Shown piece by piece: positions 1 to 44,669 of a DNA stretch of 44,669 bases. The DNA comes from Pseudomonadota bacterium (GTDB lineage Bacteria > Pseudomonadota > Alphaproteobacteria > GCA-2731375): the NCBI GenBank assembly GCA_027623205.1, contig JAQBYC010000031.1, positions 1 through 44,669 on the forward strand. The letters are read 5' to 3'. Positions within the stretch are counted from its first letter, which is position 1; each line of letters opens with the position of its first letter. The notes beneath the pieces are model-generated. The model was not told the DNA's origin and ran no database searches. It saw nothing but the letters and a program-made list of their open reading frames with translations. The position numbers and the translations under genes are program-made.

Positions 1-4
1 AAAG

Positions 5-50
5 CGGACATTTAATGTGCTACAAAAACCGGACATCTGTATGTGTCATT
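5..50. repeat. Imperfect direct repeat at window edge
   Basis: CGGACAT occurs at 5-11 and 30-36, each followed by a similar AT-rich tail ending in ATGTG, giving two imperfect copies 25 bp apart. Multiple short direct repeats of this kind occur at the ends of some insertion sequences, so this may be the edge of an element lying left of the window. No transposase is visible here. Confidence 0.25.
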
Positions 51-123
51 GACACTTAAACGGAGTTCCGGCGGAATTGACCGGGCGGGCTGCGAACTGA
101 ACACCGAAGGGAGATAGGCAACT

Positions 124-294
124 ATGAGATTAGCGCTGATCCTAGTTACGGGCATTTTGCTGGCTGGTTGTGCGGAAGGTCGCTTCACCGAAGGCTTGAC
201 CTGTATGCCTGATGGTTCGCTTGTCGTGTACCAATATAAGAACACCAGCGGCACATATGATGGCGCGACGGCCGATCCCAAATATTGCAAGTGA
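124..294 (+). CDS. Small putative lipoprotein (56 aa)
   Basis: This is a short reading frame of 56 residues. It starts with a lipoprotein signal: a short basic start (MRLAL), a hydrophobic stretch and the lipobox LLAGC, with the lipidated Cys at about residue 17. A purine-rich ribosome site (GGGAG) lies about 10 bases before the ATG. The mature part is about 40 residues, with two further cysteines and several Tyr and Gly, and has no domain I recognise. The product would be exported and anchored to a membrane by its lipid. Function unknown. Lipobox, start and ribosome site fit together, but so short an ORF could be spurious. Confidence 0.55.
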   Translation: MRLALILVTGILLAGCAEGRFTEGLTCMPDGSLVVYQYKNTSGTYDGATADPKYCK

Positions 295-338
295 CGTCGT
301 CGGCATACCTGGAGCAGTTTTTGAATACATTGAGCCGC

Positions 339-372
339 CAACGTGACTTAAGTGCCTGGTTCAATTGCTCCG
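339..372 (+). repeat. Dispersed intergenic repeat, copy A
   Basis: This copy carries the shared core GTGACTTAA followed by TGGTTCAATTGCTCC. It matches the second half of the copies at 3262-3306 (opposite strand) and 30794-30837. It lies upstream of the DUF4189 gene. The first half of the element, with the GTCGC arm, is missing here. Confidence 0.5.
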
Positions 373-432
373 TATTTGGAAGTCTAAGAACATTTAGATT
401 AAATGTGCGTTAGAACACCGGGAGAATTGAAT

Positions 433-1089
433 ATGGCACGATTTGTTGGACTGGCTTTTTGCTTTTTCGCGGCTTGTCTCGGCGGCCAAGCCGCCAATGC
501 GGCGTCGGCGGTGGCGATCGATTCCCAGGGCAATAAATTTGCCTGGCAGTCCGATCAGGATATTGCCCGGGCAAAAGAGAACGCACTGGCGCAATGCGCA
601 AAAGTTTCCGGTTCGAAATGCGCCATCTTCACTGTCTGTGGCCTGCCCGGCAACGGTGCTATTGCGTTCAACAAGACCTCCGGCAACTGGGGCGCTGCCT
701 GTGCCGCCAAGCAGGCTGATCAGGCGCGGGAATTTGCCCTGGAGAACTGCAATCTTCGTTCCCAGGGAAACGGTACCTGTGAAATCGCCGGTAGCTACAA
801 TGATGACAGCGTCGGCGGCGCGCTGGCGACGGATTATTTTTCCGGTAAATGGGCCGAGAACTGCAAGGACAAAACCTGGCACAAATTCCGTACGGTGAAT
901 TCGAAAGAATTCCGGCTGCTGGATTGTAACGCGGCGCAATGCACCGACAGGCAGGAAGTATTCAGGTCCTTGTCCGGGGAGACGGTGTTCCATTGGCCGA
1001 CCAACAACACCCGTATCCGCAAGCGCGGCCCGGATACAATAGAAGTCACAACAGTGAACTCGAAATATTACAACCGGTGTGGCGAATAG
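433..1089 (+). CDS. Secreted DUF4189-like protein
   Basis: The protein has 218 residues from the ATG at 433, which has a good ribosome site (GGGAGAA) just upstream; the same frame opens earlier without one. Residues 1-25 form a signal peptide ending around NAASA. The mature part holds two cysteine-containing repeats of the DUF4189 type (acidic/Gln-rich stretch, ALAQC or ALENC, then a second Cys and an IAG/FTVCG-like strand) at about residues 30-75 and 80-125. A third Cys-rich region follows that I do not recognise. DUF4189 proteins are exported and poorly characterised. A dispersed repeat copy lies about 60 bases upstream. The family call is from pattern, not a search. Confidence 0.7.
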   Translation: MARFVGLAFCFFAACLGGQAANAASAVAIDSQGNKFAWQSDQDIARAKENALAQCAKVSGSKCAIFTVCGLPGNGAIAFNKTSGNWGAACAAKQADQAREFALENCNLRSQGNGTCEIAGSYNDDSVGGALATDYFSGKWAENCKDKTWHKFRTVNSKEFRLLDCNAAQCTDRQEVFRSLSGETVFHWPTNNTRIRKRGPDTIEVTTVNSKYYNRCGE

Positions 1090-1133
1090 CGGCGGAATTT
1101 CGACCCTTGTCTCCGCTTGGCCGCATATTGGTG

Positions 1134-1652
1134 ATGTCTATCGGCATCTGCCTGATTTCGTTGGCCGCATTTGCACAGAAAAATCTGGACGAAGCCGTAT
1201 CGGAATTGAAGATTTATTTCGCGCAGTGTTCGACTAAAACGGGCTACGATCCGGACCATGTGGGCAACCTTGGCGCGCACGATCTGCATTCCGGCGAACG
1301 CGCCTATGCCGACTGCGCTTACGACGGCATAAACAAGATCCTGAAGGCGCGGTCGCGGATACCGGAAATCTATGACAGATTTATCGCCGAACACCGGAAA
1401 CTGACCGACAAGGTAAAGTCCGGGGCGATAACCCGCGACGAACGCAAGGCGGCGGTCGAGCGCATGGTTGTATCTATTCGCAACCAGGAAGAGGCGCTGG
1501 AATCGCCGGGCCCGGGCAAAGCCGCCAAAACAACCGGCAACGCAAATGCAGGAGCCAGCGCCAATGCCCTGGAACAAAGGGAAGATATGAGGCGTGTGCA
1601 GGACATGCAACGCAGTGTCAATCGCTCCATCCGCTCGCTTCCAAGGTTTTAG
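1134..1652 (+). CDS. Exported hypothetical protein
   Basis: The frame is open well upstream, but the hydrophobic export signal (MSIGICLISLAAFAQ) begins at the ATG at 1134, giving 172 residues. A TTG at 1107 in frame would add nine residues including an Arg and improve the signal peptide, so the start is uncertain. The mature protein is charged, with cysteines in FAQCS and YADCAYDG, a helical basic/acidic middle and a Gln/Arg-rich C-terminus. It follows the DUF4189 gene by 44 bases on the same strand and may be cotranscribed. No known domain recognised. Confidence 0.55.
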   Translation: MSIGICLISLAAFAQKNLDEAVSELKIYFAQCSTKTGYDPDHVGNLGAHDLHSGERAYADCAYDGINKILKARSRIPEIYDRFIAEHRKLTDKVKSGAITRDERKAAVERMVVSIRNQEEALESPGPGKAAKTTGNANAGASANALEQREDMRRVQDMQRSVNRSIRSLPRF

Positions 1653-1765
1653 GCCCTTTTCAAGATTGGCCGGGCCCCGTCGTTTAACCGAGAAACTGCA
1701 GCGGAGTTAAGCACCGTTCCTGCGCAGTGTTAGGGTGCGGCGGGTTCAACAAGCGGGAAGAGGAT

Positions 1766-2407
1766 GTGTCGGAAGTGAAGTTCTTACGGGAGCCGCTGCT
1801 GCATTTTGTGCTCATTGGCGCGGCGATCTACCTGTTGTATGGCGTGTTCGCCGAACCGGAACCGGAAAAGACCGACAAGACCATTGTCGTCAGCGCGGGC
1901 GAAGTCGAGTGGATGCAAACCTCCTGGCGGAAACGCTGGAATCGGCCGCCGACAGACAAAGAATCGAACGGTCTGATCCAGCAGTACATCCGGGAGTCGG
2001 TGCTGTACCGCGAGGCGCTGATCATGGGGCTGAACCAGCATGATGGCGTTATCCGTCGCCGCCTGGCGCAGAAGCTGGAATTCCTTGCCAAGGACCTGGT
2101 GACAGTGGCGCCGGCCAGCGAGGAAGAGCTGCAGGCGTACTTCGCCGCACACCTGGATCGCTACCCGGAAAAGGACCTGTACTGTCCGGTTACGGTGTCC
2201 ATCTTGTGTACGTGAGCCATATCAGCGAACCACCAGCGCCGGTCTTTACCCAGATGCGCGAGCGGGTGAACCCAGGACTGGAAGGCTGACAAGGGAGAAG
2301 AGCTCAACGAGACGTTCTACGCCAATCTGCGCGACCGCTACACCATTGTCGTTGAAGCGCCGAAATGGAATGACACGGCCGCTACGTTGCGGGAATCGGC
2401 GAAATGA
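1766..2407 (+). pseudogene. Decayed parvulin-type peptidyl-prolyl isomerase
   Basis: The likely start is GTG 1766, just after a GGGAAGAGGA ribosome site. The first 130-140 residues read as the N-terminal region of a membrane-anchored PpiC/SurA-like PPIase: a single transmembrane helix (LLHFVLIGAAIYLLYGVF), then the helical chaperone part with IRESVLYREAL and RRRLAQKLEFLAKDL. After the codons for EKDLYC the middle, including most of the parvulin domain, is missing. The text resumes in another frame with GYGVHLVYVSHISEPPAPVF and shifts again to EELNETFYANLRDRYTIVVE, the normal C-terminal end, stopping at 2407. At least two frameshifts and one deletion of very roughly 90 residues are implied. 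It overlaps the following HupE-like gene by ATGA, which suggests an ancestral operon. Confidence 0.75.
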
Positions 2408-3174
2408 ACCCGGAATGCCACCTGGGACATGGCGATCAATATTGCTTTGGGCGCGGCGCCTTGCGGCGATTCGCGCCGGGGGTCGCGCATCTGCAATTGC
2501 TGTTGGCCGCCATCTTCCTGGCGGGGCTATGGCTCCCGGCGATGCCGGCCATCGCGGATGAGATCCGTCCCGCACTGCCGGATATCAAGGAACAGACGAC
2601 TGGCCTGTTTGCGGTCACCTGGAAAACCCCCACCCGTGGCAACCAGGTGCTGGCCATCACGCCGCGGCTTCCTCGGCGCCTCGAATTACTGGGGTCGCCC
2701 ATTGTCCAGGACCTGCCGGGTGCCCGGATCGAACGGGCAACCTACAAGAATAACGGCAGGTCATTGACCGGTCAGCGTATCGTCATCGACGGTCTGTCCG
2801 CCGTGCAGACCGATGTGCTGCTGCTGGTCCAGTTGCGGGACGGCACCCAGCATTCGGCGATCCTCAGGCCGGCTTCGCCCGGGTTCACCATCCCGACGCA
2901 GGCATCAAAGCTCAAAGTCGCCGGCGACTACTGGCTCATGGGCACCATTCATATCCTGGAAGGGATTGACCACCTGTTGTTCGTGTTCGCGCTGCTGTTG
3001 CTGGTGTCCGGCATCGGCACCCTGTTGAAGGCCGTCACCGCGTTCACCATCGCGCACAGCATCACGCTGGCGCCGCCGCGGAGCGTCTGGCGACTGCTGC
3101 TCTACTGCATTGGCGGCGTGGCGGCGTACTGGACAATTGGTCGGGTCATGGCGTTTCTGCCGGTCGCGGTTTAG
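2404..3174 (+). CDS. HupE/UreJ-like membrane protein with internal deletion
   Basis: This is an open frame of 256 residues overlapping the end of the PPIase remnant by ATGA. It has an N-terminal signal/TM segment (LQLLLAAIFLAGLWLPAMPAIA), an extracytoplasmic beta-rich part of about 130 residues, and then the hallmark HupE/UreJ_2 motif GIDHLLFVFALLLLV followed by VTAFTIAHSITLA. Family members are usually clearly longer and continue with several more transmembrane helices. Here the text jumps from HSITLA to a family-like C-terminal end (YCIGGVAAYWTIGRVMAF), so most of the membrane core is missing although the frame stays open. The family is thought to be membrane transporters, possibly for metals. 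This shortened version is unlikely to function normally. Confidence 0.7.
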   Translation: MNPECHLGHGDQYCFGRGALRRFAPGVAHLQLLLAAIFLAGLWLPAMPAIADEIRPALPDIKEQTTGLFAVTWKTPTRGNQVLAITPRLPRRLELLGSPIVQDLPGARIERATYKNNGRSLTGQRIVIDGLSAVQTDVLLLVQLRDGTQHSAILRPASPGFTIPTQASKLKVAGDYWLMGTIHILEGIDHLLFVFALLLLVSGIGTLLKAVTAFTIAHSITLAPPRSVWRLLLYCIGGVAAYWTIGRVMAFLPVAV

Positions 3175-3261
3175 GGACCGCCGGTTCCAATCCAAAACGG
3201 CCAGTTCTTCGTCGCCACCCTGGCGCACACATGATCCGAATGTGCACAGAAATTTCAGCAT

Positions 3262-3306
3262 GGAGCAATTGAACCAATTATTTAAGTCACGTTCGCGACA
3301 CCAATT
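3262..3306 (-). repeat. Dispersed intergenic repeat, copy B
   Basis: Read on the minus strand, this 45-bp copy starts AATTGGTGTCGC, has GTGACTTAA in the middle and ends AATTGGTTCAATTGCTCC. It aligns without gaps to copy C at 30794-30837. The arms GTCGC and GTGAC can pair (one G-U pair), and AATTG-GTT-CAATT makes a second small hairpin. It lies between the HupE-like gene and the cobalamin riboswitch. Confidence 0.65.
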
Positions 3307-3438
3307 ATCTGAAAATTACTTTGCCTACGCAGCAAGCTTCGGATGCGAACTCAAGCGTGGCCTTTCTGGGACGGCTACACCGAAACGGTCTCGATTTGCA
3401 ACCTCGGGGACCGTTAGCCTGGTAATTGGCATTGCTTT

Positions 3439-3472
3439 TGCCGGCAGCGAAATGATACCCTGCCGGCAGCGA
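3439..3472 (+). promoter_or_regulatory. Direct repeat before the B12 riboswitch
   Basis: The 12-mer TGCCGGCAGCGA occurs at 3439-3450 and again at 3461-3472, 22 bp apart, which is about two helical turns. The second copy runs into the riboswitch. Two spaced copies on one face of the helix can be an operator, but no promoter elements were clear enough to tie it to transcription. Confidence 0.3.
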
Positions 3473-3648
3473 CGGTTCCCTTCGGGGAAGTAAGAGGGAA
3501 CAGGGAACAATTGGATCGCGGTCAAGCGGACCAATCGAAGCCCTGGCTGCCCCCGCAACTGTAAGCGGCGAACGCGCCCGACTATGGCCACTGGGAAACC
3601 GGGAAGGCCGGGCAAGCGTGATGACCCGCGAGCCAGGAGACCTGCCGT
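3473..3648 (+). promoter_or_regulatory. Cobalamin (B12) riboswitch
   Basis: The conserved parts of the adenosylcobalamin riboswitch are visible in order: GAGGGAACAGGGAA, then the B12 box region GGCTGCCCCCGCAACTGTAAG, then CCACTGGGAAACCGGGAAGG, the GCGTGATGACCCGCGAGCC segment and the closing AGGAGACCTGCC. The element lies about 265 bases before the BtuB-like receptor gene and in its direction. By family knowledge, binding of cobalamin to the leader shuts down expression of the uptake operon. Confidence 0.95.
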
Positions 3649-3911
3649 CGCTAGCGTCACTCAACCGCGGACCGGGGTGTGTCAGTGGGACGGAAACCCG
3701 TTTGCGGTGACGCGCGAAAGCGTGTCGCTGTTGGGGATTCTGGTTATGAGTGACCATGTTTCTGGATCTATCGCGAGCAAACGGCCCATCGGTTTTGGGC
3801 CAACGATACCGCTTGTACGCGTGGCCAGCCGTTCTGGCCACGTGTGGGCGGGCATTGCTGCCATGTATCCCCGATCGCGTCTTGAACAGCCAAGAGCGAA
3901 AGGATCCAGCA

Positions 3912-5879
3912 ATGATTAGAATTCCCAAGGCACTACCGTTTCTCAACGCCGGCCGGACCATCCGTGGCCTTGCCGGTCTTTCCGCAATAGCGATCATGAC
4001 CTGCACTTCAATTGCCGTTGACGCCGCCGACGATGCCGTTAAGCGGCTACCCAACGTTGTCGTATCGGCCAGCCGTGTACCGCTGCCAGCGCAGGAAGTC
4101 GGCAGCGCGGTTACGGTCATTACCGCAGAAGATCTCAAGCGCAGGCAAATTCGCTTTGTATCCGAGGTGCTGAGGGAAGTCCCCGGCGTGGCTGTCAGCC
4201 GGTCCGGCAGCGCCGGCTCCTTCACCCAGGTTCGAATACGCGGCGCCGAGGGCAACCAGACGCTCGTTATCATCAATGGCGTAGAGGTTAACGACCCGAG
4301 CGGTGGGTCCGAGTTCGATTTCGGCGACCTGCTCGCCGCCGACATCGAGCGGATCGAGGTCCTGCGTGGACCACAGAGCGCGCTCTACGGCAGTGATGCA
4401 ATCGGTGGTGTCATCAACATCGTGACCAAGAAGGGGCATGGGCCCGCGACCGGGACCCTCGCTTTGGAAGGCGGTTCCTTTCGCACCGGCCAGGCATCGG
4501 CCAGCGTCCGCGGTGGCGGCGACGGGTACCATTTCTCGCTTGGTGCCACCGGAGTCACGACGGACGGCGAATCGGTCGCCCCGGAATCCGAAGGGAATTC
4601 GGAGGCCGATGGGCATCGAAACCAGACCTACATCGCAACGCTGGGTGTAACGCCGCTTAAAAATCTCGCGATCGAGTTGTTCGGCCGCTATGTCGGTTCG
4701 ACGATAGAGACAGACCCGCAACCCGCCGTCGCCGGCATCATCAGGACGGTCGATGGCGACGACGAAACCGAGACCATACAGCGTACCGGCCGGGCTCAGG
4801 CAAAATACAGCCTGTTCGACGGCGCCTGGGAGCATATCCTCGGCGCCGGGATCAACGAGGAAACGGCGGATTCCACCACCGACAATGCCTTGACCTTCGA
4901 GTCCGAGGGCAAGAAGGTGCGCTACGACTACCAGACCAACGTCTATTTCGAGACGCCCTCGTTCGCGGAGGCAACCCATTCGCTGACATTCCTGGCGGAG
5001 CGCGAGGACGAGTCGCAGGTCACGCGCAGTGCCTTCGGCGGTTCCGACCTCGATGTCACCAACCATGGCTATGTGGGCGAGTACCGCCCCCGGCTGTGGG
5101 ACCGGCTTTTCCTGTCGGGTAGTGTGCGCCGCGATGACAACGACTTATTCGACAACGCGACAACATATCGGACCACGGCGGCCTACCTGCACAAGGAGAC
5201 CGGCACGCGCCCGCACGGCAGCTATGGAACCGGCGTCAAAAACCCCACCTTGTTCGAGCTGTTTGGCTTTGGCCCGAACTTCGTGCCCAATCCCAACCTC
5301 AGGCCGGAGGAAAGCGATGGCTGGGACATCGGTGTCGAGCAAGGTTTCTTTGGCAGCCGCCTGTCCATGGATGTCACCTACTTCAACAACCGGATCACGG
5401 ACCTGATCCGGGGTGCTGGCAACACCGCTGTCAACGTGGCGGGCACCTCCAAGATCCAGGGCATGGAGGTCGCCGCCAGTGCCAGAATCGCCGAGGGCCT
5501 GACCCTCACCGGACAGTACACCTACACCGACGGGCAGGACGCCAACGGCACAGAACTGGTGCGCCAACCCAAGCATCTGGCCAGTGCCAATATCGACTAT
5601 GACTTTCTCGATGGCCGGGCAAAGCTCGACCTCGGCATCAATTACAACGGTCGACAGAAGGACATCCAGTTCTCCAATTTTTTCGCCACCCGCACCAACG
5701 TAAGCTTGGATGATTTCGTCCTAGTCAACCTCGCGGCCTCCTATGCGCTGACCGAGAAACTGGAACTATACGGGCGGGTCGAGAATCTTCTGGACGAGGA
5801 CTATCAGCAAATCCTTGGTTTCAGTAACCCGGGCATCGGGGCCTTTATCGGCGTCCGGGCGTCGTTCGGATTGTTCTAG
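3912..5879 (+). CDS. btuB: TonB-dependent vitamin B12 receptor (BtuB-like)
   Basis: The protein has 655 residues from the ATG at 3912, which has AGGATC upstream; the frame opens earlier inside the leader. Residues 1-39 form a signal peptide. NVVVSASR at about 48-55 is a TonB box, followed by the plug domain (ITAEDLKRR, VRIRGAEGNQTLVIINGVEVND, IERIEVLRGPQSALYGSDAIGGVINI) and a 22-strand-type barrel ending in aromatic GVRASFGLF, as outer-membrane barrels do. It imports cobalamin across the outer membrane using TonB energy. The B12 riboswitch upstream and the ABC importer genes directly after it make the substrate assignment strong. The stop codon is followed immediately by the next start. Confidence 0.93.
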   Translation: MIRIPKALPFLNAGRTIRGLAGLSAIAIMTCTSIAVDAADDAVKRLPNVVVSASRVPLPAQEVGSAVTVITAEDLKRRQIRFVSEVLREVPGVAVSRSGSAGSFTQVRIRGAEGNQTLVIINGVEVNDPSGGSEFDFGDLLAADIERIEVLRGPQSALYGSDAIGGVINIVTKKGHGPATGTLALEGGSFRTGQASASVRGGGDGYHFSLGATGVTTDGESVAPESEGNSEADGHRNQTYIATLGVTPLKNLAIELFGRYVGSTIETDPQPAVAGIIRTVDGDDETETIQRTGRAQAKYSLFDGAWEHILGAGINEETADSTTDNALTFESEGKKVRYDYQTNVYFETPSFAEATHSLTFLAEREDESQVTRSAFGGSDLDVTNHGYVGEYRPRLWDRLFLSGSVRRDDNDLFDNATTYRTTAAYLHKETGTRPHGSYGTGVKNPTLFELFGFGPNFVPNPNLRPEESDGWDIGVEQGFFGSRLSMDVTYFNNRITDLIRGAGNTAVNVAGTSKIQGMEVAASARIAEGLTLTGQYTYTDGQDANGTELVRQPKHLASANIDYDFLDGRAKLDLGINYNGRQKDIQFSNFFATRTNVSLDDFVLVNLAASYALTEKLELYGRVENLLDEDYQQILGFSNPGIGAFIGVRASFGLF

Positions 5880-6788
5880 ATGCGGGCGGTCCTTCACAGC
5901 AAGCGGCACCGGCTGTACCGAAGCCATCGCTTCCGAGCCGCCATCGCCGCTATCGCCCTGACCGTGATGGCAGGCGGCGCGACCCCCGCATCGGCGAAGC
6001 CTCAGCGGATTGTCTCGATGAACGTTTGCGCGGACCAACTCGTCATGCTGTTGGCGGACCGGGACAGGATCGCCTCGATCAGCTTTCTGGCGGCTGATCC
6101 GTACGCCTCGGCGCTGGCCGGCGCCGCCGTTGAATTCAGGCTCAACTACGGCCTTTCTGAAGAAATCCTGCCGATGAACCCCGATCTCGTGCTTGCCAGC
6201 GCGTTCACCACGCGGTCAACCCTGTTCCTGCTGCGCAAGCTCGGCTATCCGGTTGTCGAACTGCCTGTGGCGTCCAGCCTCGACGACATTCGGTCGAATA
6301 TCCGGACCGTCGCCAAGGCCATCGGCGAAGAGGCTCGCGGTGAAGCGATGATCGCCGCTTTCGATGCCGAGCTGCCAAGGCAAGTGGCGCCGTCCGGGCC
6401 ACGGCCCTTGGCTGCCCTGTACTGGGCCAACGGCTACACCTCGGGGATCGGTACTTTGGCGAACGCCGCGGTCGAAGCTGCGGGGTTCCGTACGCTTGGC
6501 CGCCAGTTGGACCTCGTCGGGACAAGCCAGCTGCCTTTGGAAACACTGCTCGTTTCCAATGCCGACGTCATCATCATCGGGCAGCGAAGGGATGGAGCCG
6601 CCTTGGCCAATGAGACTTTTCGGCACTCGGCGCTGAGAGAGATTTTCGCTCGCCGGCCCAGCATCGAAGTTCCAGATTATCTATGGGTTTGCGCGACGCC
6701 TTTCATTGCCAAGGCTATCAGACAACTGGCAGAGGCCCGCAAGGCTTTGCGGCGGAGCGGATCGACCGGAGTCGAACGCATATGGTAA
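5880..6788 (+). CDS. btuF: B12 ABC transporter substrate-binding protein (BtuF-like)
   Basis: The ATG begins directly after the receptor's TAG, so translation is probably coupled. The protein has 302 residues, with a long basic signal peptide cleaved near ATPASA (about residue 39). The mature part is a class III periplasmic binding protein: RIVSMNVCADQLVMLLADRDRIASIS, then NPDLVLASAFTTRSTLFLLRKLGYPVVELP and a C-terminal lobe with ALYWANGYTSGIGTLANAAVEAAGF. It should capture cobalamin in the periplasm and deliver it to the membrane permease encoded next. It overlaps the permease gene by 7 bases. Siderophore-binding homologues look similar, but the riboswitch argues for B12. Confidence 0.87.
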   Translation: MRAVLHSKRHRLYRSHRFRAAIAAIALTVMAGGATPASAKPQRIVSMNVCADQLVMLLADRDRIASISFLAADPYASALAGAAVEFRLNYGLSEEILPMNPDLVLASAFTTRSTLFLLRKLGYPVVELPVASSLDDIRSNIRTVAKAIGEEARGEAMIAAFDAELPRQVAPSGPRPLAALYWANGYTSGIGTLANAAVEAAGFRTLGRQLDLVGTSQLPLETLLVSNADVIIIGQRRDGAALANETFRHSALREIFARRPSIEVPDYLWVCATPFIAKAIRQLAEARKALRRSGSTGVERIW

Positions 6789-7807
6789 GCGCCGCGGCCA
6801 GCGGAACGGGGAAGCGGGCCGGCGAGCGGGCGGTTCTGGCGACACTCGCCGTCGCCGTCGTGCTGGCCTTCGCCGCGTCTTTGCTGGTCGGGCCCGCCGC
6901 TATTGGACTACCGGAGATGCTCCATGCGATTTTCTCCGGCCAAGCCGATATCGCCGCCCTGATTATTCGCGAAGTGCGTCTGCCGCGTGCCATCCTGGGG
7001 TTGATGATTGGCGCAACACTGGGACTCAGCGGCGCGGCGCTGCAGGGATTTCTGCGCAATCCGCTCGCAGAGCCCGGTCTCGTCGGCGTCTCGGCTTCGG
7101 CCTCATTGGGTGCGGTGTTGACATTTTATACAGGACTTTCCGGCCTCTTCGCCCTGGCCCTGCCACTCGGCGGCATGGCAGGCGCATGTATCGGCGTTGT
7201 CATCGTACAGAGCCTGGCCGGAAGAGACAGCAGCCCCTTGACCCTAATCCTCGCAGGCATTGCCGTGACCAGCTTTGCCGGCGCGCTTACCTCGCTCACC
7301 CTCAACTTGGCTCCTAATCCCTTCGCCGCCCTGGAGATTATGTTTTGGTTGATGGGCTCCCTGGCTGACCGCAGCTTCGAGCATGTCTGGTTATCCGCCC
7401 CCTTTATGATCGCCGGATCGCTGCTGCTCGCCACGCTTGGCCGTCCGCTGGATGCGCTGACATTGGGCGAGGACGCAGCGCACACTCTGGGGTTCAACCT
7501 TCGTGCCTTGCGCCACCGGCTGGTGTTCGGAACAGCCCTGTGCGTCGGGGCCGGCGTAGCCGTGACCGGCGCGATTGGTTTCGTAGGTTTGATCGTCCCA
7601 CACATCTTGCGGCCGGTGGTCGGACATAGGCCGAGTGCGCTTTTACCCGCGAGCGCGCTCGGTGGTGCCGTGCTGACCTTGGCGGCGGACGTGGCGGTCC
7701 GCCTGCTCTCGCCGGGTCGCGAGCTCAAACTAGGGGTCCTGACGGCCCTGGTCGGGGCGCCGTTCTTTCTGTATCTGGTGTTGCGGCTCCGGAAGCAGCT
7801 CCTATGA
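6782..7807 (+). CDS. btuC: B12 ABC transporter permease (BtuC/FecCD family)
   Basis: The chosen ATG at 6782 overlaps the end of the binding-protein gene and gives 341 residues; the frame opens earlier within that gene. It has about nine to ten hydrophobic segments. Family motifs include VRLPRAILGLMIGATLGLSGAALQGFLRNPLAEPGLVG near the N-terminus, GAIGFVGLIVPHILR around residue 265, and PGRELKLGVLTALVGAPFFLYL at the end. This is the inner-membrane channel of a FecCD-type importer, working as a dimer with the ATPase encoded next. It overlaps that gene by ATGA. Confidence 0.9.
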   Translation: MVSAAASGTGKRAGERAVLATLAVAVVLAFAASLLVGPAAIGLPEMLHAIFSGQADIAALIIREVRLPRAILGLMIGATLGLSGAALQGFLRNPLAEPGLVGVSASASLGAVLTFYTGLSGLFALALPLGGMAGACIGVVIVQSLAGRDSSPLTLILAGIAVTSFAGALTSLTLNLAPNPFAALEIMFWLMGSLADRSFEHVWLSAPFMIAGSLLLATLGRPLDALTLGEDAAHTLGFNLRALRHRLVFGTALCVGAGVAVTGAIGFVGLIVPHILRPVVGHRPSALLPASALGGAVLTLAADVAVRLLSPGRELKLGVLTALVGAPFFLYLVLRLRKQLL

Positions 7808-8604
7808 CCTTGATGCGCGCCAACGCCGTTTCCGTATCGCTCGGCGATGCGCCGGTCCTCGCCGGGCTGGATTTGGAAATCGCCGCCGGCGAAGTCGTCG
7901 GATTGATCGGTCCCAACGGCGCGGGTAAGACGACGCTACTGCGGGCCATGGCGGGCTTGCTGCCTCTGGATGATGGAGAGATATGCGTCCAGGGGCGTCC
8001 CCTGCACCGGATCGACCGGGTCTCCCTGGCTCGAATGCTGGCATACTTGCCCCAGGGCGGCGACAGCCACTGGGCGGTGAGTGTGGAAACGCTCGTCATG
8101 TTGGGCCGACTGCCGCACCGGGATCCGTGGCATGGCCCGTCCGAGACCGACCGCGCGGCAGTCGAGCAGGCGCTGGTTGCTTGCGACATCGCGCAGTTCA
8201 GGGACCGTCCCGCAACGCATCTGTCCGGTGGCGAACGTACACGAGTCCTTCTTGCGCGTGCATTGGCCGGCGACCCCGGTCTGCTGCTGGCCGACGAGCC
8301 GGTGGCCGGTCTCGATCCGGGTCACCAGCTCGACGTAATGGCGAAGCTGCGGGACCTCGCGGGCGCCGGGGCCGGGGTCGTCGTCGTGATGCACGATTTG
8401 ACGCTTGCCGCGCGGTTCTGCGACCGCCTGGCTCTCCTCCATGACAAGCGGATTGCCGCAGAGGGCAGCCCGGAAATAGTCCTGTCACCGAGCACCCTGG
8501 CACGGTGCTACGGCATCCGCGCCTATCATGGCTCGGCCGAAGGGAACGCCATCGTGGTTCCGCTTGAGCGAGTGAAACCCGGGCCCGGTCATGCTTCAAC
8601 CTGA
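7804..8604 (+). CDS. btuD: B12 ABC transporter ATP-binding protein (BtuD-like)
   Basis: The protein has 266 residues and contains all ATPase motifs: Walker A GPNGAGKTT (about 36-44), Q-loop in YLPQGGDSHW, signature LSGGERTRVLLARAL (about 139), Walker B LLLADEPVAGLD (about 160) and the switch His in VVMHDLTL. It powers cobalamin import through the permease encoded just before. It overlaps the permease gene by 4 bases and the TonB-like gene by 14 bases, so the five genes from the receptor onward form a tight operon under the riboswitch. Confidence 0.9.
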   Translation: MTLMRANAVSVSLGDAPVLAGLDLEIAAGEVVGLIGPNGAGKTTLLRAMAGLLPLDDGEICVQGRPLHRIDRVSLARMLAYLPQGGDSHWAVSVETLVMLGRLPHRDPWHGPSETDRAAVEQALVACDIAQFRDRPATHLSGGERTRVLLARALAGDPGLLLADEPVAGLDPGHQLDVMAKLRDLAGAGAGVVVVMHDLTLAARFCDRLALLHDKRIAAEGSPEIVLSPSTLARCYGIRAYHGSAEGNAIVVPLERVKPGPGHAST

Positions 8605-9838
8605 CGCCCGCGCCCGGCCCGCATGCAAGCCACAGGGGAACCTCGGACTGGGCCTGCGTACTCTTGGTATTTCATTGGGTCTACATGGCGCGGCACTTGC
8701 CGGCGTCGTCTTGTTTGGGGACCTGACGCCGCCAGAACCCTATGCGATCGTCGCTGTCGAAATGGTCGGCGCGACCGACGTTGCGGGACGGCCGGGAGAG
8801 CACATCGGTGAGCCGTCGTCGCCATCACATGACAACGCGGAAGCATCGGCAGACGCTGGTGAAAACATGCCCGACATAGGGTCGCTTGCCGACATTGCCC
8901 CTGCAGCCGGAGAATCATCTGGATCAACATCGGCGACAGTAGCCACCCCAGCTCTGCGCGAAACCGCGCCACCACCGTCCCAATCGCCGCGCGTCACCGG
9001 GAAAGTTGCCGCGCCTGATACCTTGGCGGAAGTAGTATCCCAGCTTGCCGACACCGTCCCTGCAGCCGGAGCGTCATCTGGATCAACGGCGGCAACCCCG
9101 GATCAGCGCGAAACCGCGCCAGCGCCACCGTCCGGATCGCCGCGCGTCACCGAGAATGCGGCCGCTGCCGTGGCTGAAGCAATGTTCCAGGTTCCGCCCG
9201 TGCCACGACGGAAGCCCGTGCCCCGCACATCTATTGCTGATTTCAAAACAACGGCATTTTCCGAGTCGCTGCGCATCGCCAAGAATGTCGCCGTGCCGAA
9301 TGCCTTGGCCGATACGATGTTCCAGGTTCCGCCCGCACCACGGCACAAGCCGATGCCGGCCACATCTTCGACTGACTCCAGAATGGCGGTGCCGGCATTG
9401 GTGAGTGAAGTTGCTCAAACCGATACCGGCCGGGCCGTGGCGGGAAGCCAACCAACCACGACGCTCCACCAGGAACGGCACCCTGTCATGGCTGCCTTGC
9501 AGGCGACCGTGCGGGGCAGCAGCCGCGCCGGCGAGCCTGGCGAAAACCCCGAACGTCTCCCGCGATATGCCGTCGGCGGCTTTTCGAATGCGGCACCCCG
9601 CTATCCCTATCTTGCGCGGCGGCAAGGCCAGGAAGGCCAGGTCGTGCTTCGCGTCCAGGTCAGCGCCAGGGGTGATCCGGTGTCTGTCCGGGTGCAGCAA
9701 TCCAGCGGCTATCGCCTGCTCGACCAGGCGGCGATCAAGGCCGTCAAGACATGGCGTTTCGCCCCAGCCCGCCGGGGTGCATTTTTGGTAGCTGGTTCAA
9801 TGGATGTTCCAGTATCCTTCAAGCTCATGGAAAAGTAA
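8591..9838 (+). CDS. TonB-like energy transducer
   Basis: The protein has 415 residues. A single N-terminal membrane anchor (LGISLGLHGAALAGVVLF, about residues 20-38) precedes a long Pro/Ala/Ser-rich periplasmic spacer. A C-terminal TonB domain of about 90 residues follows: NAAPRYPYLARRQGQEGQVVLRVQV, the SSGYRLLDQAAIKAVKTWRFAPAR motif and VPVSFKLME. It should carry proton-motive energy to the BtuB-like receptor of the same operon. The spacer contains two kinds of imperfect internal repeats (see separate entry). Genes for ExbB and ExbD are not in the window. Its place in the B12 operon suggests a dedicated TonB rather than the general one. Confidence 0.87.
   Translation: MLQPDARARPACKPQGNLGLGLRTLGISLGLHGAALAGVVLFGDLTPPEPYAIVAVEMVGATDVAGRPGEHIGEPSSPSHDNAEASADAGENMPDIGSLADIAPAAGESSGSTSATVATPALRETAPPPSQSPRVTGKVAAPDTLAEVVSQLADTVPAAGASSGSTAATPDQRETAPAPPSGSPRVTENAAAAVAEAMFQVPPVPRRKPVPRTSIADFKTTAFSESLRIAKNVAVPNALADTMFQVPPAPRHKPMPATSSTDSRMAVPALVSEVAQTDTGRAVAGSQPTTTLHQERHPVMAALQATVRGSSRAGEPGENPERLPRYAVGGFSNAAPRYPYLARRQGQEGQVVLRVQVSARGDPVSVRVQQSSGYRLLDQAAIKAVKTWRFAPARRGAFLVAGSMDVPVSFKLMEK
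8885..9355 (+). repeat. Internal repeats in the TonB-like spacer
   Basis: One repeat type (CTTGCCGACA, CCTGCAGCCGGAG, TCATCTGGATCAAC and a GCGCGAAACCGCGCCA segment) occurs at about 8885-8990 and 9043-9145. Another (ATGTTCCAGGTTCCGCCCG and a following CCACG) occurs at 9182-9220 and 9317-9355. Both encode Pro/Ala/Ser-rich text, and the second gives the basic units RRKPVPRTS and RHKPMPATS. Confidence 0.7.
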
Positions 9839-9848
9839 GGAATGGCCT

Positions 9849-10943
9849 GTGGCTTGTGACCCCGAAATCCAACGGATCCTTTGCGAACATCTTCACAACC
9901 CAAGTAGCAGCTTCAGCATCGGTTCCTTCGGTGCAATCGCCGAGTTCCATCGCGGCGCCGGCGAGCCCCTGGCCTTGGATGACCCAGAGCGAATGACAGT
10001 CGCCACGGACCGGGGGGCGCTCAGGATCGATCTGACCGACAGCGCAATGCCGCTCGCCTACGAGTCGCTCAGCGGCCGGCCGGGCCGTTGGCGGCACGGC
10101 ATGGTGTTTTGTTTGCCGGAGACGCTGGCTGCATCACACGGCCGCTCGACGCTGACTGAACTGGGCGCCGACCAGGGCGCAATCCGGGCGGTAGACCGCG
10201 ACGCCGTCCTATTCGATATGGGTCTCAAAGCGCGCAACATCGATTTCTGTATCCGAACCCAGGATCCTGAGTTGCTTTCGCTGCTGCGCCGGAACGCCGG
10301 CAAGTCGGTGTTGGCATCGGGGAACCCCGTGATGAATGCAATCGTCGAGGCCGCCCCCCATCGCATCGCGCGGTCGCAGCTTGGCCGTGCGGAAGTGTAC
10401 CAGGCCATCGACAAGGTTAAGACGCCGCAAGGCCCGCACACGCATGTTTTGCCAAAGTTCCTCATAAGCGGTCGCACACATTCGGCGAACATTCCCCTGC
10501 CGACCGGTTACCTGCCTTGTCTTAGCCTCTATCCAGCTAATCCGCTGTATGATGGCGCCGGCTGCCGGAAAGCCTTCGACCCGGCGAGCTTCGCTGCCTT
10601 CGAAGCGCTTCTGGATCGGTGGGGCGTGCCGGAATATTGCGCCGAAAAGGCCCGCGCGGTGGACGCTTTCCGCCGTGATCTCGATCCTGACATCTATGAA
10701 TGTCCCCGGACACGGCTCGGCCGCACGGCGCTACGCGTTGCCCTGCGGCAAATGCGCCAAGTCGATGAAAGCAATCCGGCCCTTCAGCGCTGGCGCAACC
10801 GCTTCGATCCCGCCGTAACCAGGATTAATCGAGACCGAGATGAAGTTCAGGCGCCTCCGCTGCCACAAGTGATCGAGTCATCTGAACTAAACATCCCATT
10901 GACCGCCTCAATTCGCAGCGCCAGCAGCGATCACCCCTGTTAG
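9849..10943 (+). CDS. Conserved uncharacterised protein of the B12 uptake operon
   Basis: The chosen start is GTG 9849, 10 bases after the TonB stop, with an AAGGA site about 8 bases before it. An upstream ATG (9842) hits a stop after five codons. The protein has 364 residues, no signal peptide or membrane segment, and is likely cytoplasmic. Its N-terminus has CSFSIGSFGAIAEFHR-like text (SSSFSIGSFGAIAEF). The middle has GPHTHVLPKFL and GRTHSANIPLPTGYLPCLSLYPANPLYD, with His, Cys and Asp that could bind metal. I recall similar alphaproteobacterial proteins (possibly DUF6925) linked to B12 or metal uptake genes but cannot verify it. Its place as last gene of a riboswitch-controlled operon suggests a role in cobalamin handling. 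Function not known. Confidence 0.75.
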   Translation: MACDPEIQRILCEHLHNPSSSFSIGSFGAIAEFHRGAGEPLALDDPERMTVATDRGALRIDLTDSAMPLAYESLSGRPGRWRHGMVFCLPETLAASHGRSTLTELGADQGAIRAVDRDAVLFDMGLKARNIDFCIRTQDPELLSLLRRNAGKSVLASGNPVMNAIVEAAPHRIARSQLGRAEVYQAIDKVKTPQGPHTHVLPKFLISGRTHSANIPLPTGYLPCLSLYPANPLYDGAGCRKAFDPASFAAFEALLDRWGVPEYCAEKARAVDAFRRDLDPDIYECPRTRLGRTALRVALRQMRQVDESNPALQRWRNRFDPAVTRINRDRDEVQAPPLPQVIESSELNIPLTASIRSASSDHPC

Positions 10944-10963
10944 ATCCGACGACGGACTGGGCG

Positions 10964-11410
10964 CTATTTTACGCGGTGCCAGAATTGCGAACGCCCGAAA
11001 ATGGCGACATAACCCCGCACCTCCAGCTGTGAGCCGTCCCCGTTCAGCTTCATCGTCGCATTGTATACCTTGCCATTCTCGGGATCGAGAATGCTGCCAC
11101 CGTTCCACGCGTCACCTTCACGTTTCATGTCCCATATGATGCGGAGACCCTCCATCGGGGTTCCCTTCAAATCTCCTTGGCACTGGTCGCAAATGTGCGG
11201 GCTGCCATCGGACTTCCCCACCAGGATTTTCTTGATCGTTGCCGAAAGAGTGCCTTTTTCTTCGGTAATGGCCAGAATGCTTTTGGCCTCACCGCTCTTG
11301 TCGTCAACAGTCTTCCATTGACCCACCGGCGTGGATTGCTGAGCCCAGCCCAGGTTTGGCAGCAAGGCAATGGCGGCGACAAGGGCCCATTTCGTGCATC
11401 TGAAGTACAT
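10964..11410 (-). CDS. Secreted DUF2147 protein
   Basis: The protein has 148 residues. The ATG at 11410 is preceded on the minus strand by a strong AGGAGAGGGG ribosome site. A signal peptide (ALVAAIALLPNLGWAQ) leads into the DUF2147 pattern: VGQWKTVDDKSGEAKSILAI, then CDQCQGDLKGTPMEGLRIIWDM, WNGGSILDPENGKVYNATM and a C-terminal LEVRGYVAIFGRSQFWHRV. Known members are small periplasmic beta-barrel proteins of unknown role. Two cysteines (CDQC) could form a disulfide or bind metal. It converges on the last gene of the B12 operon with a 20-base gap. Confidence 0.85.
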   Translation of the reverse strand: MYFRCTKWALVAAIALLPNLGWAQQSTPVGQWKTVDDKSGEAKSILAITEEKGTLSATIKKILVGKSDGSPHICDQCQGDLKGTPMEGLRIIWDMKREGDAWNGGSILDPENGKVYNATMKLNGDGSQLEVRGYVAIFGRSQFWHRVK

Positions 11411-11464
11411 TTTTTCCCCTCTCCTAAAAACAACCGGCTGATTTTATCACAATCTGCATGGATC

Positions 11465-11661
11465 TCAATTACGCCGTACCGTTCGCCGCTCGGTGCGCCG
11501 CGAAACCCGGCTACGCCAACGGGCGGTAAGGGGCGCCCGACCCTGGCCTCGGCAGTCGAGACGAAACTTTTCACCTCGGAAATTGAAAGCCGCTCTCCAA
11601 GGTGGAGCACGCCAAGGCAGACGATCCCGGTAAAGATTACAATTGCAGTCTTTTTGACATG
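11465..11661 (-). pseudogene. Frameshifted small exported protein, usual DUF2092 partner
   Basis: On the minus strand an ATG at 11661, 2 bases after the DUF2092 stop, has to slip one base to enter the frame encoding KKTAIVIFTGIVCLGVLHLGE, an export signal. The frame then reads EARVGRPLPPVGVAG. A second slip turns the downstream text into the Arg-rich SRRTERRTVRRN tail ending at 11465. I associate a VGRPLxPVSVAGVARRT pattern with small exported proteins encoded beside DUF2092 genes. Two frameshifts within 200 bases mark it as inactive. The family assignment is from memory of the motif only. Confidence 0.5.
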
Positions 11662-11662
11662 A

Positions 11663-12290
11663 TCATTTGGCTGCCCCTTTTCTAAAATGATCCGGTAAGG
11701 CGAGCATGCCTTGAAGGTCTTTCGGGTCGACTTTTTTGGCATTTGCAGGGTTTTTAAAGACAAAATCGTCCGATGCGGCAGCCGGGCCGGTCTTCCAGTC
11801 CCTGATCTGGATGGTGTACTGCGGTGAATGGGGCATATCCTTGGAGGTGATGACATATCCGCAAGGATAGGGATTGGGCCCCTGCGCAATCCAGATTTGC
11901 CAGTCGATTTCCTTCTTCCGAAAGGCGAAGTAGTCGCATTCAACACCGCCGATCATGCCGCCGCCAAGGTCCTTTATGTCGGTGACATCAAGCATCAGGT
12001 GATCGTAGGCGTTCGCCATAATCAAATCCGCCGAATTCGTACTTCTCCCTCAACACGTCCACCAGATTGTCGATCGTGCCAGGTGGATCAATCTAGGTAT
12101 AGAGATTAGCCTGCTTGCCAAATAGCGTCAGCGTTTTCCCGTCAAACAGCATCTCGACATCCGCATGCCCGCCGGCCCGCTTGGCACAGACCTTGCCGGG
12201 TCGATTCAGGGTGATCGCACCTGAGCTTGCCAGGGCAGGTTTCGGATTGTCATCGGTGACCACCCCAAGGATGGCCTAGTTTTACTCCGC
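11663..12290 (-). pseudogene. Decayed DUF2092 periplasmic protein gene
   Basis: Minus-strand reading from about 12290 gives VVTDDNPKPALASSGAITLNRPGK, AGGHADVEMLFDGKTLTLFGKQANLYT, then an in-frame TAG (where family members have Gln), and IDPPGTIDNLVDVLREKYEF. A frameshift follows, and the frame resumes with IMANAYDHLMLDVTDIKDLGGGMIGGVECDYFAFR and DWQIWIAQGPNPYPCGYVI to the normal C-terminus at 11663. This matches the DUF2092 pattern (LolA-like fold, periplasmic). The N-terminal signal region is absent, and a short stretch before LASSGAI appears deleted. At least one nonsense codon, one frameshift and N-terminal loss make it a pseudogene. Confidence 0.75.
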
Positions 12291-12320
12291 CCTGATGGTC
12301 TAATGCGGAATATTTGCGGA

Positions 12321-13463
12321 TCAGGAATCGAACATCGCGTCGATAGCGTCGTTGTCCAGATCCAGGTTGAGGCCGGAAGGTTTAAATTCGTCCTGATCTG
12401 CATCCCCGGCGGGGGCGTCATCATCAGTTTCTCCGGCTTCCAATGGCTGAGCGTCAACGGCTTGTTTCGATGGCGTCTCTGTCGACCCATCGATTTCGAC
12501 ACTGTTGGTTGGACCTGCAACCTCGTCATCCAAAAGCCGGTCCTCAGGCGACGACATTATTGGGGGATATTCCGGTTCATCAAAATCAACGTCATCGGCC
12601 GGATCGCCGTCATCGACGGCCTCGTCATTCGTTTGGATGCTTTCATGGGCAAGTTTTATGTCCTCGCTAAACATCTGATCGATGTCGTCCTGGGCGACGC
12701 CCTCGCCCTCCATCTGCGGGCCGTTCAGCAGGCCAGCTTCGGCGTGATCACCCTCCTCGGCGGGGCTGACATCATCCTCGGATCCGTTGCGCAAGGAATC
12801 CGAGCCCCAAATCTGGACCATCGCGCCGACCCTTTGTTCCAGATAATGCAAGGCATTGACCACTTTGGTGGTGCGTTGGCCTGTAAGGTCCTGGAATGAA
12901 CAGGCCAGGAAGATGTCGGTTACATTTTCCTCCACGGTATCACAATGCCGGCTGTCGGCATCTTGCTCGCGCAGGGCCGAACAGGCATCCTGGATGCGCT
13001 CCGCCGCCGCCAGTATATTGTTGGTGGCCCGCTCCGTCGAGGTGACGATGGCATCCAAATCCTCGGTCGCGGCCATAATCCGGTTGTTGGCGCCTTCCTT
13101 GGGCTTGATCGCCGCTATATCGCGCCGGGTATCGCTGATGGCATCGCGCATATTCTGTAATTCAGCCGACAGTATTTCCGATGGTTGCTTAAAATCCTGA
13201 CGCTTCAATTGATCCCGGTAATCGTCCATGGCCCGCAATACCAGGTCACTGGCGACGGCGCGGTTACGCTGGGCATGCTCGCGCAAAAAAGTGCGGCCCC
13301 GCGCGGTCTGCATGACGGCCTCTTCCAGTTCGTCATATTCGCTATTGGACAGTTCCCGTTGATTTTCAATCGTGTCTTCGTCACCGGTCAACGCTTCATC
13401 AACGACCAGTTCCTCGTGAAGTGCCTCCAAATCCATGGCTAACGGCCCGCTATTCATGCTCAT
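12321..13463 (-). CDS. CheZ-like chemotaxis phosphatase
   Basis: The protein has 380 residues, starting at 13463 with a GGAAGA site upstream. Residues 90-215 are long helices with heptad character, including MAATEDLDAIVTSTERATNNILAAAERIQDA and the CheZ-family core ACSFQDLTGQRTTKVVNALHYLEQRV. The C-terminal 160 residues are very acidic and disordered and end in AIDAMFDS, similar to the CheY-binding tail of CheZ proteins. A second such motif, DDIDQMFSED, lies near residue 260. The product should dephosphorylate phospho-CheY. No chemotaxis operon surrounds it in the window. The acidic linker is longer than in enteric CheZ. Confidence 0.82.
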   Translation of the reverse strand: MSMNSGPLAMDLEALHEELVVDEALTGDEDTIENQRELSNSEYDELEEAVMQTARGRTFLREHAQRNRAVASDLVLRAMDDYRDQLKRQDFKQPSEILSAELQNMRDAISDTRRDIAAIKPKEGANNRIMAATEDLDAIVTSTERATNNILAAAERIQDACSALREQDADSRHCDTVEENVTDIFLACSFQDLTGQRTTKVVNALHYLEQRVGAMVQIWGSDSLRNGSEDDVSPAEEGDHAEAGLLNGPQMEGEGVAQDDIDQMFSEDIKLAHESIQTNDEAVDDGDPADDVDFDEPEYPPIMSSPEDRLLDDEVAGPTNSVEIDGSTETPSKQAVDAQPLEAGETDDDAPAGDADQDEFKPSGLNLDLDNDAIDAMFDS

Positions 13464-13646
13464 CAGTCTATCTTCCGTAAATAATCAACGCTACCCGCGC
13501 GGCTTGTCCACCGCGAAATGGCCATGGTCGACCCTTGGTTGTGGTGGATCTTGGTGTATTTTGATTAATATTTCCTTTTCTCTATAAGAATTTGCCCCGG
13601 TTGCTTGAGTTTCTGCTTTGATTTTGCAGTGGATCGGGTAACTGTT

Positions 13647-13674
13647 TTGACCGCAAAAGTGCCATTTCCATTAT
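13647..13674 (+). promoter_or_regulatory. Possible sigma-70-type promoter
   Basis: TTGACC at 13647-13652 is followed after 16 bases by CATTAT at 13669-13674, in an AT-rich gap upstream of the PaaI-like remnant at 13721. The match to the -10 consensus is only four of six. The gap 13464-13720 otherwise holds no gene that I can see. Confidence 0.3.
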
Positions 13675-13720
13675 GTTGGTGTCGCTCCACCGTATTTAGT
13701 TGTAATGAGGATCACGCTTT

Positions 13721-14045
13721 ATGGCCAAACCCGATAAAGACGCCGAATTCGTGAGGAAAGAGGCCCTGCGGGAAGCGCACGGCATGCACGGACATGACAC
13801 GGTCGCGCAGAATTTAGACTTGGCGCCGGAAGACGCAAAGCCGGGCTATGCGCGGGTCAGCATGCGTGTGAGTACTCAATATGTTGCTCGCGCATGGCAC
13901 CGCCCATGGTGGTTAAAGCTTTATCCTGGCTGATATAGCGTTCGGCCATGCTTCTAACAGCCGCGGGCAGATGGCATTCGCGCAATCGGCGCGAATAAAT
14001 TACCTGACCTTTGGCCGTCCGGGCGGCATCTTGCGTTCGGTTTGT
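13721..14045 (+). pseudogene. Decayed PaaI-type hotdog thioesterase
   Basis: The frame starts MAKPDKDAEFVRKEALREAHG and runs through DTVAQNLDLAPEDAKPGYARVSMRVST. A frameshift then moves the signature into another frame, reading LLAHGTAHGG, followed by a TAA and SFILADIAFGHASNSRGQMAFAQSARINYLTFGRPG. The HG-x-HGG, ADxAF and ARINYL pieces are characteristic of PaaI/hydroxyphenylacetyl-CoA thioesterases, which hydrolyse stalled acyl-CoA intermediates of phenylacetate breakdown. The C-terminal end is absent. One frameshift, one stop and C-terminal loss indicate a dead gene. No other paa genes are nearby. Confidence 0.72.
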
Positions 14046-14110
14046 AGATCAAATAGTATGATTATGTAAAATATCAGGAACCAATAATGCTGTCCTGGTA
14101 GGAGGTTGGT

Positions 14111-14542
14111 ATGCATGTAGAACGTATTCTCGTCTTGAAAGGCAACGAGGTGATTTCGGTCCGGATTGACGAGACCGTTGTTCGGGCGATCGAAATCCTG
14201 AACAGCAATCGGATTGGCGCCATCCTAGTGCGTGATGATGACGGCTTTGTGGAAGGGGTACTATCGGAACGGGATATTGTGCGTGGCATGGCGCAGATGG
14301 GTGCTCGTTGCATGGAGGCCACGGTAGGGGAGTTGATGACCCGTGATGTGATCCGCTGTCGGCCCGAAGATAATATTGACACCATCATGGCGGTGATGAC
14401 GGAACGCCGTATTCGGCATCTGCCGGTCATGGTGGATGATCAGCTTCTGGGCATCATTTCAATCGGTGACGTGGTCAAGTTCCGCATCGAGGAAATCGAA
14501 TCCGAGGCCGCGGCCCTGCGGCAATACATCGCCACCGCATAG
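14111..14542 (+). CDS. CBS-pair domain protein
   Basis: The protein has 143 residues, with a strong TAGGAGG ribosome site 6 bases before the ATG. It consists almost entirely of two CBS motifs: residues about 10-65 (VRIDETVVRAIEILNSNRIGAILVRDDDGFVEGVLSERDIVRG) and about 75-130 (VGELMTRDVIRCRPEDNIDTIMAVMTERRIRHLPVM, LLGIISIGDVVKFRI). CBS pairs bind adenine nucleotides and act as energy or redox sensors. Free-standing ones like this have mostly unknown partners. A short helix with acidic/Ala text (EIESEAAALRQYIATA) ends the protein. It converges on the DapA-family gene. Confidence 0.88.
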   Translation: MHVERILVLKGNEVISVRIDETVVRAIEILNSNRIGAILVRDDDGFVEGVLSERDIVRGMAQMGARCMEATVGELMTRDVIRCRPEDNIDTIMAVMTERRIRHLPVMVDDQLLGIISIGDVVKFRIEEIESEAAALRQYIATA

Positions 14543-14575
14543 ACCGCGCCTGAACGGGCATGGCGGATGATTGCC

Positions 14576-15547
14576 TCATTCCGCAGCAGCCGCTATGGCG
14601 CCAACCGTCAGCAGCCCGGCCTCACGCAGGGCCTGACCCAGGCGATTGATCTCGTCGCCGGGAAGTTTCATCAGGGGCGGACGCACCACCGCCCGCTGTT
14701 GCCGGCCCAGCAGCACCAGGCACTCTTTCATGCGGTTGTGCATATCTAGAAATGGCGGCCGGTAAAAAGCCTGGGCCAGGGGATAGATCCGATCATTTAT
14801 GGCCTGGGCCCCGGGCAGATCGCCGGCCTTCACGGCCTGGAACAAAGCCACCTGCAATTCAGGGATTACGCTGCCGGCGCCTGACAGCAGGCCATTGGCG
14901 CCCATGCAGAGGGATGCCATCAACCAAGACGAATGGGTGGTCAAAACGCTGATCGGGCGGCCGGCGGCACCCGATTGCAAGCTGCGAATATGTTTTTCGT
15001 GCAGCATGGCATCGTTGGACCAATCCTTGATGGCCTTGATGGAAGGAACGGCCTCCACCATCCGCAACAACGTCTCGAACGGATAGCCGAGACCGCTGAC
15101 CTGGGGATATTGGAAGACGATCATGGGAAGAGCAGTGGCGTCCGCGATGGTCTTGAAGTGGGTCAGGGCCATTTCCGGCCGCAGTTGCCCACCCATGATC
15201 ATGCTGTTGGGCGGGAAGACCAATAGGGCCGAAGCGCCGGCCGCCGCGGCCATGCGGGCCAGGCGGGCCGCTTCGAGGCTGCTGTCGGAATAGATGCCGC
15301 TGATCACAGGCAGCCGATCGCCCGCCTCATCCAGGGAGAATTCCAGAATGCGCTGCTGTTCGTCAAAACTGCAGGCGTGCACCTCCGAGGCATGGCCGTT
15401 GACCGTGACGGCATTCAAGCCTGCGGTGTCCGCCACATCGCGAAGGTGGCTGCGCGAGGCGGCTTCATCGATCAACATGTCATCATCGAAGGCCAGCAAG
15501 GTGGCGGGAATAACGCCGTCCAAGGGGCGATTGTTGAATACGCTCAT
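14576..15547 (-). CDS. DapA-family (dihydrodipicolinate synthase-like) aldolase
   Basis: The protein has 323 residues, starting at 15547 with a TAGGAGG site. It is a class I aldolase TIM barrel of the DapA/NAL family: GVIPATLLAFDDDMLID at the start, VNGHASEVHACSFDEQ (where true DapA has a GTTGE-type loop), MIVFQYPQVSG with the Tyr region, and KAIKDWSND holding the Schiff-base Lys. The altered loop argues against lysine biosynthesis and for a catabolic aldolase or dehydratase acting on a sugar acid or similar compound. It is the last gene of the liv operon, 32 bases after the epimerase gene, suggesting it degrades the imported substrate. Confidence 0.85.
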   Translation of the reverse strand: MSVFNNRPLDGVIPATLLAFDDDMLIDEAASRSHLRDVADTAGLNAVTVNGHASEVHACSFDEQQRILEFSLDEAGDRLPVISGIYSDSSLEAARLARMAAAAGASALLVFPPNSMIMGGQLRPEMALTHFKTIADATALPMIVFQYPQVSGLGYPFETLLRMVEAVPSIKAIKDWSNDAMLHEKHIRSLQSGAAGRPISVLTTHSSWLMASLCMGANGLLSGAGSVIPELQVALFQAVKAGDLPGAQAINDRIYPLAQAFYRPPFLDMHNRMKECLVLLGRQQRAVVRPPLMKLPGDEINRLGQALREAGLLTVGAIAAAAE

Positions 15548-15579
15548 AATGTGCCTCCTAAATGGCCGCCCCGCGGCGT

Positions 15580-16620
15580 CTAAAAATCGCCGTCGCGCGC
15601 TTCGTAGTGGGTTGGCTTATCATAATGCGGTTGGTCCCGTTCGATCCAGTCTACAGTCCAATCAACCATCCGAGCCAGAGGGATCTCCGGATAGCCAAAT
15701 AATTTGGACGCCAGCGAGGTATCGTTGTGCCAGCCCATGCCGCTTTCCTGATTCTCGAACACCGGGGTCAGGCCAAACCGATCGCCAAAGGTCTGGGCCA
15801 GCGCGCGTACGCTGACCTGTTCGGGCCCGCCCATATTCAAGGGCCGGGTTGGGTTTTCGCAATGGCGCAGGGCGCGCAAGACCTGGGCATTCACATCACC
15901 CTGCCAGATCACGTTGGCATGTCCCGCGCGCAAATCGATGGGCTGGCCGGTGTAAACCCAGTTGGCGATATCGAACAATACGCCATAACGCAGATCGATG
16001 GCGTAGTTCAGCCGGATCAAGCGCCCCGGCGTGCCGAAACGGCGCGAGAAATACTGCAGGATCCGCTCCCGCCCGACGCAGGAATTGGCGTACTCGCCGA
16101 TCGGTACCGGTGCCGTATCCTCGTTGCACAGGGCGCCCATGACGTCCGTGAAAGGGTATACGCACAGGGTGGAAAAGGCGACGATCCGGGATTGGGCAAA
16201 GGCCTCGGCGACCAGGGCCGGGGCATGGGCGTTCATGGCCCAGGTGAAATGTTCATCGCCACTGGTGCCGAACTTGCGCCCCGCCATATAAATCACATTG
16301 GGCAGCTTTGGCAAGGCGGCCACCGCCTCGCGATCCAGCAGATCGCAGGCCAGGGTCTCCACGCCCCAATCTTCCAGTCGTCGTTTGACCTCACGATCCG
16401 AGAACCGGGCCACCCCGACAATGCGTTTGTCCGGCGCGGCGCGCTTGGCCATGCGCGCCAGACAGGGGCCCACCTTGCCGCCAACGCCCAGAATGATGAT
16501 ATCGCCGTCCAGAGCGGCCAGATCGTCGATTAAAGCCTGACTGGGCCGCGACAAAAGTTCCTCAAGCGCGGGGACATCGGCAATGCGGTCCGGTAACCCG
16601 GTAGATGTTAGAGGCGCCAA
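15580..16620 (-). CDS. NAD-dependent epimerase/dehydratase-like protein
   Basis: The protein has 346 residues. The start is TTG at 16620, supported by a GGAGG site seven bases upstream; no in-frame ATG lies nearby. It has a Rossmann fold with a nucleotide-binding loop (IIILGVGGKVGPCLARMAKR, about residue 47), a DLLDREAVAALPKLPNVIYMAG core and a C-terminal sugar-nucleotide-like part. At the usual YxxxK catalytic site the text is YANSC, with Cys in place of Lys, so classical epimerase chemistry is doubtful. It lies between livF and the DapA-family gene in one operon. It probably oxidises or modifies the compound imported by the liv system. Confidence 0.78.
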   Translation of the reverse strand: MAPLTSTGLPDRIADVPALEELLSRPSQALIDDLAALDGDIIILGVGGKVGPCLARMAKRAAPDKRIVGVARFSDREVKRRLEDWGVETLACDLLDREAVAALPKLPNVIYMAGRKFGTSGDEHFTWAMNAHAPALVAEAFAQSRIVAFSTLCVYPFTDVMGALCNEDTAPVPIGEYANSCVGRERILQYFSRRFGTPGRLIRLNYAIDLRYGVLFDIANWVYTGQPIDLRAGHANVIWQGDVNAQVLRALRHCENPTRPLNMGGPEQVSVRALAQTFGDRFGLTPVFENQESGMGWHNDTSLASKLFGYPEIPLARMVDWTVDWIERDQPHYDKPTHYEARDGDF

Positions 16621-16651
16621 GGCGTGCCCTCCATTGTTCCCGGCGACGAAC

Positions 16652-17296
16652 TTATCCCGAAACGATACTGCCGCGTTCGATTACGAAGGTGCAATCCAAC
16701 AAGCCGGCTATATGTTTGTCATTGGATTCCGCCACCAACACCGATTCACCTTCATCCTTCAGGCTTTTCATGATCTCGCTCATGCGCTGGGCAAAGACCG
16801 GGGCGATTCCTTCACTGGGTTCATCCAGCAGCAAAAGATGCGTCCCCGCCATCAAGGCGCGGGCAAAGGCGACGAATTTCTGTTGCCCACCCGATAGTTC
16901 CATCGAACCGCGATCACGAAATTCGGCGACTTCCGGCATTAGCCCGTAGATCCAGGCCAGGCGGTCTTCCCAATCTTCCATGTTGATGGCCCAAACGGGG
17001 AGCAGAATATTTTCCTCGACCGTCAGGGCCGGCACCAGACGGCGATCCTCGGGCATGAAGCCGATGCCCATGTGAGCACGCTTGTGCGGATGGATTTTCA
17101 ACAAGTCCTGATGCCCAAACATGGCCTGCCCGGCTTTGGCCTTCAGGGCGCCCATGATCGCGCGCAGGAAGGTGGTTTTGCCGGCGCCGTTGCGCCCGAT
17201 CAGACCGCACATGGTGCCGGCGGGCACATCCAGGGCGACGCCGCGCAAGATGGGGATAGGGCCGATATTGACGTCCAGGCCGCTTACCTTAAGCAT
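16652..17296 (-). CDS. livF: Branched-chain amino acid-type ABC ATPase (LivF)
   Basis: The start MLKVSGLDVNIG at 17296 overlaps the livG stop by 8 bases and gives 214 residues; the frame opens earlier. Motifs: Walker A GRNGAGKTT, MGIGFMPEDRRLVPALTVEENI, signature LSGGQQKF, Walker B LLLLDEPSEGIAP and an H-loop region replaced by VAESNDKH (family members usually have xExN here). It pairs with LivG to drive import through LivHM. The LivF-type EDRRLFP region identifies it. The substrate is set by the LivK-like protein. Confidence 0.9.
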   Translation of the reverse strand: MLKVSGLDVNIGPIPILRGVALDVPAGTMCGLIGRNGAGKTTFLRAIMGALKAKAGQAMFGHQDLLKIHPHKRAHMGIGFMPEDRRLVPALTVEENILLPVWAINMEDWEDRLAWIYGLMPEVAEFRDRGSMELSGGQQKFVAFARALMAGTHLLLLDEPSEGIAPVFAQRMSEIMKSLKDEGESVLVAESNDKHIAGLLDCTFVIERGSIVSG

Positions 17297-18077
17297 GCTC
17301 GCTCCCCCCGTTTTCGGTTCGGGTGCGGTGATATTCTTCGCCAATCACGAATTCCCGAACGCCGGGGTCGACCATGGCCTCGGCGGTTGGCGCATCACAG
17401 ATGACTTCGCCTTGATAAAACGCCAATACCCGGCTGACATAACGTTCGACGATTTCCATGTCATGTTCAATAAACAGCACCGTCGTATCGTCTAGGCGCA
17501 AAGCGTCCATGATGATGTCCATCAAGCCGAATTTCTCCTCGGCCGAGATGCCCGATGTGGGTTCGTCCAGCATCAGAATGGTCGGCTTGCGCACCGCCGC
17601 CATGGCGATGTCCAACAATTTCCGGGTGCCTTGGGGCAGGGTCGAGGCCGTGGCGTTGCGGTATTCAGCGATCTGATAACGGCGCAAATGGCTGTCCACC
17701 CGCTCGGCGCGCTCGTCATTGTACAAGGGCGAGAGCAACCCCATGCCGGTTTCCTCCGCGATGGCATAGGCCATCAAAAGATTGTCGAATACCGATTCGG
17801 ACATGAAGACCTGGGGCACCTGGAATGACCGGGAGATACCGAGTTTCGTAATTTCCCTGGGCGGCAGGCCGATGAGGTTGCGGCCGGTGAATTCAATTTG
17901 GCCCGAGGTAGGCTTTAAGTATCCCGTGACCATATTTACGAAGGTGGTCTTGCCCGCGCCGTTGGCGCCGATAATACCGATGATTTCATGCTCATTGACG
18001 GTGACATTGATATCCTTGGCGGCAACCACGGCGCCAAAAGTTTTCTGCAAGTCGCGAACTTCAAGAACCACACTCAT
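17289..18077 (-). CDS. livG: Branched-chain amino acid-type ABC ATPase (LivG)
   Basis: The chosen start MSVVLEVRDLQKTFG at 18077 overlaps the livM stop (ATGA) and gives 262 residues; the frame is open further upstream. Walker A is GANGAGKTT, and the LivG-specific long insert carries GISRSFQVPQVFMSESVFDNLLMA. The signature region LPQGTRKLLDIAMA departs from LSGGQ in the usual LivG way, and Walker B is ILMLDEPTSGISAEE with switch VLFIEHDMEIV. It is the second ATPase of the importer. It ends inside livF. Confidence 0.92.
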   Translation of the reverse strand: MSVVLEVRDLQKTFGAVVAAKDINVTVNEHEIIGIIGANGAGKTTFVNMVTGYLKPTSGQIEFTGRNLIGLPPREITKLGISRSFQVPQVFMSESVFDNLLMAYAIAEETGMGLLSPLYNDERAERVDSHLRRYQIAEYRNATASTLPQGTRKLLDIAMAAVRKPTILMLDEPTSGISAEEKFGLMDIIMDALRLDDTTVLFIEHDMEIVERYVSRVLAFYQGEVICDAPTAEAMVDPGVREFVIGEEYHRTRTENGGSEHA

Positions 18078-19030
18078 GGCGAAGGCGCCTTTTCCGCCTT
18101 GCGCAGACGCGACAACACGGACCAGATGCCGTCGGGCAGGAACATAATAATCGCCAAAAGGCTGCCGCCCAGAATGAACTGCCAAAACTGCGGGGCGTAT
18201 TCAAAAGCGTATGTGCGGATCAATTCAAACACCAGGGCGCCAACGAACGTTGCGGCGACGTTTCCGATACCGCTGAGAATGGTAATGAAGACAAACTCGC
18301 CGGAAACCGTCCAGTTGGCCATGGAGTCGGGGTCCACCTGCCCGATGGCCAGGGCCATGATGGCGCCGCCGAAACCGGCCACCAGACCCGAGAGGACGTA
18401 TTTGAAATGGATCACCTTCTCGGCCGAATATCCCAGATATTCTACCCGGATCTCGTTTTCCCGGACCGCCATGCTCATGCCGCCCAAGGTGGTCTTCAGA
18501 TACAAATGCACGCCAAGGGTTATCAGATAGGTGAAGACCAGGGTAAAGAGAAACAGCGTTGTTTGCACGGCTTCCCCCTCGGGCGCGTAGCCAAGAAAGG
18601 TGGGGGCAAGGACGGAAAATCCATCGGTGCTGCCTAGTGCCTCGGTCTTTACGATGACGCCATAGAGGATCATGGAAAAGGCCATGTTCAACAGGGCGAA
18701 AAAGATCGCCCGATAGCGGCGCAACAAGAACCCCAGCAGGAATGCCAACAATCCAGCAATCAAAGTACCCGCAAAGACCAGGAAGAAGGCGTCGTGATAA
18801 CCCAACAAGGTCAACATGGCCGCTGCATAAGCGCCAAATCCGAAATACAAGGCATGGCCAAACGATACCAGCCCCGTACGCCACAACACCAGCAACCCAA
18901 GCGCGACGGTGCCGCGGGCCAGGCTTTGCAGGCCGATAAACCGCATCCATTCCGCCATGAAGAAATCAGCGAACAGCAGGGCCAGGAAAGCGATGGTGAG
19001 GCCGACGACGGTCTTGTCAATATGACGCAT
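18074..19030 (-). CDS. livM: Branched-chain amino acid-type permease (LivM)
   Basis: The protein has 318 residues with eight to ten membrane segments. Its start at 19030 overlaps the livH stop (TGATG). Typical LivM text includes SLARGTVALGLLVLWRTGLVSFGHALYFGFGAYAAAML near the N-terminus and YSAEKVIHFKYVLSGLVAGFGGAIMALAIGQVDPD in the middle. Together with LivH it forms the inner-membrane pathway. The C-terminal end is rich in Lys/Arg and overlaps livG by 4 bases. Confidence 0.92.
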   Translation of the reverse strand: MRHIDKTVVGLTIAFLALLFADFFMAEWMRFIGLQSLARGTVALGLLVLWRTGLVSFGHALYFGFGAYAAAMLTLLGYHDAFFLVFAGTLIAGLLAFLLGFLLRRYRAIFFALLNMAFSMILYGVIVKTEALGSTDGFSVLAPTFLGYAPEGEAVQTTLFLFTLVFTYLITLGVHLYLKTTLGGMSMAVRENEIRVEYLGYSAEKVIHFKYVLSGLVAGFGGAIMALAIGQVDPDSMANWTVSGEFVFITILSGIGNVAATFVGALVFELIRTYAFEYAPQFWQFILGGSLLAIIMFLPDGIWSVLSRLRKAEKAPSP

Positions 19031-19926
19031 CAGATTTTCCTGGCCTGGGCGGGCGCGAACAGGCCTTCGGGCCGGAATGCCAAAACGGCGGCCATGATGG
19101 CGTAGATCACGAATAGTTCGATTTCGGGAAACTTATGCACCGCGGCGGCCCGCGAAATGCCCACCAAGAGGGAGCCAATCATGGCGCCGGGAATAGAGCC
19201 CATGCCACCAATCACGACAACGGCGAAGGCCAGCACGATGACCTCCACGCCGATACCCGGTGATACCGATATGGTGGGGGCGATATAGGCCCCGCCCAAT
19301 GCCCCCAATATGGAGCCGATGACGAAAGTTACCAAAAATACCACGGTAACATTAATGCCCATGGCCTGGCTTATTTCACGGTCAAAAATCACCGCCAGAA
19401 GTATTTTGCCCCATTTTGTCCGGGTCAATCCAAGCCAAAGGCCAAGACCAACGACAATCGCCAAGGCAATGAAGGACAAACGATACAGGTCATATGACAA
19501 GGCTTCATAGTCAATAAACCCCAATAGGCCCATCGGCTCGGTGGCGTAGTAGGGATCAGTGCCCCAGATCATCAGCAGCACATCTTCCAGCACCAGGAAC
19601 ATCGCAAAGGTCGCCAGTACGATAGTATGTTCGTCCCGATGGTAAAGGAACCGCAACAGGCCGCGCTCCAAGACGACGCCAAAGAACAGGCCAACGACCA
19701 GCGCCGCCCCGAATATGGCCAAAAAACCACCGAATTCCGGTAAATCCGTCTGATAATAGATCCCGACCAAGGTAGCCGACATATAGGCGCCAAAGGCGTA
19801 GAATGATCCGTGGGTGACGTTCAAAATTTTCATCACACCAAAGATCACCGTCAAACCTACGGCGACCATGAACAGGTAGGACGAATATATCAAGCCGTCG
19901 ACCAGAATGGCGATCAACGTTAACAC
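19030..19926 (-). CDS. livH: Branched-chain amino acid-type permease (LivH)
   Basis: The protein has 298 residues, starting with GTG at 19926 (GAAGCGAG upstream). It has about eight transmembrane helices with LivH hallmarks: LIYSSYLFMVAVGLTVIFGVMKILNVTHGSFYAFGAY at the start and VVIGGMGSIPGAMIGSLLVGISR in the C-terminal third. It partners LivM. It lies 84 bases after livK, a gap that holds a terminator-like hairpin. Confidence 0.92.
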   Translation of the reverse strand: MLTLIAILVDGLIYSSYLFMVAVGLTVIFGVMKILNVTHGSFYAFGAYMSATLVGIYYQTDLPEFGGFLAIFGAALVVGLFFGVVLERGLLRFLYHRDEHTIVLATFAMFLVLEDVLLMIWGTDPYYATEPMGLLGFIDYEALSYDLYRLSFIALAIVVGLGLWLGLTRTKWGKILLAVIFDREISQAMGINVTVVFLVTFVIGSILGALGGAYIAPTISVSPGIGVEVIVLAFAVVVIGGMGSIPGAMIGSLLVGISRAAAVHKFPEIELFVIYAIMAAVLAFRPEGLFAPAQARKI

Positions 19927-19960
19927 GGCGTACTCGCTTCTATGATGAGATAGTACAGTT

Positions 19961-19998
19961 GAAAAAATTCCGGGGGCGCCGGTTCGTGGCGCCCCCGG
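19961..19998 (-). terminator. Attenuator/terminator between livK and livH
   Basis: Two perfectly complementary 11-base arms, CCGGGGGCGCC at 19970-19980 and GGCGCCCCCGG at 19988-19998, enclose a 7-base loop. On the minus strand the hairpin is followed by AATTTTTTC. This has the form of a rho-independent terminator, in the 84-base gap after livK. It would let the binding protein be made in excess over the membrane parts, as is common in ABC operons. Confidence 0.85.
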
Positions 19999-20010
19999 TT
20001 GGTGAAGTTG

Positions 20011-21342
20011 CTAGCACTTGGCGCCCTTCATGCCGCCTTTCAGCCATTCCGTGCCATTGACGCCCGGGGGCGGCATCACACAGTCTGCCGGGAAGGTGGC
20101 GACCTTGGTCATGATGGGTTCGCCCGCATCCTTGTCCCATTCCAGGATACCGATTTGATGAATGGTGGCGGCCTGATGGCCGTTCGAGCGGTTCATATGG
20201 ACCTCGGCGGCGATGCCCTGGTAGGTCGCACCCTCCAACGCGGCAATGACCTGATCCGTGGAGGGGAACTTGCCGCCGTTTGCCGCGGCCGCCTTGTCGT
20301 AGGCAAACTTGGCTGCAAGTACACCCTGGGCCGCTTGATACGAGCCACCAACGGGTGGGGTCGAATAGCGGTCGATATAGACCTTGCGGAACCAGTTGTT
20401 CAGCGGCGTGTCCACATTCGCGGCAAAGATACCATACGGGCCACGGGCGCCGAGGATAACGCCGGTCGGTACCTTTTTGCCCAGGCGATAGACCGAGGTG
20501 TCAGCAACCGAGAACAGCAGCTTTTTCTTGCGGAACAGGCCGCGGGCCGAACCCTGGAAAATAAAGGCTTCCAGATCGCCGCCCCACAGGCTGGAATGCA
20601 CCAGAGGCTCCTCCGAAAGCATGAGGGCCGAGATTTCCGCGCCGTACTGGCCGGAGAAAATTTTCGGCCATTGCGCCTTGTCGGAAGCCGGCACCGCTGG
20701 CATCAGTTGTTTCATGGCCAGATCGAAATCGCGCCAGGAATCCTGACCCCAGGCATAATTCTGATTGATCCCGGTATAGCCTTTCACGTCGGCCATGTTG
20801 GCTTTGACATAAAGCGCTTCCGCCACACCGTCCGCCGTGGCATGCCCCATGGTGCGGAAAACATACTTTGGCGTCGTGTTGATCTCTTCAAAAATCCGCG
20901 GCGTGCCGCAGATCGGGAAGATGGTCAGCATCTTCAATTCCTCGGCCACCGGGGTGATGGCCGCGCAGGTGCCCGAAGAGATATAGCCGACAAACAGGTC
21001 CACGCCCTGCTTTTGCACTTTATTGCGGAATTCAGCGACCTGCTTCACGCCGCCACCGGACTCATCATAGATCAAGGCTTCGATCTGGCGGCCGGCCAGG
21101 CCCTTGCCGCTTTTATCATAGGGCGCGGGCAAGGTACCCTTGTTGATCGCCTCGATAATGACTTCGGCGCCGTTCCGGGCAGGCACACCAAAAGCTGGCG
21201 CACCGGCGCCGGTTAGAAATGTAGGAACCGCCATGACCACCGTTTCGGCGGCAGTGGCGGCGCCAGCAGTGAAGCCGATAGCGGCGGCCAATCCCGTCGC
21301 CAGCAACGCAACTCTGCCTGACCGTTTCATAATATTCATCAC
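20011..21342 (-). CDS. livK: ABC transporter substrate-binding protein (LivK-like)
   Basis: The protein has 443 residues. The ATG at 21342 lies 9 bases after GGGAGG. The signal peptide (ALLATGLAAAIGFTAGAATAA) is cleaved near residue 31. The mature part is a Peripla_BP_6-type binding protein: AGAPAFGVPARNGAEVIIEAINKG, GRQIEALIYDESGGGVKQVAEFRNKV, DLFVGYISSGTCAAITPVAEE, then YAWGQDSWRDFDLAMKQLM and a long C-terminal lobe. It lies in the periplasm and chooses the substrate. The neighbours (epimerase, DapA-family aldolase) make a substrate other than Leu/Ile/Val plausible. An insertion element begins about 28 bases upstream of the start codon and may have separated the operon from its promoter. 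Confidence 0.88.
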   Translation of the reverse strand: MMNIMKRSGRVALLATGLAAAIGFTAGAATAAETVVMAVPTFLTGAGAPAFGVPARNGAEVIIEAINKGTLPAPYDKSGKGLAGRQIEALIYDESGGGVKQVAEFRNKVQKQGVDLFVGYISSGTCAAITPVAEELKMLTIFPICGTPRIFEEINTTPKYVFRTMGHATADGVAEALYVKANMADVKGYTGINQNYAWGQDSWRDFDLAMKQLMPAVPASDKAQWPKIFSGQYGAEISALMLSEEPLVHSSLWGGDLEAFIFQGSARGLFRKKKLLFSVADTSVYRLGKKVPTGVILGARGPYGIFAANVDTPLNNWFRKVYIDRYSTPPVGGSYQAAQGVLAAKFAYDKAAAANGGKFPSTDQVIAALEGATYQGIAAEVHMNRSNGHQAATIHQIGILEWDKDAGEPIMTKVATFPADCVMPPPGVNGTEWLKGGMKGAKC

Positions 21343-21478
21343 ATCAATCCTCCCTTGTGATTTTTCGTGGCTTATCCGCCTTTAATTTGTTTGTCGCGAA
21401 TTGTATACCATTATCTTCACCGACCGGTGGGGAGGAATTCGAAAGCGGGCAGACGAACGTACCATGCCTATCCGGTTG

Positions 21479-22522
21479 CTACCCATGACCACTAGCAGTA
21501 GTCGGGTGCTCCCACTCGCCAGAATATAGGTCGGCGTATGTCGGGGAAGCCACTTCGCCGCCGATCCCAAGCAATGATCGAAAAGCGTTGAACGGATAGA
21601 AGCGCCGATTGAACCGGAACGTGAATTCGTTGAGGTAGGCTTGCAGGTGCTTCGGGCTGACGCCGTGGTGGCAGCCACGCAGCCAGCTTTTCAGGTTGGA
21701 AAAGATCAAGTGGACAATCGGCAGGTACTCTTCGGCGACGGCAGGATCGCTGCCCTCGACCACGGGAAGATGATCGTAGCCAAGTTGAGTCAGGCCGCCG
21801 TAGCTTGCCCAATCGTCGGTTATGACCATCGTGCCCGGCGCAACGGCGCTTTCCACAAATCCGCAGAGCGACTCAGCGGTTCGATTAGGCACCACCTCTA
21901 AACGGAGCCGTCCTGCATAGCGCCCGCCCCGGCGGGGAACGGCCGTGCCCCGGCCCTCCGGCCTGCGCTGGCGAACCTCGATCGCGCCCACGACGAGCGT
22001 TTTGTGATGCGTCCCCCGACCTTCGCCGCGCGTGGCGCCACCAACCCATGTCTCGTCGAGTTCGACATGATCCTCGGGATTGCCGCCGATCCGGTCGCGG
22101 TCGGGACGGACCATGCCGGCGCGCAACTTGTGAAGAATTTGGAAGGCGGTTTCATAGCGGGTCAGTCCAAGCTGCCGCTGGAACTGTACCGCCGACATGC
22201 CGGGCGTCATGCTCGAAACGAGATATGCCCCCCAGAACCACGTCGAGAGCGGCGTGCGGGTGCGCGCCATGACCGTCCCTGCCGTTAGCCTTACGTCCCG
22301 CTTGCAGGCTCGGCAGCGCAGGACGCTGGGCCTAGCTGCAAAGCGGTACGGATCGCCTGTGGCACCGCACCAGGGGCAGTTAAAGCCGTCCTCCCAGCGG
22401 ATTTTCTCCAGATAGGCGGCGCACGCCGCATCATCGGGGAACAGGCGCTGGAACTGCGGCAGGGAAGTCGGGAAAGGGAGCGCGGCTCGCTGGTGAATGT
22501 CGTCTATAGGGGTCCTAAGCAT
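21479..22522 (-). CDS. IS1595-family transposase (ISXO2-like)
   Basis: The protein has 347 residues from MLRTPIDD at 22522; an in-frame ATG seven codons earlier lies inside the upstream gene. An N-terminal zinc ribbon (CPWCGA, then RCRACKRDVRLTAGTVM) is followed by the ISXO2-like catalytic domain: HVELDETWVGGATRG with the first Asp, MVITDDWASYGGL with the second, then HLIFSNLKSWLRGCHHGVSPKHL and LNEFTFRFNRRF. The gene looks intact. Its start codon overlaps the stop of the HEPN-like gene by 8 bases, implying coupled translation. Confidence 0.9.
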   Translation of the reverse strand: MLRTPIDDIHQRAALPFPTSLPQFQRLFPDDAACAAYLEKIRWEDGFNCPWCGATGDPYRFAARPSVLRCRACKRDVRLTAGTVMARTRTPLSTWFWGAYLVSSMTPGMSAVQFQRQLGLTRYETAFQILHKLRAGMVRPDRDRIGGNPEDHVELDETWVGGATRGEGRGTHHKTLVVGAIEVRQRRPEGRGTAVPRRGGRYAGRLRLEVVPNRTAESLCGFVESAVAPGTMVITDDWASYGGLTQLGYDHLPVVEGSDPAVAEEYLPIVHLIFSNLKSWLRGCHHGVSPKHLQAYLNEFTFRFNRRFYPFNAFRSLLGIGGEVASPTYADLYSGEWEHPTTASGHG

Positions 22523-23372
22523 GAGGCTTTCCGTCCTCGTCAATGCGTGAAGCGATCTTTTTCATGAAAAAGCAAACCGCTGTGAATATGTGCCCGGCCT
22601 CCTCCTCCGTATATTTTCTTTCGACATGCATGGTAGCGTTTCGCCAAGGATTGCGGATCGCATCTAAGGTGACATAAACCTCCTCGAAAAAAGCCTTGTC
22701 CCCGGGGCCTGACCAAGCTGGCCTTGTTTTGATGGCTTCGTCTATTTTCCGTAAGAAGCTGCCCCAATTCCGCCCTGCCGGTTTGGCCGGCTTTGTTATT
22801 TCCAAACATTGCGCGGTGGCCTTCATCCCAATTTCCATCGCCCGCATCAGATGAAATACAGCGGCCGTCGGACGGCTAAACGCAATGCACATCGCGGCTT
22901 CATCCAATTCGTAAATAGATGACGGCATGGAGTCCCGAATGTCTGGACCAAAAAACTGCTCCTGACACAATACGAATTTTGTCTTCTCCGACTCTATTAC
23001 ATAAACCAATTTGGAGCAGAGTTCGTCCCGAAGTCTCTGATCTAGCTCCCCTACGCTTCTCATGAAACTGTTGTAGGTTATGTCGGAGCTACCAAACTTA
23101 CTGAGAAGGCGGGCTGCCGCCAAGCTGGTCAAGCCCGCTTCCATGCTTTTCAAATGTTCTTGGAGCGTCTGGAGAAGCCTAACAACAGCGTCCTTGTGTT
23201 TCGCGGACATTGCCGAAGCATCGTTCTTCTTGGCACCGTGGGTGAGCGCCTGCAGTGCTCTTAAGCTAGACGCGGCGCCATAAAATGCGGCGGCGTTCAA
23301 TTCCAGCATTTCCAACAGTTCCAAGAAATTACGGGGGAGCGCCTTTCTGCACCCCGCATCGGCAGTCAACAT
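22515..23372 (-). CDS. HEPN-like protein coupled to the transposase
   Basis: Possible ATG starts lie at 23408, 23372 and 23309, none with a strong ribosome site. 23372 is used because 23408 lies on or outside the proposed element edge. The protein has about 285 residues, helical throughout, with no signal peptide. The C-terminal third reads VFHLMRAMEIGMKATAQ, then NWGSFLRKIDEAI, and RNPWRNATMHVERKYTEEEAGHIFTAVCFFMKKIA. RNATMH fits the R-x4-H RNase motif of HEPN domains, with a polar residue after Arg, between two helices as expected. HEPN proteins act in toxin and phage-defence systems. That this one does so is inference. It could be a cargo gene of the IS1595 element. Confidence 0.7.
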   Translation of the reverse strand: MLTADAGCRKALPRNFLELLEMLELNAAAFYGAASSLRALQALTHGAKKNDASAMSAKHKDAVVRLLQTLQEHLKSMEAGLTSLAAARLLSKFGSSDITYNSFMRSVGELDQRLRDELCSKLVYVIESEKTKFVLCQEQFFGPDIRDSMPSSIYELDEAAMCIAFSRPTAAVFHLMRAMEIGMKATAQCLEITKPAKPAGRNWGSFLRKIDEAIKTRPAWSGPGDKAFFEEVYVTLDAIRNPWRNATMHVERKYTEEEAGHIFTAVCFFMKKIASRIDEDGKPHA

Positions 23373-23410
23373 AGATGTGGTAGCTTTGGGTGTCAAACGG
23401 ATAAGCATGA

Positions 23411-23884
23411 ATTATTGCTCTATCTATAGGTTGGCTTCTTTCGGCGTGCCAGACCACTACCGGCAGAACAGGCGGATCTGACATAAAGCAGCCTCCAAAT
23501 GCGGCTTCAGCAAAGTCCCCAGGGGCCGAAAGGCAAAATTCTTCCCGTGACGGCACTAGCAGAAAACTGAGCTCTATTGCCGCGCTCGACGGGGAATGGA
23601 AATGGGAAATGAAGTTACCCAGCTCCCCCTGCGACAGCATGACCATGATGCCGATGTGGATACAGAATGGTCGCGTGCAGGCCAATTTCAGTCACCCCGC
23701 GGCCGGGAGTTTCGTCCTTTTCGGCGATGTAGCGGCGGACGGTTCCGTCGTCATGTTCGCCGCCGCCGACCATCTGCAATTCAGCTTCACGGGCGTTTTT
23801 GGTCCGGACAGCGCGAGCGGTGAAACCAGTGGAACAGGCGAGACCAACTGCGACGGAACCTGGTCGGCAACAAAGAAACCTTAG
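23411..23884 (+). pseudogene. Lipoprotein gene without a normal start codon
   Basis: A frame open from 23411 to 23884 encodes a lipoprotein signal (IIALSIGWLLSAC, lipobox LSAC), then a low-complexity linker and a compact domain: LDGEWKWEMKLPSSPCDSM, IQNGRVQANFSHPAAGSFVLFGDVAADGSV and NCDGTWSATKKP. The paired Cys and GTW/GEW ends look like a small lipocalin-like beta-barrel. The frame begins with ATT ATT. An ATG at 23406 would join it only by a one-base slip. The proposed element edge falls here, so the true start was probably lost by insertion. An internal ATG (23609) would give only a signal-less fragment. Function unknown. Confidence 0.65.
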
Positions 23885-24053
23885 CTGAATGCCCGCGCTG
23901 TGCGTCCCGGGTCCTCCGGACGATCACCCAAAGATGGCATGAGATAGCCGTAATCAGATGGCGGCCCCCTATGTCGCCAGCTCAATAGGTCAATCCGGCC
24001 TGGGCAACGATCCCGACGATCATAAGTAGGTTCAGTATCGGGGGTAAAATAGG

Positions 24054-24531
24054 TTGAAGGGTAACCGGCACCGACCGATCACCTACACCGATCAGCCTGC
24101 CGGTGCGGTTACCGGCCAATTGAAGGGTAACCGGCACCAAAGGCGTCACCGTTTCCATGCAATCCCTGGGTGCGGTTACCGGCCAATTGAAGGGTAACCG
24201 GCACTCTGTGCGGAGAAACCAGTTGTCGCCGATGGGTGCGGTTACCGGCCAATTGAAGGGTAACCGGCACTATAGATTTTTGCTTCCGTCATTGTGTTAT
24301 GGTGCGGTTACCGGCCAATTGAAGGGTAACCGGCACAATGTGCTTGTCGAGTACCGGAATCTTGGCGGTGCGGTTACCGGCCAATTGAAGGGTAACCGGC
24401 ACTGAGGGGAACGAATGACTGAATACCTTATAAGGTGCGGTTACCGGCCAATTGAAGGGTAACCGGCACCCTGGCCATGATCATCGACCACCCGCGCCAG
24501 GTGCGGTTACCGGCCAATTGAAGGGTAACCG
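24054..24531. CRISPR. Orphan CRISPR array, 8 repeats and 7 spacers
   Basis: The repeat is 36 bases, beginning GGTGCGGTTACC, with centre GGCCAATTGAAG and end GGTAACCGGCAC. Its ends are inverted repeats and can pair with one bulge. Full copies start at 24102, 24169, 24235, 24301, 24367 and 24434 and are identical. The first copy keeps only its last 18 bases (24054-24071). The last, from 24500, departs from the consensus after 32 bases. Spacers are 30, 31, 30, 30, 30, 31 and 30 bases, all different. No cas gene lies in the window. A 36/30 layout is seen in type II arrays among others; the subtype and the leader side cannot be decided from sequence alone. Confidence 0.93.
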
Positions 24532-24776
24532 ATCAAAAGTCCGCCGCGCAAGGTTATCCCAGCGCTCAGTACAACCTTGGTGTCATGTATGACGAGGGGC
24601 GCGGCGTGCCGCGGGACCTTGTGAAAGCCCATTTATGGTACAGCATGGCCGGTGACAACGGCATTCGGGGCGGCAATTTGAAAAAGGCATCAATTGAGGA
24701 GGAAATGACCACCGACCAGCACGCCGAAGCCCAGAAGCTGGAACGGCGCGGGAGAGCGCTTCGCGCCGGAGACTAA
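24531..24776 (+). pseudogene. Truncated Sel1-repeat protein joined to the CRISPR array
   Basis: The reading frame emerges from the last CRISPR repeat as DQKSAAQGYPSAQYNLGVMYDEGRGVPRDLVKAHLWYSMAGDNG, a classical Sel1-like (TPR-type) unit with its AQYNLGxMYxxGxGVxxD pattern. It ends in a charged tail (MTTDQHAEAQKLERRGRALRAGD). Sel1 proteins normally have several repeats and an export signal, and these upstream parts are missing. An ATG at 24585 exists but would start inside the repeat unit. The loss of the 5' part coincides exactly with the point where the last CRISPR repeat departs from consensus. Confidence 0.7.
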
Positions 24777-24832
24777 CCGGCAACGGTAAATCAGGCGAAA
24801 CGCGAGGCGATTCCGATCAATTGAAAATGGCT

Positions 24833-26728
24833 CTAGGTGCGGACCTTGTCTGAAATTGCGTCTTGCTGCATGTCCTCGGGTATGTCGTCGAACGATGCGT
24901 AATTTAGCGCATAGAGCCTGGCGTAGAGACCGTGGCGCGCAATCAGCGCCTCATGAGTTCCGGTTTCGACGATGCGGCCTTCCTGTAGGACAATGATACG
25001 ATCCGCGCCGCGCACCGTCGCCAACCTGTGGGCGATGACGATGCCGGTGCGGCCTTCGAGCAGCCGGGCCAGGGCGATCTGGATCTGGCGTTCCGTGTAG
25101 CTGTCGATATTCGCCGTCGCCTCGTCGAGGATCAGGATTTTTGCGTCGGCCACCAGCGCCCGGGCAAAACTGAGAAGCTGGCGCTGTCCCAGCGAAAGGT
25201 TGCGCCCCTGCTGATTAAGCATGGTGTCGTAGCCATCAGGCAGCTGTACGATGAATTCATGGGCGCCGACCACCTTTGCCGCCATTTCCACATCTTCGGG
25301 CGTCGCGCTCAAAGTGCGGTAGCGGATGTTCTCGAAAATTGTCCCGGAAAAGAGGAAGGGATCCTGCAACACCATGGCGATGTGCCGGCCGAGGGACGCC
25401 TTGGCGTAATCGCGGACGTCGCGTCCGTCTATCGTCACGGCGCCGTCCCAGACATCATAGAAGCGATGCAGCAGCGCGGTGACCGAGGTCTTGCCGGAAC
25501 CGGTGGGGCCTACCAGCGCGACGGTTTCACCGGTTTTTACCGCGAAGCTTATATTTCTCAGCACCGGTTGGTTCTTTGTGTAGCCGAAGGTAACCGCATG
25601 GAACGCGACATCGCCGTCGATAGCGCCCGGGTCGGCTGCATTCGGCTTGTCGGCGATGGCGAGAGGAACCTCAAGCACTTCGAAGATGCGTTGGCCGGAC
25701 GCCATTGCGCGCTGCATGACGCTGTACTGGACCGTCAACGAACGGATTGGATCAAAGAACCGTTGTACGTAGAACAGGAAGGCGACCATGATGCCGATGT
25801 CCAGCGCATCATCAAGGACCATGGCGCCGCCGACCACCACCACGATCCCCATGGCCGCGCCGGTCAGGGTATCGACAATGGGTATCATTGCCTGCGCGAA
25901 TTTCGCCGAGCGAAGATGGGCTGCCAGGTTTTCTCGGGCTTTGTCCTCGTACAGGGCGGAATTGACGGCTTCGCGTCCCATCCCCTGCACCGTCCGGACC
26001 GCATGAATGCCTTCGGCCAGGGCGCCGTTCGTAATCGAGTTGGTTTCGCGAGCGCGGCGGAAAGCGAGACGCGCCCGCGGCAACCAGATCAGGCGGACAA
26101 TAAGCAGTATCGGAACGACTGAAAGGGTCAAAAGACCAAGTTCGAGATCCAGTATCAGCATGATGGCCACGATGCCAAATAGGAGAACGAGGTCGCCGAT
26201 CGCGGTAATCGAATTCTCGAGAAACTCCTGCAATGAATTCACGTCACCCTGGAGCCGTGACATCATGCGGCCGATCTCGGTTCTATCCATGAAGGCGAGC
26301 GCAACATGCTGCAGGTGGACAAACATTGCGCGGCGCAGGTCAAAAATCACATGTTCACCAGTCAGGCCGACCAGGCGGTCCTGTAAATAGCTTGCCCCGT
26401 AGTTGACGATGATCACGGCGCCGAAAGCGGCGATCGCAAGCGTCAACGATGTCCCACTCCCGCCTTCCACCATTAACGCCTGGTCGATCACGTAGCGGAT
26501 GATCAGCGGGATGGCGAGCTGGGCGCAGGTAAAGACCAGCACCGCGGCAAGCGCCAGGTAGATCCGATGCCGGTAAGGCCGCACATAGGTGACGAAACGG
26601 CGCATGACACGGCCGTCGAATGCGGCGCCGAACATTTCTTCGTCCTGGCTGATCTGCGAGCCGACGACGGCGCGCGGTGGCCGCGCGGTGTTTGGCTTGG
26701 ATCGCCCGGCGCCCGAAGAACCTGTCAT
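24833..26728 (-). CDS. ABC exporter half-transporter, second subunit
   Basis: The protein has 631 residues, with six transmembrane helices at about residues 60-340 (YLALAAVLVFTCAQLAIPLIIRYVIDQAL at the first) and a C-terminal ATPase: Walker A GPTGSGKTS, signature LSLGQRQLLSFARAL and Walker B ILILDEATANID with the catalytic Glu. The signature has Leu in place of Gly. Its ATG overlaps the stop of the partner gene by 4 bases, so the two form a heterodimeric exporter of the MsbA/multidrug type. The catalytic Walker B here belongs to the competent site. The substrate is unknown; lipids or drugs are typical. Confidence 0.88.
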   Translation of the reverse strand: MTGSSGAGRSKPNTARPPRAVVGSQISQDEEMFGAAFDGRVMRRFVTYVRPYRHRIYLALAAVLVFTCAQLAIPLIIRYVIDQALMVEGGSGTSLTLAIAAFGAVIIVNYGASYLQDRLVGLTGEHVIFDLRRAMFVHLQHVALAFMDRTEIGRMMSRLQGDVNSLQEFLENSITAIGDLVLLFGIVAIMLILDLELGLLTLSVVPILLIVRLIWLPRARLAFRRARETNSITNGALAEGIHAVRTVQGMGREAVNSALYEDKARENLAAHLRSAKFAQAMIPIVDTLTGAAMGIVVVVGGAMVLDDALDIGIMVAFLFYVQRFFDPIRSLTVQYSVMQRAMASGQRIFEVLEVPLAIADKPNAADPGAIDGDVAFHAVTFGYTKNQPVLRNISFAVKTGETVALVGPTGSGKTSVTALLHRFYDVWDGAVTIDGRDVRDYAKASLGRHIAMVLQDPFLFSGTIFENIRYRTLSATPEDVEMAAKVVGAHEFIVQLPDGYDTMLNQQGRNLSLGQRQLLSFARALVADAKILILDEATANIDSYTERQIQIALARLLEGRTGIVIAHRLATVRGADRIIVLQEGRIVETGTHEALIARHGLYARLYALNYASFDDIPEDMQQDAISDKVRT

Positions 26729-28647
26729 GGCGCCGCTCCGTTCATGGTAGATGAGGGGAGGCCCGTATCGTCGCGGCTCTGCAGTGCGAACAGCGCGGCA
26801 TATCGTCCACCCTGCAGAACGAGGCTATCATGGGTGCCGCGCTCGACGATGCGGCCCGCCTCCAGAAAAACAATTTCGTCCGCGTGCCGCAACGCGCCCA
26901 GTCGATGCGAGATGATGATCGTGGCGCAGCTTTCCATCTGCGTTTTGAGTGATTCGCGGATCCTCTGCTCGGTTTCAGCATCAATCGCCGCGGTCGAATC
27001 ATCGAACACAAGCACGGTGGCGGGCAGCATCGCTGCCCGCGCAATCGCGATCCGCTGCTTCTGTCCACCGGACAACGAAACGCCGCGCTCGCCGACCAAC
27101 GTGCCATAGCCATCCGGCAACCCGCCGACGAAGCCATCGATCTGCGCTGTTGATGCGGCGTCCTGGATCATGCTGTCATCGGCCCATGGATCACCATAGG
27201 CGATATTGTTTTCCAGCGATGCGGTGAACAAAAAGGCATCCTGTTGCACGACGCGCACCGCCTGGCGCAGGGTGTCGAGCGTCGCATCGCGAATATCCTG
27301 GCCGTCGATGGTGATGCGACCGCTGCTGGGGTCGTAATAGCGCGGCAGAAGATGCGCGATCGTCGACTTGCCACTACCAGGCGGGCCAACAATGCCCAAG
27401 GTTTTGCCGCGTGCCACGGTGAACGAAACGCCATGCAGCACAGGCGGCAGGCCGGCGCCGGTATGGCTGCCGGAATAGGTAAATGATACGTTTTCGAACC
27501 GGATTGTTCCGTCTGTTGGGTCAAGCGGCCTGGCGCCCACCCGGTCCTGGATGGCTGGTTCGAGATCGAGCAGGGCGAACAGGCGCCCGCCGCAGGTGGA
27601 CGCCCTGGCAATTGAATTCACCAGCAAGCCCAATTGGCGCACCGGTTGCTGCAGTATGGTGATGAAAGTGAGGAAGACGGTCAACTCGCCAATCGTCATG
27701 GCGCCCTCTAGGACGCGCAATCCGCCGACCCACAGGACCAGGCCCATGGCGATGAAATATGCGAAGGTCATGACGGACGTGGAGGCGGCGCGGGTTTTGA
27801 TCCGTTGGTCCGCGATTGCCATCGCCGCATCCGAGGCTGCGTCGAATTTACTGATTTCATAAGGTTCGGCGCCGAACGCCCGAACGACGCGGATGCCAGC
27901 CAGGTTTTCGTCCATGATCTGGCCGAGCATTCCCATCCGCTCCTGCAATGCCAGCCACAGCGCCCGCAAACGCAGCCGTGCCACCGACGAACACCAGGCG
28001 ACAAAGGGCACGAAGGCGAAGCTTAGCGTGCCTAAAAGCAGATCAGCCGATAGCAGCAGATAACCGCCGCCGCCGATCAAATTGACGAGCAGGACCAGCC
28101 GCAGCAAGCCGGTGTTGATGAACATGCGGACGCCCTCGAGATCCAGCATGCCCCGGGTAATCAATTCACCACTATGGATGCGATCGTGAAAGGAAAAGCT
28201 GAGCCTTTGTAGCTTGCGGTAAAAGGCCAGCCGAAGATCGTAGGCGATTAGGTGCCCGATCGCCTCGCCGCCGTAGTTGTGCAGCAACGTGAACCCGCCG
28301 CGCAGCACCGAGGCGCCGAGCAGCAACAGTGCCGCCTCGAACAGGGCGCCGCGCGCCGCCTCGGGCGTGATCGATCCACTGCCCAGGAGGCCAAGCGCGT
28401 GATCGACCGCGGTGCCGAGAAAGCGCGGGATCATCAGCTGGAAAATGGCCGCCGCGATCGTTGCCCCGACGGCGAGGGCAACCCGGCCGCGATAGCGAAG
28501 CGCCAGCCGGACGATCCGCCACAGCACGGCCGCGTCGTTGCCGATGCGGTGGTCGGAAGCCTCCGACATTCCTTGATAGGCTTTTTGCCTCAGTGTGATC
28601 GCGCCGTCCGGCAGCCCGCTCGATTGTTCCGCCCTACCTTCCGCCAT
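26725..28647 (-). CDS. ABC exporter half-transporter, first subunit
   Basis: The protein has 640 residues from the ATG at 28647; MSEASDHRIG at 28569 is an alternative start. Six transmembrane helices are followed by an ATPase with Walker A GPPGSGKST, signature LSGGQKQRIAIARA and Walker B VLVFDDSTAAID. The residue after the Walker B Asp is Asp rather than the catalytic Glu. Together with the LSLGQ signature of the partner, this builds one degenerate and one active ATP site, as in heterodimeric bacterial exporters such as TM287/288. The two genes overlap and are the only members of the operon visible. Confidence 0.88.
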   Translation of the reverse strand: MAEGRAEQSSGLPDGAITLRQKAYQGMSEASDHRIGNDAAVLWRIVRLALRYRGRVALAVGATIAAAIFQLMIPRFLGTAVDHALGLLGSGSITPEAARGALFEAALLLLGASVLRGGFTLLHNYGGEAIGHLIAYDLRLAFYRKLQRLSFSFHDRIHSGELITRGMLDLEGVRMFINTGLLRLVLLVNLIGGGGYLLLSADLLLGTLSFAFVPFVAWCSSVARLRLRALWLALQERMGMLGQIMDENLAGIRVVRAFGAEPYEISKFDAASDAAMAIADQRIKTRAASTSVMTFAYFIAMGLVLWVGGLRVLEGAMTIGELTVFLTFITILQQPVRQLGLLVNSIARASTCGGRLFALLDLEPAIQDRVGARPLDPTDGTIRFENVSFTYSGSHTGAGLPPVLHGVSFTVARGKTLGIVGPPGSGKSTIAHLLPRYYDPSSGRITIDGQDIRDATLDTLRQAVRVVQQDAFLFTASLENNIAYGDPWADDSMIQDAASTAQIDGFVGGLPDGYGTLVGERGVSLSGGQKQRIAIARAAMLPATVLVFDDSTAAIDAETEQRIRESLKTQMESCATIIISHRLGALRHADEIVFLEAGRIVERGTHDSLVLQGGRYAALFALQSRDDTGLPSSTMNGAAP

Positions 28648-28761
28648 TCGCGCCCGTCGCCTTCATGATATCGCCGACCGGACCGTCCATAACCATCCGG
28701 CAGCCTGCCAGGGATTGTATTCTATAGGGTCTTTGACAAGCCAAATGATGATCCAGGGTCT

Positions 28762-29685
28762 CTAGCGAACATCGAACACCAGCTTCCCACGCAGGTGCCG
28801 TGCCTCGCTGACCCGATGGGCGGCTGCCGCTTCCGACAGGGGATAGCGCGTTATTTCCGGGACCCGCACGGCGCCGGCCTGCACCAGATCGATTATACGC
28901 GCGAGATGGGCGCGATCCCGGCTGACCTTCGGTCGCAGGGATTGTACATCGTCGCGGGGCGGTTCCGGTGCATTGGGGCCTGACGCGATAAAGGCCGCCC
29001 GGCCGCCCGGCTTCAGCACGGCAAATGACTGTTGCGCGACGTCGCCGCCGACGGTATCGAAGACGGCGTCGCAGTTCGACACAACTTCGGTAAAATCCTG
29101 GGCATTGTAGTCGATGATTTCATCGGCCCCGAGGTTGTACAGATAGTCATGGTTCGCCGCGCTGGCGGTCGTGATGACGCGGGCGCCGATATGCTTGGCC
29201 AGTTGAACCGCAAATCCGGCCACACCGCCGGCACCTCCCTGAATCAGGATCGTCTCGCCCGATTTGAGGTGCAGGGTGTCTTCAACTGTGACCAAGGCTG
29301 TAAGCCCGATCAGGGCGAGCGCGGCAGCTTCAACATGGGAGACCGAATTCGGTTTCTTGGCAACGATGGCGGCCTTGATCGCTATTTTCTCCGCATAAGC
29401 GCCCTCCTGACCCACATCGCAAACGCCAAAGACCGCATCGCCGGTCTTCACATCGACAACCTCCGCGCCAACCGCACCGACAATTCCCTAGAAATCCCGC
29501 CCCAGAATATATGGGAATTTCAGAGTTGAACCGTACTGGTTGGCGCGGACCTGCCAATCGGCGGCATTAACGCTGGCGGCATGAATGTCGACGACAATCT
29601 CGTCCGGTCCCGCTACCGGGTCCGGCGCATCGCCATATATCAGCACCTCCGGCCCACCGTTTCTTTCAATTAGCGCCGCCTTCAT
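28762..29685 (-). pseudogene. Quinone oxidoreductase-like gene with one amber codon
   Basis: Read through, the frame has 307 codons. The start MKAALIERNGGPEVL, the ADWQVRANQYGSTLKFPYILGRDF region, GETILIQGGAGGVAGFAVQLAKHIGARVITT (nucleotide-binding loop) and the C-terminal AAAAHRVSEARHLRGKLVF are all intact zinc-independent MDR/quinone oxidoreductase text. A single TAG falls after GRDF, where Ser is usual, so TCG to TAG is the likely change. With nothing else wrong this is a recent nonsense mutation or a sequencing error. A restart (ATG at 29451) would lack the N-terminal catalytic part. The enzyme would reduce quinones or enones with NADPH in the cytoplasm. Confidence 0.75.
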
Positions 29686-29794
29686 CCTATCCCCCTGACC
29701 ATGCTAGATGTAGCTCCGATCACCATGATGGCACGGACGCTGAATGATCGCAAAATCCAACGTCGATGGCCCATGGATGGGCGCTGTCAGGACA

Positions 29795-29823
29795 GTAAGA
29801 AAAGCCCCGAAAATGCGCGGGGC
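29795..29823 (-). terminator. Terminator-like hairpin without a matching gene
   Basis: On the minus strand GCCCCG and CGGGGC (29818-29823 and 29804-29809) pair across an 8-base loop and are followed by TTTTCTTAC. This is a minimal rho-independent terminator reading leftward. The remnant to its right is on the other strand, so it has no obvious gene to serve. Confidence 0.45.
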
Positions 29824-29829
29824 CCGGCC

Positions 29830-30766
29830 ATCCTGACCTTTATGCCCGCTCGTTGGCGGACCCCGCCTGGTTCTGGGATGGTTTGCTGACGTTCCTGGAT
29901 ATCCGCTTCTACCGACCCTACGAAAAGGTGCTGGATATGAGCCGCGGCAAGGCGTGGACCGACTGGTGCGTCGGTGGCACCACCAACGCTTACCTCAACT
30001 GCATCGAGACGCATCGCGGCACGCCGGCCGGGAAGAAGCCTTATATCGAGTGGCAGGGCGAAGACGGACGCACCCGTTCCCTCAGCTACCAGAACTTCGA
30101 TGCCGAAGCCAATCGCCTGGCCGCCGCACGCGCGGCCATGGCGCTGGGCCGGGAACTGGCTGACCGGCATGACCTTGCGTCGCTCAAGGTGATGATCACC
30201 GGCGGCGAACCGGCGACACCCGATGCCTGGGGCTGGGTGTTCGAGGTTATTGGTGGCGAACGCCTGCCGATCATCAATGTATCGGGCGGTACAAGAGATC
30301 GGCTGCTCCATTGTAACCGGCGCCACCATCCTACCGCTCAATTAACGGCCCATCCCTGGGTTCGGGCGTCGCCGTTTTCAACGACCAGGGTCAACCGGTA
30401 GCGGTGGGCGAGGTCGGCGGCAAGCGCACCGGCCCGGCCGCGATCGAAGCCCTGGTGGTGGCCACCGGCAAGGTTGCCGAAGTCGCCGTGATCGGCATTA
30501 TCGCCATTCCCAAGAAAACCCTTGACGCCGATGCTGCCGGCCGCCTCCGCGCGGACCTGTCCGCCGCCGTGGTCGCGGGCATGGGGCGCGCCTACCGTCC
30601 CCGTCACATCCTCTTCGTCCCGGATTTGCCGCGAACACGATCCATGAAGATCATGCGCAGGATGATCCGCTCGATCCTGCTCTGCCAGCCGCCGGGTGAC
30701 CTCTCGTCGCTTGCCAATCCGGAGACGCTGACCTATCTGGAAGCGGTCAAACCGGAGGTTGATTAG
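29830..30766 (+). pseudogene. Shredded acetyl/acyl-CoA synthetase gene
   Basis: Three blocks of an AMP-forming acetoacetyl/acetyl-CoA synthetase-like protein follow each other. Block 1 (29838-30150): SLADPAWFWDGLL, RFYRPYEKVLDMSRG and WCVGGTTNAYLNCIETH, the normal N-terminal region. Block 2 (30165-30345): DLASLKVMITGGEPATPDAWGWVF and PIINVSGGT, then a frameshift and a stop; about 200 residues between blocks 1 and 2, including the P-loop, are absent. Block 3 (30400-30766): VAVGEVG joined directly to GKRTGPAAIEALVVATG, then the C-terminal PRTRSMKIMRRMIRSIL and QPPGDLSSLANPETL. At least two internal deletions and two frameshifts are visible. The start of the gene is also lost. Confidence 0.82.
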
Positions 30767-30793
30767 TCAGCCTGTTAGGGCGTTTTTACAATT

Positions 30794-30837
30794 AATTGGA
30801 GTCGCTATCGCGACCTAGTTAATTGGTTCAATTGCTC
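30794..30837 (+). repeat. Dispersed intergenic repeat, copy C
   Basis: This 44-bp copy starts AATTGGAGTCGC, carries GCGACCTAG and ends TTAATTGGTTCAATTGCTC. It aligns without gaps to copy B. The arms GTCGC and GCGAC form a perfect 5-bp stem over TATC, and AATTG-GTT-CAATT forms a second. Base changes relative to copy B keep the first stem paired. It lies between the synthetase remnant and the acyl-CoA activase gene. Confidence 0.65.
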
Positions 30838-30843
30838 GATTCC

Positions 30844-30886
30844 TAACTGTCTAAGCATGTTGCGAAGAAACATGCTCAGACAGTTA
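30844..30886. repeat. Long near-perfect hairpin
   Basis: The arms TAACTGTCTAAGCATGTT (30844-30861) and AACATGCTCAGACAGTTA (30869-30886) pair in 17 of 18 positions over a 7-base loop. No T-run follows on either strand, so it is not a standard terminator. It begins 7 bases after dispersed repeat copy C. Confidence 0.8.
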
Positions 30887-31391
30887 AATCGGGGCAAGGC
30901 GGTTCGGGTGGAAAGGTTGGCCGGCACCAACCGTGACGCCATTGACCCATATCAATACCCTCTGTGCCAAATTGTTCTATTGGTGGAACATGGCGTGGTG
31001 TATTCAGTCATTGGGTGGCTACTGCGCCGGCACGGAATGGAGGCGGGCGCCATGCGGGGAAGCCACTTGATAGAGGCGATGCCGATCGAAGACGTCGCTT
31101 CCGAGAGAGTTGTCAGGACAAATTTTTGCCCACGCGACGGCCGTCGGATTTCGGTCATATTCGCAATGTCTGGCGGAGCTGTTCCCGCGCGCGCCGGTGT
31201 CGCTCTCTGCCCTTTGAATACCTACAGCGACTTGTTCGACCCGCCGCTCGGGGGCAGTCCGTGCGATTTGGCCTGTTTGTCAGCAATCGGCGGATAGGCG
31301 TCCAGTTGGCGTCAGGTGGGTTCCGAAGTTTATTTAGGGGAAGGTTACAAAAAACCAAACATGGGGAGAGCGAAAACATAGGAGATTGAAC
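30887..31391. other. Intergenic stretch with no convincing gene
   Basis: An open frame runs through part of this stretch (about 30857-31297, plus strand), but it begins inside the hairpin, lacks a ribosome site and resembles no family I recognise. It could be the remains of a lost gene. The end of the stretch provides the ribosome site (AGGAGATTG) of the following activase gene. Confidence 0.5.
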
Positions 31392-34300
31392 ATGCGAATT
31401 GCGGGCTGCGATCTGGGCAAGGCTTCGGCGGGCTTCGTCATCGCCACGGTGGGCAAAGACGGCAGGCTTGAAGTGGAACGCTCGGACTACGAGTTGCACG
31501 ATGGCGACCCTCTCGGACTGTTCAAACAATGGTACCGTGACAACGACGTCGGCTCCTGCGCTGCTTTGGCGGCGACCGGCGTCAATGCAGACGAGTTGCG
31601 GGACCCCGCCCTGATCCTGCCGGAGGATTCCTGCCAGGAGGCCGCGCTCGAAATTTTCCCCGACCTGGAAGACACCCTGAACCTTGTCTCTATCGGCGCC
31701 CGCGGCTATGGCGCGCTAAGCCGCAAGCCGGCTGATGGCGGAGGCAAAGGCACAGCTGTTGGCAGTGGGCCGAAATTTCACTACCAATATCTTGAGAACG
31801 ACAAATGCTCGTCGGGCACCGGCGAAAATATCCAGAAGATTGCCGACCGTTTCGGTCTGGGCATCGTGGACGCGGACAAGGCCGCGCTGGCAGCCGACGT
31901 GGCCATCCCCATAACCGCCCGCTGTTCCGTCTTCGCCAAGAGCGAGATGACTCACTTCGCCAATCAGGGCAAGCCGACAGGCGCATTGTTCAAGGGCTAT
32001 TTCGGGTCGGTGGCGCGCAACACTCAGTCGCTGCTGGCGCGCAATCGGGTCGATGGCCCGGTTTACCTGATGGGCGGCCCGGCGCGGATCGAGTCATTCC
32101 GCCGCTCATTCGAAGAGATCCTGGGCGAACCGGTCAAGGTGCCGCCCCTTGCCGAATGTTTCGAAGCCCTCGGCGCCGCGGCCATTGCTGCCGAACAGGC
32201 GCGAAAATCCTCACTCGCGCCCTTGCCCGCTGATCCGTCGGAACTGATCGCCCCCGTCGAAAGCCGATTTCAGGTACTGGAAGCAGCCAGCGGCTGGCAG
32301 GACCGGGTGACCATGATGGCGGAGCCTGAAATCCCGGCCGGCGCCGCCGAAACGCCCACCATTCTTGGCCTCGATCTCGGTTCCACCGGGGCCAAGGCGG
32401 TGCTGACCTCGATCGAGACCGGTGAAATTGTACTTGACGTATATGACAGCACGCGGGGCAATCCGGTCGATGCCGCCCGCCGCCTGGTCGGTACCATCCT
32501 GAACCAGGTCAAAGCCGACGTGCGCGCCATCGGCGTTACCGGATCCGGCCGCGAAGCCGTGGCGACCCTGCTGCGCGCGGTCTATCCCGAAAGTGACAAT
32601 GTCATCGTGCTGAACGAGATTGTTGCCCATGCCACCGGCGCGGCGCGTTGTGATGTCGATGGCGGCGCCGATCTGTCGGTGATCGAGATTGGCGGTCAGG
32701 ACGCCAAATACATCCGCGTCCAGGGTGGCCGTATCGTCGAAAGCGACATGAACAAGGCGTGCAGCGCTGGGACCGGCTCGTTCCTGGAAGAACAGGCGAC
32801 AATCTATGACGTCGACGATATCCAGGATTTCGTCGACCTGGCGTCCTCCGCCAAGCGTCCACCAGACCTGGGCATGATGTGCACGGTTTTCGTCGCCGAC
32901 GCCGCGGCGCTAGCCATCAAGGAAGGCTTCGGGCGCGACGACATCTTTGCCGGCTTCCAGTATTCGGTGATCCATAACTACCTGAACCGCGTGATGGGTC
33001 AACGCACACTGGGTCAGCGGGTCTTCTTTCAGGGCAAGCCAGCCTCCAATCCCTCGCTGGCGTGGACCCTGGCGGCGGTCACCGGGCGCGAGATCGTGGT
33101 GCCGCCCAATCCGGGCGCCATGGGGGCCTGGGGGATCGGTCTTTGCGCCGTGGAGCAGTTTGGCCGGCAAGGGCTGGCAACGGCGCCCCGGCTTGAACTC
33201 GGCCTGATCTTGGCAGCGGAGATTACCGGGCGGGCGGAATTCCAGTGCCGCGACGCACAATGCCAGACGCTTTGTCCCATCGAGCGCACCACCATCAAGG
33301 TCGGCGGGATCAGCCGTCAGGCTGTCTCGGGCGGCGCCTGTCCCAAATTCGAAGTCTCGACCAAGAGCCAGCCGAAGCTTGCCAAAGAGGCGCCGAACCC
33401 CTTCGAACAGCGCGAGGCGTTGATTGACAGTTTTGTGCCGGCGCCCAACGACGGGCCGGTGCTGGCCATCCCCGCGGTCAGTTCACTTGCCCCGCATATT
33501 CCTTGGCTCGCCACCTTTGCCGGCGAACTTGGCTTTTCGGTAAAGATTCTACGCTCCGACAGGCATTCGCTGGCGGCCGGCGAACAGCTTTGCAACAGTT
33601 TCGATTCCTGCGGCCCGGTAAAAATCGCCCATGCGGTCTGTGACGTCGATGTCGATCTGCTGCTCTTTCCCTCCATATTCCACATTGCCGACACCAAGGG
33701 ACGCGGCGGCCAGACCTGCGTCACGGAACAGGTCATGCCCTCGCTGGTGAAGCAGCTGCTCCGCTCCCGGGGCAGGAGGACCAGGCTGGTGCGGCCGCGG
33801 CTCTCGTTTCGCGAGGGGCCGGGGGCAGCGGAACTAAGCGTCGAAATGATCCGGTTGGCCAGCGAACTTGGCGTCGATCCCAAAAACATTCAAGCGGCCG
33901 TGGCCAAGGCCGCCGAAGCCCATCTCGCCTATGAAGACGGGCTCGAGCGCATTGGCGAAGAGGCACTGGAATATGCCCGGGCCAACAACCTGCCCAGCGT
34001 CCTGCTGCTGGGCCATCTGCACGTTATCTGCGATCCCGCCATCAACGCTAATATCCCGCTGTTGCTAAGGCGCAACGGCGCCATGGCCATCCCGGCGGAT
34101 TGCTTTCCGATCGATAGCCGGACGCCGCCGATGAAGAAGATCTATTGGGGTGACGCCAACCGCGCCATGCGCGCGGCGATCCATGCACGCGGTCTTGGTG
34201 ACGTTTTCCCGGTGCTGCTCGCCTCCTTCGGCTGCGGGCCGTCCTCGTTCACCGAGCAGGTTTTCCAGTCCCTGCTGGAGGGTTATCCACACACCATCCT

Positions 34301-35672
34301 GGAAAGCGACGGTCATGGCGGCGAGGCCGGTTTCGTCACGCGCATTCAGGCCTTCCTGCAATCGGTACGGCAATACATTACCGCGGGTGACGCCCGCGCG
34401 CTGCCCGATAACGCCAAACGAATCTCGTATCTCAGTCCACCGCGGAAAAGCCGCTCCAGTTTTCTTGATCCCGACGTTCACTACGTGGCCATGAGCATGG
34501 CGGAGAATGTCGGGCCCACCTTTGCCGCCACCTATCGCGCCTATGGCTACGACGTGGTGAGCGCCCCGGGCCACAGCGACAGCACCTGGCAGGCCGGCAA
34601 GGCCGACTGTTCGGGTAAGGAATGTCTCAGCTATCAGTTGATGTGGGGCGCCTTCCGCCAGCACCTGGAGCAGAACCCGCCGACAAAGGATACCGTGCTG
34701 CTGGCCTTCTCGGGTCAGTTATGCCGCACCGGCGCCTTTGGGGTGAAGGACCAGATTTCGCTAGAGAAAATGGGCCTCGATAACAACGTGACCATGCAAG
34801 GCATGCCATTCGGCGGTGATCGGTCCATGTCGTTGCTGTTGTGGGCGGGGCTTTCGGCGATCGAGATTCTGCGCCAGTTCTATATTTACCATCTGCCGGT
34901 GGAATCCCGATCTGGCGAGTCCCGGGCGCTCTATGATGCCGGTATCGCGCGGGTTATAGCCATCCTCGAGGCGCCCATGGCCGCAACCGAAAGCGACAGT
35001 GCCCGGCCCGAGGTCGAGCACCGCGCCCTGGCCATCGCCGCGGCGCTGCGCGAGAGCGGACGGCATTATGCCGAGATGGATAACCGTTGGCAGGGAAGCC
35101 GCGCTTTCCGCACCGTCTTCGTCGGCGGTGAGACCATGGCCAAGGGCAGTGATTTTTCCAATTCCGGCCTTTTCCTGCGGCTCAGCGAACAAGGCATGCG
35201 GCTGGTACTGGAACCCCTGACCGACTTCTTTGAATTTCTGGCCCGCCGCCACCCGCACCTCCAATACGGCCGGGCCAAGCCGTTGGCCGAGGCCCGGGCG
35301 ATGACCGAGGAACAGGCCGCGTTACGGACCTGGCTGTACGCGGAGATGGCCGAACTCCATCCCTGGCTGCCGGCGCCGGCGGTCGAGGAGGCCCTGGACC
35401 TGGCCGAGGCACTGATCGACCCGGCGACGGTTGGCGGCTCGCCGATGGAAATAGCCAGCGTCGTGCATGCCTGGGACACCGGCCGCTATGACGGCGTCGT
35501 CGTGGCCAGTTGCTGGGGTTGTGACAACAGCCTGATTACCGAAGGCCTGTTGCGCTATCGCAAGGAGATTCCATTTTTCTTCTATTACGGCGATGGCACG
35601 CCCTTGGACGAGCGCCGGGTACGCGGCTTTTCCTACCGTCTGCGCCGGGGCGCGGAGTCCACGGCTGCATAG
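31392..35672 (+). CDS. Two-domain acyl-CoA dehydratase activase (BadF/BcrA type)
   Basis: The protein has 1,426 residues. ATG 31392 follows AGGAGATTGAAC; an in-frame TTG two codons earlier is less likely. It has two ASKHA ATPase domains in tandem. The first (about 1-280) has GCDLGKASAG, DKCSSGTGENIQKIADRF (Cys near 139) and ARCSVFAKSEMTHF. The second (about 320-590) has GLDLGSTGAKAV, GGQDAKYIRV, NKACSAGTGSFLEEQA (Cys near 456) and MMCTVFVADAAA. These Cys match the [4Fe-4S] ligands of 2-hydroxyacyl-CoA dehydratase activators. A Cys cluster (QCRDAQCQTLCP) and a DUF2229-type region follow. Such proteins couple ATP hydrolysis to low-potential electron transfer. The partner dehydratase is not in the window. 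Confidence 0.88.
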   Translation: MRIAGCDLGKASAGFVIATVGKDGRLEVERSDYELHDGDPLGLFKQWYRDNDVGSCAALAATGVNADELRDPALILPEDSCQEAALEIFPDLEDTLNLVSIGARGYGALSRKPADGGGKGTAVGSGPKFHYQYLENDKCSSGTGENIQKIADRFGLGIVDADKAALAADVAIPITARCSVFAKSEMTHFANQGKPTGALFKGYFGSVARNTQSLLARNRVDGPVYLMGGPARIESFRRSFEEILGEPVKVPPLAECFEALGAAAIAAEQARKSSLAPLPADPSELIAPVESRFQVLEAASGWQDRVTMMAEPEIPAGAAETPTILGLDLGSTGAKAVLTSIETGEIVLDVYDSTRGNPVDAARRLVGTILNQVKADVRAIGVTGSGREAVATLLRAVYPESDNVIVLNEIVAHATGAARCDVDGGADLSVIEIGGQDAKYIRVQGGRIVESDMNKACSAGTGSFLEEQATIYDVDDIQDFVDLASSAKRPPDLGMMCTVFVADAAALAIKEGFGRDDIFAGFQYSVIHNYLNRVMGQRTLGQRVFFQGKPASNPSLAWTLAAVTGREIVVPPNPGAMGAWGIGLCAVEQFGRQGLATAPRLELGLILAAEITGRAEFQCRDAQCQTLCPIERTTIKVGGISRQAVSGGACPKFEVSTKSQPKLAKEAPNPFEQREALIDSFVPAPNDGPVLAIPAVSSLAPHIPWLATFAGELGFSVKILRSDRHSLAAGEQLCNSFDSCGPVKIAHAVCDVDVDLLLFPSIFHIADTKGRGGQTCVTEQVMPSLVKQLLRSRGRRTRLVRPRLSFREGPGAAELSVEMIRLASELGVDPKNIQAAVAKAAEAHLAYEDGLERIGEEALEYARANNLPSVLLLGHLHVICDPAINANIPLLLRRNGAMAIPADCFPIDSRTPPMKKIYWGDANRAMRAAIHARGLGDVFPVLLASFGCGPSSFTEQVFQSLLEGYPHTILESDGHGGEAGFVTRIQAFLQSVRQYITAGDARALPDNAKRISYLSPPRKSRSSFLDPDVHYVAMSMAENVGPTFAATYRAYGYDVVSAPGHSDSTWQAGKADCSGKECLSYQLMWGAFRQHLEQNPPTKDTVLLAFSGQLCRTGAFGVKDQISLEKMGLDNNVTMQGMPFGGDRSMSLLLWAGLSAIEILRQFYIYHLPVESRSGESRALYDAGIARVIAILEAPMAATESDSARPEVEHRALAIAAALRESGRHYAEMDNRWQGSRAFRTVFVGGETMAKGSDFSNSGLFLRLSEQGMRLVLEPLTDFFEFLARRHPHLQYGRAKPLAEARAMTEEQAALRTWLYAEMAELHPWLPAPAVEEALDLAEALIDPATVGGSPMEIASVVHAWDTGRYDGVVVASCWGCDNSLITEGLLRYRKEIPFFFYYGDGTPLDERRVRGFSYRLRRGAESTAA

Positions 35673-35687
35673 GCATTAGCAATAAGT

Positions 35688-35886
35688 GGGCGGTGTCAGA
35701 GCGAATCAGCTAGAGGCGAGTGGGGAAGTTCCGTAGTTTGCAGCAATGCACATTTCCTTCCGTCATTTCAACAGCTCGCCCGAGGTTATGCGCCTCACGG
35801 TGATGATGTATATCCGCTATTCGCTTTCATTGCGGTAGGTGAAAGATCTTTCTTTCGAGCGCGGCATCGATGTTCTGCCACGACAA
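35688..35886 (+). mobile_element. IS6-like element remnant, left copy
   Basis: It starts with the terminal text GGGCGGTGTCAGAGCGAATCAG. It then encodes the N-terminal part of an IS6-family transposase (FNSSPEVMRLTVMMYIRYSLSLR), a TAG where the right copy has Gln, and text ending at the FERGIDV-CH region with a one-base slip. Similarity to the right copy stops near 35886. The rest of 35887-36077 holds nothing I recognise. Both copies point the same way. Confidence 0.8.
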
Positions 35887-36077
35887 CGTTCCTCTGACAG
35901 TACCCCCATGGCGACCTCCCTCGATAATTCATCAACATTGCTTCAGAGATCGCTCAGCTTGGAAACATCAAAATCAATCTCGGTCAACGGGCCTTGGTAC
36001 AACGGGTAACTGCAATATTCATGTCGTCCCGGCGCACAGACACTGCCATCAACGATATTACGGCAGACCAAGGAAAA

Positions 36078-36482
36078 TTAATTGAATAGAACCAACTTAC
36101 GCACCGCAAAATTGAAAAGGAAACTAAAACCGGCGGCCAACAATTTTGAGGGTAGCAAAGGCCATACCAGTATATCCACACACATCCACAAGGTAGCCAC
36201 ATTCACGGCCAAACCCAAAGTACCAATCAAAATGAATATGAGCCATTCGAACGGTATATTGACGAGCCTGCGCGTTCCGAATATCCAGCGCACCGATGCG
36301 AAATAAACTACGACATTACCGGACAAGAAAGCGAAGACATTTGATAAGAGATAGTTGATCGAAAATGCATGGGTAAGCAGAATTAGAACGCAAATATCGA
36401 CCGACAACGCGACCACGCTGGTGGCGAAGTAGCGCATCAATTCGGTTAAACCGAAAATGGATAAGTTTTGTTGAAATTTCAC
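36078..36482 (-). CDS. GtrA-family membrane protein
   Basis: The protein has 134 residues, starting with GTG at 36482. It has four transmembrane helices with the family pattern: LMRYFATSVVALSVDICVLILLTHA, NVFAFLSGNVVVYFASVRWIFG, IFILIGTLGLAVNVATLWMCVDI and LLAAGFSFLFNFAVRKLVLF. GtrA proteins are thought to flip or help transfer lipid-linked sugars. It is followed on the minus strand's upstream side by a glycosyltransferase-like gene 26 bases away. Base composition is clearly more AT-rich than the surroundings, suggesting transfer. Confidence 0.87.
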   Translation of the reverse strand: MKFQQNLSIFGLTELMRYFATSVVALSVDICVLILLTHAFSINYLLSNVFAFLSGNVVVYFASVRWIFGTRRLVNIPFEWLIFILIGTLGLAVNVATLWMCVDILVWPLLPSKLLAAGFSFLFNFAVRKLVLFN

Positions 36483-36508
36483 GCTAAAAGTCGGCTCTGG
36501 TTGTTGTC

Positions 36509-38074
36509 TTAGTCGAGGCGCTTGCGCGGACCGTTTGCGAAAACACGGGTTTTAGATAATCTCCGAAAAACGGCTCCAAATCGCCGCACCCAAAAGGACA
36601 ACGACAAAACGTCGGACGAAGGGATAAAGAGATGGCGCCATGCCGCCGCGTACCCGATAAGTAGCAGCAATGAGCCCCAAACAGAAATTATCATCCAATG
36701 AGAAAAGCGGAAATCCGCACCAGGCGCGGCAATAAAGAGCAATGCCTCATGCCCTAGACCGCTAAAAGAGAAAAAGAAAACCAGGCCCATATCTTTCCGC
36801 AGTACAAACAGGCCGCAAGCTGCAGTAAAGAGGCCAATCACGAGAAACAAATATGGGCGGTACAATATGGAATTTTTTGCAAGGTCATTTAGTGTAACTG
36901 AAAGCCAATTCTGTAGGTCCGACAGCTGATAATTGACCTTTGTTTTCTTCGCCAATTCCGGTGATAGGGTGAAGAAAAATACCGGGACGCGTGGGTGGTT
37001 CGGCGTGATTCCGACTAATTCACTGAATACGGCCCATCTATGGCTTAGGTATGATAGGGGAAATCCAACAATGGTTTGTCGCCAGAGTTGGCTCAATGCG
37101 GCAAGCTCTTCCTTGGTCCCGTCACCCCATTTAAATAATGTGCGTGTTAGATTTCCCCAGTTTCTAGGTGTATAGTTCTTTGTCAAATCATCTACAGTGA
37201 ATGCCGGCACTTTGGCCAGACCTCCCAAACCGGAACTCTTCGTTTCACCGTCAAAATGAAGTCGGCCCCGTTTTACCGCTACGCCGGCAATGTCGAATAT
37301 CGCCACCGAACGCCAGCCCTGGGTCTTTTTGTCGACGATCAAACTGTTAAGCCCATGTCCAATCAGAAACAACGAAAGCGCAACCGGTACTGCAGTCATA
37401 GCAGTGGCGAAAAGTCGTGCGATGAGGCGCCTTGGCCAAGGCAATAACACAAAGCTAACATACCAGATAAGACTGTAGACGGCGGCAATCGAATTATGCC
37501 TTAACATCAACGCGAATAGGCAACAGAATAACAGTAAGACAATATGAAGCGAAAATGGCACGGGTCCAAATTTCGGCGTGCCCGACTTCTTATTGCGCGT
37601 GGAAATCCGCTGCATCAAACTGAAGCCGAGCAATAGGCTGCCAGCCATCAAGTTATCTTTCCCGATGACTCCCAAGTTGCCAAATACCGGTGGTATAAAT
37701 AGACAACTAGGAATGAAGATATAGGCAAGATTGGATGAGACGATGGGATTCCCTGCGAATAACATAATGCAACCGAGCCAAAGTAACGATAACTGGAGCA
37801 ACAACATCAATAACGGACCGGGATGAATCAAATCCAGCCACCGCCATACGTATGCCATGGCGGCAGGATGCCAGTCGAAATAATAATTGTTACGTGCCTG
37901 CAAAAGCTGCGAAGAGGAATCTGCGCTCATGAATCCAGGATAAAAGGCAAATAAAGATATAAGAACCACAACCACAGCAACAATCGGCAATCGCAACTCC
38001 GCCGGATTGCCCGGGTGCCTTGGAACGCTTCGTTCTGCAATCAACTTGGGCGGCATGTTTGGCTTGTCCGGCAT
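36509..38074 (-). CDS. Multi-spanning glycosyltransferase-like membrane protein
   Basis: The protein has 521 residues with about 11-12 hydrophobic segments. The first loop after helix 1 reads YPGFMSADSSSQLLQARNNYYFDWHPAAMAYVWRWL, with acidic residues (ADS, DWHP) as in GT-C or DUF6020-type membrane enzymes acting on lipid-linked sugars; similar proteins occur in polysaccharide gene clusters. Its ATG begins 2 bases after the amidase stop, so translation may be coupled, although its AT-rich composition differs from the amidase gene. With GtrA downstream the pair suggests envelope sugar modification. The exact activity is unknown. Confidence 0.65.
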   Translation of the reverse strand: MPDKPNMPPKLIAERSVPRHPGNPAELRLPIVAVVVVLISLFAFYPGFMSADSSSQLLQARNNYYFDWHPAAMAYVWRWLDLIHPGPLLMLLLQLSLLWLGCIMLFAGNPIVSSNLAYIFIPSCLFIPPVFGNLGVIGKDNLMAGSLLLGFSLMQRISTRNKKSGTPKFGPVPFSLHIVLLLFCCLFALMLRHNSIAAVYSLIWYVSFVLLPWPRRLIARLFATAMTAVPVALSLFLIGHGLNSLIVDKKTQGWRSVAIFDIAGVAVKRGRLHFDGETKSSGLGGLAKVPAFTVDDLTKNYTPRNWGNLTRTLFKWGDGTKEELAALSQLWRQTIVGFPLSYLSHRWAVFSELVGITPNHPRVPVFFFTLSPELAKKTKVNYQLSDLQNWLSVTLNDLAKNSILYRPYLFLVIGLFTAACGLFVLRKDMGLVFFFSFSGLGHEALLFIAAPGADFRFSHWMIISVWGSLLLLIGYAAAWRHLFIPSSDVLSLSFWVRRFGAVFRRLSKTRVFANGPRKRLD

Positions 38075-38076
38075 GT

Positions 38077-39645
38077 CTAACGCCTCATAAATCCGTCATA
38101 TGTGGCGTCGCGACGGTCCATTCCCTCCATTCCGCTTTCGGAGGGCCTGAAACCATCGGCAAAGGTCGGCGGCGTACGCACAGGTCTTTGCTGTTGGAAG
38201 GCATTTGCCAAGGCGCCAAGCCGGGTCTCCAAAAAAGCCGTGGAAAAGAACGACAGTCCAATCGGAAGGCCAAACACATAACCAGCCGGGACCGTAATGC
38301 TCGGGTATCCTGAAACCGCCGCCAGGCAAGCACTTCCACCAGTCCGATTATCGCCGTTGATCCAGTCGATTAACCACGGCGCACAGGTTGTTGGTGCGAC
38401 CAAGGCATCCAGATTGTGTTCGGACACCAACTTGTCGATGCCCTCAGTCTGGCTCAGACGTTTGCTGGTGGCCAGGGCGTCCAGATAACCGGGACCTGTT
38501 GGTGGTCCCATTCTCTCCGATTTCTCGATGATGTCCTGGCCAAAATAGGGCATTGCAACGGCTTGATTTTCGATGTTGAACGCGATCAGATCGGTTATGG
38601 AATGGACCGGCAGCTCGGACTCCACATCGGCCAGATAGTCGTTCAGGCCGGCTTTGAATTCGGTCATCATGACCTGAAGTTCACTGGGCCGGATGTCCTC
38701 GACCGACGTCAGTTCAAGGTCTTCGACAATTGTTGCACCGGCTTCGCGCATAACCGTCAGACATTTTTGCACCAGTTCATCGACGGCATCATTGAAACCA
38801 CAATAGTTCCGGGCGACACCGATGCGGGCGCCCCGCAACGCACCAGGATTAAGCGCGGCGAGAAAATCATCTGCGGCCTGTTCGTCACCTAAATTGGTAA
38901 TCTCATCCAGAGGATCAGGTCCGGAAATGGCTTGCAAAACGATCAAGGCATCGGCCACGTTGCGCGCCATGGGTCCGGCGGTATCCTGGCTATGGGCTAT
39001 GGGAATAATGCCTGACCGCCCGACCCGGCCAAGACTGGGTTTAATGCCGACAATGGAAGCCATGGCGGCCGGGCCGACGATGGAGCCGTCGGTCTCCGTG
39101 CCGATTGCGGCGACACAAAACCCACAAGCCACAGCTACCGCCGAGCCCGAACTGGAGCCGCCCGGGGTACGGTCCAAGGCGTAAGGATTACGCGTCTGAC
39201 CACCCCGGCTGCTCCAACCGCTGGATGACCGGGCGGAACGGAAATTGGCCCACTCGCTGAGATTGGTTTTACCTAAAAGTACGGCGCCGGCTTCGCGTAA
39301 TTTCGTTACAACATGGGCATCGTGCGTTGCGTGATGGCCGACGAGCGCCAGCGACCCGGCTGTCGTCAACATTTGATCAGCGGTATCGATATTGTCTTTC
39401 ACCAGGATCGGCAGTCCGTGCAGCAGGCCTCTCGGACCGATGCTGAGGCGTTCCGCATCCAGGGCGTCGGCGATTATCAATGCCTCGGGATTAAGTTCGA
39501 GAATGGCGTTGACCTTACCGTCGAGCGCTGAAATACGGGCCAGACAATGTTCCGTCAGTTCGCGCGAGTTGATCTCGCCCGCCGCCATGCGCTGCTGCAG
39601 CTGGGTTATGGTTTCGCCATCAAGGTCGATCCGAGGCGGATTCAT
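38077..39645 (-). CDS. Amidase-signature family hydrolase
   Basis: The protein has 522 residues from 39645, with AAGGA upstream. The Ser-cisSer-Lys set is visible: Lys in GLPILVKDNIDT (about 84), cis-Ser in TPGGSSSGSAVAVACG and the nucleophile Ser in GTETDGSIVGPAAM. The AS family cleaves amide bonds of small molecules, peptides or Gln-tRNA. The EARL-type GatA context is absent, so a catabolic or amidase role is likely. The gene has high GC like the flanking genes and lies directly before the low-GC membrane genes. Confidence 0.9.
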   Translation of the reverse strand: MNPPRIDLDGETITQLQQRMAAGEINSRELTEHCLARISALDGKVNAILELNPEALIIADALDAERLSIGPRGLLHGLPILVKDNIDTADQMLTTAGSLALVGHHATHDAHVVTKLREAGAVLLGKTNLSEWANFRSARSSSGWSSRGGQTRNPYALDRTPGGSSSGSAVAVACGFCVAAIGTETDGSIVGPAAMASIVGIKPSLGRVGRSGIIPIAHSQDTAGPMARNVADALIVLQAISGPDPLDEITNLGDEQAADDFLAALNPGALRGARIGVARNYCGFNDAVDELVQKCLTVMREAGATIVEDLELTSVEDIRPSELQVMMTEFKAGLNDYLADVESELPVHSITDLIAFNIENQAVAMPYFGQDIIEKSERMGPPTGPGYLDALATSKRLSQTEGIDKLVSEHNLDALVAPTTCAPWLIDWINGDNRTGGSACLAAVSGYPSITVPAGYVFGLPIGLSFFSTAFLETRLGALANAFQQQRPVRTPPTFADGFRPSESGMEGMDRRDATYDGFMRR

Positions 39646-39798
39646 ATCAAATCCTTGGATTCACGCACATCAAGGCAGTCACGCAATGCGCCGCCCGAGA
39701 ATTTAATGCCAGGTCGAAGTTTTCGCCAACTGCAAAGACCATTGACGCTCACGGCCGCCGTCTAAAAACTACCGGCTAAGCGATGCGAAAAACAGCCC

Positions 39799-40208
39799 TT
39801 ATCGACCAACCGCATAGGCCTGCATGAAACGTGGATTGGCGGCGGCGCGGAGGAATTCACCGTCCTTGGCCGCAGCCGTGACGCGACCCAGGCTCCAGTC
39901 GTCCTCCACCGCAATCCGATGGCCGCGGCCCGCCAGTTTCTTGATGGTCTCTTCTGGCATGCGGCCTTCAAGAGCAAGATGACCCGAACGTTATTGTCCG
40001 GCGTCGCCAGGATCAACGGGACCTCTCCGCCCGGTCCATTGAGGTGCGGTTCCACGACGTGCAATGTAAAGCCGCACGCCACCGCGGCATCAAAGGCGTT
40101 GCCGCCGCGCTCCAGAATAGACATCCCGACCGCGCTGGCCAGCCAGTGGGTCGATGCGACAACACCAAAGGTGCCGACGATCTCGGGGCGGGTTGTAAAT
40201 CTTGGCAT
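39799..40208 (-). pseudogene. Gamma-glutamyltransferase remnant, ends only
   Basis: On the minus strand MPRFTTRPEIVGTFGVVASTHWLASAVGMSILERGGNAFDAAVACGFTLHVVEPHLNGPGG is the N-terminal region of a GGT-type N-terminal nucleophile hydrolase. Shortly after, the frame slips to GHRIAVEDDWSLGRVTAAAKDGEFLRAAANPRFMQAYAVGR, the normal C-terminal end. About 400 residues, including the catalytic Thr, are missing between them. The gene cannot give an active enzyme. It lies downstream of the aminotransferase on the same strand. Confidence 0.85.
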
Positions 40209-40309
40209 TCTGTTGTTCACCTTTGGCGGTCGCAGCGTACATTTGCCTGCATTGCTACCACGAGACAGCGCAGGCCGCCTCTGTCCGGCAAAGATGACCG
40301 GAAACCAAA

Positions 40310-41695
40310 TCAACTCTCCATTAGGCCATTCTCGCGCACGTGGGCGAATGTGTCGTCGAGCGCGCCCTCCAAGCGGTTGAACATCTCGTTGAGCTGATCG
40401 GCGGTGATGATCAGCGGCGGGCAGTAGGCTATGCTGACGCCGGCGCAGGGCCTGAGAAGCAAGCCGTGCGCCCGGCAGGCATCGGCGCAGAACATGGCGA
40501 CATCGGGATCGAAGTTCTCCTTGGTCTCCTTGTCCTTGACCAGCTCGACCGCGCCGATCAGGCCGACGCCGCGCGCCTCGCCGACCAGCGGGTGGTCGGC
40601 CAGCTTCGCCAGGCGTTCGGCGGCGATCGGCGAGATCTCCCGGACATGGCCGCCGATGTCCATCTCGTCGTAGATCTTCAGCGTTTCGTTGGCGACCGCG
40701 GCGGCGACCGGATGCCCTGAATAGGTAAAGCCGGTGGCGAGAATGCCATTCTCGTCGCTAAAGTCGCGGATCGGCCCGTAGACCTTCTCGTTCAGGATGA
40801 CCGCCGAGATCGGCATATAGGCCGACGAGAGCTGCTTGGCGACGACCATGATGTCGGGCTCGATGCCGTAGGTCTGGCAGCCGAATGTGTTGCCCGTGCG
40901 GTGGAAGCCGCAGATCACCTCGTCGGCGACCATCAGCACGTCGTATTTCTTGAGCACCGCCTGGACCTTCTCGAAATAGGTTGCCGGCGGCGGCACGGCG
41001 CCCTGGGCGCCGAGCACCGGCTCGGCGATGAAGGCGGCGACCGTCTCGGGCCCCTCGTCGAGGATCATCTGCTCGAGCTCGGCGGCCCGGCGGGTCGCAA
41101 AATCCTCTTCCGTTTCACCTTCTTCGCCGTGGTGGTAGTAGTGCGGATTGCCGGTATGCAGGATGTTCCTGATCGGCAGGTCGAAGCCCTGATGCATCAG
41201 CGGCATGCCGGTCAGGCTGCCCGACGACACGGCGATGCCGTGGTAGCCGCCGAGCCGCGCAATGATCTTTTTCTTCTCGGGCCGGCCGAGCGCGTTGTTA
41301 TGGTACCAGACGAACTTGACCATGTGGTCGTTCGCCTCGGAGCCGGAGTTGGCGAACCACACCTTCGACATGGGCACGGGCGCCAGCGCCAGGAGTTTCT
41401 CTGCGAGATTGATGGCGGGCAGGTTCGAGCGCGCGAAGAAGGAGTGGTAGTAGGGCAGCTTGCGCATTTGAGTGGCTGCCGCCTGCACCAGCCGCTCGTT
41501 GTTAAAGCCGAGCGAGGTGCACCACAGGCCGGCGAGGCCCTCAATATAGCTCTTGCCCTCGGTGTCCTTGACGTAGATGCCATCGCCCTCTTCAAGGATC
41601 AGCGGCCCCGTCTTCTCGTGCTCGGCGAGGTTGGTAAAGGGGTGCATGAACGACGCGATATCGCGCGCGTGCGGCGAATTCGGAGCGACGGCCAT
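40310..41695 (-). CDS. Class III (omega) aminotransferase
   Basis: The protein has 461 residues from MAVAPNSPHARDIASFMHPFTNL at 41695, preceded by GAGAGGATCC; the frame opens earlier. PLP-enzyme motifs of the omega-amine:pyruvate transaminase group: YIEGLAGLWCTSLGFNNERLVQAA, ANSGSEANDHMVKFVWYHNNALGRPEKKKIIA, GGYHG, LMVADEVICGFHRTG with the Asp contacting the PLP ring, and VVAKQLSSAYMPISAV with the Schiff-base Lys. It moves amino groups from amines or omega-amino acids (for example beta-alanine, GABA or putrescine) to pyruvate or 2-oxoglutarate. Cytoplasmic. The substrate cannot be fixed from sequence. Confidence 0.9.
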   Translation of the reverse strand: MAVAPNSPHARDIASFMHPFTNLAEHEKTGPLILEEGDGIYVKDTEGKSYIEGLAGLWCTSLGFNNERLVQAAATQMRKLPYYHSFFARSNLPAINLAEKLLALAPVPMSKVWFANSGSEANDHMVKFVWYHNNALGRPEKKKIIARLGGYHGIAVSSGSLTGMPLMHQGFDLPIRNILHTGNPHYYHHGEEGETEEDFATRRAAELEQMILDEGPETVAAFIAEPVLGAQGAVPPPATYFEKVQAVLKKYDVLMVADEVICGFHRTGNTFGCQTYGIEPDIMVVAKQLSSAYMPISAVILNEKVYGPIRDFSDENGILATGFTYSGHPVAAAVANETLKIYDEMDIGGHVREISPIAAERLAKLADHPLVGEARGVGLIGAVELVKDKETKENFDPDVAMFCADACRAHGLLLRPCAGVSIAYCPPLIITADQLNEMFNRLEGALDDTFAHVRENGLMES

Positions 41696-41809
41696 GGGAC
41701 GGATCCTCTCGGCGTTGTGTCGGCGAGAGCCCGGCGTCGAACGTCCGTTCCAGGGCCCGCGGTTGGTGCATTGCTGCAATTAGACAGCCTGGGTCGCCGA
41801 AGGGCAAGC

Positions 41810-41831
41810 GTTCTCAGAGCGTTCTCAGAGC
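41810..41831. repeat. Two tandem 11-bp units
   Basis: GTTCTCAGAGC occurs twice back to back (41810-41820 and 41821-41831) just upstream of the aminotransferase gene. It may be part of its control region or a simple duplication. Confidence 0.4.
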
Positions 41832-41899
41832 GGGATCGAATGAACAACCTCGTGAGAAATCACAACTAGAGCGGGTGACCGCGCTGGGCTTCGTGGCTG

Positions 41900-42095
41900 C
41901 GGCAACTAATTGCTTTCATCGCTTGACCTCGGTGCTGGTGCCGCCGCATCGCCTCCAGTGCTGGCTGCCAAGATGCTCGCGACCGCTGATACGCTCTCCA
42001 AGGGGCGTCTGATCGGCGGCGACGGCGGCGATTACCAGGGGACGGCCGGCCGGCTGGAGCTCTTCGCGACCGAAGCGATGGCAAGGTTCCAATAG
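41900..42095 (+). pseudogene. Luciferase-like monooxygenase remnant
   Basis: Short pieces in two frames read SVLVPPHR, then PPVLAAKMLATADTLSKGRLI, the conserved strand and helix of LLM-class flavin monooxygenases (usually LLAKxLATLDxLSxGRxxLG). After about 12 residues comes RLELFATEAMARFQ, the usual C-terminal tail of the family. The roughly 200 residues between and the N-terminus are gone. The gene must be inactive. Confidence 0.65.
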
Positions 42096-42142
42096 GCCGG
42101 CATCGTTAGAGCGGGATAGTCCAGCAAACCCGGATCAGCCTT

Positions 42143-42874
42143 TCAGGCCCGGTCGAGTTCCTTGTAGTGTCGGAAGATCCCGCCTTCGTTGAACGGGATC
42201 CGCCGGTCGGAGGCCAGATAGGCACGGACGCGGGCCCGCCTCGCGACATGCCCATGTAGCGCAACGACACGCGGGATTTCCGTCTCCAGACGCTTCATGG
42301 CGCTCGGAAAGGCATAGCGTAGTCCGTCGACGACCTGGAACAGGGACAGGTCCGCATAGCTCAACTTGGCCCCGACCAAGTAGGTCCCGGCCGACTGGTT
42401 GCGCGCCAGCACGCGCTCGAAATAGCCAAGGTACTTTGGCGCCCTGAGTTCCAGGAACTTCGCGGTGCGCAGTTTGGCCTCTTTGCGCTGGTCTTCGTAG
42501 TAGAGGCTGCCGTCAATCGGGTGGTGGGTGTCGTGGATCTCGTCGACCAAGTCGCAGAGCGTCAGCTGCAGCTGTTGCACCCAGAGCCGCCCCGCTTCAC
42601 CGGCGGGCGCGAGGCGGTGGCGCTGACCCAGGAACTGCAAAATGTTCGCGGTCTGGCCGAGTATCAGCTTGCCGGCCTTCAGGAAGGGTGGCGCGAACGG
42701 CGGTCGCTCGACCGTCTCTCGGTCGAGCAGTTCCAGCATGGCCGGCACGCCGGCACCCTCTTCCCCTGATCCTCTCGCAATGTCGATATAGGCGGCCCCG
42801 GACTCCTCTAGCGCCAGGCGCACGAATTCGCCGCGACCCTGGATCATCGGCCAGTAGTAAAGCTCGTAGCGCAC
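42143..42874 (-). CDS. Glutathione S-transferase family protein
   Basis: The chosen start is GTG 42874 (VRYELYYWPMIQGRGEF) after a GGGGAGGAA site, giving 243 residues; an ATG 13 codons earlier has poorer support. The N-terminal thioredoxin-like domain (YELYYWPMIQGRGEFVRLALEESG, then APPFLKAGKLILGQTANILQFL with the glutathione-binding region) is followed by an all-helical C-terminal domain (AKLSYADLSLFQVVDGL). The layout resembles sigma or pi-like soluble GSTs, which conjugate or isomerise electrophiles. It lies 81 bases after the CoA-transferase gene on the same strand. Confidence 0.87.
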   Translation of the reverse strand: MRYELYYWPMIQGRGEFVRLALEESGAAYIDIARGSGEEGAGVPAMLELLDRETVERPPFAPPFLKAGKLILGQTANILQFLGQRHRLAPAGEAGRLWVQQLQLTLCDLVDEIHDTHHPIDGSLYYEDQRKEAKLRTAKFLELRAPKYLGYFERVLARNQSAGTYLVGAKLSYADLSLFQVVDGLRYAFPSAMKRLETEIPRVVALHGHVARRARVRAYLASDRRIPFNEGGIFRHYKELDRA

Positions 42875-42955
42875 GGACGCATTCCTCCCCGATTTCCATT
42901 GGCGAGGGCTCACGGTCGGCCCGAACCTCGATTACTTTGACCTATCGCCGGGCGC

Positions 42956-44170
42956 TCACTCCGTTCCCGTGTTCTGGAGCACCGCACCATCCGCCGACAG
43001 CTTCTCAATCTCATTTTCATCGTAGCCGATCTCGCGCAAGACTTCCGCACTATGTTCGCCGAAGCGCGGTGCATGGGTCCGGATGGTCGAAGGCGTTTTC
43101 GAATAATTCACCGGCGGCCGCACCAACAGGGTTTCGCCTTCGGTCGGATGCATGTGTTTTTCGAACATGCCGACGGCTTTCAGATGTTCATCCTCGATCA
43201 GGTCATCCAAATCGGCAATCGGCATGCAGGGGATCTGCTGCTCCTCGCAAATCGCAACCCATTCCGCCGTGGTCCGCTCCGGCGTACACTCGCCGACGAA
43301 TCCGTAGAGATCGCCGACGCTGCCGATACGCGCGCGATAGGTCGAAAATCGAGGATCTTCCATGAGTTCCGGCCGACCGACGGCGGTGAAGAAGTTGAGC
43401 CAGTGCCTGTCACTATAAGGCAGCAGGCAAACAAACCCGTCTCTGGTCTTAAAGGGTCGGCGGGCGTTCGTCATAACGCGCGCATAACCCAGCTCGCTGA
43501 TCGGCGGCTCGTAGGCACAGCCATTGATGTGCTCGACCAGATTGAAGCTCACCATGGTTTCCAGCATCGGCACTTCGACGAACTGTCCTTCGCCGGTCCG
43601 CTCCTTATGCAAAAGCGCGAAGGCTACAGCCTGGCTCAAGGTCAATCCGGTGACCTTGTCGGCAATTGCGGAAGGGACGTAGCGCGCCTCACCGTCCTGC
43701 CGCCTGAACATGCTGGCGAGCCCGGACGCCGCCTGGATCGCATCGTCATAGGCCGGCTTTGACTTATAGGGCCCGTCCTGGCCGAAACCATAGGCACCGA
43801 CATAGATGATGTCCGGTTTGATCGCCGAGACCGCTTCATAATCGAAGCCCAACCCGGCCATCGCCTGGGGTCGCATGTTGTGGAGGAAAACGTCCGCTGT
43901 CGGAATCAGTTTGCGCAGGACTTCCTTGGCCGCTTCCTGTTTGAGGTTCAGTGCCAGCGACCGCTTGTTTCGGTTGGCATTCAGGAAGATGCCGCCCATA
44001 TTGACGTTCTTCACCGCACCCATATTGCGCGCGATATCGCCCGTGGGCGGCGCTTCAACCTTGATGACATCAGCGCCGGCATCGGCGAGCGCCTGCGTTC
44101 CGTAGGGGCCAAGCAGTACGGTGGTGATATCGATTACGCGAATTCCGTCAAGAGCGCCTGGCAAACTCAT
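42956..44170 (-). CDS. CaiB/BaiF-type class III CoA transferase
   Basis: The protein has 404 residues, beginning MSLPGALDGIRVIDITTVLLGPYGTQALADAGADVIKVE, the family N-terminus; an AGGGAGA site lies directly upstream of the ATG. The catalytic Asp is in PAYDDAIQA (Asp 142). Further family text includes NRNKRSLALNLK, GFGQDGPY, ERTGEGQFVEVPMLETMV and NARRPFKTRDG. Class III enzymes move CoA between acids such as succinate, formate/oxalate, carnitine or aromatic acids. It could supply substrates to CoA-dependent routes represented in this window, but no partner gene fixes the substrate. Confidence 0.9.
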   Translation of the reverse strand: MSLPGALDGIRVIDITTVLLGPYGTQALADAGADVIKVEAPPTGDIARNMGAVKNVNMGGIFLNANRNKRSLALNLKQEAAKEVLRKLIPTADVFLHNMRPQAMAGLGFDYEAVSAIKPDIIYVGAYGFGQDGPYKSKPAYDDAIQAASGLASMFRRQDGEARYVPSAIADKVTGLTLSQAVAFALLHKERTGEGQFVEVPMLETMVSFNLVEHINGCAYEPPISELGYARVMTNARRPFKTRDGFVCLLPYSDRHWLNFFTAVGRPELMEDPRFSTYRARIGSVGDLYGFVGECTPERTTAEWVAICEEQQIPCMPIADLDDLIEDEHLKAVGMFEKHMHPTEGETLLVRPPVNYSKTPSTIRTHAPRFGEHSAEVLREIGYDENEIEKLSADGAVLQNTGTE

Positions 44171-44261
44171 TCTCCCTTGTGCACCGGTTGCATTGTTTTG
44201 ATTGTTGCGCGGTGGGACTTCGCCACTATCCCGGACAGTTGTTTCAACGTCAATATTTAAC

Positions 44262-44488
44262 GGGCGGTGTCAGGGCAAATCGGCTTGAGGCGAGTGGGGG
44301 AACTCCGTCGTTTGCAGCAATGCAAAATCCCTGCCGTTATTTCAACAGTTCGCCCGAGGTTCTTCGCCTCACGGTGATGATGTATATACGCTATCCGCTT
44401 TCATTGCGGCAGGCCGAAGATCTGCTTTTCGAGCGCGGCATCGATGTCTGCCACGAAACCGTGCGTTTCTGGTGGAACCGGTTCGGTT
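44262..44488 (+). mobile_element. IS6-like element remnant, right copy
   Basis: It begins GGGCGGTGTCAGGGCAAATCGG, closely matching the left copy, and encodes YFNSSPEVLRLTVMMYIRYPLSLRQAEDLLFERGIDVCHETVRFWWNRFG, the N-terminal helix-turn-helix part of an IS6-family transposase, without a break. After NRFG the similarity stops and the text becomes unrelated, so the catalytic DDE domain is missing. It has the same orientation as the left copy. Confidence 0.85.
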
Positions 44489-44528
44489 GTCCGTCCCATT
44501 TTTTGCATCTATGCAGAAAACTTGGAAG

Positions 44529-44669
44529 TTTTCATCGCCACCGGATACCCTTTCGGGCATGCATAATACCAGCCTGCGCTGATAGGAACCCATAGAGATC
44601 GTCTCCGCGCCGCCACGGATGGCGTCGTGAAGGCTTGACGATGTCCCACATCGCCCGCGCCTTCTCTCC
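44529..44669 (-). other. Possible C-terminal end of a gene cut by the window edge
   Basis: On the minus strand a frame enters from the window edge with RAMWDIVKPSRRHPWRRGDD and LYGFLSAQAGIMHARKGIRWR, ending at a TGA near 44529. Codon use is reasonable, but no family is recognised and the frame is short. It could equally be chance. Confidence 0.2.

What the first reader, a model, noticed from the sequence alone, without database searches (positions are those of the whole stretch)
24054..24531. CRISPR array without cas genes, truncated at both ends
Six identical full repeats, plus an 18-base partial first and a 32-base partial last, separate seven unique spacers. No cas genes or convincing leader lie within about 20 kb on either side. 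Identical repeats suggest recent activity or use in trans with a cas locus elsewhere. Broken outer repeats suggest the array was moved or cut out of a larger locus.
Basis: partly seen in the sequence, partly recalled or inferred. Interest (0 to 1): 0.6.

Follow-up and report, generated by a model that had tools for sequence, protein, structure and literature searches.

The report
Cas-less CRISPR array remnant
This is a genuine but short CRISPR array (seven stored spacers) stranded in a bacterial genome in which none of the core CRISPR protein families searched for was found; one end is fused into the middle of an unrelated gene, so it is most likely the leftover of a CRISPR system lost in a DNA rearrangement, which is an ordinary kind of find.

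Summary
No cas-type gene was found in the proteins tested in the 44.7-kb contig. In the whole assembly (5.02 Mb, 97% complete) Cas1, Cas9, Cas12f/TnpB-type, RAMP and true Cas3 matches are absent, and the repeat occurs nowhere else. Use in trans with a cas locus elsewhere in this genome is therefore not supported, though unassembled sequence and untested effectors remain possible.

New evidence backs the 'cut out of a larger locus' idea at the right edge. The last repeat stops at 24531; from 24532-24536 the DNA is the C-terminal quarter of a Sel1-repeat gene that is intact (336 aa) in a genus-mate. There the homologue of the array's other flanking gene lies on the same contig, same orientation, 8.9 kb away, with no array between. 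Two genus-mates carry type II-C cas9-cas1 systems with similar 36+30 geometry, but the window's repeat matches theirs only weakly. Neither repeat nor spacers have a convincing match in any collection searched.

Best reading: an orphan, probably inactive CRISPR remnant with an otherwise unseen repeat. Interest is low.

The parts
24054..24071 (+). partial left-hand repeat: last 18 nt of the 36-nt repeat; the preceding 18 nt show no repeat similarity (3/18 by eye)
24102..24469 (+). six identical 36-nt repeats (24102, 24169, 24235, 24301, 24367, 24434) with five spacers of 30-31 nt between them; the strand of transcription is undetermined
24072..24101 (.). spacer 1 (30 nt)
24470..24499 (.). spacer 7 (30 nt)
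24500..24531 (+). partial right-hand repeat: first 32 of 36 nt, then abrupt change to Sel1 coding DNA
24532..24776 (+). C-terminal fragment of a Sel1-repeat protein gene without start or N-terminal part (PF08238, E 2.8e-11); 69% aa identity over 71 aa to the end of the intact 336-aa gene of genus-mate G002
23418..23884 (+). left-flank gene, a lipoprotein-like protein (LLSACQTTTG...DGEWKWEMK...) whose start appears to be cut off by the adjacent IS element; 77% nt identity over 355 bp to a gene on the same G002 contig as the intact Sel1 gene
21462..23417 (-). IS1595-family element: transposase 21479-22543 and a second ORF 22515-23408; its ends recur at other contig edges of the genome
24833..26728 (-). 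ABC transporter gene conserved in genus-mates; DNA similarity to them stops at about 24820-24870, just right of the Sel1 fragment

Best explanation
It is an orphan CRISPR array: the surviving part of a CRISPR-Cas locus, most plausibly class 2 and perhaps type II-C by its 36+30 geometry. A rearrangement removed the cas genes and leader and joined the array's right end to the inside of a Sel1-repeat gene. Without Cas1 it cannot gain spacers, and with no effector detected it is probably inert; any transcript would be a pre-crRNA without a partner. Shown: array anatomy, absence of the tested cas families and of a second copy of the repeat in the assembly, and the fusion to a decapitated Sel1 gene. 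Inferred: that a cas locus once adjoined it, the deletion step, the subtype and the present inactivity.
For: Exact regular array. No match to Cas1, Cas9, the Cas12f/TnpB domain or RAMPs, and only sub-cut-off helicases for Cas3, in a 96.94%-complete genome. No other copy of the repeat with up to 3 mismatches. The right edge breaks a Sel1 gene that is intact in G002, with similarity beginning at 24536, within 4 bp of the last repeat base. The left-flank gene's homologue lies upstream on the same G002 contig, 8.9 kb away, with no array between. Genus-mates G003 and G010 hold II-C cas9-cas1 with 36-nt repeats and 30-nt spacers, so such systems occur in this lineage.
Against: The repeats are all identical, with no decay inside the array. 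No leader or cas debris remains to show that a locus once stood here. The window repeat is only weakly like the II-C repeats of relatives (about 14 of 36 positions on average in either direction, against 13-28 among those repeats), lacks their GCTA near the 3' end, and scores equally well in both orientations. The assembly is not complete.
Confidence: 0.68

Rival explanations
1. The array is functional and served in trans by a cas locus that sits in the unassembled part of this genome or on a plasmid that was not binned.
For: Perfectly identical repeats suggest recent upkeep. The genome is a 228-contig draft, 96.94% complete. The II-C loci of both genus-mates lie at contig edges or on a tiny contig, so they assemble badly.
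Against: No cas1 or cas9 fragment was found at all; no second array with this repeat; no leader; both outer repeats are broken, and the right edge abuts a broken gene.
Confidence: 0.2
2. Assembly chimera: the array's position between the two flanks is a mis-join in a short-read draft, and the real array lies elsewhere, possibly next to cas genes.
For: Both outer repeats stop abruptly. The contig also holds an IS whose other copies end at contig edges, so the assembler had to resolve repeats in this region.
Against: The two flanks have homologues in the same order and orientation on one contig of G002. GC of the array (56.5%) equals that of the flanks (57%). No other copy of the repeat exists in the assembly that could cause a mis-join.
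Confidence: 0.08
3. The array has a live but unrecognised effector unlike Cas9, Cas12f, Cas3 or type III proteins.
For: The repeat has no relatives in any collection searched, and no tested cas family accounts for it.
Against: No candidate gene lies nearby; the neighbours are ordinary transport and metabolic genes plus an IS. The array is damaged at both ends.
Confidence: 0.04

Closest known systems
Orphan (cas-less) CRISPR arrays, as surveyed on plasmids and chromosomes (PMC9071438)
   Same: A short array with no cas genes. That paper reports orphan arrays as common and on average 39% shorter than cas-linked ones, and cites the suggestion that they are remnants of decaying systems.
   Different: Here the breakpoint is visible: one edge lies inside a gene that is intact in a relative. 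The repeat itself has no match in the collections searched.
Type II-C CRISPR-Cas of Alphaproteobacteria, including genus-mates G003 and G010
   Same: 36-nt repeats with about 30-nt spacers; partial similarity at the repeat's 5' end (GGTGCGGTTACCGGCC against GTTGCGGTTGG...).
   Different: No cas9, cas1 or leader; the repeat lacks the GCTA(A/T) 3' end and has an 11-bp palindrome spanning it; two spacers are 31 nt rather than 30.
E. coli CRISPR4-type orphan arrays with anti-cas spacers (cited in PMC9071438, reference 87)
   Same: An orphan array in a lineage whose relatives carry cas systems.
   Different: No spacer here matches the cas genes of G003 or G010.

Membership tests
CRISPR array | near-identical repeats of about 25-40 nt at regular spacing | tested here: met
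   six identical 36-mers, period 66-67
CRISPR array | unique spacers of uniform length | tested here: met
   seven unrelated 30-31-nt spacers
CRISPR array | spacers matching mobile elements | tested here: inconclusive
   no convincing match in phages or plasmids; no exact 20-nt cores of six of the seven spacers in viral contigs; none in own genome beyond chance
CRISPR array | AT-rich leader next to an intact first repeat | tested here: not met
   both terminal repeats broken; flanks 40-45% AT
Complete CRISPR-Cas system | cas genes in the genome | tested here: not met
   no Cas1, Cas9, Cas12f/TnpB, RAMP or true Cas3 match in the assembly; Cas13, other Cas12 families and type IV not tested
Type II-C | Cas9 of subtype II-C with Cas1 and Cas2 | tested here: not met
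   no Cas9 or Cas1; Cas2 was not searched for
Type II-C | 36-nt repeat of II-C sequence type | tested here: inconclusive
   more similar than shuffles (p about 0.002) but equally so in both directions and less than most true II-C repeats are to each other
Type II-C | tracrRNA anti-repeat | tested here: inconclusive
   no anti-repeat above chance in the window and no repeat-like match over 13 nt in 1.45 Mb of the own genome; whole genome searched only at up to 3 mismatches over 36 nt and by blastn

The most novel reading that the evidence does not exclude
The repeat belongs to a so far undescribed CRISPR subtype whose effector is none of the families tested and is encoded elsewhere in this genome, so the array would still be in use.
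Probability: 0.04. Interest if true: 0.65.

Novelty: new member of a known kind. Interest (0 to 1): 0.2.

Why it matters
It gives a clear example of how an orphan CRISPR array can arise: the break is caught inside a gene that is still whole in a relative. The repeat has no counterpart in the roughly 85,000 genomes or the phage, plasmid and viral collections searched, so it would be a useful tag for finding the parent system if that turns up in metagenomes.

Tried and rejected
Coding tandem repeat: rejected, stops in all frames; a real coding repeat elsewhere in the genome (L218:5459 onward, 63-bp period) looks quite different. Related repeats by the palindrome motif in tandem: 6 viral and 18 genome hits, none a CRISPR of this kind. 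Spacer targets: phages, plasmids, viral contigs, own genome and relatives' loci, nothing above chance. Anti-cas spacers against genus-mate cas loci: none. Rfam match: none in 22000-27000. Array DNA in 191 relatives and repeat in 385 class genomes: own genome only. Homology of the flanks with II-C loci of relatives: only chance-level hits. Missing N-terminal part of the Sel1 gene in the own genome: not found in the 1.45 Mb sampled, and the rest could not be searched. Repeat letters in the literature: no relevant paper.

Full report
Observation. The array at 24054-24531 is exactly as described: six identical copies of GGTGCGGTTACCGGCCAATTGAAGGGTAACCGGCAC, the last 18 nt of the repeat at the left end, its first 32 nt at the right end, and seven unique spacers of 30, 31, 30, 30, 30, 31 and 30 nt. 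All six frames contain stops. The repeat forms an 11-bp hairpin with a 12-nt loop (-15.2 kcal/mol). This is a CRISPR array.

Genome context. The window is a whole contig (C66) of a draft genome of 5.02 Mb in 228 contigs, 96.94% complete. The repeat occurs nowhere else in it with up to three mismatches. Cas1, Cas9 TIGR01865, the Cas12f/TnpB domain PF07282 and RAMP proteins give no match. The Cas3 core model finds only matches below its cut-off, read here as ordinary helicases. Cas13, other Cas12 families and type IV proteins were not searched for. Twenty of the window's larger proteins match no CRISPR model of PADLOC; the 'mad3/mad8' hits of the two ABC transporters are read as generic ATPase matches.

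Relatives. Two genus-mates carry type II-C-like cas9 and cas1 (G003:C301, G010:C10), with 36-nt repeats and 30-nt spacers. The subtype name rests on the small Cas9 (about 1,050-1,100 aa), the cas9-cas1 order and the repeat form; it was not tested with a subtype model. The window repeat has the same geometry and a partly similar 5' end, but mean identity to eight alphaproteobacterial repeats of this kind is 14.25/36 forward and 14.4/36 reverse (shuffled mean 8.9, p about 0.002 for both), against 13-28/36 among those repeats. Because the repeat is palindromic this does not settle orientation or subtype. The exact repeat is absent from about 85,000 genome species, IMG/VR and, by similarity, from phages and plasmids. 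The array DNA is absent from 191 relatives (only three candidates per genome were scored), and the repeat from 385 class genomes at up to 3 mismatches. A looser tandem-palindrome pattern found no related CRISPR.

The edges. The right edge is a real breakpoint. From 24532-24536 on, the DNA is the C-terminal part of a Sel1-repeat gene (PF08238) with 69% aa identity over 71 aa to the end of an intact 336-aa gene in G002 (L119:12537-13547). Nucleotide similarity starts at 24536, equivalent to about codon 257 of 336, within 4 bp of the last repeat base. The missing first part is not upstream of the array, where no Sel1 reading frame exists. The left-flank gene (23418-23884) also has its homologue on the same G002 contig, in the same orientation, 8.9 kb upstream of the equivalent point, and no array lies between them there. 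No G002 sequence matches the 170 bp between that gene and the array. The left partial repeat has no trace of its missing half, so it is either a natural degenerate end or a second breakpoint. On the other side of the left-flank gene an IS1595-family element appears to have removed that gene's start, and similarity to genus-mates ends just right of the Sel1 fragment. This is therefore a rearranged stretch.

Spacers. No convincing protospacer was found in cultured phages or plasmids (best E 0.5 and 5), in viral contigs using exact 20-nt cores of six spacers, in the own genome, or in the cas loci of genus-mates. For an environmental alphaproteobacterium this says little.

Explanation. The most economical reading is a remnant: a CRISPR locus once stood here, a rearrangement removed the cas genes and leader and fused the array to the inside of the Sel1 gene, and the array has not yet decayed. 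Shown: anatomy, lack of the tested cas families, and the fusion. Inferred: the former cas neighbour, the deletion event, II-C affinity and inactivity. The chief rival is an array still used by a cas locus missing from the assembly; an assembly chimera and an unknown effector are less likely. Literature describes orphan arrays as common, shorter than cas-linked ones and possibly remnants of decaying systems (PMC9071438). The find is ordinary in kind; its unusual points are the unmatched repeat and the legible breakpoint.

Noticed in passing
window 21462-23417: IS1595-family element with transposase and a second 297-aa ORF without a Pfam match overlapping it; about 70 bp of its ends recur at the edges of other contigs (C208, C48, C29, C216), so several copies probably fragment this assembly.
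   Followed up: partly
window 23418-23884: Lipoprotein-like gene that seems to have lost its start to the IS; in G002 the homologous C-terminal domain (DGEW...) follows a Sel1-type N-terminal part instead, so the domain may be shuffled between N-termini.
   Followed up: partly
L218:5459-5906 (G000:C219): A 63-bp period coding tandem repeat (DKALAEPQ..., 8 copies) that mimics a CRISPR in a k-mer scan but is an open reading frame.
   Followed up: yes
window 31386-35672: A 1428-aa ORF that reads like a fused 2-hydroxyacyl-CoA dehydratase activator and BcrA/BadF-type ATPase protein (judged by eye only).
   Followed up: no
L106:15650-15740 (G010:C10): The II-C-like array of genus-mate G010 has a degenerate terminal repeat (GTTGCGAGTTGCGCTAAAGTCCGG...) next to a stretch that looks tRNA-like by eye; its cas9 runs off the contig end.
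   Followed up: no
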